Below are positions 1-64,000 of a stretch of 64,000 bases of DNA, in pieces. Both the position numbers and the translations under genes were made by a program. How positions within the stretch are numbered: position 1 is the first letter of the stretch; every line of letters starts with the position of its first letter. The stretch spans positions 310,001 through 374,000 of the forward strand of contig NZ_CALPBY010000006.1 in NCBI RefSeq assembly GCF_943181405.1, given 5' to 3'. This stretch comes from Cellulosimicrobium sp. Marseille-Q4280 (lineage in GTDB: Bacteria; Actinomycetota; Actinomycetes; Actinomycetales; Cellulomonadaceae). Under the pieces are notes generated by a model. It had not been told where the DNA came from. It worked only from the letters and a program-made list of their open reading frames with translations, and did no database searches.

Positions 1-1
1 G

Positions 2-1135
2 ATCGTCGGCCCGTTCGCCGGCGTGTTCCTGGACCGGTGGCAGCGCCGCCAGGTCCTCGTGTGGGGCAACGCGGTCCGCGTCGTCCTGACGCTCGGCATG
101 GCCGTGCTCATGCTGTCCGGCGGGGTGAGCGCCTGGATCTACGCGGTCGGCCTCGCGGTGCTCTCGGTGAACCGCTTCCTCCTGGCGGGCCTGTCCGCGG
201 GTCTTCCGCGCGTCGTCGACGGCCCGCTGCTGCTCACGGCCAACTCGCTGACCCCCACGCTCGGCGCGGGGGCCGCGTTCGTCGGCGGCGGCATCGGCTT
301 CCTCCTGGGCCTGACGTTCGAGCCGGGCCGCGTCAAGGACTCCTCGGCGCTCGTGTGCGCCGCGCTCGTCTTCGCCGTCGCGTCCCTGCTCGCGCTGCGG
401 CTCGGTCGCACGCAGCTCGGTCCCGACCGCCCCGCCGAGGCCGCGATCGCGAGCGAGATCGTCAAGGTCGCGCGCGGGCTGGTCGACGGCGCGCGCTACC
501 TCGTCGCGCGCCGCACGCCGGGTCAGGCGCTGCTCGCGATGGCGACGCACCGCTTCCTCTACGGCGTCGTGTTCATCGCGTCGATCCTCATCTCGCGCAA
601 CCTGCTCGACCCGGGCAACCAGGACGCGGGCATGGCGACGTTCGCGATCGTCGTCGGCCTCACGGGCGTCGGCGGCGCGGGCGCGATGGTGCTGACCCCC
701 ACGCTGTCGCGGTACACCGGCCCGCAGGCGTGGATCGCGATCATGCTGCTGCTCGCCGCGGCGAGCCAGCTCCTCCTCGTCACGACGCCGTCGCGCGCCG
801 TCGTCTACACGGGCGCCGCGCTGCTGGGCCTCGCCGCGCAGGGCACGAAGATCGCGGTCGACACGATCGTCCAGCGCGACACCGAGGACGGGTACCGCGG
901 ACGGGCGTTCGCGTTCTACGACGTCCTCTACAACGCGGCGTTCGTCGGCGCCGCGGCCCTCGCCGCCTTCACCCTCCCGGACACCGGGTGGTCGCGCGGC
1001 GTCTTCGTCGCGCTCGCCGTCGCGTACGTGCTCGCCGCGCTCGTCCTGTGGACGCGCGGCGCGCGCACGCCCGCCGAGACCGGGCGCGCCGTCGTGGCCG
1101 ACGCCGCGACGACGTCGGGCGCGACGCCCGCCTGA
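2..1135 (+). CDS. MFS transporter, C-terminal part (5' end outside window)
   Basis: The reading frame is open from base 2, so the gene starts left of the window; the GTG at 23 is internal. The first residues, IVGPFAGVFLDRWQRRQ, match the conserved loop between helices 2 and 3 of major facilitator transporters (D-R-x-x-R-R). About ten hydrophobic segments follow, including two Gly/Ala-rich blocks around 280-400 and 600-700, then a short polar Ala/Thr-rich tail. A plasma-membrane drug or metabolite efflux carrier is likely; the substrate cannot be told. Its TGA is directly abutted by the stop codon of the convergent gene, so the two stops form TGATCA with no intergenic base. Confidence 0.85.
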   Translation: MVGPFAGVFLDRWQRRQVLVWGNAVRVVLTLGMAVLMLSGGVSAWIYAVGLAVLSVNRFLLAGLSAGLPRVVDGPLLLTANSLTPTLGAGAAFVGGGIGFLLGLTFEPGRVKDSSALVCAALVFAVASLLALRLGRTQLGPDRPAEAAIASEIVKVARGLVDGARYLVARRTPGQALLAMATHRFLYGVVFIASILISRNLLDPGNQDAGMATFAIVVGLTGVGGAGAMVLTPTLSRYTGPQAWIAIMLLLAAASQLLLVTTPSRAVVYTGAALLGLAAQGTKIAVDTIVQRDTEDGYRGRAFAFYDVLYNAAFVGAAALAAFTLPDTGWSRGVFVALAVAYVLAALVLWTRGARTPAETGRAVVADAATTSGATPA

Positions 1136-2419
1136 TCAGCCGGTCGGCTCCGCGGCCCGGTCGGGCCCCGTGGTCCGGTCGAGCTGCGCGGCCCCGTCGA
1201 GCTCCGCGGCGAACGCCCGCAGGTCGTCGACGACGAGCTGCGGCTCCTCGAGCGCGGCGAAGTGCCCGCCGCGCGGCATCGTCGTGAACCGCCGGACGTC
1301 GAAGAACCGCTCGGCGTACTCGCGCGGCGGCGGAAGGATGTCGCGCGGGAAGATCGCCAGGGCCGTCGGCACGTCCACCCGCACGGACCAGCCGGCGTCG
1401 TCGCCCCCCTCGCCCCAACCGCCCTGCGAGCTCGCGCTGTCGTCTTCCGCGCCGTCGTCGCCCGCACCCTCCCAGGCGTCGTCCGAGGCTCCGTCTCCCC
1501 AGTCGCCGTCGAGACCCTCGTTGTACAGGCGCATCGACGAGCGGATCGAGTTGCCCACCCAGTACAGCATCACGTTGGTGAGCAGGTCGTCGTCGGACGG
1601 CAGGGTGTCGGACAGGTACGCGAAGTGGTCGACCAGCCACGCGGCGAGCCCGACCGGCGAGTCGCTCAGGCCGTAGGACAGCGTCAGCGGACGCGACGAC
1701 TGGATCCCGACGTACCCGCCGTGCGTCTCGCTCCACGTCTCGAGCGCGGCGAACATCGTGCGCTCGGCCTCGCTCGCCGTCTCCCGGTCGACCAGGAACA
1801 GGTTGGGGAACGGGACGTCCGTGAGGTGGAGACCGATGACGCGGTCGGGGTGGGCGCGCGCGACCTCCTGCGCGACGACGGAGCCCCAGTCGCCACCGTG
1901 CGCGAGGTAGCGCTCGTAGCCGAGCCCTGTCATGAGCCGCGCGACGACGTCGGCGGTCTGGGTCCCGCTCACGGTCCCGGCCTCGGGCTGCTCCGAGAAG
2001 TCGAAGCCGGGCAGGGACGGCACGACGACGTCGAACACCGGCTCGTCGGGACCGACGCCGGGGTCTCGTCCCGTGAGGCGGTCCACGACGTGCGCGTAGC
2101 GGTAGAACGAGTCCGCCCAGCCGTGCAGGAGCAGGACAGCAGCGGCGCCCGGTCGCACGGCGCGCTCGTGGATCGCGTGCACCTCGTGCCCGTCGATCGT
2201 CGTCGCGACGTGGTGGAACCGGTTCAGCCTCGCCTCGTGCGCCCGCCAGTCGTAGCCGTCGGTCCAGTGCGCGGCGAGTCGCCGCATCGTCGAGAGCTCG
2301 GTGCCGCGCTGCCATCCGTCCGTCTCGGGCTCGGAGGGCCAGCGCGTGCGGAGGAGCCGGTCGCGGAGGTCGTCGAGCGCGGCCTGCGGGACGTCGATCG
2401 TGAACGGACGGAACTCCAT
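1136..2419 (-). CDS. epoxide hydrolase family protein (EHN N-terminal domain, alpha/beta hydrolase)
   Basis: A 427-residue alpha/beta hydrolase of the microsomal epoxide hydrolase type. Residues 1-110 resemble the EHN domain (FTIDVPQAALDDLRDRL, RLNRFHH). The oxyanion motif is LLLHGWADS near 97-104, the nucleophile is Asp177 in AHGGDWGS, and the catalytic His is His386 in PRGGHFAALEEP. It probably opens epoxides through an aspartyl-ester intermediate in the cytoplasm. The ATG at 2419 is chosen because GGAGG lies five bases upstream; an ATG at 2467 is in frame but has a poorer ribosome site. Odd feature: residues about 303-343, just before the C-terminal catalytic part, form an Asp/Gly/Ser-rich insert. 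It is divergent from the DHA2 transporter. Confidence 0.85.
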   Translation of the reverse strand: MEFRPFTIDVPQAALDDLRDRLLRTRWPSEPETDGWQRGTELSTMRRLAAHWTDGYDWRAHEARLNRFHHVATTIDGHEVHAIHERAVRPGAAAVLLLHGWADSFYRYAHVVDRLTGRDPGVGPDEPVFDVVVPSLPGFDFSEQPEAGTVSGTQTADVVARLMTGLGYERYLAHGGDWGSVVAQEVARAHPDRVIGLHLTDVPFPNLFLVDRETASEAERTMFAALETWSETHGGYVGIQSSRPLTLSYGLSDSPVGLAAWLVDHFAYLSDTLPSDDDLLTNVMLYWVGNSIRSSMRLYNEGLDGDWGDGASDDAWEGAGDDGAEDDSASSQGGWGEGGDDAGWSVRVDVPTALAIFPRDILPPPREYAERFFDVRRFTTMPRGGHFAALEEPQLVVDDLRAFAAELDGAAQLDRTTGPDRAAEPTG

Positions 2420-2784
2420 GAAGGCCTCCGGTGCTCGGTGGGGTGTGTCGTCGACGCTACGTGTCATAGCGGTCAGATCCTGTCCTCTATCTCCGCTCGT
2501 CCGCGGAGTTTCCCGCAGGATCGGACTGCCCGGAGACCGATGACTCCGGGGGCGAAAAGAAGTCGTCACGTCCGGTGGGAATAACGCAGGATGAGGATCG
2601 GTCGTACAGGGTACGGATCTTCGCGGCGGACGCCGCGGGGCCCCGCCCGCCCCGCTCCCCGGCCCCCCCGACACCGCCGTCGCGTGCCTCGCACGCGACC
2701 TCCGGGCTGCCCCGTGCAGCCCGAACCCGCCCCCGCCGGCCTGGACCGAGACCGGCGCACCGAACGACGCGAGCGGAGAACTCC

Positions 2785-4344
2785 GTGCCAGCCTCCCCCT
2801 CCCCCGACACCACGGCCCGACCCCTGCCCGGCGACGCCGTCACCGACGCTCCCGTCACCGACGCTCCGGTCACCGGCGCGCCGTCGGGCACCGCGACGCA
2901 CGTCGGCGTCGACAAGCTGCCGCGCGAGGACTTCCTCGTCATCGCGCTCCTGCTCGTCTCCGCGTTCGTCGTGATCCTCAACGAGACGACGATGAGCGTG
3001 GCGCTCGCGCCCCTGATGACCGACCTCGGCATCACGGCGAGCACCGGTCAGTGGCTCACGACGGCGTTCATGCTCACGATGGCCGTGGTCATCCCCGCGA
3101 GCGGCTTCCTGCTGCAGCGGCTCGGCACGCGCGGGGCGTTCCTGCTCGCGATGTCGCTCTTCAGCGCCGGCACCCTGCTCGCCGCGCTCTCGCCCGGGTT
3201 CTCCTGGCTGCTCGTCGGGCGTGTGGTCCAGGCGTCGGGCACGGCCATCATGATGCCGCTGCTCATGACGACGATCATGACGCTCGTCCCGCCGGCGATC
3301 CGCGGCAAGGTCATGGGCAACATCTCGATCGTCATGGCCGCTGCGCCGGCCCTCGGCCCGTCGCTCTCGGGCCTCATCCTCGACACGCTGAGCTGGCGCT
3401 GGGTGTTCGGCATCGTCCTGCCGATCGGGCTCGTCGCCCTGGTTCTCGGCTTCCTGTACGTCCGGGACGTGGCGGACCGTACACACTCGCGTCTCGACCC
3501 GTTCTCGCTCCTGCTCGCCGCGCTCGCGTTCGGCGGTCTGGTCTACGGCCTGTCGAGCATCGGCGAGGCCGCGCGGCACACCCCGGTGGTGGCGCCGTGG
3601 ATCCCGATCGTCCTCGGAGCCCTCGCCCTCGGCGCGTTCGCGTGGCGTCAGGTGCGCCTCCAGCGCGAGGACCGGGCGCTGCTCGACCTGCGCGTGTTCG
3701 CCTCGCGCGGGTTCAGCGTCCCGCTCGGGATCATGGCCGTCGGCATGGTCGCGATGTTCGGCTCGCTCATCCTGCTGCCGCTGTTCCTCCAGGACGCGAT
3801 GGGTCTCGAGCCGCTGCAGACAGGCCTCATCGTCCTGCCGGGCGGGCTGCTCATGGGTCTGCTCGGCCCGACCGTCGGCCGCCTGTTCGACCGCGTCGGA
3901 CCCCGTCCGCTCGTGATCCCCGGCGTGAGCGTCGTGGCCGTCGCCCTCGCGGCGTTCACGACCATCCACGCCGACTCGTCGCCGTTCTTCGTCCTCGCGC
4001 TGCACGTCGCGCTGAGCCTCGGCCTCGCGTTCATGTTCACGCCGCTCTTCACGACGGCCCTGTCGTCGCTCCAGCCGAACCGCTACTCGCACGGCTCTGC
4101 GGCCATCGGCACGGTCCAGCAGCTCGCCGGTGCCGCCGGCACGGCGATGTTCGTCGCGGTCATGACCACGCGGTCGATCGCCTACGAGGCCGACGGCGCG
4201 TCGCCGCAGGTCGCGCTCGCCGAGGGCGTCGGCGACGCGTTCGTCTGGGGCACCGCGGTCATGCTCGTCGCCGTCGGTCTGTCGTTCCTCCTGCGCCGCG
4301 CCCCCGCCGGTCCCGGCGGAGCCCCGGTCCCGTCCGGCCACTGA
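2785..4344 (+). CDS. DHA2-family MFS multidrug exporter
   Basis: A 519-residue drug:H+ antiporter of the 14-helix DHA2 (EmrB/QacA) type. After a Thr/Pro/Asp-rich tail of about 45 residues containing TDAPVTDAPVTGAP, helix 1 carries VVILNETTMSVALAPL, typical of this family, and TDLGITASTGQWLTTAFML follows. A motif-C-like GP segment (APALGPSLSGLIL) lies near helix 5. It should export hydrophobic drugs across the plasma membrane. GTG 2785 is chosen because GGAG lies six bases upstream; an earlier in-frame start at 2575 would add sequence unlike the family. No regulator gene is adjacent; the neighbour is the divergent epoxide hydrolase. Confidence 0.88.
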   Translation: MPASPSPDTTARPLPGDAVTDAPVTDAPVTGAPSGTATHVGVDKLPREDFLVIALLLVSAFVVILNETTMSVALAPLMTDLGITASTGQWLTTAFMLTMAVVIPASGFLLQRLGTRGAFLLAMSLFSAGTLLAALSPGFSWLLVGRVVQASGTAIMMPLLMTTIMTLVPPAIRGKVMGNISIVMAAAPALGPSLSGLILDTLSWRWVFGIVLPIGLVALVLGFLYVRDVADRTHSRLDPFSLLLAALAFGGLVYGLSSIGEAARHTPVVAPWIPIVLGALALGAFAWRQVRLQREDRALLDLRVFASRGFSVPLGIMAVGMVAMFGSLILLPLFLQDAMGLEPLQTGLIVLPGGLLMGLLGPTVGRLFDRVGPRPLVIPGVSVVAVALAAFTTIHADSSPFFVLALHVALSLGLAFMFTPLFTTALSSLQPNRYSHGSAAIGTVQQLAGAAGTAMFVAVMTTRSIAYEADGASPQVALAEGVGDAFVWGTAVMLVAVGLSFLLRRAPAGPGGAPVPSGH

Positions 4345-4485
4345 CGAGCCACCGTCCCGAGGCGACGTGTTGCAGGGACCACGTGCCGTCGTCGTCAGGC
4401 GCCGGACGGGCGCCGGACGAGAGCGGTAGGGCGCTCTGGAGGACGCCGGACGAGACGGGAGTCCGCTCACGAGGGCGCCGGTCGA

Positions 4486-4587
4486 GGCCGGAGGGGCGGC
4501 CGTGCCGGGTCGTGGCGGGTCTGGCGGGAGCGGTGCGAGGAACGAGCACCGCGGATGGTAGACCCGGCACGGCCGCCCCGGAGCGCC
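4486..4587. repeat. dispersed palindromic repeat, copy A
   Basis: A 102-base element between two convergent genes, filling most of a 316-base gap. It has perfect 19-base terminal inverted repeats (4493-4511 and 4561-4579). Inside is a second hairpin with stem arms 4530-4536 and 4546-4552 and loop GAGGAACGA. The reverse complement of 36663-36762, between gyrB and gyrA, is nearly identical. The few differences between copies sit mainly in both arms of the inner stem and largely keep the pairing. It looks like a REP/MITE-type or structured-RNA repeat; I recognise no named family. Nothing else was seen in this gap. Confidence 0.85.
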
Positions 4588-4660
4588 TCGTCCGGCGCCC
4601 GACCCGCCCAGCGCCCGACCCGCCCAGCGCCCGACCCGCACGGCGCCCACCCGGCGCCGG

Positions 4661-6145
4661 TCAGCCGGCCGTCGACTCCGGCTGCTCGGCCCACCACCGC
4701 AGGAGGTCCTCGCGCGCGACGTCATCGTCGACCGGTCCACGGTCGAGCCGCAGCTCCAGCAGGTGCTTGTACGCCCGACCGACGACCGGGCCCGGACGGA
4801 TGCCGAGGATCGCCATGATCTGGGCGCCGTCCAGGTCCGGCCGGACGGCGTCGAGCTCCTCCTTCGCGCGGAGGTCGGCGATACGGTGCTCGAGGTCGTC
4901 GTACGACTCCCGCAGCCGCTGTGCCTTGCGGCGGTTCCGCGTCGTGCAGTCGGCACGGGTCAGGCGGTGCAGCCGCTCGAGCAGCGGCCCGGCGTCGGTG
5001 ACGTACCGGCGCACCGCGGAGTCCGTCCAGGCGCCGTCGCCGTACCCGTGGAAGCGCAGGTGCAGCTCGACGAGCCGCGCGACGTCCTTCACGACCTGCT
5101 TGTCGTAGCGCAGGGCCTTGAGCCGCTTCGCGACCATCTTCGCCCCCACGACCTCGTGGTGGTGGAAGCTCACGCCGCCGCCCTCCTCGAACCGCCGCGT
5201 CGGCGGCTTGCCGACGTCGTGCAGGAGCGCGGCGAGGCGCAGCACGAGGTCGGGCGCGGGGACGGCGCCGTCGGGCCCGGTCTCCTGCGCGATCGCCTGG
5301 TCGAGCACCGTGAGCGAGTGCTCGTACACGTCCTTGTGCCGGTGGTGCTCGTCGATCTCGAGCTTGAGCGCGGGCAGCTCGGGCAGCACGTGGTCCGCGA
5401 GGCCCGTGTCCACGAGCACCTCGAGCCCGCGCCGCGGCTCGGCCGCGCTCAGCAGCTTCGACAGCTCGTCGCGCACGCGCTCGGCGGAGACGATCTCCAC
5501 ACGCTCGGTCATGAGGACGAGCGCGGCGAGCGTCCCGCCGTCGACCTCGAACCCGAGCTGCGCCGCGAACCGCGCGGCACGCATCATGCGCAGCGGGTCG
5601 TCGTCGAACGAGCGCTCGGGCGCGATCGGGGTCCGCAGCACGCGACGCGCGAGGTCGCCGAGGCCGTCGTACGGGTCGACGAACGTCATCTCCGGCACGC
5701 GGACGGCCATCGCGTTGACCGTGAAGTCGCGGCGCGACAGGTCGCCCTCCAGCGTGTCCCCGAACGCGACGACGGGCTTGCGCGACGTCGCGTCGTACTC
5801 GTCGGACCGGTACGTCGTCACCTCGACGACGATCTCGGGCGAGAACCGCTTCGCGCCGATGGTGCCGAACTCCTTGCCGATGTCCCAGTGGGCGTCGCCC
5901 CACCGCGCGAGGATGGCCTGCGTCTCGTCCGGGGACGCGGACGTCGCGAAGTCGAGGTCGTTGCTCGCCCGGCCGAGGAACGCGTCCCGGACCGGGCCGC
6001 CGACGAGCGCGAGCTCGTGGCCTGCCGCGCGGAACGCCTCGCCCAGCTCGATCGCGGCCGGCGCGAGCTCTGCGAGCACGGCGAGGGCGCGGCGCTGCAG
6101 CTCGAGCGCCGCAGGGGTCGGCGGGGAGGACGGTGGCGTGGGCAC
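4661..6145 (-). CDS. cca: CCA tRNA nucleotidyltransferase (poly(A) polymerase/HD family)
   Basis: A 494-residue class II nucleotidyltransferase that adds or repairs the CCA end of tRNAs. The active-site motif LVGGPVRDAFLGR is followed by the metal-binding pair NDLDFAT, and the neck has GDLSRRDFTVNAMAV, all diagnostic. Further on are DPLRMMRAARFAAQ and an HD domain (LLHDVGKPPTRR), which occurs in actinobacterial members. The start is uncertain: GTG 6145 gives the usual length, while an ATG at 6205 would overlap the ATG of the divergent NUDIX gene. In actinobacteria this gene classically opens the block leading to MurJ, trxB and the origin, as here. Confidence 0.9.
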   Translation of the reverse strand: MPTPPSSPPTPAALELQRRALAVLAELAPAAIELGEAFRAAGHELALVGGPVRDAFLGRASNDLDFATSASPDETQAILARWGDAHWDIGKEFGTIGAKRFSPEIVVEVTTYRSDEYDATSRKPVVAFGDTLEGDLSRRDFTVNAMAVRVPEMTFVDPYDGLGDLARRVLRTPIAPERSFDDDPLRMMRAARFAAQLGFEVDGGTLAALVLMTERVEIVSAERVRDELSKLLSAAEPRRGLEVLVDTGLADHVLPELPALKLEIDEHHRHKDVYEHSLTVLDQAIAQETGPDGAVPAPDLVLRLAALLHDVGKPPTRRFEEGGGVSFHHHEVVGAKMVAKRLKALRYDKQVVKDVARLVELHLRFHGYGDGAWTDSAVRRYVTDAGPLLERLHRLTRADCTTRNRRKAQRLRESYDDLEHRIADLRAKEELDAVRPDLDGAQIMAILGIRPGPVVGRAYKHLLELRLDRGPVDDDVAREDLLRWWAEQPESTAG

Positions 6146-6191
6146 GACACCCAAGCCTGCCAGATGGGACGGTCGGCGGAGCGCCACTCGG

Positions 6192-6197
6192 TAGTGT
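6192..6197 (+). promoter_or_regulatory. -10 element of a probable leaderless promoter
   Basis: TAGTGT fits the actinobacterial TANNNT -10 hexamer and ends six bases before the ATG at 6204. That spacing puts the transcription start at or next to the A of the start codon, so the NUDIX mRNA would be leaderless. No Shine-Dalgarno sequence is present. No clear -35 was found. Confidence 0.55.
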
Positions 6198-6203
6198 TGG
6201 TGC

Positions 6204-6947
6204 ATGTCCACCCCTGCGCGCGCCGACGACCCCCGGAGGTCTCCGGGCGCCGGTGGGCCGGACGACAGGGGCACGACGGGAGGACGCGGGCACGAGCGTC
6301 CCGTCGCCGTCCCTGCCCCGCCCGGAGGGCATCCCCTGCACATCGACCCGCGTGCCCGCGCCGCTCCGACGCCCACGCCGCTCCCCGTCGTGGAGGAGGT
6401 GTCGGCCGGCGGGCTCGTCATCCACGACACCGCCGACGGTCCGAGCGCCGCGGTCATCGCGCGCCGCAACCGGGGCGGCCGGCTCGAGTGGTGCCTGCCG
6501 AAGGGCCACCTCGAGGGCACGGAGACGCCCGAGCAGGCGGCCGTCCGCGAGATCGCGGAGGAGACGGGCATCCGGGGGGAGGTCCGCGAGCCGCTCGGCG
6601 TCATCGACTACTGGTTCACGGGCGACGACCGCCGCGTCCACAAGGTCGTGCACCACTTCCTGCTCCGTGCGACGGGCGGCTACCTCACGGTCGAGGGCGA
6701 CCCCGACGGCGAGGCGGAGGACGTCGCCTGGATCCCGGTCGGCGAGCTGCCCGATCGCCTCGCGTACCCCAACGAGCGGCGGATCGCCCTCGTCGCGCAC
6801 AGCGTCCTCGCCGGCCGGCCGGCGCGGTTCCACGGGACGATCACGAGTAGGGTGACCGGGACGATCGTCCGCTCGTCCCGCCGGCCGACCGACGAGCCGG
6901 GCGGGCCGCCACCGCCTGCCCCACGGAGCCCCGCCGACCACTCATGA
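6204..6947 (+). CDS. NUDIX hydrolase
   Basis: A 247-residue protein with a complete NUDIX box (G-x5-E-x7-REIAEETGI) at roughly residues 95-117, followed by a beta-strand-rich core. Such enzymes hydrolyse nucleoside-diphosphate-linked compounds and are cytoplasmic; the substrate is not deducible. The first 65 residues are Pro/Gly/Arg-rich and probably disordered, with the fold starting at SAGGLVIHD. The ATG at 6204 is supported by the leaderless -10 and lies back to back with a possible start of the divergent CCA gene. The stop overlaps the next start (ATGA at 6944), so it is translationally coupled to the DUF6049 gene. This arrangement before murJ is typical of actinobacteria. Confidence 0.88.
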
Positions 6948-9081
6948 CGTCCTCCGACCCTCGCGGCGCGCGCGTGCACCACGCCGCCCCGGCCGTGCTG
7001 CTCGCGCTGCTCGTGCTCGTCCTCACGGTCCTCGCCCCGGTCACGAGCCGTGCGGCCCCGTCCGTGGTCGCCGCCGACGTCACGCCGACCGACGGCGAGG
7101 TCACCGTGACGATCGACGCCCTGTCCCCCGGCGTGCTCTCCGCGGGCGGGACCCTGGCCGTGACCGCGACCGTCGCCAACGGGACGGACCGCACGCTCGA
7201 CGCGCCCGCGGTCGACCTCGGTGTCCAGCGCGGTGCCGCGGTGACCCGCTCGGCGCTCGACGCCTGGGCGACCGCCGATGCCTCGACCCTCCCGGGGAAC
7301 CGCGCCGCGCGCGAGACGCTCGACCCGCTCGCACCCGGCGCGACGACACAGGTCGCCTTCTCCGTGACCGCGGCCGAGCTGAGCCTCGGCAGCGCGAGCG
7401 ACTGGGGGCCGCGCGGGCTCGCCGTCCGGGTGTCCGACGGCGGGGAACGCCTCGCCGTGCAGCGGACCTTCGTCGTCTGGGCGCCGACGGGCGAGGTCCC
7501 GCCGGTCCGGCTGAGCGTCGTCGCCGCGGTCACGGGCCCTGCGGTCGACCCCGACCCCGAGACGTACGACGACGCGCTGTCTGCCGCGGTCGGCACGGAG
7601 GACGAGCCTGGCCGGCTGGCACGGCTCACCGCTGCGACCGGGCCGACGTCCGAGATCGGCTGGGTCGTCGACCCGGCGCTCGTCGCGGCCGCACAGGGGT
7701 CCCCGGACCCGGCCGTGACCGCGTGGGCCGACGAGGTCCTCACCGCCGCAGAGGCTCGGACGACGTTCGCGCTGCGCGCCTACGACCCCGACGTCGCGGC
7801 CTACGCCCACGCGAGCGTCGCGCTGCCCGAGGGGACACCGCTCCCCGGCCCGGACCCCGTTCCCGCGGTCCCCGAGGACCGGACGGCGACCGCGGCCTGG
7901 CGGACGGACCTCGCGTGGCCCGCCGAGACGGTCCCGGACCTCCCGACCGTGACCCTCGCCGCGTCGTCGGGCGCGTCGACCGTCGTGGTGGGCGGTGACG
8001 CGCTCACGCCGGACGCCTCCCTGACGTACACACCGACCGGCAGCGCGCGGGTGTCCACGTCGGCGGGCGACGTCACGGCCCTCGTCCCCGACCCGGTGCT
8101 CACGGGTCTCCTCGCCGCGGGCAGCAGCGCCGAGCCCGTGACGACCCAGCGGCTCCTCGCCGAGACCGCGGTGATCGCACGCGAGCGCCCCGCCGACCTC
8201 CGGAACGTCCTCGTCGCGCTGCCGCGCGCGTGGGACCCGGACCCCGCGGCGTTCACCGCACGCCTCGCCGCGCTGGAGTCCGCCGCCTGGGTGGACGTCG
8301 TCCCCGTCGACGACCTGCTCGCCGCGGCCGTCCCGGAGGTCGCGCGCACCGCCCTGCCGGAGAGCGCGCCGGCCGCGGACGAGATCTCGACGACGCAGCT
8401 CCGGACGCTCGCCCGCGCGCGCGACGGCCTCGCCGCGTTCGCCACCGTCGCCCCCGACCCCGCGGCGCTGACGCGACCCCTCGAGAGCGGGTTCGTGACC
8501 CCGACCTCGGTCGCGTTCCGCACCGTCCCCGCGGCGCGGACCGACGCGGTCCGGCAGGCCGAGCAGTCGACCCGGGCCGTGACGGGGAGCATCTCGATCG
8601 TGCGCGGTTCCTCGATCCTGCTGCTCGCCGAGCAGCAGAGCCTGCCGATCCGGCTGAGCAACGACCTCGACCAGGACGCCGTGGTCCAGGTCGTGCTGCG
8701 CCCCGACGAGCCCCGCCTCAAGGCACCCGACCGCGAGACCGCGACGATCCCGGCCGGTTCCGAGGTCACCGTGCAGGTCCCGGTCGAGGCCGCGGGCAGC
8801 GTCAACGTGGTCGTCGACGTCGAGGTGGTCAGCGACGTGCGGCCCGACGTGCGCGTGGCCGAGCCCCAGCAGTTCGTGGTCCGGGTGCGTGCGGACTGGG
8901 AGTCCGTCGGCACCGTCGTCGTCGCGGTCCTCCTCGCCGTCGGGATGCTCGCCGGCATCTGGCGGACGGTGCGGCGCGGGAGGTCCCCGCGACGGCTCGC
9001 CGGGGCGACCGTCGACCAGCCCGCCCTTCCCCCGACCGACCCCCGACCGACCCGCCGACCGACGGCGAGCCGCGCCGATGA
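6944..9081 (+). CDS. DUF6049 family membrane-anchored protein, apparent frameshift near its end
   Basis: An extracytoplasmic protein of about 712 residues once corrected. It has an N-terminal signal segment (residues 12-38, [15 protein letters not shown]), a long Ala/Thr/Asp-rich outer region, and one C-terminal helix ([19 protein letters not shown]) followed by Arg-rich cytosol-facing sequence. DUF6049 genes lie immediately upstream of murJ across actinobacteria, suggesting a role with the flippase, but the function is unknown. As given, the frame does not stop and would run through murJ to 11116. Adding one C to the five-C run at 9040-9044 makes the tail read [16 protein letters not shown] and end at TGA 9079-9081, overlapping murJ as ATGA. 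That is almost certainly the true end. Confidence 0.82.
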
Positions 9082-10991
9082 CCGGCGCACCGCGCCACGT
9101 GCGCCCACCGGGCGAGGGCCACGGCGACCGGCCCGGCACGACGCGCGGGGCCGGCCGCCCCGGGCCGTCGACCCTCCCGGGCGACCCCGCGGCGTCGGGC
9201 ACGCCGGACGAGGTCGCCGAGGCCGGGGTGACCGACGCCCCTGCCGGCGGCGCACGCACCGGTGGGCTCGGCCGGTCGTCGGCGCTCATGGCGTCGGGGA
9301 CGTTCGTGTCGCGCGCGCTCGGCCTGGTGCGCAACGTGCTGCTCGTCGCGGCGATCGGCACCACGGGCCTGGTCGCCGACGCCTTCGACGTCGCGAACAA
9401 GATCCCCAACGTGCTGTTCGCGATCCTCGCGGGCGGCGTGCTCAACGCGGTCCTCGTCCCGCAGATCGTGCGGGCCTACCGGGCCCACAACACGCAGGAG
9501 CGGCTCGACAAGCTCCTCACGCTGTCGGGCGTCGTCCTGCTCGCGATCTCCGCGCTGCTCACGGCCGGGTCGAGCATCCTCGTCGCGCTGTACACCGGCC
9601 CGGGGTGGACGTCGCCCCAGATGTCGCTCGCGGTGGCTTTCGCGTTCTGGTGCACGCCACAGCTCTTCTTCTACGGGCTGTACACGCTGCTCGGGCAGGT
9701 CCTCAACGCGCGCGGCCAGTTCGGGCCGTTCATGTGGGCCCCGGTGCTCAACAACGTCGTGTCGATCGCCGGGTTCGCGGCGTTCATCGCCGTCTACGGC
9801 CCCGCGGCCACGGGCAACGTCGACGACCTGTCGCAGTGGGACGGGCCGAAGGTCGCGCTGCTCGCCGGGACCGCGACGCTCGGCGTCGCCGCGCAGGCCC
9901 TCATCCTCGTGGTGCCGCTGTGGCGCGCCGGCTTCCGGTGGCACGTCCGGTTCGGGCTGCACGGCATCGGGCTCCGGTCCGCGGGCCAGGTCGCGCTGTG
10001 GACGTTCGCGGCCGTGCTCCTCGAGCAGGTCGGCGTCCTGTTCACGACGCGGTTCGCGAGCGAGGCGCCGCGCGCCGCTCTCACCGACGCGTTCGGCAGG
10101 TACGCCGACGACCCCGGCGCGCTCGGCGTCGTCACCGGCCTCACCGCCGGCGCCCCCGAGGCGTTCGCCGACTCGCTCACCGTAGCGGGCAACGCCGCCT
10201 ACACGCAGGCGCTCATGATCTACCTGCTGCCGCACTCCCTCGTGACGGTCTCGATCGCCACCGCGCTCTTCACGGGCATGAGCGCGGCCGCGCACGCCGG
10301 CGACGTCGCACGCGTGCGGCACGACCTGTCCCGCGGCGTCCGCACGGTCGGCGTGTTCACCGTGTTCGCGACCGCCGTGTTCGTGGTGCTCGCGCTGCCG
10401 ATCACCAAGCTCCTCGTGCCCTCCGTCGACGCCGCGTCCGGCGCCGCCGTCGCACAGGTCCTCGTCGCGATGGCGTTCGGCCTCGTCCCGCTCGGCGGCA
10501 TGGTGCTCATGAAGTGGGTGTACTACGCGTTCGAGGACGGCCGGACCGTCTTCTGGATCCAGGTGCCGGGCACGATCGTGCTCGTGGGCGTGTCGTGGCT
10601 CGCGACCCGGACGCTCGACCCGCACTGGTGGGTCGTCGGCGTCGGTGCGGCGATGAGCCTGTCCAACCTCGTCGCCGTCGCCCTGCGGACGGTCGGCCTG
10701 CGCCGCACGCTGCGCGGTCTCGACGGCTTCCGGATCGTCCGCATGCACGTCAAGGCGATCCTCGCGGCCGCCGTGAGCGCCGGCGTCGGATGGGGCCTCC
10801 TCCAGCTCCACGGCCGGTTCCTCGGCGAGATCTACGGCCTGTCGTGGGGGCACGCGGTGCTCGTCGTCGGGGTGGTCGGGGTCGTCATGACCGCCGCGTA
10901 CGTCGGCGGCCTCAAGCTGCTGCGCGTGCGCGAGCTCGACCAGCTCCTCGGGCCGGTCCTCGGCCGCGTCCGACGTCTCGTGCGGCGATGA
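9078..10991 (+). CDS. murJ: lipid II flippase MurJ (MviN)
   Basis: A 637-residue multispanning protein of the MOP superfamily that flips lipid II across the plasma membrane for peptidoglycan synthesis. After a disordered cytosolic N-terminus of about 70 residues comes the MurJ signature: SSALMASGTFVSRALGLVRN, then ADAFDVANKIPNVLFAILAGG. About 14 hydrophobic helices follow. The protein ends soon after the last helix, with no C-terminal pseudokinase or ectodomain, unlike mycobacterial MviN, where these are fused. The next gene supplies those parts. The ATG overlaps the corrected DUF6049 stop, indicating coupling. Confidence 0.93.
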   Translation: MTGAPRHVRPPGEGHGDRPGTTRGAGRPGPSTLPGDPAASGTPDEVAEAGVTDAPAGGARTGGLGRSSALMASGTFVSRALGLVRNVLLVAAIGTTGLVADAFDVANKIPNVLFAILAGGVLNAVLVPQIVRAYRAHNTQERLDKLLTLSGVVLLAISALLTAGSSILVALYTGPGWTSPQMSLAVAFAFWCTPQLFFYGLYTLLGQVLNARGQFGPFMWAPVLNNVVSIAGFAAFIAVYGPAATGNVDDLSQWDGPKVALLAGTATLGVAAQALILVVPLWRAGFRWHVRFGLHGIGLRSAGQVALWTFAAVLLEQVGVLFTTRFASEAPRAALTDAFGRYADDPGALGVVTGLTAGAPEAFADSLTVAGNAAYTQALMIYLLPHSLVTVSIATALFTGMSAAAHAGDVARVRHDLSRGVRTVGVFTVFATAVFVVLALPITKLLVPSVDAASGAAVAQVLVAMAFGLVPLGGMVLMKWVYYAFEDGRTVFWIQVPGTIVLVGVSWLATRTLDPHWWVVGVGAAMSLSNLVAVALRTVGLRRTLRGLDGFRIVRMHVKAILAAAVSAGVGWGLLQLHGRFLGEIYGLSWGHAVLVVGVVGVVMTAAYVGGLKLLRVRELDQLLGPVLGRVRRLVRR

Positions 10992-11014
10992 GGGCCGCAC
11001 CCGAGCGGGCCCTC
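10990..11014 (+). terminator. weak hairpin at the murJ stop
   Basis: A 7-base-pair stem (GAGGGCC/GGCCCTC) with an 11-base loop overlaps the murJ stop codon. There is no T-run after it, so it may only partly terminate or stabilise the transcript. The next gene starts 98 bases downstream with its own strong ribosome site. Confidence 0.35.
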
Positions 11015-11112
11015 GCACAGGTCTGCCGACGATCCTTTCCCTGGATACCCGGGCATTCCGGGCCCGCGTACCATGTGGTGGTGTCGACCACGAGTCCCCC
11101 GAAGGAGGTCCG

Positions 11113-13037
11113 GTGAACGGCGTGGCCCCCGGAACACTGCTCGTCGCCCGCTACCGGTTGGACGAGCAGCTCCCGTCCGACCTCGCCGACGTCACGGCCT
11201 GGTCGGCGCACGACCAGATCCTCGACCGGCCCGTGCGGGTCTCGCTCGTCACCGGCGCGCACGTCGCCGACGCGCTCGACTCCGCGCGCCGTGCCGCGCT
11301 CGTCGCCGACCCGCGCCTCACCCGCGTCCTCGACGTCGGGGCGGAGGACGGCGCGGCGTACGTCGTCACCGAACCGTTCGTCGGCATCACGCTCGCCGAG
11401 GTCGTCGCGGGCGGCATCGTCGACCCGCAGCAGGCCCGCGCCATCGTCGGCGAGGCCGCCTCCGCGCTCGAGGCTGCCCGACGCCGCGGGGTGCACCACC
11501 TCGCGCTGCGCCCGGACGCCGTCCGGGTCGACGGGAGCCGCGTCGTCGTGACCGGGCTGGGCCTCGACGCCGGCGTCGCAGGACAGGACCAGCAGGACCC
11601 CGAACGCACGTCCCGGGCGGACGCCGTCGGGCTCGTCGCCCTCCTCTACTACGCCGTCACCGCCCGCTGGGCGGGCCCGTCGCTGGACGTCCCCTGGATC
11701 TCCGCGGACGCCATCCACCCCCTGCCCGCCCAGCTCTCCGGCGACCGGGCCCTCCCGCCGTCCGCCGTCCGCTCGGACGTGCCGGCCGAGCTGGACGAGC
11801 TGTGCAGCGAGACCTTCACCGCCGCCACGGGCGACGCCGCGTCGTGGACCGGGCCTGTCGCCGGAGGTGGGCCGAGCACGCCCGCCGACGTCGTCTCGGC
11901 GCTCGAGCCGTGGGGCGAGGTGTCCGTGGTCGCAGCGCTGCCCGCGTTCGTCCAACCCGGCGCGGCCGCCTCCGCCGCAGGCGTGAGCCGTCAGTCCGTA
12001 CGGACCGCGTTCGACGGCGGGGCGTCGGCCCCGCCCGGGACGCCGCCGCCCGCTCCCCCGGTCCGCCGCCCTGCCACCGGGCGGATCCACCGCGTGGGTG
12101 CCGTCCCGGGGGCCGCCGGCTACGCGGCTGCCGGGTACGCAGCCGGAACCGCGACGTACGGCCAGGAGCAGGCCGCCGCCACCGCGGTCGGCCCGCCCCC
12201 ACCGGCCCGCTGCCCGTGCCGCCGCCGCCCGCGTACGACCCGGGCGCCACCCCGACCCAGGCCTACCCCGCGCCCGCCGGGACAGCCAGCTCCTCCGCTC
12301 CCGCGGTCCAGCAGCCTGCCGTCGAGCTGCCCGCTGCGCAGAGCGCCGAGGGCAGCTGGGGCGAGCCCGTCCCGCGCCGTGGGCCACGCCGCTTCAACGC
12401 GACGCCGTTCGTCCTCGTGCTGGTCGTCCTGCTCGTCGGCGCCGGCGTCTTCTGGGCGGTCGACACCGCGTTCGACGGCTTCTCGCCCGCCGTGCAGTCC
12501 GACGGCCGCGAGACGACGGGTGAGGAGACCCCCGCCGAGGGCGAACCGGGTGCGACCGACGGCGGCGGCGAGGAGCCCGCACCTGCGCCCGAGGTCCGGC
12601 CCGTCATCGCCTCCGCCCAGGCGCTCGACCCCCAGGGCGACGCAGACCCGGGCAACGAGGGCGAGCACCCCGAGGCCGTCGCGCTCGCCTTCGACAGCCA
12701 GCCCGAGACGTTCTGGTACACCCGTCGGTACAACAGCCCCGACTTCGCCGGGCTCAAGGACGGCATCGGCTTCGCCGTCGTCCTCGAGGAGAAGGCACCC
12801 GTGCAGACGATCGTCATCGACTCGGGTGTGAACGGTGGCAACGTCGAGATCCGTGCCACGTCGCCGGGCACCCCGACCGAGGGCGAGGTGCTCGCGTCCG
12901 GCCCGCTCTCACCGGGCGTCGAGTTCACGTTCCCCGAGCCCGTCGAGGCCGAGTCCATCGTGCTGTGGTTCACCGAGCTGCCGCAGAACGCGGCGGGCGA
13001 GAACCGCATGGAGATCAACGAGATCCTGCTCTCCTGA
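11113..13037 (+). CDS. membrane pseudokinase with discoidin-like ectodomain, apparent frameshift
   Basis: About 641 residues once corrected. Residues 1-270 have a protein-kinase fold without catalytic residues: PVRVSLVT replaces the VAIK lysine, [12 protein letters not shown] replaces HRDxKxxN, and VTGLGLD replaces DFG. A Pro/Ala-rich linker, one helix ([18 protein letters not shown]) and an outer domain resembling F5/8-type C ([25 protein letters not shown]) follow. This equals the C-terminal half of mycobacterial MviN, which binds FhaA, so a MurJ-regulating scaffold is inferred. The GTG has AAGGAGG four bases upstream. As given, the frame breaks in the five-C run 12196-12200; one extra C restores it. 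Confidence 0.82.
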
Positions 13038-13071
13038 GACGCAGCGCAGGTCTCCTGAGACGCAGCGCAGG
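13030..13071. repeat. perfect 21-bp tandem duplication over a stop codon
   Basis: The 21-base unit at 13030-13050 is repeated exactly at 13051-13071. The first copy contains the TGA of the pseudokinase gene, so the duplication extends the 3' untranslated part without changing the protein. A CCCACG/CGTGGG hairpin (13072-13089) follows. Confidence 0.9.
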
Positions 13072-13179
13072 ACCCACGCCGTACCGTGGGAGGAGCGCGC
13101 CGCGGAACAGATGGGCCGTCGCCGGCGTTCACCACATCGCGCGGCGGGTACGTCGCGCACCGACACCGAGGAGCATCAC

Positions 13180-14208
13180 GTGACCGAGCAGCCGACCGTC
13201 GAGAACCTGATCATCGTGGGATCGGGTCCTGCTGGCTACACCGCGGCGATCTACGCCGCCCGCGCGGGCCTGGCGCCCGTGGTGCTGGCCGGTTCGGTGA
13301 CCGCTGGCGGTGCGCTGATGAACACGACGGACGTCGAGAACTTCCCGGGCTTCCCCGACGGCGTGATGGGGCCGGACCTCATGGAGTCGCTGCGCAAGCA
13401 GGCCGAGCGCTTCGGCGCACGGGTCGAGTGGGACGACGCGACGTCGCTCGAGCTCGACGGCCCCGTGAAGACCGTCGTGACGGGCAACGGTGACACGTAC
13501 CGTGCACGCGCCGTGATCCTCGCGACCGGTTCCGCCTACCGCGAGCTGGGCATCGACGACGAGAAGCGGCTGTCCGGCCGCGGCGTCTCCTGGTGCGCGA
13601 CGTGCGACGGGTTCTTCTTCCGCGACCAGCACATCGCCGTCGTCGGTGGCGGCGACTCCGCCATGGAGGAGGCCACCTTCCTCACCCGGTTCGCGGAGAA
13701 GGTGACGATCGTGCACCGTCGCGACGAGCTGCGCGCGTCGAAGATCATGGCCGACCGCGCCCTCGCCGACCCCAAGATCGAGTTCGCGTGGAACTCCGAG
13801 GTCGTGGGCATCGACGGCGAGAGCAAGGTCGAAGGAGTGCGCCTGCGCGACACCGTGACCGGCGCCGAGAGCGCACTCCCCGCCACGGGCCTCTTCGTCG
13901 CGATCGGGCACGAGCCCCGCAGCGAGCTCCTCGCCGGACAGATCGACCTCGACGACGAGGGCTACGTCCAGGTCGTCGGCCGCACCACCGCGACCAACCT
14001 GCCCGGGGTCTTCGCGTGCGGCGACCTGGTCGACCACACCTACCGCCAGGCGATCACCGCGGCCGGCTCCGGCTGCTCCGCCGCGCTCGACGCCCAGCGC
14101 TACCTCACCGAGCTCGCGGACGCCGCGGGTCTGGCAGACCTGGCCGGGACGCCCGAGAGCCCGAACCCGGAGGAGCTCCCCGAGGCCCTCGCCGAGATCC
14201 GCGCCTGA
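13180..14208 (+). CDS. trxB: thioredoxin-disulfide reductase
   Basis: A 342-residue flavoprotein that uses NADPH to reduce thioredoxin in the cytoplasm. The FAD-binding motif is [18 protein letters not shown], the redox-active pair is CATC in [10 protein letters not shown], the NADPH site is [12 protein letters not shown], and the C-terminal FAD motif is [19 protein letters not shown]; all are intact. Length is slightly above the usual 310-330 because of an acidic tail. GTG 13180 is selected because GAGGAG lies seven bases upstream. trxA follows 74 bases later in the same direction, so the pair is probably an operon supplying its own substrate. Confidence 0.96.
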
Positions 14209-14282
14209 CGCCTCTCGACATCTTCCCACCCGTCCCGCGACGGAGGTCGTCCCCCGTCGCCACTCCACCCTGGAGGTCACGC

Positions 14283-14615
14283 ATGGCCACCGTTCCCGTC
14301 ACCGACGCCACCTTCCGCGACGAGGTCCTCGCGTCCGACGTCCCCGTCCTCGTCGACTTCTGGGCCACCTGGTGCGGTCCGTGCCGCCAGGTCGCGCCCA
14401 TCCTCGAGGAGCTCTCCGAGGAGTACGGCGACAAGATCAAGATCGCGAAGCTCGACACCGACGCGAACCCGGAGACCACGGGCGCCTACGGCATCGTGTC
14501 CATCCCGACCCTCAACGTCTACGTCGGAGGCGAGCTCCAGCGCTCGATCATCGGCGCTCGTCCGAAGCGTGCGCTGACCGAGGAGATCGACGCCGTCCTC
14601 GCCACGACGGCCTGA
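14283..14615 (+). CDS. trxA: thioredoxin
   Basis: A 110-residue thioredoxin with the active site WCGPC in VDFWATWCGPCRQVAP and the cis-proline loop SIPTLNVYVGG. It is the cytoplasmic disulfide reductant for ribonucleotide reductase and other targets, recharged by the TrxB encoded just upstream. GGAGG lies seven bases before the ATG. A strong terminator directly follows, closing the trx operon. Confidence 0.97.
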   Translation: MATVPVTDATFRDEVLASDVPVLVDFWATWCGPCRQVAPILEELSEEYGDKIKIAKLDTDANPETTGAYGIVSIPTLNVYVGGELQRSIIGARPKRALTEEIDAVLATTA

Positions 14616-14629
14616 CGCACCACGTCCAC

Positions 14630-14674
14630 GACGCCGGAGGGCGGGCCGCTTCGAGCGGTCCGCCCTCCGGCGTC
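14630..14674 (+). terminator. strong hairpin terminator after trxA
   Basis: A 21-base-pair stem (14630-14650 with 14654-14674, one G-T pair) and a three-base TCG loop, 15 bases after the trxA stop. There is no long T-run, as is common in high-GC actinobacteria. Confidence 0.85.
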
Positions 14675-14714
14675 TTCACGGGATCCCCCGATGCGCCGTG
14701 CGAGACTGGGAAAC

Positions 14715-16040
14715 GTGAGCGCGCCCACCCCTCCCCCTCAGCCGACCTCCGCCGGGACCCGCCTCGACCCGTGGTTCGGCGCCTACGCAGAGCGCGCGCA
14801 CGGGATGCGCGCGTCGGAGATCCGGGCGCTCTTCGCGGTCGCCAACCGCCCCGAGGTCGTGTCGCTCGCCGGCGGGATGCCCTACCTCGAGGGCCTGCCG
14901 CTCGACACGATCGCCGACACGATGCAGCGGCTCGTCGCGACGCGCGGGACGACAGCGCTCCAGTACGGCTCGGGCCAGGGCGACGAGACCTTGCGCGAAC
15001 GCATCCTCGACATCGTCCGGCTCGAGGGCATCGACTGCCACCCCGACGACGTCGTCGTCACGACCGGGTCGCAGCAGGCCCTCGACCTCGTCACGAGGAT
15101 CTTCATCGACCCGGGCGACGTCGTGGTCGCCGAGGCCCCGAGCTACGTCGGAGCGCTGGGCGTCTTCCGCTCCTACCAGGCCGACGTCGTCCACGTCCCC
15201 CTCGACGAGCACGGACTGGTCCCTGAAGCGCTCGAGGAGACGCTCACCGCCCTTGCGGCCGAGGGCCGGCGGGTCAAGCTGCTCTACACGGTCCCGAACT
15301 TCCACAACCCCGCCGGTGTGAGCCTGTCCGCCGAGAGGCGTCCTCGCGTGCTGGAGATCGCGCGCCGGCACGGGGTCCTCGTCATCGAGGACAACCCCTA
15401 CGGCCTCCTGGGCTTCGACGGTCAGACACTGCCCGCCCTCCGCTCCCTCGACGAGGACGGGGTGCTCTACCTGGGATCGTTCTCGAAGACGTTCGCCCCG
15501 GGTTACCGGGTCGGCTGGGTCGTCGCCCCCCACGCGGTCCGGGAGAAGCTCGTCCTCGCGAGCGAGTCCGCGATCCTGTGCCCGTCGAACGCGTCTCAGC
15601 TCGCCATCGCGGCCTACCTGGACACCAGCGACTGGAAGGGCCAGATCAAGCAGTTCCGCGAGCTCTACCGCGAGCGTCGCGACGCGATGATCGGGGCGCT
15701 CTCGGAGCACCTCCCGACGGCGCGCTGGACCGTCCCCGAGGGAGGCTTCTACACCTGGGTGCGGCTTCCTGAGGGACTCGACGCCCGCTCGATGCTCCCG
15801 CGAGCGGTCACCGCCCGCGTGGCCTACGTCCCCGGCACGGCCTTCTACGCGGACGGCACCGGAGCCGACCATGTGCGCCTCTCGTTCTGCTTCCCCACCC
15901 CGGACCGTATCCGGGAGGGTGTGCGCCGCCTCGCCGGCGTCGTGAACGCCGAGCGCGAGCTCGTCGAGATCTTCGGGACCGGCGCTGCACTCGACCCCGA
16001 CCTCACGGACGTCGAGAACCCCTCGCCCGATCTGGCCTGA
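14715..16040 (+). CDS. PLP-dependent aminotransferase (MocR/2-aminoadipate aminotransferase-like)
   Basis: A 441-residue fold-type I aminotransferase without a GntR domain. The PLP lysine lies in LGSFSKTFAPGYRVGWV; VPNFHNPAGVSLS and IEDNPYGLL contribute the cofactor pocket, and the final substrate-binding arginine is probably in HVRLSFCFP. Relatives transaminate 2-aminoadipate, leucine or aromatic amino acids; specificity cannot be set. The start is uncertain: GTG 14715 gives the more usual N-terminus, while ATG 14691 is in frame. It follows the trxA terminator and precedes a D-Ala-D-Ala ligase; this neighbour pair is common near parB in related genera. Confidence 0.87.
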   Translation: MSAPTPPPQPTSAGTRLDPWFGAYAERAHGMRASEIRALFAVANRPEVVSLAGGMPYLEGLPLDTIADTMQRLVATRGTTALQYGSGQGDETLRERILDIVRLEGIDCHPDDVVVTTGSQQALDLVTRIFIDPGDVVVAEAPSYVGALGVFRSYQADVVHVPLDEHGLVPEALEETLTALAAEGRRVKLLYTVPNFHNPAGVSLSAERRPRVLEIARRHGVLVIEDNPYGLLGFDGQTLPALRSLDEDGVLYLGSFSKTFAPGYRVGWVVAPHAVREKLVLASESAILCPSNASQLAIAAYLDTSDWKGQIKQFRELYRERRDAMIGALSEHLPTARWTVPEGGFYTWVRLPEGLDARSMLPRAVTARVAYVPGTAFYADGTGADHVRLSFCFPTPDRIREGVRRLAGVVNAERELVEIFGTGAALDPDLTDVENPSPDLA

Positions 16041-16109
16041 TCGCCACAGCCATCTCACCGTGGGCTCGGCGCGTGACTCCGCGCGGGCTCGTCGACAAGG
16101 AGTCCGACC

Positions 16110-17201
16110 GTGGACACGACCACAGGCACCCCCTCGCAGGCCGACGCGCGCGCGGCGCGCGCGGCAGGGGCCCATGCATCCCGTCCAGTGGGGGCGGCTG
16201 GTACGGATCAGCCCTCTGACCAGCGACTTCGTCCGGGTGGCTCCGACACTACTTCGGAGCCTGCAGGGCATGTCGTGATCCTCGCCGGTGGGCTCTCGCA
16301 CGAGCGAGACGTCTCTCTGAGGTCAGGTCGACGCGTCGCCGAGAGCCTGCGCGCCGCCGGCCTCGACGTGTCCGTGCACGACCTCGACGCGACGCTCCTG
16401 TCCTTCCTGGACAAGCACCGCCCCGACGTCGTGTGGCCCCTCCTCCACGGCGCCAGCGGCGAGGACGGGTCCGTCCGCGACATGCTCGAGCTGCTCGGGC
16501 TGGCCTACGTCGGAACCGGGCCCCGGCAGAGCCGCTCCGCCTGGAGCAAGCCGGTGGCGAAGAGCACCGTGCTCGGTGCCGGGATCACCACCCCCGAGTA
16601 CGTGACCCTCCCCCAGAGCCTGTTCCGCGAGCTCGGCGCGCAACCGGTCCTCGATGCCGTCGTGGCACGCCTGGGACTGCCCCTCGTGGTCAAGCCCACC
16701 CACGGCGGCTCTGCCCTCGGGGTCACGCTGGTCACCTCGGCCGATGCACTCCCTCGCGCGATGGTGAACTGCTTCGCGTATGGGGAGGTCGCGCTCATCG
16801 AGCGCGCCGTGCAGGGGGTAGAGCTCGCGGTGAGCGTCGTCGACCTCGGCTCGGGTCCCTCTGCCCTCCCGCCGGTCGAGATCGTGACCGACGGCCCCTA
16901 CGACTACGACGCGCGGTACAACCCCGGCCGAACCGAGTACTTCGCTCCGGCCCGTCTCGACGACTCTGTTCTCCAGGCGGTGCAGGACGTGGCTGTTCGG
17001 GCGCACTCCGCTCTCGGGCTGCGCGACCTCTCCCGTACCGACGTCATCGTGGACCCCGACGGAGTGGTGCAGTTCCTCGAGGTCAACGTGGCACCGGGAA
17101 TGACGGAGACGTCGCTGTTCCCGCAGGCAGCGCGAGCGGCCGGGGCTGATCTGCCCGCTCTGTACCGTGCTCTCGTGGACCTCCACGTCCGCTCGCGCTG
17201 A
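16110..17201 (+). CDS. D-alanine--D-alanine ligase family ATP-grasp protein
   Basis: A 363-residue ATP-grasp enzyme. After a polar, Ala-rich N-terminal stretch of about 50 residues, VILAGGLSHERDVSLRSGRRV matches the Ddl entry motif. PLVVKPTHGGSALGV is the ATP-grasp loop, and QFLEVNVAPGMTETS is the metal-binding EVN...PG-T motif. The likely role is joining two D-alanines for the peptidoglycan stem peptide in the cytoplasm. The GTG start has AAGGAG seven bases upstream. A second, canonical Ddl elsewhere in the genome cannot be excluded, so it might act on another dipeptide. The neighbouring aminotransferase may be co-transcribed. Confidence 0.87.
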   Translation: MDTTTGTPSQADARAARAAGAHASRPVGAAGTDQPSDQRLRPGGSDTTSEPAGHVVILAGGLSHERDVSLRSGRRVAESLRAAGLDVSVHDLDATLLSFLDKHRPDVVWPLLHGASGEDGSVRDMLELLGLAYVGTGPRQSRSAWSKPVAKSTVLGAGITTPEYVTLPQSLFRELGAQPVLDAVVARLGLPLVVKPTHGGSALGVTLVTSADALPRAMVNCFAYGEVALIERAVQGVELAVSVVDLGSGPSALPPVEIVTDGPYDYDARYNPGRTEYFAPARLDDSVLQAVQDVAVRAHSALGLRDLSRTDVIVDPDGVVQFLEVNVAPGMTETSLFPQAARAAGADLPALYRALVDLHVRSR

Positions 17202-17347
17202 GCTCGCGCCTGACCGCGTCCGGCCGCGTCGGACAGTGAGCCCTGACTGGCCCGCCCTCCCACGTCCCGCGACAGCGGTCGTCGCGCGCACTTGCTCCGC
17301 GCGACCCTGTTGTCCTGCTCCCCTGCCCCTCGCGCGGGACGACCAGC

Positions 17348-17361
17348 GTTTCACGTGAAAC
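17348..17361. other. parS site 1
   Basis: GTTTCACGTGAAAC, a perfect 14-base parS core palindrome, in the 334-base gap between the Ddl-like gene and the convergent kinase-like gene. It is a loading site for the CTPase clamp ParB encoded 1.6 kb away. Apart from parS sites 1 and 2, nothing was recognised in this gap. Confidence 0.95.
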
Positions 17362-17430
17362 ACGCCAGGCCCGCGACGTATGGCTCTCACGTCTCGATCG
17401 TGGCACGCCGTAGCCCTGAGAGGCTGCAGC

Positions 17431-17444
17431 GTTTCACGTGGAAC
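17431..17444. other. parS site 2 (one mismatch)
   Basis: GTTTCACGTGGAAC, one base different from the core palindrome, 83 bases from site 1. The same variant recurs at site 4, which argues for a tolerated functional form rather than decay. Confidence 0.85.
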
Positions 17445-17535
17445 CTCCCTGCTCGCCGGCGCATCCATGCCTGCTGCGGGTAATGCAGAACACCCGACCG
17501 ACGCGCCGCCGGCATCGTGCGATCGGGAGCCCTGG

Positions 17536-18249
17536 TCATGAGCTCTCGACACCGAGAGCGTCCAACGCAGACCGCAGTGCTTCCGTGTCCGTGCTTCGCG
17601 CGAAGGCAGGGATCCGCAGGAAGTCCTCGAGGTCCGCGCGCGAGAAATCTCCGAGGGCATCGGCACGCCCTTCACGGATCGCCGTGACGATGGTCGGGCC
17701 GTGGACGAAGAGAGGGTCGGTGAGGCGCAGCTGACCGCCCGCCGTCTGCAGGATGTTGCCCGGACGGATGTCTGCTCCGCCCCAGGTCCGAAAGCGTCGC
17801 CCACCCGTTGCCAGCAGGTCGTTGATCTGGAGGCGCAGATCGTCGATGGCGGCGTGCTCCACCAGGTCGGCGCGGGAGCCCTGAGGAGGCGCGCTGGTTG
17901 TGCCGCCCCTACCGAGAGACCTCACGAGTCGTGCGGCGCGATCCTCGTCTGCGGGGTGGAGGCGCTCCATGTAGACGACGTACCCCTTGTGGCGCAGCGG
18001 GACGAGACTGTCGATACGGACGAGGAAACGATTCGGCGAGCCTACGAGGCAGGCATCGGCGAAGAGGCGGAAGGCCGGGTCGAAGGGCGTGACGCGAGCC
18101 GCCCAGAGATCGTCCGGGGAGGCGAGCACCCACGCCCAGTCCCCCGCTCCGACCAGGCGCCACCCTGCCGACTCGAGCAGAGCACGTGCTTGGTCGGCGG
18201 TGGTCTCAGGGGCGAACGACGGGTGCACGAACCGAGGATCCCTCTCCAC
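17536..18249 (-). CDS. orphan kinase-fold protein (APH-like), function unknown
   Basis: A 237-residue protein not confidently assigned. The block WGGADIRPGNILQ, followed by LRLTDPLFVHGP about 18 residues later, resembles the catalytic and metal-binding loops of aminoglycoside-phosphotransferase or protein-kinase-like folds (D-x-R-P-x-N and D-P in place of HRDxKxxN and DFG). The N-terminal half (GDWAWVLASPDDLWAARVTPF) could be the nucleotide-binding lobe, but a clear glycine loop and VAIK lysine are missing. No membrane segment is seen. The GTG start at 18249 lacks a strong ribosome site. It stands alone inside the parS cluster, flanked by sites 2 and 3. Confidence 0.65.
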   Translation of the reverse strand: MERDPRFVHPSFAPETTADQARALLESAGWRLVGAGDWAWVLASPDDLWAARVTPFDPAFRLFADACLVGSPNRFLVRIDSLVPLRHKGYVVYMERLHPADEDRAARLVRSLGRGGTTSAPPQGSRADLVEHAAIDDLRLQINDLLATGGRRFRTWGGADIRPGNILQTAGGQLRLTDPLFVHGPTIVTAIREGRADALGDFSRADLEDFLRIPAFARSTDTEALRSALDALGVESS

Positions 18250-18461
18250 ATCCGCCGGGTCACGTCCTTTTCACCGGCGCTGCGTGCGAGTTCGGTACTG
18301 ATCGCAGATGTGGCGCCAGTGCTGCTCGAACCGATTGCCGTCCGTGCCGCTCGAACGAGTGCCGCCTGGTCGGAGCGGGAGCGTCACGTGTCGTTGCGTC
18401 GCGTCGCGCGGCAACGATCGCTGGAAAGCGCTCCGTCCCTCTGGGCGGCCAACGCGATCGT

Positions 18462-18475
18462 GTTTCACGTGAAAC
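18462..18475. other. parS site 3
   Basis: GTTTCACGTGAAAC, perfect palindrome, preceded by T as in the full 16-base consensus. It is intergenic, between the kinase-like gene and parB. Confidence 0.95.
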
Positions 18476-18569
18476 CGGTCGTGCCGGCCTGGCGAGGGTT
18501 CGCAGTTGACCCGTTCTTAGCGCCCTCGGCACCCCGACGTCACGTCGATCTGGCAGCCGAATCATGGAC

Positions 18570-18583
18570 GTTTCACGTGGAAC
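18570..18583. other. parS site 4 (one mismatch)
   Basis: GTTTCACGTGGAAC, the same single-base variant as site 2, 94 bases after the end of site 3. Confidence 0.85.
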
Positions 18584-18667
18584 CGACCGGACCGACTGAT
18601 GATAACGGCCGCCGTGCGTTCTCCCCTGCCCTGCCAGAGAACGCTCGGATCGGGCGTCGTCGGTCCC

Positions 18668-18681
18668 GTTTCACGTGAAAC
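18668..18681. other. parS site 5
   Basis: GTTTCACGTGAAAC followed by A, perfect core. Sites 3, 4 and 5 are almost evenly spaced (108 and 98 bases start to start). Confidence 0.95.
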
Positions 18682-18830
18682 AGCCTGGTCGTCGGGGAAC
18701 GCATGGATACTTTGTCCGCGTGCAAGGGCGCGGACGAAGTGGCTGAGTCCGACGCAGCCTGGGGGCACGGTGCCGCGATGCGTCGCCCGAGGCTCGCCTG
18801 TGCCACGGGTAGGCAGGCCAGCCAACCGCC

Positions 18831-18886
18831 GACGGGCCGACGGGCCGACGGGCCGACGGGCCGACGCGCCGACGCGCCGACGGGCG
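18831..18886. repeat. 8-bp tandem repeat downstream of parB
   Basis: Seven tandem 8-base units: four GACGGGCC, two GACGCGCC and one GACGGGCG. It begins 46 bases beyond the parB stop codon in the direction of parB transcription. It is non-coding, likely variable in copy number between strains, and could act as a structured 3' end. Confidence 0.85.
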
Positions 18887-18932
18887 AGAGATACCCGGAC
18901 GCCGCGAGCATCCTTGCCGTGCTCCGCCGTTG

Positions 18933-20291
18933 CTACTGCCGCAGCAGACCCGGATCCTCCGGAGCCATCACATCGAGGATCCGGTTCAGGTCCTCCACAG
19001 ACGCGAACTCCACCGTCAGACGGCCCTTGTTCTTCCCGAGATCGACCTTGACCCGCGTCTCGAACCGATCGGACAGGCGCGTTGCCAGCTCGTCGATGGC
19101 AGCCGAACGCTGTCCCGCCCTCGGGGTCCGGGCTTGCCGACGCTCCTGATCCAGCCCGCCCATGGCGACGATCTCCTCAGTGGCGCGCACAGAGAGCCCT
19201 TCCGCGACGATGCGCTGAGCCAGTCGCTCGATCTCACCGCCGTCGGTGAGGCCCAGCAGCGCGCGGGCATGGCCGGCGGACAGGACGCCGGCTGCAACCC
19301 TGCGCTGCACGAGAGGAGGGAGCCGCAGCAGGCGCAGGGTGTTCGAGATCTGCGGGCGGCTCCGGGAGATCCGCTCGGCGAGCTCTTCGTGAGTGCAGCC
19401 GAAGTCGTCCAGCAGCTGTCGGTAGGCCGCCGCCTCCTCCAGGGGGTTCAGCGCACTCCGGTGGAGGTTCTCGAGGAGCGCGTCGCGCAGGAGGTCTGCG
19501 TCGTCGGTCTCGCGCACGATCGCTGGGATGGCGGACATGCCTGCCGCCTGGGTCGCGCGCCACCGACGCTCACCCATGATGAGCTCGTAGGAGCCGTTCT
19601 CCCCCGGCACTGGACGAACCACGATCGGCTGGAGAACACCGATCTCTCGGATCGAACCGACCAGTTCCTCGAGATCACTGTCGTCGAAGACCGTCCGCGG
19701 CTGCCGAGGGTTTGGCCGGATCGACTCGACGGGAATCTCGGCGAATCGCGCCCCCGGGACGGGCACCAGGTCGTCCCCGGCGCCTCCGATCCACTGCAGC
19801 TCCGCGTCGAGCGGGTCCGTGCTCGCGGACGACGAGGTGCTCTCGTCCTCGCCCACGGCAGCCCCGGATGTTTCACGTGAAACGGTGGCGCCGGAATCTC
19901 TGACCGCGGCGTCTGTCGCAGCTCCTCGAGCGTCGGTCGCAGCCGCCTCCCCTGCGATGAACGGCTGCTCCGCACGAGCTGCCTCATCCGTCTGTGCCTC
20001 TTCGAGGGCGCTGAGCTCAGCCAGGTCCTGCTCCGAGAGGCTGACGACTCCGATGACGTCAGCGGGACCGGGCGTATCGTTGAGCGTTGCGACGGCCGTC
20101 TCCGCACCGGAACCCTGCACGGGGTCGACGCCAGGAGCGGCCGTCACGTCCGCGATCGACTCCTTGCCGTGCGTGTCGCCATCGCTCACCGGCGCGCTCG
20201 GAAAGAACACGTCGACGGGGCGCTTGCCCTCAGAGCTCGTCGGGATCAACGCACCGAGACCGCGTCCCAATCCGCGCCGCTTCTCACTCAT
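18933..20291 (-). CDS. parB: chromosome-partitioning protein ParB
   Basis: A 452-residue ParB, the CTP-dependent clamp that loads at parS and spreads to segregate the origin. The N-terminus [12 protein letters not shown] is the ParA-contact motif. The CTP-binding domain spans about 180-260, with [11 protein letters not shown] and the [12 protein letters not shown] box (240-250). The helix-turn-helix near 299-320 has [23 protein letters not shown], and the C-terminal dimer domain ends the protein. It is longer than usual (about 330-370) because residues 20-178 form an acidic, Ala/Ser-rich insert. A perfect parS lies inside this insert and encodes VSRET. Its ATG overlaps the parA stop (ATGA), so parAB are coupled. 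Confidence 0.96.
19870..19883. other. parS site 6, inside parB
   Basis: Perfect GTTTCACGTGAAAC within the parB coding sequence, in the codons for VSRET (residues 137-141) of the low-complexity insert. Confidence 0.95.
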
Positions 20292-21712
20292 CGCTGCTCC
20301 TCCAGTCGGACTGCCGGTCCACCGATGGACGCGGCGAACTCGTGCTCGTTCCTCATCATCCGGACACCATCCACGTCCTCGGCGTCCGTCACGCTGCCCG
20401 CCCCGTGCTCCGAGCCGTCCTCGCGCTGCTCCCGAGCCTCGTCGGCACGTTGCGAGCTGCCAGAACTGTCATCAGGGGACGTGATGGTGTGCTCCGGGTT
20501 GTCGACGCCATGCTCTGGGTTGTCGGCGCGGTGGTCGAGCGAGTCGACGCCGCCATGCTCCGAGAGGCTGGTGGCAGGCCGCCCTGCGCTCGGAGCAGGC
20601 TCCGAGCCTCGATCCGCGTCCACGTCCACGTCGAGCTGCTGCCCAGCGGTGCTCACATCCATCGACCGTCCGTCCTGCGACGGGTCCAACGGAGCCACGA
20701 CGCCTGGCCCGCGCTGGGTCAGCTCGCGCGCTGCTTCGAGGTATGCCAGCGCGCCCGTCGACCCTGCGTCGTAGGTCATGACTGTCTGTCCATGACTGGG
20801 TGCCTCGGAGATTCTCACGGATCGCGGGACAGTCGTGCGGAGCGTCTGGTCCGGGAAGTGCTCTCTCACCTCGGACGCGACCTGCTGCGCGAGGTTCGTC
20901 CGCCCGTCATACATGGTGAGAAGAATGGTGGAGACGTGCAGGCCGGGGTTGAGGTGGGCCTTGATCAGCTCGATGGTCTTGAGGAGCTGACTCAAGCCTT
21001 CCAGCGCGTAGTACTCGCACTGGATCGGAATGAGCACCTCACGCCCGACGACGAACGCGTTGATGGTCAAGAGGCCAAGGCTTGGCGGGCAGTCGACGAG
21101 CACGTAGTCGATCGGGTCGAGACCCGCGGCGACGCGCTGCTCGAGGTACACATCGAGCGCGCGTCGTAGCCGCGTTTCACGTGAAACCATCGACACGAGC
21201 TCGATCTCCGCACCCGAGAGGTCGATCGTCGCCGGGACGCACCACAGGGTCGGGATGTCGGGGCACTGCTGAACCGCCGACTCCAGAGGTGAGCCGTCGA
21301 CCAGGACTTCGTAGATCGACGGAGTACCAGCACGGTGGTCGACTCCCAGAGCTGTCGACGCGTTGCCTTGAGGGTCGTTGTCGATGACCAGCACGTTCAA
21401 GCCGGCCTGCGCGAGGCCCGCAGCGATGTTCACCGTCGTGGTGGTCTTCCCGACGCCGCCCTTCTGGTTGGCGACGGTGATGATCCGCGTAGCGGTCGGT
21501 CGGGGGAACCGGCGTCCTTGGAGATCGATCCGACGACGCGCATCGATGGCTAGCTGTGACGCCAGCGGTGTGCTCTCGTCCGTCTGAGGGAGGCTTGCCA
21601 TGAGGGCGGCACGCCGATCGTCCTCGGCGGGGACGCTCCCTTCCGAGAGTCTGTCGGCACCGCCGTCCCAGCCCGTAGCACCGGTGTCGACCTCGTGGGT
21701 GCTCTCGGTCAC
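20288..21712 (-). CDS. parA: chromosome-partitioning ATPase ParA
   Basis: A 474-residue Walker-type ATPase that binds nucleoid DNA and draws ParB-parS complexes apart. The deviant Walker A is KGGVGKTTT at 84-92, with [10 protein letters not shown] following and [12 protein letters not shown] for the switch region. The core ends near residue 335. The last 140 residues are a disordered acidic tail with a [12 protein letters not shown] repeat, unusual for ParA. The N-terminal 75 residues are also polar. GTG 21712 has AGGGAGAGG close upstream. A perfect parS in the gene encodes VSRET at 176-180. It is the first gene of the parAB pair and lies 117 bases after rsmG. Confidence 0.96.
21174..21187. 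other. parS site 7, inside parA
   Basis: Perfect GTTTCACGTGAAAC inside the ATPase domain coding sequence of parA, encoding VSRET (residues 176-180). Confidence 0.95.
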
Positions 21713-21828
21713 GCGCCTCTCCCTCTTCGACTCTTCGACCAGCAGACGCCGAGCTTCATGGACCGGGCCTTCGAGGCTCTCCCCGACAGGTCTCTCGTCA
21801 CACGCCTCGTCGATCCCGAGACGCCTGC

Positions 21829-22491
21829 TCAGCGGGTCCCAGTCTGCCGCACGATACGGACGACGGTCGTACTCTCCACTCCGGGGATCGTCGGCGCGTC
21901 GAAGATCTCAGGGTCGGACCCCTTGAACTTGCGGATCGCCTTCCGCGCAGGGTCGACCTCTTGGGCGACGTTTCGCCCCTTCAGGACGATCATCTCTCCG
22001 CCCGGCCGTACCAGGGGCATCGACATCCGCACCAGCTTGTCGAGGGAGGCGACAGCGCGGGACGTCACTGCGTCGCACTCGAACGCCCCGTGAAACTCTT
22101 CGGCGCGCCCCCGCTTGACCTCGATGTTCGCCAGACCAAGGTCGTCGGCGATCTCCGTCAGCCACGCACAGCGCCGCTCCATCGGTTCGACCAGGTAGAC
22201 CGACGCTTCGGGGCGCAGCGCGGCCACCACGATCCCCGGGAGACCCGCACCCGACCCGATATCCGCGATCAGGCCGCTCTCCGGAAGGAACGGAACCACA
22301 GCAGCGGAGTTCAGAATGTGTCGATCCCAGATGCGGGGCACCTCGCGCGGACCGATCAGGCCACGGAGCTCTCCCTCGTCCTCGAGGCGCCGCGCGTAGG
22401 TCGCGACCTGGGGATACGCGTCACCGAAGTAGGCCGCCAGCTCCGACTCGCCGAACCGCGACCCGAGCCCAGCCCCCATCTCAGCATCCAT
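21829..22491 (-). CDS. rsmG: 16S rRNA (guanine(527)-N7)-methyltransferase RsmG
   Basis: A 220-residue SAM-dependent methyltransferase acting on G527 of 16S rRNA. The SAM-binding motif is LIADIGSGAGLPGIVVA, preceded by the family motif PRIWDRHILNSAAV, with VTSRAVASLDKLV further on. Loss of this enzyme gives low-level streptomycin resistance in several bacteria. ATG 22491 is used; ATG 22479 is also in frame. It sits in the conserved jag-rsmG-parA-parB order. A parS-bearing hairpin separates it from jag and another parS lies 40 bases upstream of its start, so it may have its own promoter. Confidence 0.95.
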   Translation of the reverse strand: MDAEMGAGLGSRFGESELAAYFGDAYPQVATYARRLEDEGELRGLIGPREVPRIWDRHILNSAAVVPFLPESGLIADIGSGAGLPGIVVAALRPEASVYLVEPMERRCAWLTEIADDLGLANIEVKRGRAEEFHGAFECDAVTSRAVASLDKLVRMSMPLVRPGGEMIVLKGRNVAQEVDPARKAIRKFKGSDPEIFDAPTIPGVESTTVVRIVRQTGTR

Positions 22492-22530
22492 GAATCCGCT
22501 GTCCTCCCTCGTCTCGTTCCACGCTCCATC

Positions 22531-22544
22531 GTTTCACGTGAAAC
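22531..22544. other. parS site 8, upstream of rsmG
   Basis: Perfect GTTTCACGTGAAAC, about 40 bases upstream of the rsmG start, in the jag-rsmG gap, so ParB loading could affect rsmG transcription. Confidence 0.95.
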
Positions 22545-22593
22545 ACGTCTCGACGCCTACCGCGACGCCTCGGCGACACATCCTCACCAACGA

Positions 22594-22632
22594 CGAGCGC
22601 CCCCCGTTTCACGTGAAACAAGGGGGCGCTCG
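22594..22632 (-). terminator. hairpin after jag with a parS site in its apex
   Basis: Arms 22594-22604 and 22622-22632 pair over 11 bases, starting ten bases after the jag stop. The region between them is a complete parS palindrome that can continue the stem almost without a break. It probably ends the rpmH-to-jag transcript. Confidence 0.7.
22606..22619. other. parS site 9, inside a terminator-like hairpin
   Basis: Perfect GTTTCACGTGAAAC between the two GC-rich arms of the hairpin downstream of jag. Confidence 0.95.
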
Positions 22633-22641
22633 GTGGCACGA

Positions 22642-23172
22642 CTACTGGGCGGGATGGATGACCACGTACCTCTGGGGTTCCGTGCCCTCGGAGTCGCTGC
22701 GGAGCCCGGCCGCCGCAACGGCGTCGTGGACGACCTTTCGCTCGAAGGCGTTCAGCGGGTCCATGGTCACCGTCGCCCCCTCGACACGGACCTTCGCGAT
22801 CGCCTCTTCGGCCAGTGCCGTCAGCTCACGACGCCGCTGCGCACGGAACCCGGCGACGTCCAACATGAGACGACTCCGCTCCCCCGTCCGCGCCTGAACG
22901 GCGAGCCGGGTCAGCTCCTGAAGGGCCTCGAGCACCTCGCCGTCCTCGCCGACGAGGGCCCCGAGCTCCGAGTCGTCGTCCGCGACGATCTCGACCGCCG
23001 CACGATCGTGCTCGACGTCGATGTCGATGTCCCCACCGAGATCGGCGATGTCGAGCAGCTCTTCCAGGTAGTCGGCCGCGATCTCACCCTCCTCCTCGAG
23101 GCGGGTCGGCTGTCGGGACGTGGTCTCCTCGGCGGTGGTGTCGTCGGGCACGGGGGTATCGGTTGATGGCAT
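22642..23172 (-). CDS. jag: KH/R3H-domain RNA-binding protein Jag (KhpB)
   Basis: A 176-residue protein with an acidic N-terminus, a KH-like domain (LGALVGEDGEVLEALQELTRLAVQ, shown in part by GALVGEDGEVLEALQ) and a C-terminal R3H domain with MDPLNAFERKVVHDAV. The family binds RNA and is genetically linked to YidC and cell-wall homeostasis. The ATG has GAGGAG seven bases upstream. It follows yidC closely, as in most actinobacteria, and is the last gene of the rpmH-rnpA-yidD-yidC-jag transcript. Confidence 0.93.
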   Translation of the reverse strand: MPSTDTPVPDDTTAEETTSRQPTRLEEEGEIAADYLEELLDIADLGGDIDIDVEHDRAAVEIVADDDSELGALVGEDGEVLEALQELTRLAVQARTGERSRLMLDVAGFRAQRRRELTALAEEAIAKVRVEGATVTMDPLNAFERKVVHDAVAAAGLRSDSEGTEPQRYVVIHPAQ

Positions 23173-23216
23173 ACGGATGCTCCTCGGTGCGGCAGGGTCG
23201 CGCGACGGCGCGGGGT

Positions 23217-24281
23217 CTACTGCTTCTTCTTGGGCTTCTTCGCCGGCCCCGTGGCTGGCGGATCACTCGGGCCCTCATCGACGACAGGTGCGTCCTCGAT
23301 CGGGTTCTTCTGCCCGTTGGTCGCAGCGGCCGGCCCGGAGATCTGCGGCCGGCTCTTCTGGCGGTCCTTGCGCTTCGGCTGCTGGCGCTGGCCGCGCGGC
23401 TCCTCGATGACCGGAGCTGCGTCCTCGACGACGCCCTTGGCCGCCTTCTTGCGTGCCTGGCGCTCCTTGAGCAGACGCTCCGCCTCCGAGCCGGGCGCGG
23501 GCATCCGGCGGATCGTGTAGAACTGCTGCCCCATGGACCACAGGTTCGTCGTGGTCCAGTAGACGAGGACACCGACCGGGAAGTTGACACCCGAGACCGC
23601 GAAGATGAAGGGGAAGACGTAGAGCATCATCTTCTGCGTCGACGCCATCGGGCCCTCGAGAGCGGCCTTCGGCATGTTCTTCATCGTCAGCTGGCGCTGC
23701 GTGAAGAACGTCGTGGCGCACATCGCCACGATGAGCACCGCGATGACGATCCGCGCCTGGAGGTCAGGGGTCTTCAGGAAGATGTCCGACAGGTTCGCGC
23801 CGAAGACCGACGAGCTCTCGATGTCGCTCGCGACCGACGCGTCGATCGGGCCGATCGGGTCGTCCTGGCCGGTCGAGATGGGCACGAGCCCGTTCAGCAC
23901 GCGGAAGAGAGCGAAGAAGATCGGCGACTGCAGCAGGATCGGCATGCAGGAGGCGAACGGGTTGGTCCCGTGCTTCCTGTACAGCTCCATCGTCTCGCGG
24001 CTCATCGCCTCACGGGACGCCGGGTCCGACTTGCCCTTGTACTTCTTCTGGATCGCCTGCATCTCGGGCTGCAGCATCTGCATGCCGCGCGACGCCTTGA
24101 TCTGCTTGAAGAAGAGCGGGATGAGCAGGATACGGATGATGATGACGAGGCCCACGATCGACAGGACCCACGCCGGTCCGGGACCGTCGGAGAAGCCCAG
24201 GTACGTCAGGCCCTGGTGGCACAGGTACATGATCCACGCCACGGCCCATTCGATGGGGGCGAGGAACGCGAAGAAGTCCAT
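23217..24281 (-). CDS. yidC: membrane protein insertase YidC
   Basis: A 354-residue Oxa1/YidC insertase of the Gram-positive type, placing proteins in the plasma membrane with or without SecYEG. It begins with a hydrophobic helix (FLAPIEWAVAWIMYL), then LIIRILLIPLFFKQIKASRGMQ with the conserved hydrophilic-groove arginine. Membrane segments follow near the FASCMPILLQSPIFFALFRVL and MLYVFPFIFAVSG regions. The C-terminal 70 residues are a Lys/Arg/Pro-rich tail ending KKPKKKQ, which probably touches the ribosome. It lies between yidD and jag in the classical order. The ATG has GGGAG about eight bases upstream. Confidence 0.96.
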   Translation of the reverse strand: MDFFAFLAPIEWAVAWIMYLCHQGLTYLGFSDGPGPAWVLSIVGLVIIIRILLIPLFFKQIKASRGMQMLQPEMQAIQKKYKGKSDPASREAMSRETMELYRKHGTNPFASCMPILLQSPIFFALFRVLNGLVPISTGQDDPIGPIDASVASDIESSSVFGANLSDIFLKTPDLQARIVIAVLIVAMCATTFFTQRQLTMKNMPKAALEGPMASTQKMMLYVFPFIFAVSGVNFPVGVLVYWTTTNLWSMGQQFYTIRRMPAPGSEAERLLKERQARKKAAKGVVEDAAPVIEEPRGQRQQPKRKDRQKSRPQISGPAAATNGQKNPIEDAPVVDEGPSDPPATGPAKKPKKKQ

Positions 24282-24335
24282 CGGTGACTGCTCCCTAACC
24301 TTCTGACAAAGCTCGTGAATCGCCCGCTGCGGGGC

Positions 24336-24707
24336 TCAGGACTGGTGCGTGTGCGCGTCTCGTGCCGGCGGCACGTCGTCGACCCCGCCAAGGCTCCAGG
24401 GGTTGCAGCGGAGCAACCTCCAGAGAGCGAGGCCCGTGCCGCGCAGCGCACCATGCCGCCGGACAGCGGTCAGGGCGTACTGGGAGCAGGACGGGTAGTA
24501 CTTGCAGGTGGGCCCGGTCATGGGCGAGATCACGGACTGGTACGCCCGGATCATCCCGATCAGAGCCAGTGCCGGGACGCGACGCAGGAGATCGATCACC
24601 GCGTGCGTCGCGCCCGCACGGGCAGCGTCCGGCTGCTGATCCGGGGAGTCGGGACCGTCGTCGACCGTGCTCGTCGCCTGGGCGTCCCGCATCCGAGTCG
24701 CGGTCAC
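24336..24707 (-). CDS. yidD: membrane protein insertion efficiency factor YidD
   Basis: A 123-residue YidD. The diagnostic core is [19 protein letters not shown] followed by [10 protein letters not shown] and [14 protein letters not shown]. The family is a small peripheral membrane protein that assists YidC. The first 35 residues are polar and variable. GTG 24707 is chosen because it overlaps the rnpA stop as GTGA, indicating coupling; the in-frame ATG at 24734 lies inside rnpA. Confidence 0.93.
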
Positions 24708-25072
24708 GGCCGCGCGCTCTCGTGCTCGCGCCACCGGGAGACGGCACGGTCAAGACCACGGGCGACGTCACGGTCGAGCTGCTCGAAGGTCGCCGACCCA
24801 GAGGCCGGGAGCGCTCTGACGACCGTCCGACTGCGCGCCGGGAGGGCTGCGAGATGCGTCGCGACGGAAGCGCGGAGGCGGCGCTTGACGAGGTTCCGGT
24901 GCACCGCGTTCCCCACCGCCTTGGATACGACAAAGCCGACCTGTGGCGCGTCCCCGCCCCGAGCATCCTCGGAGAGGTGGACGACCACGGTCGACCTGCC
25001 AGCACGCACGCCGCGGCGCACCGCCCGTTCGAAATCTACGGAACGGCGCAGTCGGTGCGCCGCGGGGAGCAC
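24704..25072 (-). CDS. rnpA: ribonuclease P protein component
   Basis: A 122-residue basic protein that assists the RNA subunit of RNase P in trimming the 5' ends of pre-tRNAs. The start [20 protein letters not shown] and the signature [19 protein letters not shown] are diagnostic. GTG 25072 is chosen because LPA-HRL is the family N-terminus; upstream frames run into rpmH. It starts four bases after the rpmH stop and overlaps yidD. Confidence 0.96.
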
Positions 25073-25076
25073 GCGA

Positions 25077-25214
25077 TCAGGCAGAGAGCTCGGTGCGGCC
25101 CTTGCGACGGCGGGCAGCCAGGATGGCGCGGCCGGCACGGGTCCGCATACGCAGCCGGAAGCCGTGGGTCTTCGCACGGCGCCGGGTGTTCGGCTGGAAG
25201 GTCCGCTTGCTCAC
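25077..25214 (-). CDS. rpmH: 50S ribosomal protein L34
   Basis: A 45-residue L34, the usual length, with [18 protein letters not shown] and [15 protein letters not shown]. It starts at GTG 25214 with GGAG six bases upstream. It is the first gene of the minus-strand rpmH-rnpA-yidD-yidC-jag transcript and lies divergent from dnaA, the classical marker of a bacterial origin region. Its promoter is identified at 25460-25489. Confidence 0.97.
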
Positions 25215-25459
25215 GAGGTACTCCAAGAACGTCGGGGAGGTACACCGTCTATGTCCTCGACGATGCAGTGACAGGCTCCGGTGGACCCTGTCGGTGGTTC
25301 GGGTGGCGCTGACGAGCGGTTTCCCTCTCGTCGGCCGTCCTGGTGCGAGCAGCACGTGGACCGTGTGCAGCGCGCTGATCCTGTGGGAAAGCGCCTCGGC
25401 CGCAGCTCGACCCACGCTGACCACGCGGGCGCGCCAAGAGCACCTGGAACGGCTGTATG

Positions 25460-25489
25460 ACGCTACGCTGCCGGACGTCCTCAGGTCAA
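25460..25489 (-). promoter_or_regulatory. rpmH promoter
   Basis: On the minus strand, TTGACC (25489-25484) and TAGCGT (25465-25460) are separated by 18 bases, close to the housekeeping sigma consensus. Transcription would start near 25453 and read rpmH. Confidence 0.7.
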
Positions 25490-25625
25490 ACCAGCCCGGG
25501 TACGGCGAGGCCCTCACGACGGCACCACACCGATCCCATGGCGGCACCAGTCCCTACCGAGGCCTTGCCGCGTGGGTCGCCGGCCGTCCGCGAGGCCCGA
25601 TCCTCACCTCGTCCCTCCTCGCGTC

Positions 25626-25654
25626 TTGACCTCAGCCGATTGTCACGCTAGTAA
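25626..25654 (+). promoter_or_regulatory. dnaA promoter
   Basis: TTGACC (25626-25631) and TAGTAA (25649-25654) are 17 bases apart, an excellent housekeeping promoter, with the start of transcription near 25661. Confidence 0.75.
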
Positions 25655-25663
25655 CCCACAGCC

Positions 25664-25672
25664 TGTGGACAA
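25664..25672. promoter_or_regulatory. DnaA box at the dnaA transcription start
   Basis: TGTGGACAA, the complement of TTGTCCACA, lies just downstream of the predicted start site, a position suited to autorepression. A weaker TGTGGATGA follows at 25675-25683. Confidence 0.75.
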
Positions 25673-25812
25673 CTATGTGGATGAGGCCTTGACGTGGCAC
25701 GATCGACCTCAGCACCACCCCCCAGACACCCGTCGACCCTCGCCACTCGCGCCCTCCGTCGCGCGGCCACCGCACGTCGACGCACACCCTCGACCTCGTG
25801 AGGACACCGCCC

Positions 25813-27231
25813 GTGGCGAACCCGGCCGACAGCATCGCCGACGTCTGGGCACAGACCCTGAGCATCCTCGAGGCGAGTCCGGACATCACCCCGCGCCAGA
25901 TCGCGTTCATCCGCCTGGCGAAGCCGCTCGCGATCCTCGACGACACCGTCTTCATCGCCGTTCCCCACGAGCAGACGCGTACCTATCTCGAGACCAGGGT
26001 CCGCGACGAGCTGGTGAACGCCATGTCGTCGTGCCTCGGCAGGGACGTCCGCTTCGGCATCACCGTCGACCCCGAGCTGAGCTCTGAGCCCGTCCTGGCG
26101 CCTGCCTCACGGCCCGCCGTCGAGCGCCCGTACGTCGACCCGGACGACGACCTCCCCGACCTTGCGCCACCGCCGCCGCCTCGTCCACAGGCCGAACCGA
26201 GCCGGCTCAACCCCAAGTACGTCTTCGAGACGTTCGTCATCGGCTCGTCCAACCGGTTCGCGCACGCCGCAGCCGTGGCGGTCGCCGAGGCACCCGCCAA
26301 GGCGTACAACCCGCTCTTCATCTACGGCGACTCGGGTCTGGGCAAGACGCACCTCCTCCACGCGATCGGGCACTACGCCCACAACCTGTACCCCAACGTC
26401 CGGGTGCGGTACGTGAACTCGGAGGAGTTCACCAACGACTTCATCAACTCGATCGGTGAGGGCAAAGCGGGAGCGTTCCAGCGCCGCTACCGGGACGTCG
26501 ACGTCCTCCTCATCGACGACATCCAGTTCCTGCAGGGCAAGGAGCAGACGATGGAGGAGTTCTTCCACACCTTCAACGCCCTCCACAACGCGAACAAGCA
26601 GGTCGTCATCACGTCCGACCTGCCGCCCAAGCAGCTCAACGGTTTCGAGGACCGCCTGCGGTCCCGGTTCGAGTGGGGCCTCATCACCGACGTCCAGCCG
26701 CCGGACCTCGAGACCCGCATCGCGATCCTGCGCAAGAAGGCGAGCAGCGAGCGGCTCAACGCCCCCGACGACGTGCTGTCGTACATCGGCTCGCGCATCT
26801 CGACGAACATCCGAGAGCTCGAGGGCGCCCTCATCCGGGTGACCGCCTTCGCGAACCTCAACCGTCAGCAGGTGGACCTGCCGCTGGCGGAGATCGTCCT
26901 CAAGGACCTCATCACGGACGAGGACTCCGCGGAGATCACACCGGCCGCGATCATCGCGCAGACCGCGGCCTACTTCGGTCTGACCATCGAGGACCTCTGC
27001 GGCAGCTCCCGCTCCCGGGTCCTCGTGACGGCCCGGCAGATCGCCATGTACCTGTGCCGCGAGCTGACGGACCTCTCGCTGCCGAAGATCGGTCAGCAGT
27101 TCGGCGGCCGCGACCACACGACGGTGATGCACGCGAACCGCAAGATCACCGAGCAGATGGCGGAGCGGCGCTCGACCTACAACCAGGTCACGGAGCTCAC
27201 GAGCCGTATCAAGCAGCAGCACCGCGGCTGA
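25813..27231 (+). CDS. dnaA: chromosomal replication initiator DnaA
   Basis: A 472-residue AAA+ initiator that binds DnaA boxes and melts oriC. Domain I is residues 1-90 (ADSIADVWAQTLSILEA), domain II a Pro-rich linker (LAPPPPPRPQAEPSR), and domain III has Walker A GDSGLGKTHLL and Walker B VLLIDDIQFL. Domain IV ends with the DNA-binding signature GGRDHTTVMHANRKI. GTG 25813 is preferred because GAGG lies nine bases upstream; GTG 25798 has none. It is probably autoregulated through the DnaA box at 25664. Confidence 0.97.
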   Translation: MANPADSIADVWAQTLSILEASPDITPRQIAFIRLAKPLAILDDTVFIAVPHEQTRTYLETRVRDELVNAMSSCLGRDVRFGITVDPELSSEPVLAPASRPAVERPYVDPDDDLPDLAPPPPPRPQAEPSRLNPKYVFETFVIGSSNRFAHAAAVAVAEAPAKAYNPLFIYGDSGLGKTHLLHAIGHYAHNLYPNVRVRYVNSEEFTNDFINSIGEGKAGAFQRRYRDVDVLLIDDIQFLQGKEQTMEEFFHTFNALHNANKQVVITSDLPPKQLNGFEDRLRSRFEWGLITDVQPPDLETRIAILRKKASSERLNAPDDVLSYIGSRISTNIRELEGALIRVTAFANLNRQQVDLPLAEIVLKDLITDEDSAEITPAAIIAQTAAYFGLTIEDLCGSSRSRVLVTARQIAMYLCRELTDLSLPKIGQQFGGRDHTTVMHANRKITEQMAERRSTYNQVTELTSRIKQQHRG

Positions 27232-28262
27232 CCGTCGGCACGTCCGTCGCCGTCGGACCGTCCGCCACCACTACCGCGGACGTCACCGTCGCTGTCGTCA
27301 CCCCTTCCCCGCGCCCACCTCGTCGTGACCTCCAGCGCTTCCGCAGCCCTGCTGCACGACCGCGTCACCCGTGGCCGAGGACGGCGTGATGCACGCCACG
27401 GCACCGTGTGGCCGGTCCTCGTCGCGCCCGCGGACCGACTCGTCTGCTCTCCGTCCCGCCGTGGCTCGGCACGAGCGGCCGCGTCGAGGTCCGTCGTGCA
27501 CACGGTGTGGGCGGAGATATCCACACCCATCCACAGGACACCTGTGGGCAACCACATCGTTCGAACCGCAGCCGTCCGAGTCGACCACACCGTCACGATC
27601 CCCACCCGGGACGAGCGAGATCACCGCGTTTTCCCACATCATGCTGTGGATGACTGCCCCCCGGGCGGACTACTCCTCCCCGATGGGTGTACACAGTTGT
27701 GCATCTCGCTGTGGATAACTGTGGACGACGGGCCTCCAGGTGTGGACAGAGCACCTCCGCTCGGTGGACAGGGTGTGGGGAAAGATGTGCCGCCCACAGG
27801 CCGCGCGACTTACCCACACACTGCCCACGGCCCGGTCCACACCCAGAAATAGCCTCTGACCTGCACGAAGGTCCGTTTTCCACCGTTTGCACAACCCCTA
27901 TGACGACGACGAACGATCTATCAGGGAGAAATTTCGAGCGCCTTCATCAGGCCGGGACGAGCGACCGTGCCGCACCCTGCCGAGATCTCACGGCCACCGC
28001 CATCACCGTCCACATCCCCGACGCTCCCGGTTCCTCCCCAACGTCGTCCTCGCGTACTGTTCATGCTGGACAGGACGTTCTTCCCCACCCCCGCCGACAT
28101 CCCGACCGCACCATCCGGACGCACCGCGCACGCCGCCGTCGAGCGGGCGCCGGTACCCCGGTCCTGACGCACAGGGCGGCACCGGCTGGCACGGGCGAGC
28201 AGGGACGTCCGGCACGTGTGAAGATCAGTCCGATCCTGGACGTGGGGACGAGAGGGTGTGGG
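27232..28262. other. oriC: origin of replication oriC
   Basis: A 1,031-base non-coding region between dnaA and dnaN, the standard actinobacterial oriC position. DnaA-box-like nonamers include TGTGGATAA (27710-27718, perfect), TGTGGACGA (27720-27728), TGTGGACAG (27741-27749), TGTGGATGA (27645-27653), ATATCCACA (27517-27525), TTACCCACA (27810-27818) and CGGTCCACA (27833-27841). A comparatively AT-rich stretch near 27845-27945 could be the unwinding element. The open frames reported here have no recognisable product. Confidence 0.88.
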
Positions 28263-29393
28263 ATGAAGTTCCGGGTTGAGCGTGATGTCCTGGCCGACGC
28301 GGTGACCTGGACGGCGCGAACCCTGCCGACCCGTCCCCCTGCCCCCGTCCTCGCCGGGGTCCGCCTCGAGGCCGACGCCTCGGGCACGATCGGTCTCTCG
28401 AGCTTCGACTACGAGGTGTCCGCACGTTCGGAGATCCCCGCCGAGGTGAGCGAACCGGGCACGGTCCTCGTCTCCGGACGTCTGCTGGCCGAGATCTCCC
28501 GCGCGCTGCCGGCGAAGCCGGTCGACGTCGTCCTCGAGGGCACCAAGGTCATCGTGACGTGCGGTGCGAGCCGGTTCACGCTCCTGACGATGCCGGTCGA
28601 GGAGTACCCCGCCCTCCCGGCGATGCCCGAGCTGACCGGCACGGTCTCCGGTGACGAGCTCACCCACGCGGTCGCCCAGGTCACCGTCGCGGCGAGCCGC
28701 GACGACACGCTGCCCCTCCTCACAGGGGTCCGGGTGGAGATCGAGGGTGAGCGCATCACGCTGCTCGCGACCGACCGGTACCGCCTCGCGCTGCGTGAGC
28801 TCACCTGGACGCCCGTCACGCCCAGCTACTCGGCGGTCGCGCTGGTGCGGGCGCGCACGCTCAACGACGTCGCGAAGTCGCTCGGCGGCTCGGGCCTCGT
28901 GAACGTCGGCCTGAACACGGGTGCCGGCGTCGACCTCATCGGCTTCGAGGCGGGCGGCCGCCACACGACCTCGCAGCTCGTCGACGGCGACTACCCTGCG
29001 GTGCGCCGTCTCTTCCCCGACGAGACGCCGATCCACGCCGTCGTCCCCACCGCGCCCCTCATCGACGCGGCGAAGCGCGTCTCGCTCGTCGCGGAGCGCA
29101 ACACCCCGATCCGCCTGTCGTTCACGGACGGCCAGGTCGTCCTCGACGCCGGGCAGGGCGACGACGCACAGGCGTCCGAGGCTCTCGAGGCCGTGCTCGT
29201 CGGCGAGGAGATCTCGGTGGCCTTCAACCCCCAGTTCCTGCTCGACGGCCTGGGCGCGCTCGGCACGGACTTCGTCCGACTGAGCTTCACGCACCCGAAC
29301 AAGCCGGTCGAGTTCACCGGGCAGGAGTCCCTGGACGGCGAGGACTCGTCCGCCTACCGCTACCTGCTCGTCCCCATCCGCTTCGCCGGCTGA
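28263..29393 (+). CDS. dnaN: DNA polymerase III beta sliding clamp
   Basis: A 376-residue clamp that rings DNA and tethers the replicative polymerase. It begins MKFRVERDVLADAVTW and shows the three repeated clamp folds. Typical segments are LLTGVRVEIEGERITLLATD (second domain), GDYPAVRRLFP and the C-terminal YRYLLVPIRFAG, close to the family's usual MPMRL end. The start at 28263 gives the family length; a longer upstream frame runs through oriC. gnd follows 43 bases later. Confidence 0.97.
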   Translation: MKFRVERDVLADAVTWTARTLPTRPPAPVLAGVRLEADASGTIGLSSFDYEVSARSEIPAEVSEPGTVLVSGRLLAEISRALPAKPVDVVLEGTKVIVTCGASRFTLLTMPVEEYPALPAMPELTGTVSGDELTHAVAQVTVAASRDDTLPLLTGVRVEIEGERITLLATDRYRLALRELTWTPVTPSYSAVALVRARTLNDVAKSLGGSGLVNVGLNTGAGVDLIGFEAGGRHTTSQLVDGDYPAVRRLFPDETPIHAVVPTAPLIDAAKRVSLVAERNTPIRLSFTDGQVVLDAGQGDDAQASEALEAVLVGEEISVAFNPQFLLDGLGALGTDFVRLSFTHPNKPVEFTGQESLDGEDSSAYRYLLVPIRFAG

Positions 29394-29436
29394 GGCACCC
29401 GCCCGACAGCGCACCACACGGACCCGGAGGACTCGC

Positions 29437-30372
29437 ATGGTCACCCGCATCGGACTCGTCGGCCTGGGCAAGATGGGCAACAACATGCGCGAGCGCGTCC
29501 GCGCCGCGGGTATCGAGGTCACGGGGTACGACCCTCGGCCCGAGGTGTCCGACGTCGCGTCGCTCGCCGACCTGGTGGCCGCCCTGCCGACGGACGGTCC
29601 GCGGATCGTGTGGGTCATGGTCCCGGCGGGCGACCCCACGCGTGGCGTCGTCACGGAGCTCGGCGAGCTGCTCGGTGCGGGCGACGTCGTGATCGAGGGC
29701 GGCAACTCGTACTACCAGGAGGACCAGGCGAGGGCCGCTGAGCTGGCGCACAAGGGCGTCGGCTATCTCGACGTCGGCGTGTCCGGCGGCGTCTGGGGCC
29801 TCGAGAACGGCTACGGGCTCATGGTCGGCGGGGAGAAGGATCTCGTCGACGCCGCGATGCCGGTGTTCGACGCCCTGCGACCCGAGGGACCGCGCGAGGA
29901 GGGCTTCGTCCACTCGGGCGGGGTGGGCGCGGGCCACTTCGCGAAGATGGTCCACAACGGCATCGAGTACGGCCTGATGCAGGCGTACGCGGAGGGCTAC
30001 GAGCTGCTCGCCGCGAAGGACCTCGTCACCGACGTGCACGGCACGATGAAGGCGTGGACGCGCGGCACGGTCGTCCGCTCGTGGCTGCTCGACCTCTTCG
30101 TGAAGGCGCTCGAGGAGGACCCGCAGCTCACCGCGATCGACGACTGGGTCGACGACTCGGGCGAGGGGCGCTGGACCGTCGACGAGGCGATCGACAACGC
30201 GGTCCCGCTCCCGGTCATCTCGTCCGCACTCTTCGCGCGGTTCGCGTCGCGCCAGGAGCAGTCCCCCGCGCTCAAGGCGGTCGCCGCGCTGCGGCAGCAG
30301 TTCGGCGGGCACGCCGTCAAGGCGGCCGGACCGGCCTCACCCGGCGCGGGCCCGCTCGAGCCGCCCGCCTGA
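29437..30372 (+). CDS. gnd: 6-phosphogluconate dehydrogenase (decarboxylating), short form
   Basis: A 311-residue enzyme converting 6-phosphogluconate to ribulose 5-phosphate with CO2 release. The nucleotide-binding motif is [12 protein letters not shown], and the substrate/catalytic blocks are [31 protein letters not shown] and [18 protein letters not shown]. The length marks the short, often NAD-preferring class (GndA/YqeC type). GGAGG lies seven bases before the ATG. It sits between dnaN and recF, as in many actinobacteria. Confidence 0.94.
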
Positions 30373-30427
30373 CCCGCGCGGTCACGCGACGCCGGCCCGA
30401 CCCCGACGAGCTCCACCACCGAAGACC

Positions 30428-31750
30428 ATGTACGTCTCCCACCTGTCCCTCGTCGACTTCCGCTCCTACGAGACGGTCGACGTCGAGCTCGAGCCGGGCG
30501 TGAACGCCCTGGTCGGGCCCAACGGGCAGGGGAAGACGAACCTCGTCGAGGCGATCGGCTACGTCGCGACGCTGGCGAGCCACCGGGTCGCGGGGGACGT
30601 CGCCCTCGTCCGCGCGGGCGCGCCACGCGCCGTCGTGCGGACCCGCGTGGTGCGCGGCGAGCGAGCGAGCACGGTCGAGATCGAGCTCAACCCGGGGAAG
30701 GCGAACCGCGCGCGCATCAACCGCTCACCGGCCGCCCGCCCCCGCGACGTCCTGGGGGTGCTCCGCACGGTCCTGTTCGCCCCGGAGGACCTGGCCCTCG
30801 TGAAGGGCGACCCCGACGGTCGTCGTCGCTTCCTCGACCAGCTCGCCGTCCTCCTGGTGCCGCGCGTGTCCGCGCTCCTCGCCGACTACGACAGGGTCCT
30901 GCGGCAGCGTGGCGCGCTGCTGAAGTCCGCGTCGGCGCTGCGCGGCAAGGGCAGGGGACGCCCGTCGCGCGCGTCGGAGCCGCCCGTGCCCGACGACGGT
31001 GCGGGCCTCGCGCAGGCGGGCGGCACGGAGGCCGCCCTCGCCACCCTCGACGTGTGGGACACGCGCCTCGCGAGCCTCGGCGCCGAGATCACCGCCCTGC
31101 GGCTCCAGCTCGTCGCCGCGCTGACGCCCTACGTCGCGCACGCCTACGAGCAGGTGAGCGCAGGGCAGGGAGAGGCGCTCGTCGCCTACCGGTCGTCGGT
31201 CGACGAGGCGCTCGGGGAGGCGACAGCGTACGCGGGCGGGACCGAGGCACCGGTGGGCGTCGTGGCGGGTGACGGTCCGACGTCGGGCATCCCCGAGGTG
31301 GCGACGCTCGAGAAGCGCATGCTGGATGCCATGCGCGAGGTACGGACGAAGGAGATCGAGCGCGGGGTGAACCTGGTGGGCCCGCACCGGGACGACCTCG
31401 TCCTGACGCTGGGCGGTCTGCCCGCCAAGGGCTATGCGAGCCACGGGGAGTCGTGGTCGTTCGCTCTCGCGCTGCGCCTCGCGTCCTACCGGCTGCTCAA
31501 GGACGGTGCTCCCGCAGGGCTCGACTCGCTCCTGTGGGCGGACCAGTGGGGCCCCGACGGCGAGCCCGTCCTCGTGCTCGACGACGTGTTCGCCGAGCTC
31601 GACACGCGACGTCGCGACCGCCTCGCCGAGCTCGTCGCGGGCGCGGGACAGGTCATCATCACCGCGGCGGTCGCCGAGGACGTCCCGGCGATCCTCGACG
31701 GCGCACGCTTCGCCGTCCAGGACGGGACGGTGACCCGTGTCGACGCCTGA
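30428..31750 (+). CDS. recF: DNA replication/repair protein RecF
   Basis: A 440-residue SMC-like ATPase for gap repair and fork restart. Walker A is [17 protein letters not shown], the LVGPHRDDL motif precedes the signature region, and Walker B is [12 protein letters not shown]. It is longer than typical RecF (about 360-400) because of Ala/Arg/Gly-rich insertions, one near residues 165-200. The ATG lacks a strong ribosome site. Its end overlaps the DUF721 gene by 14 bases. Confidence 0.95.
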
Positions 31751-32360
31751 CGACGAGAGCTCGTCGGCCCAGGGCCGCGCGGAGCCGGACGACCGTGGCG
31801 GACGCGACGACGACGACACCCGCGCTCCGCGAGCGACGGGCATCCCCGTCGGGCACGTGGTGGACCTGACACCGCCCGCGGAGGTCGCGCGCCAGGCGCT
31901 CAACCGGGCGAAGGCGGCCGCGCGCGCCAAGGGTCTGCGGCCCGGTCAGGAGCCCCGTCGTCGGATCCTGGCGGACTCTCCCACGTCGGGAGCGCGTCCG
32001 AGCGGTCGTGACCCGCAGCTGCTCTCGGACGTCCTGGCGCACCTGCTGCGAGAGCGCGACTGGGTCGCGGACGTGTCGGTCGGCGGCGTGATCGGCCGCT
32101 GGCGCCAGGTGGTCGGCGACCAGGTCGCCGACCACTGCGAGCCGGAGACCTTCGAGGACAAGGTCCTCGTGGTGCGCGCGGACTCGACGGCGTGGGCGAC
32201 CCAGGTGCGGCTGCTCGTCCCCCGCCTGCTCGAACGTCTGGCGCAGGAGGTCGGCGAGGGGGTCGTCGAGAGCGTCACGGTGCTGGGCCCGGCGGGGCCC
32301 AGCTTCCGCCGGGGGAAACGCGCCGTCCGCGGCCCAGGGCCTCGCGACACCTGGGGCTGA
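31737..32360 (+). CDS. DUF721 (DciA-like) protein
   Basis: A 207-residue protein. The first 65 residues are acidic and disordered; the fold (about 95-190) has the family block [20 protein letters not shown] followed by [24 protein letters not shown]721 proteins between recF and gyrB are characteristic of actinobacteria, and the family includes DciA, a replicative helicase operator, so a helicase-loading role is plausible but inferred. The GTG start overlaps recF. A terminator follows 15 bases after its stop. Confidence 0.9.
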
Positions 32361-32375
32361 CGGCCGGGGCACGGC

Positions 32376-32411
32376 GGAGGCCCGCCGCGACACACGTCGC
32401 GACGGGCCTCC
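32376..32411. terminator. bidirectional hairpin terminator between DUF721 and the surface-protein gene
   Basis: The outer stem GGAGGCCCG/CGGGCCTCC (9 bp) and the inner stem CGCGAC/GTCGCG are stacked. It is placed between two convergent genes and should serve both strands. Confidence 0.8.
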
Positions 32412-32440
32412 GGGTTCGACCGGTGTGCGTGGGCCGGTGA

Positions 32441-33952
32441 TCAGGCCTGCACGCGGCGTCGCAGCCAGAACACGAGCGCGCCGCCCGCGACGAGCAGCAC
32501 GGCGAACGTCGCGGCACCCGCGACGGTCGCACCCGTGGAGGCGAGCTGGTCGTCGTCCCCGGCGCTCACCAGAGTGACGTCCTCGGCCGCGACGGGAGCG
32601 ACCGGCGGGTTCGCGCACTCGCTCGACGCCGGCGGGTAGTCGACCACCGTCTGGTACGAGGGGTTCACCTCGAACAGCACCTGGACACCTTCGCGCGTCC
32701 ACGCGAAGTTGCCCTCGGTCTGCGTGTACGAGCCGTCCTCGTTGCGGACGTACCCGGGCCACTGCTTCGGCTCGGTCGCCGACGCGCCGGGCCACAGGAT
32801 GCTGCCCGACAGCGGCTGCTCCGTCACGACGTAGTCCTCGCCGCCGCTGGGGTGCAGGAACGTGATCGTCAGCGGGGTGTCACCCTCGGCCTCGACGCCC
32901 TCGGGCAGGGCGACCGCGTAGCCCAGGTACGGGACGTCGGCCTCGCAGACGGCCTCGATCGCGCCGGGGACCAGGGCGCACTCCTCGGCGGTGGGCAGGA
33001 GCTGGTCGACCGGGTACAGCAGGCCGTCGTCCGTGGCGGTGTACCCGGCGAGGTCGTCGCCGAAGATGCGCCCCTCGGTCGGGGTCGCGAGGATCCCGGC
33101 GTCCGTGACGAGGTACGTCACGTCCGCGGTGTTCGCCGGGGCGACGAGGCTCGTCGAGTCCGCACCGCACACCGTGACGGGGGCGGGCGCCTCGGGGACG
33201 ACGACGACCGGCTCGTCGAGGTCCTCGGCGGGCGGGACGGGAGGCGTCGCGCAGTCCTCTGCGGCCGGGAGCTCGACGCCGAGGTCGGACAGCTCCTGGT
33301 GGGTCCAGTCGACGAGGCGGCCGTCCATCGACGACCCGTCGGGGTAGGTGATGTTCTGCGGCATCGTGTACTCGTCCGGTCCGCCGCGCAGGAGGTCCTG
33401 CTGGACGCCCCAACCGAGGCAGAGGTCGACATCGTCGAGCAGCGTCGTCTCGGGCAGCTCGGTGAACCAGTGCTGGTCGTTGCGGAGCTCGTCCTCGGAC
33501 AGCGTGAGCGTCTTGGTCCCGAGGAGCTCCTGCTCGCCAGAGTTCTCCCAGGCCGCCGGCTTCGCCGCGTCCAGCTTGGGGTACAGGTAGATGCCCACCT
33601 GCACCTCGTCGCCCTCGACGGGGGCGCAGGCAGTCGTCGTGCCCTCGTCGGACCAGTCGAACCGGCTGTCGTCGGACGCGTCGACGGAGATGCTCCAGGA
33701 GTGGTCGACCGTCGGGTCGAGCTCGAACGACGCCTCGTAGGAGCGGCCGAAGCGCTCCTCGGCGACGGTCGTGCCGTCGACGACGACGGTGACCTCGTTG
33801 CCCTTCTTCGCATACGCCCACAGGCGGACGTCGAGCGACTCGCAGTCTGCCCTGACGTCAGGGGTGTGGGCCGAGGCGGGGGCGGCGGTGGCGACGAGCA
33901 GCCCGCCGAGGGCGAGCGCCGTGGTCAGGGCGCCCGCGAGGAGTCTCTTCAC
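32441..33952 (-). CDS. LAXTG cell-wall-anchored surface protein, unknown function
   Basis: A 503-residue secreted protein. It has a signal peptide (KRLLAGALTTALALGGLL, cleavage likely after APASA), a Cys- and acid-rich outer region, a sortase signal LASTG at 470-474, a hydrophobic helix (FAVLLVAGGALVFWL) and an Arg-rich end. LAXTG is the motif of class E sortases; one is encoded at 45268-46047. Outer-region motifs such as RLWAYAKKGNEVTVVVDG suggest beta-rich domains but match no named family I know. GTG 33952 is chosen because the signal peptide starts there; the frame remains open much further upstream on the antisense strand of gyrB. Confidence 0.82.
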   Translation of the reverse strand: MKRLLAGALTTALALGGLLVATAAPASAHTPDVRADCESLDVRLWAYAKKGNEVTVVVDGTTVAEERFGRSYEASFELDPTVDHSWSISVDASDDSRFDWSDEGTTTACAPVEGDEVQVGIYLYPKLDAAKPAAWENSGEQELLGTKTLTLSEDELRNDQHWFTELPETTLLDDVDLCLGWGVQQDLLRGGPDEYTMPQNITYPDGSSMDGRLVDWTHQELSDLGVELPAAEDCATPPVPPAEDLDEPVVVVPEAPAPVTVCGADSTSLVAPANTADVTYLVTDAGILATPTEGRIFGDDLAGYTATDDGLLYPVDQLLPTAEECALVPGAIEAVCEADVPYLGYAVALPEGVEAEGDTPLTITFLHPSGGEDYVVTEQPLSGSILWPGASATEPKQWPGYVRNEDGSYTQTEGNFAWTREGVQVLFEVNPSYQTVVDYPPASSECANPPVAPVAAEDVTLVSAGDDDQLASTGATVAGAATFAVLLVAGGALVFWLRRRVQA

Positions 33953-34546
33953 TGGGGGAGGTGTCCCTTCGGGGTGGGGCCGACCGCTTCGCCGCGGCCG
34001 ACGTGCACAAGAGGATCGTGTGTGGTATTCAACCATCTTCCTCGCAAAAAGCCGATTCCCGCAGATACCTGATGAGCGGTAGCGAAACGGGCAGACGCGC
34101 AGCCCCACAGCTTCTCGGGCCACGGCCCTGCGGGACCTCCCGCCGAACGGCGCGCACGGTGCACAGAGCCCTGTGGGCAAGGCTGTGGACAACGATGTGG
34201 AGAAACTCCGGGCACAGGATGCGGAACGGGCCGTGGAGATACGCACGAGCTGTCCCCGGGACGCCGAAGATCCGCGGTTTTCGGCTCGTTCCAGGTAGAC
34301 TGGGAGGGTCATTCCGGGTCGTCTCACCGACCGTCCACGCAACCCTTCGCCGAGGTCGGCGCCGGCCACCACCGGCACGGCTCTCACGCGAGGGGACAGC
34401 GGCGTCGACGGCCGGTCGAGGGCCCGGAACCTATGAGCCGTCGACGACCGTCCTGCAGCGGGATACGGCCGGATCCTGGCCGGATCCGCGCCCCTTCCCG
34501 CCGCGGCAGCCGTCGTCGCGCGCGACGACGAGGAGCAGTCCTGCCC
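33953..34546. other. 594-base upstream region of gyrB
   Basis: The divergent gap between the surface-protein gene and gyrB. It contains a DnaA box (34184-34192) and a -10-like TAGACT at 34296-34301 on the plus strand that may serve gyrB with a leader of about 240 bases; no matching -35 was clear. No gene recognised. Confidence 0.5.
34184..34192. promoter_or_regulatory. DnaA box upstream of gyrB
   Basis: TGTGGACAA, a perfect complement of TTGTCCACA, with GTGTGGTATT and ATGTGGAG-like half matches nearby. It is outside oriC and could tie gyrB expression to DnaA. Confidence 0.6.
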
Positions 34547-36625
34547 GTGGCAGATCACACCGACACCGCCCAGCCCGTCTCCGCGGCACCCGCCGACGGA
34601 GCACCTCCCGCAGGCGGTGGCTACGACGCGAGCAACATCACCGTCCTCGAAGGTCTCGAGGCGGTCCGCAAGCGTCCCGGGATGTACATCGGCTCGACGG
34701 GCGAACGAGGGCTCCACCACCTGGTGTACGAGGTTGTGGACAACTCTGTGGACGAAGCCCTCGCGGGGCATGCGGACACCATCGACGTGACACTTCTCGC
34801 GGACGGAGGTGTACGAGTCGTCGACAACGGTCGAGGGATCCCCGTCGCGATGCACCCGACCGAGGGCAAGCCGACCGTGGAGGTCGTCATGACCATCCTC
34901 CACGCCGGTGGAAAGTTCGGCGGGGGCGGCTACGCCGTGTCCGGCGGCCTCCACGGCGTCGGCATCTCCGTGGTCAACGCGCTGTCCCGCCACGTCGTGA
35001 CCGAGGTGCGGCGCGACGGCTACTCGTGGCGCCAGGAGTTCGGGGACGGCGGCAAGCCCCTCACCGGGCTCGAGCGGGGCGAGGCGACGACCGCCACGGG
35101 CACGACCCAGACCTTCTGGGCCGACCCGGAGATCTTCGAGACCACAGAGTTCGACTTCGAGACGCTGCGCGCCCGGTTCCAGCAGATGGCCTTCCTCAAC
35201 AAGGGTCTGCGCATCAACCTGACCGACGAGCGTCCCGCGCACCTCGACACGGGCGACGAGGTCACGGGTGCGGACCCGGAGGAGGGTGACGAGGCCTCGT
35301 CCGAGGCTCCTGCACCGAAGGCGCGGACCGTGTCGTACAAGTACGACGGCGGCCTCGTGGACTACGTGAAGCACCTCAACTCCGCGAAGAAGGTCGAGCT
35401 CGTCCACCCCGACGTCATCGACTTCGAGTCCGAGGACACGGAGCGGCGCATCTCCGTCGAGATCGCCATGCAGTGGACCGGCTCCTACTCGGAGTCCGTG
35501 CACACCTACGCGAACACCATCTCGACGACCGAGGGCGGCACGCACGAGGAGGGCTTCCGTGCGGCCATGACGTCCCTCGTCAACCGCTACGCGCGGGACA
35601 AGGGCATACTCAAGGAGAAGGACGACAACCTCACCGGTGACGACATCCGCGAGGGGCTGACCGCCGTCGTCTCCGTGAAGCTCGGCGAACCGCAGTTCGA
35701 GGGCCAGACCAAGACGAAGCTCGGCAACACCGAGGCGAAGACGTTCGTCCAGCGCGTCGTCAACGAACGGCTGGTCGACTGGTTCGACTCGCACCCCACC
35801 GAGGGCCGCGACGTCATCCGCAAGGCGATCCAGGCGTCGCAGGCCCGTCTCGCCGCCCGCAAGGCGCGCGAGGCGACGCGCCGCAAGGGCCTGCTCGAGT
35901 CCGGCGGCATGCCGGGCAAGCTGCGCGACTGCCAGTCGAACCGCGCCGAGGAGTGCGAGATCTTCATCGTCGAGGGCGACTCCGCGGGTGGCTCCGCCGT
36001 GCGCGGGCGCAACCCCGACAAGCAGGCGATCCTCCCCATCCGCGGCAAGATCCTCAACGTCGAGCGCGCGCGCCTCGACCGGGCCCTGTCCAACCAGGAG
36101 GTCCAGTCGATCATCACGGCGTTCGGCACCGGGATCGGCGAGGACTTCGACCTCGCCAAGCTCCGGTACCACAAGATCGTGCTCATGGCCGACGCCGACG
36201 TCGACGGCCAGCACATCGCGACGCTCCTGCTCACGCTGCTGTTCCGCTACATGCGGCCCCTCATCGAGAACGGCCACGTGTACCTCGCGCAGCCGCCGCT
36301 GTACCGGCTCAAGTGGTCCAACGCGCCGCACGACTACGTGTACTCCGACCGGGAGCGCGACGCGTTCCTCGCGCAGGGCCAGGCCGCCGGCAAGCGGATC
36401 CCCAAGGAGAACGGGATCCAGCGCTACAAGGGTCTCGGCGAGATGGACTACTCCGAGCTGTGGGACACGACCATGGACCCGGAGCACCGCACGCTCAACC
36501 AGGTGACGCTGGACGACGCCGCTGCCGCGGACGAGATCTTCTCCGTCCTCATGGGCGAGGACGTCGAGTCGCGACGGAACTTCATCCAGCGCAACGCCAA
36601 GGACGTGCGTTTCCTTGACATCTGA
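34547..36625 (+). CDS. gyrB: DNA gyrase subunit B
   Basis: A 692-residue ATPase subunit of gyrase. The GHKL ATP site shows [24 protein letters not shown] and [15 protein letters not shown]. The TOPRIM metal site is EGDSAGGSA with [10 protein letters not shown] and [11 protein letters not shown]. The C-terminus [16 protein letters not shown] and the final [10 protein letters not shown] are standard. GTG 34547 is chosen; GAGGAG lies eleven bases upstream, slightly far. The N-terminal 30 residues are a variable Ala/Pro tail. gyrA follows after a 240-base gap holding repeat copy B. Confidence 0.97.
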
Positions 36626-36662
36626 GCCGCTGGTCGAGGGTGCGAGTGTGTGCCGGGCCGGG

Positions 36663-36762
36663 GCTCTCCGGGGCGGCCGTGCCGGGTCTACCATCCGCGT
36701 CCTCGTTCCTCGGCCGCTCCCGCCAGACCCGCCACGACCCGGCACGGCCGCCCCTCCGGCCC
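36663..36762. repeat. dispersed palindromic repeat, copy B
   Basis: A 100-base element in the gyrB-gyrA gap, inverted relative to copy A (4486-4587) and nearly identical to it. The terminal inverted repeats 36671-36689 and 36737-36755 are perfect 19-base arms identical to those of copy A. The internal GAGGAACGA loop is conserved on the minus strand. Read on the plus strand, the hairpin could attenuate or process the gyrB-gyrA message. Confidence 0.85.
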
Positions 36763-36865
36763 CGGTCCGGCACGGTCGCGCAGGCGGCGCACCCTGCACG
36801 GGGCCGTCCATGACGCGGCGCACGGCGACAGCAGCACGACGAGAAGACGACGAACGAGGTAGATC

Positions 36866-39537
<2,672 letters not shown>

Positions 39538-39541
<4 letters not shown>

Positions 39542-40488
39542 GCACCGAGAACAACGCACCGCCGGCGATCACGCCGAGGCTGACAGTGCCGCGCCCTGAC
39601 ACGAGCACTCCGCCTCCTCCGCCCCCTCCGCCGTCCTCGACGGAGAGCAACGGCAGCTCCGGCAACGGGACGTCCGGCAACGGCACGTCCGGTCACCGGA
39701 CGGCCGACAACGGGTCTGCGGGCAACGGCTCTGCCCAGGTCGCAGGCCCGTCCGACGGCATGGAGGTCGCGTCCGGCGAGAGCCGCGTCGCGGTCGCCCG
39801 AGCCGGTGCGGTGAAGGCTGCGGCCGCGGCGATCGCGGCTGCGAAGTCGGCGGCCAAGAAGGTGTCCGCGTCCGTCCCGGCCGCCCCGGCGGAGACCACG
39901 CACGACGACGAGATCGACGATCGGACGGTGAAGCGCGTGACCACGACGTCAGCTCCCGCGTCGGTGGGCGCCGCTGCGCCGTCCACGGCGACGAACGGCT
40001 CCTCCACGGGCTCCTCGTCGATGCACTACTCCGCGGCCGGGGTCACCGGCACCGCGAACCCGGTGACGGGGGCGACCCCGACGGCGTCGACCGCGACGGG
40101 CGCAACCCCGACGGTCCGTCACGACGGACCGCGTCGCGTGCGGCTGTCGGTCTCCCGCGTCGACCCGTGGTCGGCCATGAAGCTCGGGTTCCTGCTGGCG
40201 GTCGCGATCGGCATCATGACCGTCGTGGCGACCGCGGTCGTCTGGTACGTCCTCGACGGGATGATGGTCTTCCAGAAGGTGCAGGACTTCGTCACGCAGA
40301 TCGCGGGCGAGGAGAGCAACGTCGACATGCTGCAGTTCGTCGAGTTCGGGCGCGTCATCTCCGTCGCCACCCTGCTCGGCGTGGTCAACGTGGTGATCAT
40401 CACGGCTCTGTCGACGATCATGGCGTTCCTGTACAACATCGTCGCTGCTCTCGTCGGTGGCGTGCACCTGACGCTGACCGACGACTGA
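39538..40488 (+). CDS. DUF3566 transmembrane protein
   Basis: A 316-residue protein. The first 200 residues are low-complexity (a run of eight prolines, Gly-Asn-Thr-Ser repeats, an Ala/Lys helix). The conserved part begins at [20 protein letters not shown] and contains two membrane helices with a short extracellular loop. DUF3566 next to gyrA is an actinobacterial constant; the mycobacterial relative belongs to the origin-proximal membrane proteins implicated in cell division (CwsA/CrgA neighbourhood). Function here is unproven. It is coupled to gyrA by ATGA. Confidence 0.9.
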
Positions 40489-40529
40489 CGCCCGAGCGCT
40501 CCGGGAGAGTGTCGGAGCCCGGTCTCGGT

Positions 40530-40559
40530 TTGGGCGTCCGGCCTCCCGTGGGGTAATCT
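40530..40559 (+). promoter_or_regulatory. promoter for tRNA-Ile
   Basis: TTGGGC (40530-40535) and TAATCT (40554-40559) are 18 bases apart; transcription would start near 40566, sixty bases before the tRNA. Confidence 0.55.
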
Positions 40560-40625
40560 CAATCGCTGCCTGCGTGCGGAACAGCTCCTGACCTGGTGTC
40601 GGAGCCTGTCTCGCTGCCGGCGAAC

Positions 40626-40699
40626 GGGCCTATAGCTCAGACGGTTAGAGCGCTTCCCTGATAAGGAAGAGGTCAGAGGTTCAAGTCCTCTTAGGCCCA
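40626..40699 (+). tRNA. tRNA-Ile (GAT)
   Basis: A 74-base cloverleaf: acceptor GGGCCTA/TAGGCCC, D-arm TAGCTCAGACGGTTAGAGC, anticodon loop CTGATAA with anticodon GAT at 40660-40662, T-loop GGTTCAAGTCC. The discriminator is A; CCA is not encoded. Confidence 0.97.
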
Positions 40700-40727
40700 C
40701 TGCCGAACCCACTCGAGGGGGAACGTG

Positions 40728-40847
40728 ATGAAGAAGCTCCTGGTCCTTCTGCTCGCTGCCGGCGCCGGCTACCTCCTGTGGCGCAAGTACTCGGAGGACA
40801 ACGCCGAGCGCGACCTGTGGGCAGAGGTCACCGACACGTTCGAGTGA
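40728..40847 (+). CDS. DLW-39 family small membrane protein
   Basis: A 39-residue protein beginning MKKLLVLLLAAGAGYLLWRK and ending with the DLWAEVTDTFE motif. Exactly 39 residues with a DLW triplet defines the actinobacterial DLW-39 family, found beside gyrA and tRNA-Ile/Ala. It has one N-terminal membrane helix and a charged tail; the function is unknown. The ATG at 40728 is preceded by GAGGGGGAAC; GTG 40725 is a possible alternative. Confidence 0.88.
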   Translation: MKKLLVLLLAAGAGYLLWRKYSEDNAERDLWAEVTDTFE

Positions 40848-40888
40848 TCTCTACGGCTCGACACCTCCGGCCCTCGGCCGGAGATCCC

Positions 40889-40961
40889 GGGGCCATGGCG
40901 CAATTGGTAGCGCACCTGCTTTGCAAGCAGGGGGTTGGGGGTTCGAGTCCCCCTGGCTCCA
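40889..40961 (+). tRNA. tRNA-Ala (TGC)
   Basis: A 73-base cloverleaf: acceptor GGGGCCA/TGGCTCC, anticodon loop TTTGCAA with TGC at 40922-40924, T-arm GGGGGTTCGAGTCCCCC. The discriminator is A. It pairs with tRNA-Ile in the usual post-gyrA tandem, here split by the DLW-39 gene. Confidence 0.97.
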
Positions 40962-40974
40962 CGTCCCGAACAGC

Positions 40975-41010
40975 ACGAAGGCCCCGCACCTCACGGTGCG
41001 GGGCCTTCGT
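40975..41010. terminator. strong terminator after tRNA-Ala
   Basis: A perfect 16-base-pair stem (40975-40990 with 40995-41010) and a TCAC loop, 14 bases after the tRNA. It lies between convergent transcription units and may act on both strands. Confidence 0.85.
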
Positions 41011-41056
41011 CGTCCCTCCCGGGACGGCGGGCGAGCCGCCGTCCCGGAAACCGGCC

Positions 41057-42223
41057 TCAGGCGTCGTCGGCCTTGTCCGCGGCGTCCGCGGCCTTGGTCT
41101 CGGCGGCCTCACGGGCCTTCTTCGCCGCCTGCTCGACGTGCTCCGCCGCCTTGTCGGCGTCACCCCCGGCGGTCGTCTCCGTCGTGTCGGCGGGGACGGC
41201 CGAGGCGGTGCCTGCGGCGTTCTTCGCGGTGCCTCGCGTCCGGCTCGTCGCCTTCTTCGCGGCGTCCTTGGCGTCGCCGACGGCGTCCGTGACGCGGTCG
41301 CTGACGTCGTCGCGGACCTCCGCGGCACGCTCGGCGATCTTGTCGGTCGCCTCGCGTCCCTTGGCGACGGCGGCACCTGCCGCCTCCCCGAGCGTCTCGG
41401 CGGCGTCCCCGACGGCGTGGCGCGCGTCGCCCACCACGTCGTCGAAGCGGACCTGCTCCTCCTGCTCCCAGGGCTCGGCCCAGGGGTCGGTGGTGGGCTG
41501 CGACCGGCGGTACAGCACGTAGCCGACGCCGGCGGCGGTGACGCCGCCGGCGATCCACCACAGCGTCTTGCCCTTGCTGCCCGACGCGTCGCTCTCCGCG
41601 GCCTTCTTGCTCGCCGCGTCCGCGACCTCGGCGAACTTCCTGCTCGCCTTGTCGGCAGCCTTGTCGGCGGCCTTCGCCGCCTTCTTGCCCGCCTTGCCCG
41701 ACGACTTCTTCGCCTGCTTGGCAGCGTCCTCGGCGGCCTTCTTCGCCTTCTTCGCGAGCTTGCGGCCCTTCCGGCCGCTGGCGGCCGCCGCGGCAGCGGT
41801 CGCCGCAGCGGTCGCTGCTGCGGCATCGTCGGCGGCGCGCTGCGCGGCCTCGGAGGCGCTGGCCGCCGCGGCGTTGAAGCTCGCGACGATCTTCGGCAGC
41901 ACGTCGTCGACGATCTTGTCGTGCGCCGTGTCGATCACCGGTGCGGCCTTGTCCGCCGCCTTCTCGACGCGCGGTGCCGCGGCCTGGATGCTGTCCTGCC
42001 ACGCCTTCTCGACGCGCGGCTGCAGCCATTCGAGGAACGCCTCGACCTTCGGGGTGCTCCACTCCTTCGCGTGGACCGCCGCGTCCTTCGCCTGGTCCGC
42101 GAGCTGGACCGCCGCGCTCTGTGCCGATGCGGCGGCGACGGCCGCCTGGTCCTTGATCTTCTCGGTGTCCAGCGAGTCGATCGTCTCCTTGATCGGGCTG
42201 GACCCTGAGCGAGAACGAGTCAT
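41057..42223 (-). CDS. Ala/Lys-rich helical membrane protein, unknown function
   Basis: A 388-residue protein made almost wholly of Ala/Lys/Asp/Glu-rich amphipathic helix, like apolipoprotein- or LEA-type sequences. One membrane-like segment, TLWWIAGGVTAAGVGYVLYRR, lies near residue 255, with a DPWAEPWEQEEQ stretch after it. A histone-tail-like Lys/Ala block (KLAKKAKKAAEDAAKQAKK) precedes it. No enzymatic motif is present. Similar proteins stand beside the cyclophilin gene in related actinobacteria. ATG 42223 has GAGGAG five bases upstream. It may be a membrane-anchored coiled coil or envelope-stress protein; I cannot say more. Confidence 0.75.
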   Translation of the reverse strand: MTRSRSGSSPIKETIDSLDTEKIKDQAAVAAASAQSAAVQLADQAKDAAVHAKEWSTPKVEAFLEWLQPRVEKAWQDSIQAAAPRVEKAADKAAPVIDTAHDKIVDDVLPKIVASFNAAAASASEAAQRAADDAAAATAAATAAAAAASGRKGRKLAKKAKKAAEDAAKQAKKSSGKAGKKAAKAADKAADKASRKFAEVADAASKKAAESDASGSKGKTLWWIAGGVTAAGVGYVLYRRSQPTTDPWAEPWEQEEQVRFDDVVGDARHAVGDAAETLGEAAGAAVAKGREATDKIAERAAEVRDDVSDRVTDAVGDAKDAAKKATSRTRGTAKNAAGTASAVPADTTETTAGGDADKAAEHVEQAAKKAREAAETKAADAADKADDA

Positions 42224-42372
42224 GCGCGCTCCTCGGGTGTCGTCGTCCGGGTGGACGAGTGGTGGAAGGTCACGATTCCGCCCACTCTGCCACCAGCGGG
42301 GCGCGCCCGCGAGATGTCCAGCGCATCGTCGTCGGACGGGTACCGCGCGGGTGTCGTGGGAAGATGGTGGGC

Positions 42373-42912
42373 ATGTTCGCAACCCTTCACACGACCGCTG
42401 GTGACATCCGGATCGAGCTCCTGCCGAACCACGCCCCGAAGACGGTGGCGAACTTCGTCGGGCTCGCCCAGGGCACGAAGTCCTGGTCGGATCCCCGCAC
42501 CGGCGCCGAGCGCACCGAGCCGTTCTACGACGGCCTGATCTTCCACCGCGTGATCTCCGACTTCATGATCCAGGGCGGGTGCCCGCTCGGGACGGGTACC
42601 GGCGGCCCGGGCTACACGTTCAACGACGAGATCCACCCCGAGCTGCAGTTCGACAAGCCGTACCTGCTGGCCATGGCCAACGCAGGGCTCCGCCGCAACC
42701 CGGTGACGGGCGAGGTCGAGGGCACCAACGGATCCCAGTTCTTCATCTCGACGGTCGCCACGCCGTGGCTCAACGGCAAGCACACGATCTTCGGCACCGT
42801 GGCGGACGACGCCTCGCGCGCGGTCGTCGACGGGATCAACAACACGCCGACGCGTCCGGGCGACCGCCCGCAGGAGGACATCGTCATCAGCTCCGTCACC
42901 ATCGAGGACTGA
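42373..42912 (+). CDS. ppiA: peptidyl-prolyl cis-trans isomerase (cyclophilin type)
   Basis: A 179-residue cytoplasmic cyclophilin catalysing proline isomerisation. The core motifs FYDGLIFHRVISDFMIQGG, PGYTFNDEI, LAMANAG and NGSQFFIST are all present and include the active-site Arg, Phe and Gln positions. The N-terminus MFATLHTTAGDIRIELLP fits the family, which favours ATG 42373 over ATG 42364 nine bases earlier. It ends just before the rhomboid gene. Confidence 0.95.
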   Translation: MFATLHTTAGDIRIELLPNHAPKTVANFVGLAQGTKSWSDPRTGAERTEPFYDGLIFHRVISDFMIQGGCPLGTGTGGPGYTFNDEIHPELQFDKPYLLAMANAGLRRNPVTGEVEGTNGSQFFISTVATPWLNGKHTIFGTVADDASRAVVDGINNTPTRPGDRPQEDIVISSVTIED

Positions 42913-43001
42913 TCATCTCGCAGCCACCGGTACCCCCGGGTCCCCCGGGACCTCCCGCGTACGGGACGGCCGGGCCGCACGACGGCCCCGCCGTCCCGCC
43001 C

Positions 43002-43838
43002 GTGTGCCCGCGCCACCCCGACCGCGTCTCCTACGTCCGCTGCCAGCGGTGCGGCAGGCCGACGTGCCCGGAGTGCCAGCGCCCCGCGGCAGTGGGGATC
43101 CAGTGCGTCGACTGCGTGCGCGAGGCGTCCCGCAACGCGCCGGAGCAGCGCACGGTGCTCGGCGGGAAGGTGCGCGGTGGCCCACCGGTCGTGACCTTCA
43201 CGATCATCGGGCTGTGCGTCGTCAGCTGGATCCTGCAGCTCGTCACCGGTGGCGAGTGGACCCGCATGCTGGCGTTCGCCCCCGTGGTCGGCGAGCAGGA
43301 CCCGTACCGCTTCCTCACGGCCGCGTTCCTGCACTCGACCAGCCCGGTCCACATCCTGTTCAACATGTACGCCCTGTGGATCACCGGGCCGTTCCTGGAA
43401 CAGATGCTGGGCCGCTGGCGGTTCACCGCGCTGTACCTGCTGTCGGCGCTCGGTGGTTCGGTCGGCTACCTCGTGCTCGCCGGCGGGCCCACCGAGCAGG
43501 CCTGGTACACGGCCGTCGTCGGTGCCTCCGGTGCCGTCTTCGGGCTCTTCGGCGCGATCCTGCTCGTGCTGCGCCGCACGGGTCGCAACGCGATGCAGAT
43601 CGTCGTCCTCATCGGCATCAACTTCGCGATCGGCCTGTTCTTCCCCGGTATCGCGTGGCAGGCGCACCTCGGCGGACTGGTCGTGGGCGTGCTCCTCGGG
43701 CTCGCGTACGCGTACGCGCCGAGGGCACAGCGCACCCTGGTGTCGGTCGGTGCCACGGCGGTCGTCACCCTGGCCCTGATCCTCACGGCATGGCTGACGT
43801 ACCGGTCCGTCGCTCTCCCCGCCGGGTTCGTCGGCTGA
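43002..43838 (+). CDS. rhomboid family intramembrane serine protease
   Basis: At least 278 residues. The N-terminus has a B-box-like zinc module (CPRHPDR, RCQRCGRPTC, CQRPAAVGIQCVDC), common in actinobacterial rhomboids. Six or more helices follow. The catalytic Ser lies in VVGASGAVFG, the His in WQAHLGGLVVG, and HILFNMYALW is the conserved oxyanion segment. It cleaves membrane proteins in the bilayer; the target is unknown. The start is unclear: GTG 43002 is the first usual start in the gap, but the frame is open back to 42915, where ATC-TCG-CAG stands where relatives have ATG-TCG-CAG. Confidence 0.87.
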   Translation: MCPRHPDRVSYVRCQRCGRPTCPECQRPAAVGIQCVDCVREASRNAPEQRTVLGGKVRGGPPVVTFTIIGLCVVSWILQLVTGGEWTRMLAFAPVVGEQDPYRFLTAAFLHSTSPVHILFNMYALWITGPFLEQMLGRWRFTALYLLSALGGSVGYLVLAGGPTEQAWYTAVVGASGAVFGLFGAILLVLRRTGRNAMQIVVLIGINFAIGLFFPGIAWQAHLGGLVVGVLLGLAYAYAPRAQRTLVSVGATAVVTLALILTAWLTYRSVALPAGFVG

Positions 43839-43849
43839 CCGTCGCGGAG

Positions 43850-43858
43850 TTGTCCACA
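43850..43858. promoter_or_regulatory. isolated DnaA box
   Basis: TTGTCCACA, perfect, 11 bases after the rhomboid stop; a near match, TTGTTCACA, follows at 43862-43870. It lies between convergent rhomboid and crgA genes, 16 kb from oriC. Confidence 0.6.
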
Positions 43859-43927
43859 GGTTTGTTCACAGGTGTGGAACGAACTACGTGTGTGTCATTC
43901 CGCCGGCGGACCAGCGTCCTGGGCTCG

Positions 43928-44182
43928 CTACTTCCAGCGTGTGGTGAGCGCGAAGCCGGCGATGATGAATGCGAACCCGACCCCGAGGTTCCAGGCACCG
44001 AGCGCCGGGATCGGCAGCTGCGCCGAGCCGCTGAGGTAGAACAGCACGATCCAGGCGAGGCCCAGGAGCATCAGCCCGAGCATGGTCGGGACGAGCCAGC
44101 GCGGGTTCCCGGTGTCGGGCTTGGGCTGGCGTGGCTCGCGGGCCGGGCGCGCCGGCTTCTTGCGGGACTTCGACTCGGGCAC
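43928..44182 (-). CDS. crgA: cell division protein CrgA
   Basis: An 84-residue small membrane protein with a basic N-terminus (ESKSRKKPARPARE) and two helices (PTMLGLMLLGLAWIVLFYL and GVGFAFIIAGFAL). The family signature NPRWLVP precedes helix 1. CrgA helps place FtsZ-ring and peptidoglycan enzymes at the septum in Streptomyces and mycobacteria. GTG 44182 has AGGAG nine bases upstream; the stop is TAG. It is divergent from the DUF881 gene. Confidence 0.94.
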   Translation of the reverse strand: MPESKSRKKPARPAREPRQPKPDTGNPRWLVPTMLGLMLLGLAWIVLFYLSGSAQLPIPALGAWNLGVGFAFIIAGFALTTRWK

Positions 44183-44461
44183 GAGGGATGGCTCCTGTCC
44201 TGGTGGTTCCTGCCGCCGTCGTGCAGGAACCGTGCGTGGCTCGGGTGGACGTCGTCGACGGGCGGTCGCGGTCCGGGCCTCTTGCCCGGGTCGCGGCAGT
44301 CGTCCCGTCCGTGGACGGCGTTCGTCGTCTAGCGTAGTGGGCGCACACAATAGACCACGCCACCGGGTGCCGGACGATCGCCGTCCGACCGCGGTCCGCA
44401 CACCGTCGACCACCGTCGAGCACCTGTCGAGCACCGCACCGAGCGCAGGAAGGATGGGCGC

Positions 44462-45271
44462 ATGAGCACCGAGCAGGCACCCGCGTCCGCACCCTCGCGC
44501 GCCCGGCGCTGGCGGTCCGCGCTGACCGTCGCCTTCGTGCTGGCCCTCGCCGGCCTGATGTTCACCGCGAACGCACGGCTCGCCCGCGGCGAGGAGAGCC
44601 GGCACCCCGAGAACCTGGCCCAGCTCGTCGACCGCGAGTCCGGTCGGGTCGCGGACCTCGCGGCCCAGGTGGACGCGCTCGACGACGAGATCGCGACGCT
44701 CTCGGCCGCGGACCCCGCGTCCGGCGCGGTGGACCCCGGGCTCGCGAGCCGGTCGGGCGTCGCCGCAGGAACCGTGGCCGTCAGCGGACCGGGTGTCTCG
44801 GTCATGCTCGACGACGCCCCGCCCGAGGGGAGCTATCCCGCGTCGATCCGTCCGGACGACCTCGTGGTGCACCAGCAGGACATCCAGGCCGTCGTGAACG
44901 CCCTGTGGGCGGGCGGCGCCGAGGCGATGACACTCCAGGGTCAGCGCGTCACGGCGACCTCGGCCTTCCGCTGCGCGGGCAACATCCTGCTCCTGCACGG
45001 ACGCGTGTACTCGCCGCCGTACGTCGTGGAGGCCGTCGGCGACCCGCAGCAGCTCCGCGACGCGCTCGACCGCTCGGACCGGATCGACATCTACCAGGAG
45101 TACGTCGAGGCCGTGAACCTCGGCTGGGCGGTCGACGAGCACGACCGGATCGACATGCCGCGTTACGAGGGTGCCCTCGAGCTGAAGTTCGCGCGCTCCT
45201 CCTCGGGCACGTCCGCACCGGACGACACCCCGGAGACGGACGACGACCGGCCCGGCGAGGTCGCCCCGTGA
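44462..45271 (+). CDS. DUF881 family membrane protein
   Basis: A 269-residue protein with a cytoplasmic Arg-rich N-terminus, one helix (ALTVAFVLALAGLMF), a coiled-coil stretch (GRVADLAAQVDALDDEIATL) and the DUF881 domain. Conserved patches are VAVSGPGVSVMLDDAP, DLVVHQQDIQAVVNALWAGG and CAGNILLLHGRVYSPPY. Relatives lie near crgA and sortase genes; the molecular function is unknown. It opens a plus-strand operon, overlapping the sortase gene by GTGA. Confidence 0.92.
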   Translation: MSTEQAPASAPSRARRWRSALTVAFVLALAGLMFTANARLARGEESRHPENLAQLVDRESGRVADLAAQVDALDDEIATLSAADPASGAVDPGLASRSGVAAGTVAVSGPGVSVMLDDAPPEGSYPASIRPDDLVVHQQDIQAVVNALWAGGAEAMTLQGQRVTATSAFRCAGNILLLHGRVYSPPYVVEAVGDPQQLRDALDRSDRIDIYQEYVEAVNLGWAVDEHDRIDMPRYEGALELKFARSSSGTSAPDDTPETDDDRPGEVAP

Positions 45272-46047
45272 GCACGTTCACCGCACCGCCGATCCGGCAC
45301 CGTTCCGGCGGACGGTCTCGACGCGGCGGGCCGGTCTCCGCCGTCGTCGGCGTGCTGGGCGAGGTCCTCATCACCCTCGGGGTCCTGCTCGGCCTGTACG
45401 TCGTGTGGCAGCTCTGGTGGACCGACGTCCAGGCCGACCGCGAGCAGGCGCAGATCCTCGCCGAGCTCGACGCCCCGGTCCCCGACGCGGACGACGTGGC
45501 GGTCCAGGTCCGCCGGGACGCTCCCCCCGTCATGGAACCACCTGCCGCCGGCGAGGTCTTCGGCACGCTGCACGTCCCTCGCTGGGACGACGCGGTCATG
45601 CCGATGGCGGAGGGCACCGACAAGCGCGCGATCCTCGACAAGGCCATGGCCGGCCACTACCCCGAGTCCGTCATGCCCGGCGACATCGGCAACTTCGCGC
45701 TCGCCGGTCACCGGATGACGTACGGCGCGATCTTCCACCGTGCCGAGGAGCTGCAGGTCGGCGACCCGATCGTCGTCGAGGCGAACGACACCTGGTACGT
45801 GTACCGCGTGACGCACCTGCAGGCGGTGCAGCCGGACCAGGTGGAGGCCGTGGCGCCGGTCCCGTGGGAGCCGGGCGTGGAGCCCACCGAGCGGTACCTG
45901 ACGCTCACGACGTGCCACCCCATCGGTCTCAACTCGCTCCAGGCGCGCTTCATCGTCAACGCGAAGCTCGACTACTGGCTGCCCGTCGCGGACGGTACGC
46001 CGCCGGACCTCGTGGGCCAGACCGCACCGACCGACGGGAGCGCATGA
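45268..46047 (+). CDS. srtE: class E sortase
   Basis: A 259-residue membrane-anchored transpeptidase joining LAXTG proteins to peptidoglycan. One helix (VVGVLGEVLITLGVLLGLYV) precedes the outer domain. The catalytic His is in LAGHRMTYG, the Cys in LTTCHP and the Arg in QARFIV. Class E is the actinobacterial housekeeping type. Its likely substrate in the window is the LASTG protein at 32441-33952. It is coupled to DUF881 (GTGA) and to the next gene (ATGA). Confidence 0.93.
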   Translation: MSTFTAPPIRHRSGGRSRRGGPVSAVVGVLGEVLITLGVLLGLYVVWQLWWTDVQADREQAQILAELDAPVPDADDVAVQVRRDAPPVMEPPAAGEVFGTLHVPRWDDAVMPMAEGTDKRAILDKAMAGHYPESVMPGDIGNFALAGHRMTYGAIFHRAEELQVGDPIVVEANDTWYVYRVTHLQAVQPDQVEAVAPVPWEPGVEPTERYLTLTTCHPIGLNSLQARFIVNAKLDYWLPVADGTPPDLVGQTAPTDGSA

Positions 46048-46247
46048 TGTACGGGGCGTTGTGGCGCATCCTGCCGGGGCCCGCGTGGGTCCGGGTGCTC
46101 CTGCTGCTGGTCCTCGCGGCCGCCGTCGTGCTGGCGTGCTTCGAGTGGCTGTTCCCGATCGTCGCCGAGCGCATGCCGTTCAACGACCCCAACGTCCAGA
46201 CGGGCGCCTCCGGCAGCCTGACGGAGGCAGGAGTGACCCCGAGATGA
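46044..46247 (+). CDS. small membrane protein between sortase and pabA
   Basis: A 67-residue protein with one strong helix (VRVLLLLVLAAAVVLACF) and a conserved-looking ERMPFNDPNV segment facing outward. Its start overlaps the sortase stop and its stop overlaps the pabA start (both ATGA), so it is surely translated. Homologues occupy the same place in other actinobacteria; the function is unknown. Confidence 0.87.
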   Translation: MMYGALWRILPGPAWVRVLLLLVLAAAVVLACFEWLFPIVAERMPFNDPNVQTGASGSLTEAGVTPR

Positions 46248-46894
46248 CCCGCATCCTCGTCGTCGACAACTACGACTCGTTCGTCTACACGATCGTCGGC
46301 TACCTCGACCAGCTCGGGGCGCAGACGGTCGTCGTGCGCAACGACGCCGTCCCCGAGCCGGACGCCGACGGCGTCTTCCGCGACGCCGACGGCACGCCCT
46401 TCGACGGCGTGCTGGTCTCCCCCGGGCCCGGCACCCCGAAGGAGGCCGGGCAGAGCGAGCAGGTCATCCGTGCGTGCGCCACGTCGCGCACGCCGATGCT
46501 CGGCGTGTGCCTCGGCCACCAGGCCCTCGCCGAGGTGTACGGCGCCACCGTCACGCACGCCCCGGAGCTCATGCACGGCAAGACGAGCCTCGTCGAGCAC
46601 GACGGCGCAGGGGTCCTGGGCGGGCTCCCCGAGCCCTTCACGGCGACGCGGTACCACTCGCTCGCCGTCGTGCGGGACACCGTCCCGGGCGTGCTCGAGG
46701 TCACGGCGGAGACGGCGGGCGGGGTCGTCATGGGTCTGCAGCACCGCGACCTGCCGCTGCACGGCGTCCAGTTCCACCCGGAGTCCGTGCTCACCGAGGG
46801 CGGTCACCGCCTGCTCGCCAACTGGCTCGAGGCGTGCGGGCTCGACGGCGCCGTCGAGCGGTCCGCGGGCATGGCGCCCCTCGTGCGGCAGTGA
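46244..46894 (+). CDS. pabA: aminodeoxychorismate/anthranilate synthase glutamine amidotransferase
   Basis: A 216-residue class I glutamine amidotransferase delivering ammonia to chorismate for folate (or tryptophan) synthesis. The N-terminus ILVVDNYDSFVYTIVGYL, the nucleophile Cys in LGVCLGHQ, and His-Glu in VQFHPES form an intact triad. The isolated position near pknB is typical of the pabA-like (trpG/pabA) gene of actinobacteria, but tryptophan use cannot be excluded. It is the last gene of the operon, followed by a terminator. Confidence 0.92.
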   Translation: MTRILVVDNYDSFVYTIVGYLDQLGAQTVVVRNDAVPEPDADGVFRDADGTPFDGVLVSPGPGTPKEAGQSEQVIRACATSRTPMLGVCLGHQALAEVYGATVTHAPELMHGKTSLVEHDGAGVLGGLPEPFTATRYHSLAVVRDTVPGVLEVTAETAGGVVMGLQHRDLPLHGVQFHPESVLTEGGHRLLANWLEACGLDGAVERSAGMAPLVRQ

Positions 46895-46970
46895 CCTCCG
46901 GGTGGTGCTTCCCGGGCCGGCAACGCCGCTACCTCGCTGACAGCAGTCCTCCGTAGGAGGACCGTGCACG

Positions 46971-47006
46971 ACGCCGGCCCTCACCTTCCGAGGTGAGGGC
47001 CGGCGT
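46971..47006. terminator. strong terminator between pabA and pknB
   Basis: A 16-base-pair stem (46971-46986 with 46991-47006), loop TCCG, between convergent genes. A smaller 7-bp hairpin (46946-46962) lies just before it. Confidence 0.87.
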
Positions 47007-47048
47007 GCTGCTGCGAGGGGTCCAGGTGTGCGCCGTCAGGCTCGGGCG

Positions 47049-49106
<2,058 letters not shown>

Positions 49107-49216
49107 TCATTCGTCCTTCGGAGTCGTCGGAGCCGCGGGCGCGTCCGCGCACGGCACATCTGGCGCAATCATCCCACCCGAGGGCGTCCAGGAGGGACGG
49201 GAACACAACGATGTCG

Positions 49217-50845
49217 TCACGATGTCACCCCGTGGTCCCCCGGGCCCTGGACCAGGGCGAACAGGGTCGTCGTCGGCACGCCGGACCGTGCGGCGTCGTC
49301 CGTAGAGCCGTCGCCGCCCGTCACGATCGTCGCCACGAGGACGACGAGGAGCAGCCCGAGCAGCGCGACGAGCGGCCACGTCATGCCCTTCGGGATGCCA
49401 CCGATCCGCTGGCCGGTCGTGGTCGAGGTCCGGCGCGCCGTGGTCGTGCGCCCGGGCGGGTCCTGGGTCTGGCGGCGCATCTCCGCACGGGTCGACGGGG
49501 GGCCCGACGGCGACCGGTCGCCCGCACCCGGGCGGTCGCCGGACCCGTCGGGGCGACCCGCGGGACCGGTGCTCCGCGTCGCGGCGCGCGGCGAGCCGGG
49601 CCGTGCGGCCGCGGGTGCCGGGCGCCGTGTGCGGGACGTGCCGTGCATCTCCCGGCGGGGCGGGTAGGAGCGCGGGGTCGTCGGGTCGTCGTCCTCGTCC
49701 GGCGTGCCGGGCGTGGGCGACGAGGGCCGCTCCCACGGCAGCGCGGGCCCGGCCGCCGGGGGCCCGGCCTTCACGGGTGTGGGTGGTGCGGGCGGGGCCG
49801 CCGCGCGCTCGTCGTCCGGGTGGGGCTCGCGCACCGTCGCCGGGATGACGATCGGCGTGATGACGGGGGCGAGGTCCTCGCGGGAGGCGCCTCCGCGTGC
49901 GGCCTCCGCGGCCGCGGGGCCGGGGGACGCGGTGTGCGACGGCGCGGCGTCGTCGGGCTCGTGCCGCCCGCGCCGGGACCGCCGCGTCGGCGGCCCGCTC
50001 ACGCGCGCCGACCAGGGGTCGGCGGCGAGCCGGGCGCCGATCTCGTCGAGCACCTGGGCGAGCTTCGCCGCGGTCCGCGGGCGTGCCAGCGGGTCCTTGG
50101 CGAGCATCGCCATGATGAGGGCCGACAGCTCCGGGTCCACCGACGACGGCAGCGGCGGGACGGCCTCGTTGACGTGCGCGACGGCGATGTCGACAGGGGT
50201 CGAGCCGGTGAACGGCCGGTTCCCGACGACCGACTCGTACGCGACGATGCCCAGCGCGTAGACGTCGGAGGCGCCGGTCGCGGCCTGACCGACCGCCTGC
50301 TCGGGCGACAGGTACTGCGCCGTGCCCATGACCATGCCCGTGGCCGTCATGGGGACCTGGTTGGCCGCGAGCGACACCCCGAAGTCGGTGATCTTCACCG
50401 TCCCGGAGCGGTCGATGAGGATGTTGCCGGGCTTCACGTCGCGGTGCACGACGCCGGCCACGTGCGCGGCGTGCAGCGCGCGCGCCGTCTGCGACAGGAT
50501 CGGCAGGAGCCGCGACGGTGGCAGCACGGGCTCGCGCTCCAGGAGGTCGGCCATGGGCTCGCCGACGACGAGCTCCATGACGAGGTAGCCGGACCGGTCC
50601 TGCTCGCCGTAGTCGTACATCTGCGCGATGTTGGGGTGCGACAGGGCGGCGCTGTTGCGGGCCTCGGTGCGCAGGCGGTTCAGGAAGTCCTCGTTGCCCG
50701 CGTACTCGGAGCGCAGCACCTTGACCGCGACCTCGCGACCGAGCGCGTCGTCGGCGGCGACCCAGACCTCGCCCATGCCACCGACGGCGATGCGCCGGAC
50801 CAGGCGGTACCGGTTGCCGAGGTGGAGCCCTCGAACGGGCTTCAT
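49217..50845 (-). CDS. pknA: Ser/Thr protein kinase PknA-like
   Basis: A 542-residue transmembrane kinase. Intact motifs are AVGGMGEVWVA, VAVKVLR, HRDVKPGNIL and DFGVS. After the kinase domain (about 10-270) comes a long Pro/Ala/Arg-rich juxtamembrane region, then one helix (PLVALLGLLLVVLVATIV) and only a short outer tail without PASTA repeats, as for PknA. It is expected to phosphorylate division and elongation proteins together with PknB. Its ATG overlaps the pbpA stop (ATGA). Confidence 0.93.
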   Translation of the reverse strand: MKPVRGLHLGNRYRLVRRIAVGGMGEVWVAADDALGREVAVKVLRSEYAGNEDFLNRLRTEARNSAALSHPNIAQMYDYGEQDRSGYLVMELVVGEPMADLLEREPVLPPSRLLPILSQTARALHAAHVAGVVHRDVKPGNILIDRSGTVKITDFGVSLAANQVPMTATGMVMGTAQYLSPEQAVGQAATGASDVYALGIVAYESVVGNRPFTGSTPVDIAVAHVNEAVPPLPSSVDPELSALIMAMLAKDPLARPRTAAKLAQVLDEIGARLAADPWSARVSGPPTRRSRRGRHEPDDAAPSHTASPGPAAAEAARGGASREDLAPVITPIVIPATVREPHPDDERAAAPPAPPTPVKAGPPAAGPALPWERPSSPTPGTPDEDDDPTTPRSYPPRREMHGTSRTRRPAPAAARPGSPRAATRSTGPAGRPDGSGDRPGAGDRSPSGPPSTRAEMRRQTQDPPGRTTTARRTSTTTGQRIGGIPKGMTWPLVALLGLLLVVLVATIVTGGDGSTDDAARSGVPTTTLFALVQGPGDHGVTS

Positions 50846-52305
50846 CCGTTCAACACCGCCTCCATGACGGCGCGGGCGATCGGTGCGGCGACCGCGCCGC
50901 CCGTCGCCTCGCTGCCCGAGGACCCGCCGTTCTCGACGATGACGGCGACGGCCACCTGCGGGTCGTCCGCCGGCGCGAAGGCCGTGAACCACGCGTGGGG
51001 CGGCAGGGCCGGGTCGTTCTCGGCGGTGCCCGTCTTGCCCGCCACCTGCACGCCGGGGATCTGCGCGGCGGTGCCCGAGCCGTTCTGGACGACGCCGAGC
51101 ATCATCTGCGTGAGCTGGTCGGCCGTCGACGGCGAGACGGAGGTGCGCAGGCGGCGCGGCTCGGTCTGCTGGACGACCTCGAGGTCCGGGTTGCGGATCG
51201 TCTCCACGGTGTACGGCGCCATCAGCACGCCGTCGTTGGCGATCGCGGCCGAGACCATCGCCATCTGCAGCGGGGTGGCCTTCACCTCGCCCTGGCCGAT
51301 CCCCGCACGGGCGAGGTCGTCGGGCGCCGACTGCTCCTCGGTCGGGTAGCGGCTGGCGGTGACGTCCATGGGGATGGTCAGCGAGTCGTCGTCGAACCCG
51401 AAGGCCTCCGCCTGGTCACGCATCGCGTCGTCGCCGAGCGTCACGGCGAGGTCGGCGAACGCGGAGTTGCACGAGATGCGCAGGGCGTCGGCGAGGGTCA
51501 TCTCCCCCGTCGGCGAGCACCGGATGCCGCCGAAGTTGTTCATCGGCTGGCCGGACTGGGGCAGCTGGTACACGTCCGGTGCGGGGACGACGGACTCCGA
51601 CGTGTACTGCCCGCTCTCGATCGCGGCGGCCGACGTGACGAGCTTGAACGTGGACCCGGGAGGGTACGTGTTGCCGCGGATCGCCCGGTTGCTCATCGGG
51701 TCCCCGTCGGCGTTCGCGAGCTCCTGGAACGCCGCGTTGGCGGCCCCGGTGTCGTGCGTCGCGAGCTCGTTCGGGTCGAAGCTCGGCTTCGAGACGAGGG
51801 CCAGCACCCGGCCGGTCTTCGGCTCGATCGCGGCGACCGCACCGCGCTGGTCGCCCAGCGCGTCCCACGCGGCCTGCTGGGCGGCCGGGTCGATGGTCAG
51901 CTCGACGGACGCGCCCTGCGGCTGCTCGCCCGTGAAGAGCGCGGTGAGGCGGTCGAGCCACAGCGAGCTCGCCTCGCCGTTGAGGTACTCGTTCTCGGCG
52001 CGCTCGATCTCCGAGGTGCCGTTGACGACCGAGAAGTACCCGGACACGGGCGCGTAGAGCGGACCGTTCGCGTAGGCGCGCTGGAAGCCGAAGGGGTCGT
52101 CCACGGGGGTCGACGACGCGATCGCCTCGCCCGCGACGACGATCGGCCCACGGAAGTTGCCGTACTCGCTGTAGATCGTGCGGACGTTGCGCGAGTCGCT
52201 GTTCAGGCTGTCGGCCTGGAACACCTGGATGTACGTCGTCGACACCATGAGCGCGAGGAACATCACGAGGACGACGCTCGCGACGCGGCGCAGGGGGACG
52301 TTCAT
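50842..52305 (-). CDS. pbpA: penicillin-binding protein 2-type transpeptidase PbpA
   Basis: A 487-residue class B PBP cross-linking peptidoglycan outside the membrane. It has an N-terminal helix (VASVVLVMFLALMVSTTYI), a dimerisation-like domain and the transpeptidase domain. The catalytic Ser218 is in PGSTFK, the SCN motif at 278-280 and KTG at 424-426. It is the partner of the RodA glycosyltransferase encoded just upstream, to which it is coupled by ATGA. The frame is open far upstream on this strand, but only ATG 52305 gives the family N-terminus. Confidence 0.96.
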   Translation of the reverse strand: MNVPLRRVASVVLVMFLALMVSTTYIQVFQADSLNSDSRNVRTIYSEYGNFRGPIVVAGEAIASSTPVDDPFGFQRAYANGPLYAPVSGYFSVVNGTSEIERAENEYLNGEASSLWLDRLTALFTGEQPQGASVELTIDPAAQQAAWDALGDQRGAVAAIEPKTGRVLALVSKPSFDPNELATHDTGAANAAFQELANADGDPMSNRAIRGNTYPPGSTFKLVTSAAAIESGQYTSESVVPAPDVYQLPQSGQPMNNFGGIRCSPTGEMTLADALRISCNSAFADLAVTLGDDAMRDQAEAFGFDDDSLTIPMDVTASRYPTEEQSAPDDLARAGIGQGEVKATPLQMAMVSAAIANDGVLMAPYTVETIRNPDLEVVQQTEPRRLRTSVSPSTADQLTQMMLGVVQNGSGTAAQIPGVQVAGKTGTAENDPALPPHAWFTAFAPADDPQVAVAVIVENGGSSGSEATGGAVAAPIARAVMEAVLNG

Positions 52306-53951
52306 CGGGCTCCTCCCCACGGGTCGGCGTCGGTCGGTCTCCGCACCACCTCGGTGCGCTGGTCGTCGGCGTGCTGGTCGGGTTGCGGTCCCGTGCCCGA
52401 CGGCGAGGGGTCGCCCGCGGGCGGGACGGCCGCCTGCACGCCGGTCGCCGCCCGGACCGGCCCCGTGCCCGGGTGCGCGCTCCCGACCGTGGTGGGGGCG
52501 TCGTCGGGCATCGCGCCGACCGGGACCGCGCCGGTGCCGCCGACGACCTCCACCGGGTCGCTGTCGGTGCGCTGACGCGCCCCACCGGGCGCGACGAGAC
52601 CGCGCACGGGCAGCGACGACGGGCGTCGCGCGTCGTCGGAGATGCGCAGCAGCAGGCCGACCACGATCCAGTTCGCGAGCAGGGACGAGCCACCCTGCGC
52701 GACGAACGGCATGGTCAGGCCGGTGAGCGGGATGATGCGCGTGATGCCGCCGACGACGACGAACAGCTGCCACGCCATGACGAACGCGAGGCCGCCGGCG
52801 AGGAGCTTTCCGAAGCCGTCGCGCACGCCGATCGCGGTGCGCAGGCCGCGCTCGACGAGCACCAGGTAGGCGAGCAGGATCGCCAGCAGACCCGTGAGGC
52901 CGAGCTCCTCGCCGAGCGACGCGTAGATGAAGTCGGAGAACGCGTACGGGACGAGGCGCGGGTATCCCTCGCCCCAGCCGGTGCCGAAGAGCCCGCCGTT
53001 CGCCATGCCGAAGAGCCCGCCGACGAGCTGGCCGGAGCCGCCCGGGGTGCGGTTGTAGATCTCGGGGGCCAGGGGGTCGAGCCACACGTCGACGCGGGCC
53101 TGCACATGCCCGAACGTCGACGCGGCGAGGACCGCGCCCACGGCGAAGAGCAGGAGGCCGATCACGACCCAGCTCACGCGCTCGGTCGCGATGTACAGCA
53201 TCGCGACGAACAGGCCGAAGAACAGCAGCGAGGTGCCGAGGTCGCGCTCGAACACCAGGATCGCGAGCGAGACGAGCCAGACGATGATGATCGGCCCGAG
53301 GTCGCGCAGGCGCGGGAGCTGGAGACCGAGCAGCTTCGGCCCGGCGAGGGCGAGCGTGTCGCGGCTGGTCACGAGGTAGCCCGCGAAGAAGATGGCGAAC
53401 GCGATCTTCGCGAACTCGGCGGGCTGGAGCGAGAAGCCGCCGACCTGGATCCAGATCTGCGCGCCGTTGATGCGCGTGCCGAGCCCGGGGACGAGCGGCA
53501 GCGCGACGAGCACGATGCCCGCGATCATCGCGGTGTACGTGTACCGGCGCAGCGTGCGGTGGTCGCGCAGGAACCAGATGACGAGGAACGCGCAGAGGAT
53601 CCCCAGCGCCGTCCACTGGAGCTGGCGCGGAGCGAGGTCCTGGCTGCCCCCGGTGACCTGCGAGCCGAGGTCGAGCCGGAAGATCATCGCGAGGCCGATG
53701 CCGTTGAGCGCGACCGCGACGGGGAGGATCACCGGGTCCGCGTACGGCGCCTTGATCCGCAGCAGCACGTGAGCGGCCCCGGCGAGGACGATCATGCCCC
53801 CGCTGTACACGTAGAACCGGCCCGGGAGCTCGCCCGTGAGCTGCAGGCCCACGATCGCGTACGCGCCGATGCCCAGCGCGAGCGCCAGGAACAGCAGACC
53901 GAGCTCCGCACCCCGCCCGGGGCGCACGTCGGTGGTCTCCACCGTGGCCAT
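52302..53951 (-). CDS. rodA: FtsW/RodA/SpoVE-family peptidoglycan glycosyltransferase
   Basis: A 549-residue SEDS polymerase that extends glycan strands from lipid II in the membrane. About twelve helices are visible, with the family motifs INGAQIWIQVGGFSLQPAEFAKI and FVAQGGSSLLANW. The C-terminal 90 residues are a polar Pro/Asp/Gly-rich cytosolic tail, longer than in E. coli RodA, likely a phosphorylation or docking site. It forms the RodA-PbpA pair with the next gene. Its ATG overlaps the pstP stop by one base (TGATG). Confidence 0.95.
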   Translation of the reverse strand: MATVETTDVRPGRGAELGLLFLALALGIGAYAIVGLQLTGELPGRFYVYSGGMIVLAGAAHVLLRIKAPYADPVILPVAVALNGIGLAMIFRLDLGSQVTGGSQDLAPRQLQWTALGILCAFLVIWFLRDHRTLRRYTYTAMIAGIVLVALPLVPGLGTRINGAQIWIQVGGFSLQPAEFAKIAFAIFFAGYLVTSRDTLALAGPKLLGLQLPRLRDLGPIIIVWLVSLAILVFERDLGTSLLFFGLFVAMLYIATERVSWVVIGLLLFAVGAVLAASTFGHVQARVDVWLDPLAPEIYNRTPGGSGQLVGGLFGMANGGLFGTGWGEGYPRLVPYAFSDFIYASLGEELGLTGLLAILLAYLVLVERGLRTAIGVRDGFGKLLAGGLAFVMAWQLFVVVGGITRIIPLTGLTMPFVAQGGSSLLANWIVVGLLLRISDDARRPSSLPVRGLVAPGGARQRTDSDPVEVVGGTGAVPVGAMPDDAPTTVGSAHPGTGPVRAATGVQAAVPPAGDPSPSGTGPQPDQHADDQRTEVVRRPTDADPWGGAR

Positions 53952-55348
53952 CAGTCCCCCGCGTCGCTGCTGCTGGTGACGCTCGGGGTGCTCGTCGGCT
54001 CGTCCGTGGGCGCGTCGCTCGGCTGGTCCGTGCTGCTCCCGGGCTCGTCGCCCGACGTCGCGTCCTCCTCCTGGTCGGCCGTCGCCTCCGCGACGAGCCG
54101 GTCCGCGCGGGCGCGGGCGTCGTCGAGCGACGACGCCGGGATGGTGGTCTCGAGACGGTCGACGACGTAGCCCGGCAGGTCGTCGACACGCGCGCCGGTG
54201 AGCTCGACCGGGGTCGAGAGGGTCACCGGGCCCGCGCTCTCCGGGATCCCTCGGAAGACGGCGACCTGACCGTCGGCGACGCCCACGTAGTACTGCGTCT
54301 GCGTCCAGCGGTAGCCCGCCCAGCCGGCGACGCCGAGCCCCACGACGACGAGCGCGATCGCGACGACCGTGACCCACCGGCGCGGCGCACGGCCGGGCCG
54401 GACGTCGTCCGTGCCGTCGGCGTCGTCCTCGCCGGTCTCGGGGTCGTCGCCCTCGTCGGCAGCGGTCTCGCCGTCGGCCGTGGTGGCCTTCGCGCTCGCG
54501 ACGAGCGAGGCGGCGCGCGCGGCGGGCCCGTCGGCCGCGGAGGTCGGGCGGTCACGGTCGATCGCGGCCGAGCCGACGACCTGCGCGTGCGTCGAGGGCG
54601 CCCCGCCGTCGGGCAGCGCGTCGACGTCGACGACGTCCGCGACGACCACCGTGACGTTGTCCGTCGAGCCCGCGCGCAGCGCGAGCTGGAGCAGCCGGTC
54701 GGCGCACTCGTCGACGTCGGGCGCGTCCGTCATCGTCTGGGCGAGGGTCTCGGTGCTCACGAAGCCCGACAGACCGTCGGAGCACAGCAGCCAGCGGTCC
54801 CCCGGCTTCGCCTCGCGCACCGACATGTCGGGCGTGAGGTCGATGTCGAAGTCGCCCAGCACACGCATGACGACGTTGCGCTGCGGGTGCGTCTCCGCCT
54901 CGTCCGCCGAGATGCGGCCCGTGTCGACGAGGTGCTGCACGAACGTGTGGTCCGTCGTGACCTGCGCGAGCTCGCCCTCGCGCAGGAGATAGGCGCGCGA
55001 GTCGCCGAGATGGGCCATCGCCAGCTTGTTGCCGGCGCGCAGGATCGCGGTGACCGTGGTCCCCATGCCCGCGAGCTCGGGGTCGGACACACTGCGCTCG
55101 ACGAGGTCCTGGCGCGCGTGGTCGATCGACTGCTCGAGCTCGGTCAGCGCGTCGTCGGACCCGTGCGACTCGCCGTCGAGGTGCGCGAGCGCGGCGATCG
55201 CGATGGACGACGCGACGTCGCCCCCCGCGTGACCGCCCATGCCGTCGGCGACGACGAGGAGGTGCGGTCCCGCGTACCCCGAGTCCTGGTTGTTCGAGCG
55301 CACGAGCCCGACGTCGGAGCGCGCGGCGTAGCGCAGGGCGATGTTCAC
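53951..55348 (-). CDS. pstP: PP2C-type Ser/Thr phosphatase PstP
   Basis: A 465-residue phosphatase reversing PknA/PknB phosphorylation. Metal-binding motifs are RSNNQDSGYAG, VVADGMGGHAGGDVAS, MGTTVTAIL, LGDSRAYLL and LCSDGLSGFV plus GSTDNVTVVV. A helix (WVTVVAIALVVVGLGVAGWAG) leads to an outer region of about 120 residues with an Asp/Thr/Pro-rich end. GTG 55348 is six bases past the fhaB stop. It is the only phosphatase in the cluster. Confidence 0.96.
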   Translation of the reverse strand: MNIALRYAARSDVGLVRSNNQDSGYAGPHLLVVADGMGGHAGGDVASSIAIAALAHLDGESHGSDDALTELEQSIDHARQDLVERSVSDPELAGMGTTVTAILRAGNKLAMAHLGDSRAYLLREGELAQVTTDHTFVQHLVDTGRISADEAETHPQRNVVMRVLGDFDIDLTPDMSVREAKPGDRWLLCSDGLSGFVSTETLAQTMTDAPDVDECADRLLQLALRAGSTDNVTVVVADVVDVDALPDGGAPSTHAQVVGSAAIDRDRPTSAADGPAARAASLVASAKATTADGETAADEGDDPETGEDDADGTDDVRPGRAPRRWVTVVAIALVVVGLGVAGWAGYRWTQTQYYVGVADGQVAVFRGIPESAGPVTLSTPVELTGARVDDLPGYVVDRLETTIPASSLDDARARADRLVAEATADQEEDATSGDEPGSSTDQPSDAPTDEPTSTPSVTSSSDAGD

Positions 55349-55354
55349 TGCGGG

Positions 55355-55861
55355 CTACCTCTGCAGCTCGACGACGGACTGACCGATCCGCACGTGCGTC
55401 CCCGGACCGAGGGGCATCACCTGGGTGATGCGCTGGTCGTCGACGTAGGTGCCGTTCGTGGAACCCAGGTCCTCGACGAACCAGGAGCCGTGCTGGGGGA
55501 AGATCCGGGCGTGCCGCGACGACGAGTAGTCGTCGTCGAGGACGAGCGTGCAGCTCGGCGCACGGCCGATGAGGATCGACGACGTGGTGAGCGGGACCGT
55601 CGTCCCGCGCAGCGGGCCTGCCGTGACGACGAGCCGGGACGGGCCGGCCGGCGCGGAAGGCCGGGCGGGCTCGGGGGCTGCGGGTGCGCCGGTGGCGGCC
55701 GGAGGCGCGGGGCGAGCGCCGGCGTCGGACTTCTTCCCGCGGCGCGGGGTGATCTTGGTGCCGTACAGGTCCCGACGCAGCACCCCGATCGCGGAGAGCA
55801 CGAACACCCAGAGCAGCACCAGGTAGCCCAGCCGGAGCAGGGTGAACGTGAGGTCGGTCAT
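55355..55861 (-). CDS. fhaB: FHA-domain protein FhaB (FipA)
   Basis: A 168-residue protein with an N-terminal membrane helix (FTLLRLGYLVLLWVFVLSAIGVL), a Pro/Ala-rich linker and a C-terminal FHA domain. The FHA core is ILIGRAPSC, SSRHARIF and LGSTNGTYVDDQRI, including the phosphothreonine-binding Arg, Ser and Asn. It reads kinase phosphorylation at the division site; the mycobacterial homologue links FtsZ and FtsQ. ATG 55861 is chosen over an upstream in-frame start overlapping fhaA. Confidence 0.94.
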   Translation of the reverse strand: MTDLTFTLLRLGYLVLLWVFVLSAIGVLRRDLYGTKITPRRGKKSDAGARPAPPAATGAPAAPEPARPSAPAGPSRLVVTAGPLRGTTVPLTTSSILIGRAPSCTLVLDDDYSSSRHARIFPQHGSWFVEDLGSTNGTYVDDQRITQVMPLGPGTHVRIGQSVVELQR

Positions 55862-55871
55862 GCGGGCCGGA

Positions 55872-56579
55872 TCACCACTCCTCGTTGTCGGACGCGCCGG
55901 TCCAGAACATGATGCGGGTACGGCCGATGGTGAGGGAGTTGCCGTCGAGCAGGGTCGCCGCCGGGACCTGGTGGCCCTCGACGAACAGCCCGTTCGTCGA
56001 GCCCATGTCGGACGCGATGACACCCTCCGGGGTCACACGAATCTCGAGGTGCCGGCGCGAGACGCCCGGGTCGTCGACCACGATGTCGGCCTCCGACCCG
56101 CGCCCGATCACCGTCACGGGGCCCGTCAGGAGGTAGCGCTGGCCGTCGATGTCGACGAGAGGGTGCCGCGTGCTCGGCGACGCCGAGGTCGCGGGTGCGA
56201 CGTTCCCGCGCACGCTCGCCGACCGCAGCTGGAAGCGCCCGACATCGAGCACGTCGTTCTGCTCGAAGCTCACGCTCACCGGGCCGACGAACGCGTAGTG
56301 CTGCGACGCCGCGTACTGCGTGACGTTCGACGCCAGCTCGTCGGCGAGCGTCTCCGCGCCCCACCCCTCGACCTGGCCGAAGTCGTCCACCGACAGCTCG
56401 ATGGTGAACTCGTTGGGCACGACCGTGCGGTCACGGTCCACGACGGCGGCGCGGTCGTCGACCTCCCGGCGCAGCGCGCTCGCCAGCTCGACCGGCTTGA
56501 CCTCGCTGCGCCCGACCTTGGAGAACGCGTTGTTCACGACGCGCTCCACGCCCTTCTCGAAGCGGTCCAGGACTCCCAT
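55872..56579 (-). CDS. fhaA: FHA-domain protein FhaA
   Basis: A 235-residue cytoplasmic scaffold. The N-terminal DUF3662 domain begins MGVLDRFEKGVERVVNNAF and shows NEFTIELSVDDF. The C-terminal FHA domain has VIGRGSEADIVVDD, VSRRHLEI and MGSTNGLFV. In mycobacteria FhaA binds the phosphorylated pseudokinase domain of MviN (MurJ) and restrains peptidoglycan synthesis. The equivalent partner here is the separate pseudokinase at 11113-13037. GGAGG is just upstream of ATG 56579. It opens the seven-gene signalling operon. Confidence 0.95.
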   Translation of the reverse strand: MGVLDRFEKGVERVVNNAFSKVGRSEVKPVELASALRREVDDRAAVVDRDRTVVPNEFTIELSVDDFGQVEGWGAETLADELASNVTQYAASQHYAFVGPVSVSFEQNDVLDVGRFQLRSASVRGNVAPATSASPSTRHPLVDIDGQRYLLTGPVTVIGRGSEADIVVDDPGVSRRHLEIRVTPEGVIASDMGSTNGLFVEGHQVPAATLLDGNSLTIGRTRIMFWTGASDNEEW

Positions 56580-56995
56580 GCCACCTCCTCCCGTTCGTCG
56601 CTCGCTCACGTCCGTGCTGCTGACGAGCCTGCTGATCTCTTCGGCGGCCCGACTGCTGGTCCGGCTGCTGGTCCGCCTGCGGACCCGCGTCCAGGCAGAC
56701 TACCTAGATCGTATCGACCACGTCTGCGGCGTCGGCCCGTTTCGCCGGGAGAATCCGGGACGGATGTGGCGCGTTCGTGGCGGACGATGTGAACGTCGGG
56801 CAGGCGCGCTCGCGCGGCGCGCGTCGCCCCTGGGTGCCGAGCACGACCTGGAGGTCGTCGAGCGGCCCGGGACGACGGTGATGTCGTGCTCGACGGCGCG
56901 TGGGGTCGTGGTCGGCGAGCAGCGGCTGCGGTGGCTCCCGGCTCGACGGCGCGATTTCCGGGGGAACGCCTGGTCCTGCTAGTCTTCTGCGGCAC
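56580..56995. other. 416-base gap upstream of fhaA and tRNA-Leu
   Basis: It holds the strong ribosome site of fhaA, a minus-strand -10-like TACGAT (56713-56708) that may drive the fhaA operon, and a plus-strand -10-like TAGTCT at 56980-56985, sixteen bases before tRNA-Leu. No clear -35 elements or gene. Confidence 0.4.
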
Positions 56996-57078
56996 GCGCG
57001 AGTGGCGGAATGGCAGACGCGCTGGCTTCAGGTGCCAGTGTCCGAAAGGGCGTGGGGGTTCAAGTCCCCCCTCGCGCA
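56996..57078 (+). tRNA. tRNA-Leu (CAG)
   Basis: An 83-base class II tRNA: acceptor GCGCGAG/CTCGCGC, long variable arm GTGTCCGAAAGGGCGT, anticodon loop TTCAGGT with CAG at 57029-57031, T-arm GGGGGTTCAAGTCCCCC. The discriminator is A. Confidence 0.96.
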
Positions 57079-57117
57079 CGTGGAGAGGGTTTCGACTTCT
57101 GAGTCGGAAGACCTTCG

Positions 57118-57153
57118 GAAAGTCCCGGTCAGGTGATCCTGACCGGGACTTTC
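57118..57153. terminator. strong hairpin between tRNA-Leu and the hydrolase gene
   Basis: A 16-base-pair stem (57118-57133 with 57138-57153), loop TGAT, its 3' arm ending in TTTC. It lies between convergent units. Confidence 0.85.
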
Positions 57154-57170
57154 TGCGTTCGACGAGACGA

Positions 57171-57890
57171 CTACCTGGACAGGTGGGCGACCGCCTCGGT
57201 GATCAGGTCGGCCACCGCACCGGGCTGCGACACCATGACCGAGTGGGACGCGCCGGGGATCTCCGTGATCGAGACGGCGCCGGCACGCTCGGCCATGAAC
57301 CGCAGGCCCTCGACGGGGATGTTCTTGTCGGCGTCACCAAAGATGAACCACGACGGGAGCGACCTCCACGCAGGGGTCTGCGCTGGCTGCGGCTCCCCGA
57401 GGGCGAAGTCCCGGATCGGGCGCTGCGTGCGGGCCTGGACCGCGGCGTCGGCGGCCGGGACGTCGGCGGCGAACTGGCCGGGGAAGAGGTCCCGGTCCAC
57501 GACCAGGTCGTGGGTCCCGTCACCGAGCGGGTACGGGCGCACCGTCTCGCCGAGGGTGCTCCCGGGGAACCGGCCGGTCAGCTCGAGCGCGTTCTCGCCG
57601 TGGTCGGGGGCGAACGCCGCGACATAGACGAGACCGACGACGGCAGGGTTGTCCACGGCCGCCTCGGTGATGACCGCGCCGCCGTAGGAGTGGCCGACGA
57701 GGAGGACCGGGCCGCCGATCCCCTCGACGGCCCGTCGCACGTTCTCCGCGTCGGTGGTGACGCTGCGCAGCGGGTTCGGCGTGGCGACGGCGGCCACCCC
57801 GGCGTCGGTGAGCCGGGGGATCACACCGGACCAGCTGGCCGACTCGGCGAACGCGCCGTGGACCAGGACGACGGTGATCGCTTCAGACAT
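57171..57890 (-). CDS. alpha/beta hydrolase
   Basis: A 239-residue hydrolase. It starts MSEAITVVLVHGAFAESASW; HGAFAE is the oxyanion loop, the nucleophile Ser lies in LVGHSYGGAVI, the acidic residue probably in FGDADKNIP and the His in GASHSVMVSQP. It belongs with small esterases and lactonase-like hydrolases with a broad range. Cytoplasmic: no signal peptide. ATG 57890 has AAGGAG eight bases upstream. It is the third gene of the three-gene operon running leftward from 59202. Confidence 0.88.
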   Translation of the reverse strand: MSEAITVVLVHGAFAESASWSGVIPRLTDAGVAAVATPNPLRSVTTDAENVRRAVEGIGGPVLLVGHSYGGAVITEAAVDNPAVVGLVYVAAFAPDHGENALELTGRFPGSTLGETVRPYPLGDGTHDLVVDRDLFPGQFAADVPAADAAVQARTQRPIRDFALGEPQPAQTPAWRSLPSWFIFGDADKNIPVEGLRFMAERAGAVSITEIPGASHSVMVSQPGAVADLITEAVAHLSR

Positions 57891-57916
57891 TCTCGATGCT
57901 CCTTCGTGGGTGGGGG

Positions 57917-58381
57917 TCATGCGAACTCGACGATCAGCTCGACCTCGACGGGCGAGTCCAACGGCAGGGCGGCGACGCCGACCGCGCTCCGCGCGTGCAC
58001 CCCGGCGTCCCCGAAGATGGCGCCGAGCACCTCGGACGCCCCGTCGAGCACGCCGGGCTGGCCGGTGAAGGCCGGGTCGGACGCCACGAACCCGACCACC
58101 TTCACGACGCGCGTGACGCGGTCGAGCGTGCCCAGCACCTCCTCGACGGCCGAGAGGGCGTTGAGCGCGCTGGTGCGTGCGCAGTCGGCGGCGACCTCGG
58201 GGCTGACCTCGGCGCCGACCTTCCCGGTGACGGGGAGCCTCCCGTCGACGAGAGGCAGCTGGCCGGCCGTGAGGACGAGGTTGCCGCTGACGACCGCGGG
58301 CACGTAGACGCCGGCGGGCGCCGGCGACCGGTGCGGGATCGTGATGCCGAGGTCCGCGAGGCGCGCGTTCACGTGCGGCAT
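57917..58381 (-). CDS. RidA/YjgF family protein
   Basis: A 154-residue protein of the RidA-like superfamily (longer YjgF subfamily). It shows AGVYVPAVVSGNLVLTAGQLP at the start, a run of helix (CARTSALNALSAVEEVLGTL) and VVKVVGFVASDPAF. RidA proteins hydrolyse reactive enamine/imine intermediates; this subfamily is less defined. Its ATG overlaps the preceding hydrolase stop by one base (TGATG), so translation is coupled. Placement between two hydrolases suggests a small-molecule detoxification or catabolic set, an inference only. Confidence 0.88.
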   Translation of the reverse strand: MPHVNARLADLGITIPHRSPAPAGVYVPAVVSGNLVLTAGQLPLVDGRLPVTGKVGAEVSPEVAADCARTSALNALSAVEEVLGTLDRVTRVVKVVGFVASDPAFTGQPGVLDGASEVLGAIFGDAGVHARSAVGVAALPLDSPVEVELIVEFA

Positions 58382-59202
58382 CAGCGGGCCAGGAACTCGA
58401 GGATGTCGGCGCCGAGCGCCTTCCGGAAGTCGCCGTAGACGCCGTGCGGCGCTCCCGGGTAGACCTTCAGGGTGCCGTGCTTCACGAGCTCGGCGGAGCG
58501 GAGCGCCGCGGCACCGATCGGCACGATCTGGTCGTCGTCGCCGTGCGCGATGAGGATCGGCACGTCGAGGGCCTTGAGGTCCTCGGTGAAGTCGGTCTCG
58601 GAGAAGGCCTTCACGCAGTCGTACGCGGCCGACAGGTTCACCAGCATGCCCTGCCGCCAGAAGTCGTCCTTCGCGCCCTGGGAGACGTTCGCTCCCTCGC
58701 GGTTGGCTCCGAAGAACGGCTCCGCGAGGTCCTGGTAGAACTGCGAGGCGTCGTTCAGCACGCCGGCACGGATGTCGTCGAACACACTGATCGGCAGCCC
58801 GCCGGGGTTCTCCCCGGTCTGGACCATGAGCGGGGGCACGGCACCCACCGTGACCACGCGGGAGACCCGACCGGCGCCGTGCTGCGCGGCGTAGCGCACC
58901 ACCTCGCCCCCACCGGTCGAGTGACCGACCACGACGAGGTCACGGAGGTCGAGGGCCTCCACCAGCTCCGCGAGGTCGCGCGCGTACGTGTCCATGTCGT
59001 TGCCCGTGGACGTCTTCGAGGAGCGGCCGTGACCGCGCCGGTCGTGCGCGATGGCCTGGTAGCCCGCGTCCGCGAGCAGCTTGAGCTCGACCTGCCAGGC
59101 GTCCGAGCTCAGCGGCCAGCCGTGGCTGAACAGGACCGGCTGGCCCGATCCCTGGGTCGTGAAGTAGATCTCGGTACCGTCGGACGTCGTGATGTAGGGC
59201 AT
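58381..59202 (-). CDS. alpha/beta hydrolase (non-haem haloperoxidase/arylesterase type)
   Basis: A 273-residue hydrolase of the perhydrolase/non-haem chloroperoxidase family. It opens MPYITTSDGTEIYFTTQGSG; the oxyanion motif is SHGWPLSSDAW, DRRGHGRSS follows, the nucleophile Ser is in VVGHSTGGGEVV, the Asp in AHGDDDQIVP and the His in GAPHGVY. Cytoplasmic. ATG 59202 has GAGG eight bases upstream. It is first in the operon and divergent, across 119 bases, from a large regulator that probably controls it. Confidence 0.92.
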   Translation of the reverse strand: MPYITTSDGTEIYFTTQGSGQPVLFSHGWPLSSDAWQVELKLLADAGYQAIAHDRRGHGRSSKTSTGNDMDTYARDLAELVEALDLRDLVVVGHSTGGGEVVRYAAQHGAGRVSRVVTVGAVPPLMVQTGENPGGLPISVFDDIRAGVLNDASQFYQDLAEPFFGANREGANVSQGAKDDFWRQGMLVNLSAAYDCVKAFSETDFTEDLKALDVPILIAHGDDDQIVPIGAAALRSAELVKHGTLKVYPGAPHGVYGDFRKALGADILEFLAR

Positions 59203-59321
59203 GAAATATCCTCTGCTGCTGATGATGTCGTCCCGGCTGATGGGCCGGACGTGGGGTCTGCGCCCGCTCGAGCGGGGCCGCGGGCGAACGCCTGTCCCCA
59301 CCTCACCGCCGTCGCGGCCGG

Positions 59322-61682
59322 GTGACCAGGCAGAAAGCAGGCAGAAATGGGAAGTCACCTCCGGTGAACCGCCCCCCCACGCTCGGCGAGCAGCTCCGTC
59401 GCCTGCGGACGTCGGCCGACCTCACCCTCGAGGCGCTCGCCGAACGCTCGGGGGTGAGCGTGCGGACGATCGGCGACGTCGAGCGCGGCGTCAGCGTCGC
59501 GCCGCACCGTCGGACCGTCGACGCGCTCGCCCGTGGTCTCCGGCTCGGCTCCGCGGACCGCGAGGCGCTGCTGCGCGAGTCGCGGGCCCGACGAGCCGTC
59601 CCCGCGCAGGGGCCACGCGCCTCGGCGGTCGCGCCGCACCGGGTCTGGGACTTCAGCGGCCGGGAGCGCGAGATCTCCGAGATCACGTCGTTCCTCACCC
59701 CGTCCGGAGAGGGCCGCGTTGCACCGGTCGTGATCTGCGGGCTGGCGGGGATCGGCAAGACCACGACAGCGCTCGAGGCGATCCACCGCCTCGAGCCTTC
59801 CCGGCGTCCGGTCCTGTTCCTCGACCTCGACGGCCTGAGCTCGTCTCCCCTGACCCCGATCCAGGTCGTCGGCGCGCTGCTCCGTCAGGTCCCCGGTCTC
59901 GGTGAGGCGGTGCCCAGAACCCTCGACGACGCCGTGCTCAGGTGGCGTGCCGTGACCGCCGAGACGTCGGTGACCGTCCTGCTGGACAACGCCGACTCGG
60001 AACGGCAGGTCCGGCCCGTTCTCACGCTCCACGCCGACAGCGCGGTCGTCGTCACGTCGCGGCGCGCCCTCGCCGGGTTGGAAGGGGTGCGTCGGATCAC
60101 GCTCGGTCCCCTCAGGCCGGAGGAGAGCGTCGAGCTCCTGGCGAAGATCATCCCCGCGGATCAGCGTGAGGTCGGTGACCTGCGCGAGCTCGCGGAGCTC
60201 TCCAGCCACGTCCCGCTGGCGATGCGGATCGCGGGGAACCGGATCGCCAGCACGCCGGCTGTCCACGCGGGCGACTTCTCGGCGCGGATCAGGTCCGCGG
60301 AGAACCGCTTCCGGATGCTGGTGGCCGGCGACCTGGCGGTCGAGGCAGCCTTCACGTTGTCCTACGAAGACCTCGAGCCGGCGGTCGCGACGCTGTTCCG
60401 CGCGATCTCCGTGCTCGACGCCGGAACGTTCGACGCCCGGATCGCCGCCGCGACCCTCGCGTCCCCCGTGAGCCCCGGTGAGGTCGAGGACTGGCTGGAC
60501 GAGCTGACCGACCTCGGCCTGCTGGAGGCCCGTGGTGGCAACCGGTACCACCTCCACGACCTGGTCCGCCTGTTCGCCGCCTCGCGACGGGTCGCTGCCG
60601 ACGCGGAGGCCGCCGACGCCGACGGTGCCGCCGAGGCGACGCAGGCGCGGCGCGACCGGTTGCGGCACTGGCTGCTCGGGAGTCTCGAGCGTGCCGGTGC
60701 CTGGTTCGAACCGGAGCGGTCGCCGGCGGGAGCCGGGCCCGCCGGCGTGACGTTCGCCGACGCGGAGGCGGCCGACGCGTGGATCCGCCTCGAGGAGCAT
60801 CACTGGTGGCCGGCGATGCAGGCGGCGGCGAAGGCCGGCGAGCACACCCTGGTGGTCGACGTGGCCGACGCGATGCACTGGTTCTCGGAGCTCTGGGCGG
60901 AGTGGGGGCACTGGACGGAGTTCTTCGGCCTCGCGGTGGACTCGGCGCGCGCCCTCGGGGACGAGCGCCTCGAGGCCATGCACCTGGGCTACCTCGTGTG
61001 GGCCACCGTCGTCGAGTCGTCGGACCGCGTGGAAGGGCTCCGGCTCGCGCGGCGCGCGGTCACCGCCGCCGAGGCGTCGGAGGACCACCAGCAGCTGGGC
61101 TGGGCGAACTTCTACCTCAGCTGGATGCTCAAGGAGAACGGGCTCGACGGGAGCCTCGAGGCCTGTCGCACCGCACTGCTGCAGTTCGGTCTCGCCGGCG
61201 ACAGCGAGGGCACGACGAGCGCCGCGTCCCTCCTCGGCGACCTCGCGCGGGCGACGGGTCACCACCAGCTCGCGCTCGACGAGTACCGTGCCGCGTACGA
61301 CCAGGTGCATGCCGGGGCGCCGGTCTTCACGCGGGCCATGACGCTCCTGGTCAGCACCCTGCACTACCGGATGTCCGAGGCGCTCGTGGCGCTCGACCGG
61401 CCTGCCGAGGCGATCGACGCGGCCGACCGCGCGATCGCCATCGCGGAGGAGGTGCGGGGACTCACCCTCGTCCGGATGTCCCTGCGGTCACGCGCGATCG
61501 CGCACCTCTCGACGGGCGACGGGCGACAGGCCCGGGCGGACATCGAGCGCGCTCTCGAAGGGCTCGACGTGACGTCGACCACCGGGGTGAACACGGCGTT
61601 CCGGGACACCCTGCTCCCGCTGCTGGACGAGGCCGCTCGGCTGTCCGGAAGCAGCGGGACGTCGTCCGTCCGCTCCCGCTGA
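59322..61682 (+). CDS. HTH-NB-ARC-TPR (STAND) regulator
   Basis: A 786-residue signal-transducing ATPase. Residues about 20-75 form an Xre/Cro-type helix-turn-helix (GEQLRRLRTSADLTLEALAE, RSGVSVRTIGDVERG). The NB-ARC module has Walker A GLAGIGKTTT (140-149), Walker B TVLLDNAD (218-225), a VVVTSRR sensor and the SSHVPLAMRIAGNRI motif. The C-terminal half is helical with TPR-like pairs. Such proteins are ligand- and ATP-switched transcription factors; the signal is unknown. The divergent hydrolase/RidA operon is the obvious target. GTG 59322 is the longest start; GTG 59364 is equally plausible. Confidence 0.87.
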   Translation: MTRQKAGRNGKSPPVNRPPTLGEQLRRLRTSADLTLEALAERSGVSVRTIGDVERGVSVAPHRRTVDALARGLRLGSADREALLRESRARRAVPAQGPRASAVAPHRVWDFSGREREISEITSFLTPSGEGRVAPVVICGLAGIGKTTTALEAIHRLEPSRRPVLFLDLDGLSSSPLTPIQVVGALLRQVPGLGEAVPRTLDDAVLRWRAVTAETSVTVLLDNADSERQVRPVLTLHADSAVVVTSRRALAGLEGVRRITLGPLRPEESVELLAKIIPADQREVGDLRELAELSSHVPLAMRIAGNRIASTPAVHAGDFSARIRSAENRFRMLVAGDLAVEAAFTLSYEDLEPAVATLFRAISVLDAGTFDARIAAATLASPVSPGEVEDWLDELTDLGLLEARGGNRYHLHDLVRLFAASRRVAADAEAADADGAAEATQARRDRLRHWLLGSLERAGAWFEPERSPAGAGPAGVTFADAEAADAWIRLEEHHWWPAMQAAAKAGEHTLVVDVADAMHWFSELWAEWGHWTEFFGLAVDSARALGDERLEAMHLGYLVWATVVESSDRVEGLRLARRAVTAAEASEDHQQLGWANFYLSWMLKENGLDGSLEACRTALLQFGLAGDSEGTTSAASLLGDLARATGHHQLALDEYRAAYDQVHAGAPVFTRAMTLLVSTLHYRMSEALVALDRPAEAIDAADRAIAIAEEVRGLTLVRMSLRSRAIAHLSTGDGRQARADIERALEGLDVTSTTGVNTAFRDTLLPLLDEAARLSGSSGTSSVRSR

Positions 61683-61772
61683 CGGCTGCTCCGCCGGCTC
61701 GGTCCGGGACTCCGAGAGGCCGCGAGCGGCAAAGTTCTCGGATCGTCCCGGATGTGGTCAAAAAACTCGGGG

Positions 61773-61801
61773 TTGCGCCTGAGAAACCGGTCTCTTAGTA
61801 T
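61773..61801 (+). promoter_or_regulatory. pectate lyase promoter
   Basis: TTGCGC (61773-61778) and TAGTAT (61796-61801) are exactly 17 bases apart, a strong housekeeping promoter. Confidence 0.72.
61781..61791. promoter_or_regulatory. operator-like repeat O1
   Basis: GAGAAACCGGT, inside the spacer of the promoter. The centre ACCGGT is palindromic, as in LacI-type operators. Confidence 0.6.
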
Positions 61802-61802
61802 C

Positions 61803-61813
61803 GAGAAACCGGT
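61803..61813. promoter_or_regulatory. operator-like repeat O2
   Basis: A second GAGAAACCGGT, 22 bases (two helical turns) from O1 and just after the -10; here extended to AACCGGTT, an 8-base palindrome. Confidence 0.6.
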
Positions 61814-61842
61814 TACCCGTCCTCCTCCGGGTCTCCATGGGT

Positions 61843-61870
61843 GTGCCCGCTCCGACGGCGGAGCGGGCAC
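61843..61870 (+). promoter_or_regulatory. leader hairpin of the pectate lyase transcript
   Basis: A 12-base-pair stem (GTGCCCGCTCCG/CGGAGCGGGCAC), loop ACGG, about 35 bases after the predicted start of transcription. It is an attenuator or 5' stabiliser; no T-run follows. Confidence 0.6.
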
Positions 61871-62051
61871 TGCCCAGGACGACTCGTGCTCGTCGAGGGG
61901 ACGTGAGAGCGAGCTCGACGACCGTCCGCACAGGAGCGGACGACGTCGGCGCCGGTGCGCACGGGTCAGCCAGACCTGTCGGCGGAGCACCACGGCACCA
62001 ACAGCATCAACAGAACTGCCCCGATTTTCGATGACGAAAGGTGAGGCAACG

Positions 62052-64000
62052 ATGAGACGACCAGTCGCACGACGACTCGTCGCGGCGGGGGCCGCGATGT
62101 CCCTCGCAGCAGCCATGGGCGTGACCGCCCTGGCGACGACGGCCACCGCAGCCGTGACCGGGAGCCCGACGGGCTACGCGACCCAGAACGGAGGGACCAC
62201 CGGCGGCGCCGGCGGCCAGACCGTGCGGGCCACGACGGGGACGCAGATCCACGCGGCCCTGTGCAACCGGGCCAGCGACGACACCCCGATCACGATCCAG
62301 GTCGAGGGCACGATCAACCACGGCAACACCGCCAAGGTCTCGGGCGACAGCTGCAACACCGCAGCAGGCGTCATCGAGCTCAAGCAGATCAGCAACGTCA
62401 CGATCGTCGGCGTGGGCAGCGGCGCCACGTTCGACCAGCTCGGCATCCACATCCGTGAGGCCAGCAACATCATCATCCAGAACGTGACGGTCAAGAACGT
62501 CAAGAAGTCGGGCTCCCCGACCTCCAACGGCGGCGACGCGATCGGCATGGAGAGCGGCGTCCGCAACGTGTGGGTCGACCACGTCACACTCGAGGCGTCG
62601 GGCGGCGAGTCCGAGGGCTTCGACGGCCTCTTCGACATGAAGGCCGGCGTGCAGTACGTGACGTTGTCCTACAGCATCCTGCGCAACTCCGGGCGTGGTG
62701 GCCTCATCGGCTCGAGCGAGAGCGACACCTCGAACGGCTTCGTGACGTTCCACCACAACAAGTACGAGAACCTCGACTCGCGCACCCCGCTGCTGCGCGG
62801 CGGGATCGCCCACATCTACAACAACCACTACGTCCAGCTCAACGAGTCGGGCATCAACTCGCGCGCCGGGGCGAAGGCCAAGGTGGAGAACAACTACTTC
62901 GAGGACTCGAAGGACGTCCTCGGCACGTTCTACACGGACCAGAAGGGCACGTGGCAGGTCGCGGGCAACGTCTTCGACAACATCACGTGGTCGACCCCCG
63001 GCGGCGACATCCAGCCGGCCGGCCCGAACGTGACGTCGACGACGAGCGTCTCGATCCCCTACTCGTACACGATGGACGGCGCGAGCTGCGTCCCGGCCCT
63101 CGTGAACCAGACGGCCGGCGCGAACAAGGGCCTCAAGGTCTCCGACGGCTCGTGCACGCCGCAGAACCCGGACCCGACGGACCCGACGGACCCGACGGAG
63201 CCCACGGACCCCACCGACCCGACGGAGCCCACGGACCCGACCGACCCGCCGGAGCCGAGCGCCGAGACGATCTACGTCGCGCCGAACGGCAGCGCGAGCG
63301 CGGCCGGCACGCTGGCCGCGCCGACGACTCTCGTCGCCGCGATCGACCGCGTCGCCTCCGGCGGCGAGATCTTCCTGCGGGGCGGGACCTACAACCTGTC
63401 GCAGACCGTCACGATCGAGCCGGGCAACGACGGCACGTCGGGCAACCGCACGCTCCTGTCGGCCTACCCCGGCGAGCGGCCGGTGCTGAACTTCTCGGCC
63501 CAGGCCGAGGACCCCGCGAACCGCGGTCTAGCGATCGGCGGCGACTGGTGGCACGTGTACGGGATCGTCGTCGAGCACGCGGGTGACAACGGGATCCTCC
63601 TCGGTGGCAACAACAACGTCATCGAGCGTGTCGTGACGCGCCACAACCACGACACCGGCCTGCAGCTGTCCCGCCTCGTCGCGGGTGCGCCGTCGAGCGA
63701 GTGGCCGTCGAACAACCTCATCGTCTCGAGCGAGTCGCACGACAACGTCGACTCCGACGGCGAGGACGCGGACGGCTTCGCGGCCAAGCTCACGTCCGGC
63801 CCGGGCAACGTGTTCCGCAACACCGTCGCCCACAACAACATCGACGACGGCTGGGACCTGTACACCAAGTCCGACACCGGGCCCATCGGCGCCGTGACGA
63901 TCGAGAGCTCCCTCGCCTACGAGAACGGCACGCTGTCCAACGGCGGCCAGGCCGGCAACGGCGACCGCAACGGCTTCAAGCTCGGTGGCGAGGACATCAA
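62052..64000 (+). CDS. secreted pectate lyase, PL1 plus PL9-like domains (3' end outside window)
   Basis: At least 649 residues, still open at the window edge. A signal peptide (RRLVAAGAAMSLAAAMGVTA, cleaved near residue 35) precedes a PL1 beta-helix. PL1 shows GMESGVRNVWVDH (calcium/VWVDH site near 173) and RTPLLR (RxPxxR at 244-249), with WSTPGGDIQPAG nearby. A Pro-Thr-Asp/Glu linker (about 372-402) leads to a second beta-helix starting ETIYVAPNGSASAAGTLAAP. There DSDGEDADGFAAKLTSGPGN and DDGWDLYTKSDTGPIG are PL9 signatures. Both domains cleave polygalacturonate by beta-elimination. GAGG lies five bases before the ATG. Confidence 0.92.
   Translation, partial: MRRPVARRLVAAGAAMSLAAAMGVTALATTATAAVTGSPTGYATQNGGTTGGAGGQTVRATTGTQIHAALCNRASDDTPITIQVEGTINHGNTAKVSGDSCNTAAGVIELKQISNVTIVGVGSGATFDQLGIHIREASNIIIQNVTVKNVKKSGSPTSNGGDAIGMESGVRNVWVDHVTLEASGGESEGFDGLFDMKAGVQYVTLSYSILRNSGRGGLIGSSESDTSNGFVTFHHNKYENLDSRTPLLRGGIAHIYNNHYVQLNESGINSRAGAKAKVENNYFEDSKDVLGTFYTDQKGTWQVAGNVFDNITWSTPGGDIQPAGPNVTSTTSVSIPYSYTMDGASCVPALVNQTAGANKGLKVSDGSCTPQNPDPTDPTDPTEPTDPTDPTEPTDPTDPPEPSAETIYVAPNGSASAAGTLAAPTTLVAAIDRVASGGEIFLRGGTYNLSQTVTIEPGNDGTSGNRTLLSAYPGERPVLNFSAQAEDPANRGLAIGGDWWHVYGIVVEHAGDNGILLGGNNNVIERVVTRHNHDTGLQLSRLVAGAPSSEWPSNNLIVSSESHDNVDSDGEDADGFAAKLTSGPGNVFRNTVAHNNIDDGWDLYTKSDTGPIGAVTIESSLAYENGTLSNGGQAGNGDRNGFKLGGEDI

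Follow-up and report, generated by a model that had tools for sequence, protein, structure and literature searches.

A family of covarying hairpins with a conserved core, dispersed mostly at gene 3′ ends in Cellulosimicrobium and related actinobacteria

Two inverted copies of a long hairpin lie in the Cellulosimicrobium window

The window analyzed here is a 64,000-nucleotide stretch of Cellulosimicrobium sp. Marseille-Q4280 (contig NZ_CALPBY010000006.1, positions 310,001 to 374,000). It contains two copies of a hairpin element in opposite orientations. Copy 1, identified by sequence, fold, and covariance-model match (with its outer stem, 4483 to 4590, + strand), lies between the convergent genes for a DHA2-type MFS efflux transporter (2575 to 4344, +) and CCA tRNA nucleotidyltransferase (4661 to 6604, −). 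Copy 2 (36658 to 36765, − strand) lies between gyrB (stop codon at 36625) and gyrA (start at about 36866). These neighbors agree with an earlier, sequence-only reading of this DNA, which placed one copy between convergent genes and the other between gyrB and gyrA.

In copy 1 (all features on the + strand), the outer stem P0 pairs CGAGGCC (4483 to 4489) with GCGCCTCG (4583 to 4590), with one base bulged. The sequence places a 3-by-3 internal loop, GGA (4490 to 4492) opposite GGA (4580 to 4582), at the base of the main stem P1, whose 19-nt 5′ arm (4493 to 4511) and 3′ arm (4561 to 4579) are perfect complements. A conserved 10-nt bulge, GTGGCGGGTC (4512 to 4521), leads into a conserved apical core (4522 to 4560), which consists of a short helix TGGCG/TGGTA, an inner GGA/GGA loop (4527 to 4529/4553 to 4555), stem P2 (4530 to 4536/4546 to 4552), and the apical loop GAGGAACGA (4537 to 4545); the sequence itself, and in part RNAalifold, gave the pairing of the short helix and of GGA/GGA. 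Copy 2 has the same parts on the − strand: P0 (36765 to 36759/36664 to 36658), the P1 5′ arm (36736 to 36754) and 3′ arm (36670 to 36688), and the core (36689 to 36735), where P2 is GCGGCC/GGACGC with one mismatch.

The sequence-only reading had described two nearly identical inverted copies with perfect 19-base arms, and both were recovered as described: the arms GGGGCGGCCGTGCCGGGTC are exact at 4493 to 4511/4561 to 4579 and at 36670 to 36688/36736 to 36754. Allowing up to three mismatches, the arm pattern occurs six times in the window (the four exact occurrences being these arms), versus 0.46 expected from shuffled sequence. In inverted orientation the copies are 98% identical over 51 nt and 93% identical over 44 nt, and their folds have z-scores of −5.3 and −5.9. 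The inner stem differs on both arms with pairing mostly kept, again as claimed, since GCGGTGC/GCACCGC is fully paired and GCGGCC/GGACGC loses one pair (G against A). A third model match in the window (32367 to 32419; 21.5 bits) was rejected as an ordinary hairpin between convergent predicted genes. The fourth, at 17122 to 17205, is weak (12.7 bits).

The element is abundant in the genus and patchy beyond it

A DNA search of the own genome gave 42 matches, two of which are arms matching themselves. A covariance model built from 27 of these copies gave at least 47 at E ≤ 0.01, a lower bound, since scoring covered 150 of 14,224 first-look candidates. The weakest of these look degenerate (e.g., C1:739070 and C6:141750). 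The description as a two-copy repeat understated the family, the window copies being 2 of at least 47 genome matches. Extending the model search to related genomes, as had been suggested, detected the element in all 17 genomes of the genus searched, with at least 12 to 70 matches each. In the family it was found in at least 49 of 221 genomes and 11 of 25 genera. Across the order it is patchy (at least 21 of 396 genomes, in six families, the sixth of which, f19, rests on one doubtful match), and in the phylum it was found in at least 2 of 396 genomes, both inside the order. All genome counts are lower bounds, with 150 (own genome), 71 (genus), 18 (family), or 10 (order and phylum) first-look candidates scored per genome; the weakest matches may be false, three (G096, G103, and G285; 40.7 to 44.4 bits) having no convincing core. 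Among the matches listed, named records include ones from Cellulosimicrobium, Luteimicrobium, Isoptericola, and Actinomyces. A search of phages and plasmids with one copy as the query gave no match.

Several observations were made in passing. QAPD01 records that carry the element (loci L139, L148, L172, L177, and L205) are labeled Sphaerisporangium cinnabarinum ATCC 31213, a label that is probably wrong. The own-genome assembly has four contigs that end no more than about 150 bases from an element (C5:71, C6:129, C8:39, and C1:1077420), and strong GC-rich hairpins may lie behind these breaks in the assembly. At some loci (L024/L029, L121, L105, and L084), elements occur in pairs about 250 to 510 bp apart, with their core strands pointing apart.

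Stems covary around an almost invariant core

Read along the core strand, family members have a variable P0, a GGA/GGA 3-by-3 loop (in a subset), P1 (19 bp, variable), the bulge GTGGYGGGTC, and then the core: the short helix TGGCG/TGGTA, the second GGA/GGA, P2 (5 to 7 pairs), and the loop GAGGRACGA. The core, bulge included, is nearly invariant; P1, at about 19 bp, varies in sequence while staying paired. In an alignment of 27 rows, 91.4% of cells pair and 23 of 26 pairs carry changes on both sides, versus 10 to 15 pairs in controls in which the partners were slid. The covariation score was 0.493, compared with 0.053 to 0.130 for slid partners and a mean of 0.128 for shuffled partners. Unaided, RNAalifold recovered P2 in part, the short helix for the most part, and the whole outer stem; its loop differs. 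In the infB copies of five genomes (G025, G192, G197, G200, and G203), a plain hairpin tip replaces the GGA/P2/GAGGRACGA portion, so that the bulge and the adjoining helix are the invariant part and the tip is exchangeable.

Among 154 distinct P1 stems, 100 passed a filter that required Watson-Crick pairing at 14 or more of the 19 positions in register (54 were left out), and 54 of these 100 are perfect over 19 bp. Three or four Watson-Crick types occur at 15 of the 19 positions of the filtered stems, whose arms form 35 clusters when grouped at an identity of 15 of 19. For the statistics on the GGA loop and P2 we used 92 distinct P1 taken from 146 of 196 copies. At the three loop positions below P1, 26 of the 92 are unpaired, with the 5′ GGA present in 19 and the 3′ GGA in 17; in most stems without the loop, pairing continues into P0.

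The stems thus change by paired substitutions around an almost invariant core. Selection for structure had been proposed for the window copies, with the prediction of many intergenic copies with covarying stems; the 47 own-genome matches and the both-sided changes in 23 of 26 pairs agree with it. Two copies only, with no covariation, had been named as grounds for refutation; we found far more copies, and their stems covary. It is also conceivable that template switching at palindromes, a mutational correction, keeps the stems perfect with no selection on folding, as the 54 perfect stems among the 100 retained would suggest. This is most improbable in our judgment, given that some stems (26 of 92) have kept the GGA/GGA loop at the P1 base unpaired, without correction, that the core is nearly invariant across families, and that the filtered stems are asymmetric between strands.

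This asymmetry lies in the mismatches. On the core strand, the filtered P1 stems (n = 100) contain 29 G·T and 7 A·C cells, beside 32 other mismatches (p = 0.0003 by cell; p-values for P1, as for context and spacing, are too small because orthologous copies are included). Counted by P1 cluster, the ratio is 16:6 (p = 0.05), and P2 adds 5 G·T and no A·C. The P1 ratio is 6:1 at convergent sites, 12:1 for copies whose neighbors both run against the core strand, 4:0 for those whose neighbors both run along it, 2:1 in unclear contexts, and 5:1 outside Cellulosimicrobium; among copies inside predicted genes the excess nearly vanishes (5:4). Over all 196 unfiltered copies the bias is absent (76 G·T and 67 A·C), presumably through random cells contributed by rows out of register. 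The filtered excess suggests that it is the core strand that folds, as single-stranded DNA or RNA, rather than the strand of the usual neighbor's mRNA; the excess depends on the filter and is weak after clustering.

Copies lie mostly downstream of genes, in a preferred orientation

Classification of 199 distinct copies placed 60 between convergent genes, 95 between tandem genes, 4 between divergent genes, and 39 inside predicted genes (as called by a home-made gene finder whose frames are probably often over-long), with 1 unclear copy that has no right neighbor. Hence 160 of 199 copies are outside predicted genes, and divergent placement is rare (4 of 159 classified copies). In 110 of 155 copies the nearest gene end lies to the right of the core strand, which is antisense to it, and in 45 of 155 it lies to the left; the median distance to the stop codon is 54 nt on the right (110 copies) and 111 nt on the left (45 copies). 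The 155 convergent or tandem sites include 59 at which both neighbors run against the core strand, and 36 tandem copies are reversed. No U-tract follows the hairpin: T makes up 11% (right, 110 copies) and 5% (left, 45 copies) of the first 12 nt past it.

At the five sites where both neighbors were identified, they form usually cotranscribed pairs (gyrB-gyrA, nrdE-nrdF, nrdD-nrdG twice, and infB-rbfA), and the two nrdD-nrdG copies are in opposite orientations. Since such genes are usually cotranscribed, full termination at the gyrB-gyrA, nrdE-nrdF, and nrdD-nrdG copies would be harmful. The core strand runs against the replication fork in 49 of 74 copies from G005, G009, and G012, counted by hand from the matches listed with origins also placed by hand, a modest preference that may only mirror gene direction. 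In two genomes of the Actinomyces family (L179 and L342), the element lies between pyrophosphatase and NlpC-like genes with a similar P1 in opposite orientation, and it looks as if it had been inverted jointly with an adjoining plain hairpin.

The same sites differ among species

At gyrB-gyrA in the 17 genus genomes, inspection by eye showed the element in 4 (with a core insert in G015), truncated remnants in 4, and none in 9. At the transporter/CCA site the element is present in 5 of 17 genomes, and the remaining 12 show a different palindrome by eye; G005 also seems to retain a one-arm remnant there, and in G014 the palindrome stands along with the element. Downstream of infB, at its 3′ end, the element occurs in 11 of 28 genomes with an infB match, from five genera and two families; the 30 genomes surveyed were picked for carrying the element somewhere, so that this is not a population frequency. 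In all 11 copies the core strand is opposite to infB. We inspected 24 of the 28 sites, the 11 with the element and 13 without; all 13 of the latter show, by eye, a plain terminator-like hairpin, and at least three sites (G000, G013, and G295) have the element plus a plain hairpin before it, also by eye. The infB copies of G204 and G197, which belong to different genera, have nearly identical P1 stems, in which one change is compensated, but different tips. In G207 (L372) and G204 (L374), the plain hairpin after the infB stop codon shares one arm with P1 by eye, and the two could be alternative structures of the transcript.

These sites bear on whether the element is mainly an inherited cis-acting RNA of the upstream gene (a terminator, attenuator, or 3′-end stabilizer, such as a Rho site), with mobility secondary. 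The mRNA would then contain the pyrimidine-rich complement, GGTCTACCATCC...GCTCCCGCCAGACCCRCCACGACC. The spacing after stop codons, the preferred orientation, the uniform orientation at infB (11 of 11) in two families, the near-identical P1 in G204 and G197, and the plain hairpins at 13 of 13 inspected infB sites and 12 of 12 transporter/CCA sites without the element would all fit, and the three infB sites with both structures favor it slightly. Inherited function accounts for the constant infB orientation in both families no less well than insertion does. We nevertheless regard this explanation as somewhat unlikely, as the filtered G·T excess (29:7) falls on the opposite strand, 36 tandem copies are reversed, the element decays at gyrB-gyrA, one version has multiplied recently (see below), and the U-tract is absent.

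One version has multiplied recently

A 224-bp version, comprising the hairpin and its flanks, is present in at least 11 to 19 copies in each of seven genomes (G004, G005, G006, G007, G009, G012, and G016). A hand count among the matches listed showed these copies to be mostly 87 to 94% alike over the unit, and the hairpin part is identical to the letter in 16 copies from G005, G009, and G012 that had been chosen by equal scores. An alignment of 32 copies revealed no crisp ends, clear terminal repeats, or target duplication; the ends run into 21-bp repeats. At one site, G002 and G011 lack a block of about 400 to 460 bp, and no clean target duplication was seen. Many copies of the 224-bp version (L089 to L104) are flanked downstream by tandem 21-bp repeats like GACCAGGGTTCTACCTCGGCC and upstream by such repeats inverted, such that the whole neighborhood resembles one large inverted repeat. 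Similar repeats seem to be present near some own-genome copies (L014 and L018). The idea that P1 is copied from the target at insertion was rejected by eye, the same P1 being found at several sites. Taken together, the multiplication, patchy presence, and remnants indicate that the element is, or formerly was, mobile.

We searched for mobilizing enzymes of the Y1/RAYT and reverse transcriptase families. Y1_Tnp/RAYT (PF01797) was detected in 0 of 17 genus genomes and in 2 of all 59 genomes searched. Reverse transcriptase matches were found in just 3 of 17 genus genomes (G000, G007, and G015); G004, G005, G006, G009, G012, and G016, where the 224-bp version abounds, gave no match. The earlier suggestion of selection for structure, as RNA or as a mobile palindrome (REP/MITE), is upheld by the dispersed, covarying copies. 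Assignment to the RAYT-type REPs is not supported, as none of the 17 genus genomes gave a RAYT match, nor is assignment to the classical MITEs, as the arms differ between subfamilies and no target duplication was seen. A classical transposase-driven element, whether a RAYT-type REP or a MITE, would account for the many extragenic palindromic copies, the presence/absence differences, and the recent multiplication. The same three facts (RAYT in 0 of 17 genus genomes, differing outer arms, no target duplication seen) make it very improbable. A core-strand product acting as a small noncoding RNA in trans, or an RNA copied back by reverse transcriptase, appears improbable: the purine-rich, almost invariant, internally paired core, the filtered strand asymmetry, and the covariation suit such an RNA, but 59 of the 155 sites classed as convergent or tandem have both neighbors running against the core strand, nothing resembling a promoter stood out when flanks were inspected by eye, and reverse transcriptase was matched in 3 of 17 genus genomes and in none of six of the seven rich in the 224-bp version.

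DISCUSSION

The element has many copies, mostly 3′ of genes, and one version has multiplied recently. At the same sites in different species it is present, absent, or reduced to remnants, and at the infB 3′ end it occurs in two families. To explain these observations, we tentatively favor, at just under an even chance, a dispersed REP-like mobile hairpin of the order that includes Cellulosimicrobium and Actinomyces, with a candidate partner factor, that is kept at gene 3′ ends and can serve there as a 3′-end hairpin. The core strand, as single-stranded DNA or RNA, would fold; a putative trans-acting factor would recognize the bulge GTGGYGGGTC and the short helix at a fixed distance of about 19 bp along P1, and would copy or insert the element near gene 3′ ends. 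There the long hairpin may take over the job of a terminator-like 3′-end hairpin, termination itself being a conjecture. Insertions at gene 3′ ends would be tolerated or kept, and those between divergent genes would be lost. Several results count against this proposal: searches for RAYT and reverse transcriptase yielded no mobilizing enzyme; neither clean target duplications nor shared terminal repeats were seen; the infB orientation is constant across families; the hairpin is followed by no U-tract; the strand asymmetry depends on filtering and is weak by cluster; some copies sit between usually cotranscribed genes; and the element does not strictly replace the plain hairpin, both being present in G014 (transporter/CCA) and, by eye, in G000, G013, and G295 (infB). 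Position, orientation, and the recurrence at infB imply that the element is either useful at gene 3′ ends or inserted there with strict directionality. Mobility and usefulness are compatible if the hairpin spreads itself and is kept where it can be used as a 3′-end hairpin.

A more detailed version of this mobile-hairpin proposal is unlikely but worth stating. It describes a new kind of modular element with a stem of measured length (about 19 bp), a 10-nt bulge rich in purines, and a tip that can be swapped, in which a putative factor would read the fold as single-stranded DNA or RNA, spread it, and mark gene 3′ ends with it, with position and orientation at infB conserved while the stems drift. 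If the mobile-hairpin proposal is true, high-GC actinobacteria carry, in a preferred orientation at gene ends (some of them of housekeeping genes), a hairpin family that has no known mobilizing enzyme; it would offer a system for studying how a selfish palindrome becomes a gene 3′ end and a route to a new hairpin-reading protein. The many naturally covarying stems, all built on one fixed core, would also help in working out the three-dimensional structure of that core and its stems.

Comparison with known systems

Like intrinsic terminators, the element is a strong hairpin soon after a stop codon, and relatives that lack it have plain hairpins in its place; unlike them, it has no U-tract, has a conserved internal core, and forms one family of many copies. 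A conserved core with covarying helices is likewise characteristic of Rfam structured RNAs, and Rfam searches left the element unmatched, both at gathering level (window) and at E up to 10 (six loci with copies). A literature search covering titles and abstract openings, mostly from open journals, returned no description of this hairpin family, and we could find no RNA or repeat family in Rfam or the literature searched that the element matches. ERIC sequences and MITEs are about 100 to 250 bp long, palindromic, and intergenic, often in transcribed regions. By description only, the element shares these features, but it has no terminal repeats common to its subfamilies, and no target duplication was seen.

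Palindromic repeats tagged with CGTC and lacking a dedicated transposase have been described (PMC3733652), and as far as that account describes them, they resemble our element as a palindromic family with no associated transposase; the element differs in having no CGTC end tag and in its size and core. That paper's main text nowhere uses the words Actinobacteria, Cellulomonas, Actinomyces, and Micrococcus.

The closest comparison is with REPs and REPINs, which, in the sections consulted of PMC3116915 and PMC8266576, are described as 20- to 60-nt sequences mobilized by RAYT/TnpA-REP, with conserved ends and a variable spacer hairpin. The element shares with them many extragenic palindromic copies and compensatory changes in the hairpin. 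One folded strand is recognized in REPs and REPINs, according to the same sections; for our element, strand folding is suggested by the mismatch counts of the filtered stems, a bias missing from the unfiltered ones. Unlike a REPIN as described there, the element is a palindrome of at least 96 nt, against 20 to 60, and has a conserved inside with variable stems rather than conserved ends. Unlike a REP, its GTAG is internal, beside the P1 3′ arm, and is not a 5′ tag, and RAYT is absent from the 17 genus genomes; no GTAG or CGTC tag stands at the end of a 20- to 50-nt palindrome. The element acts like a REP yet departs from REPs and MITEs in enzyme, tag, and terminal repeats.
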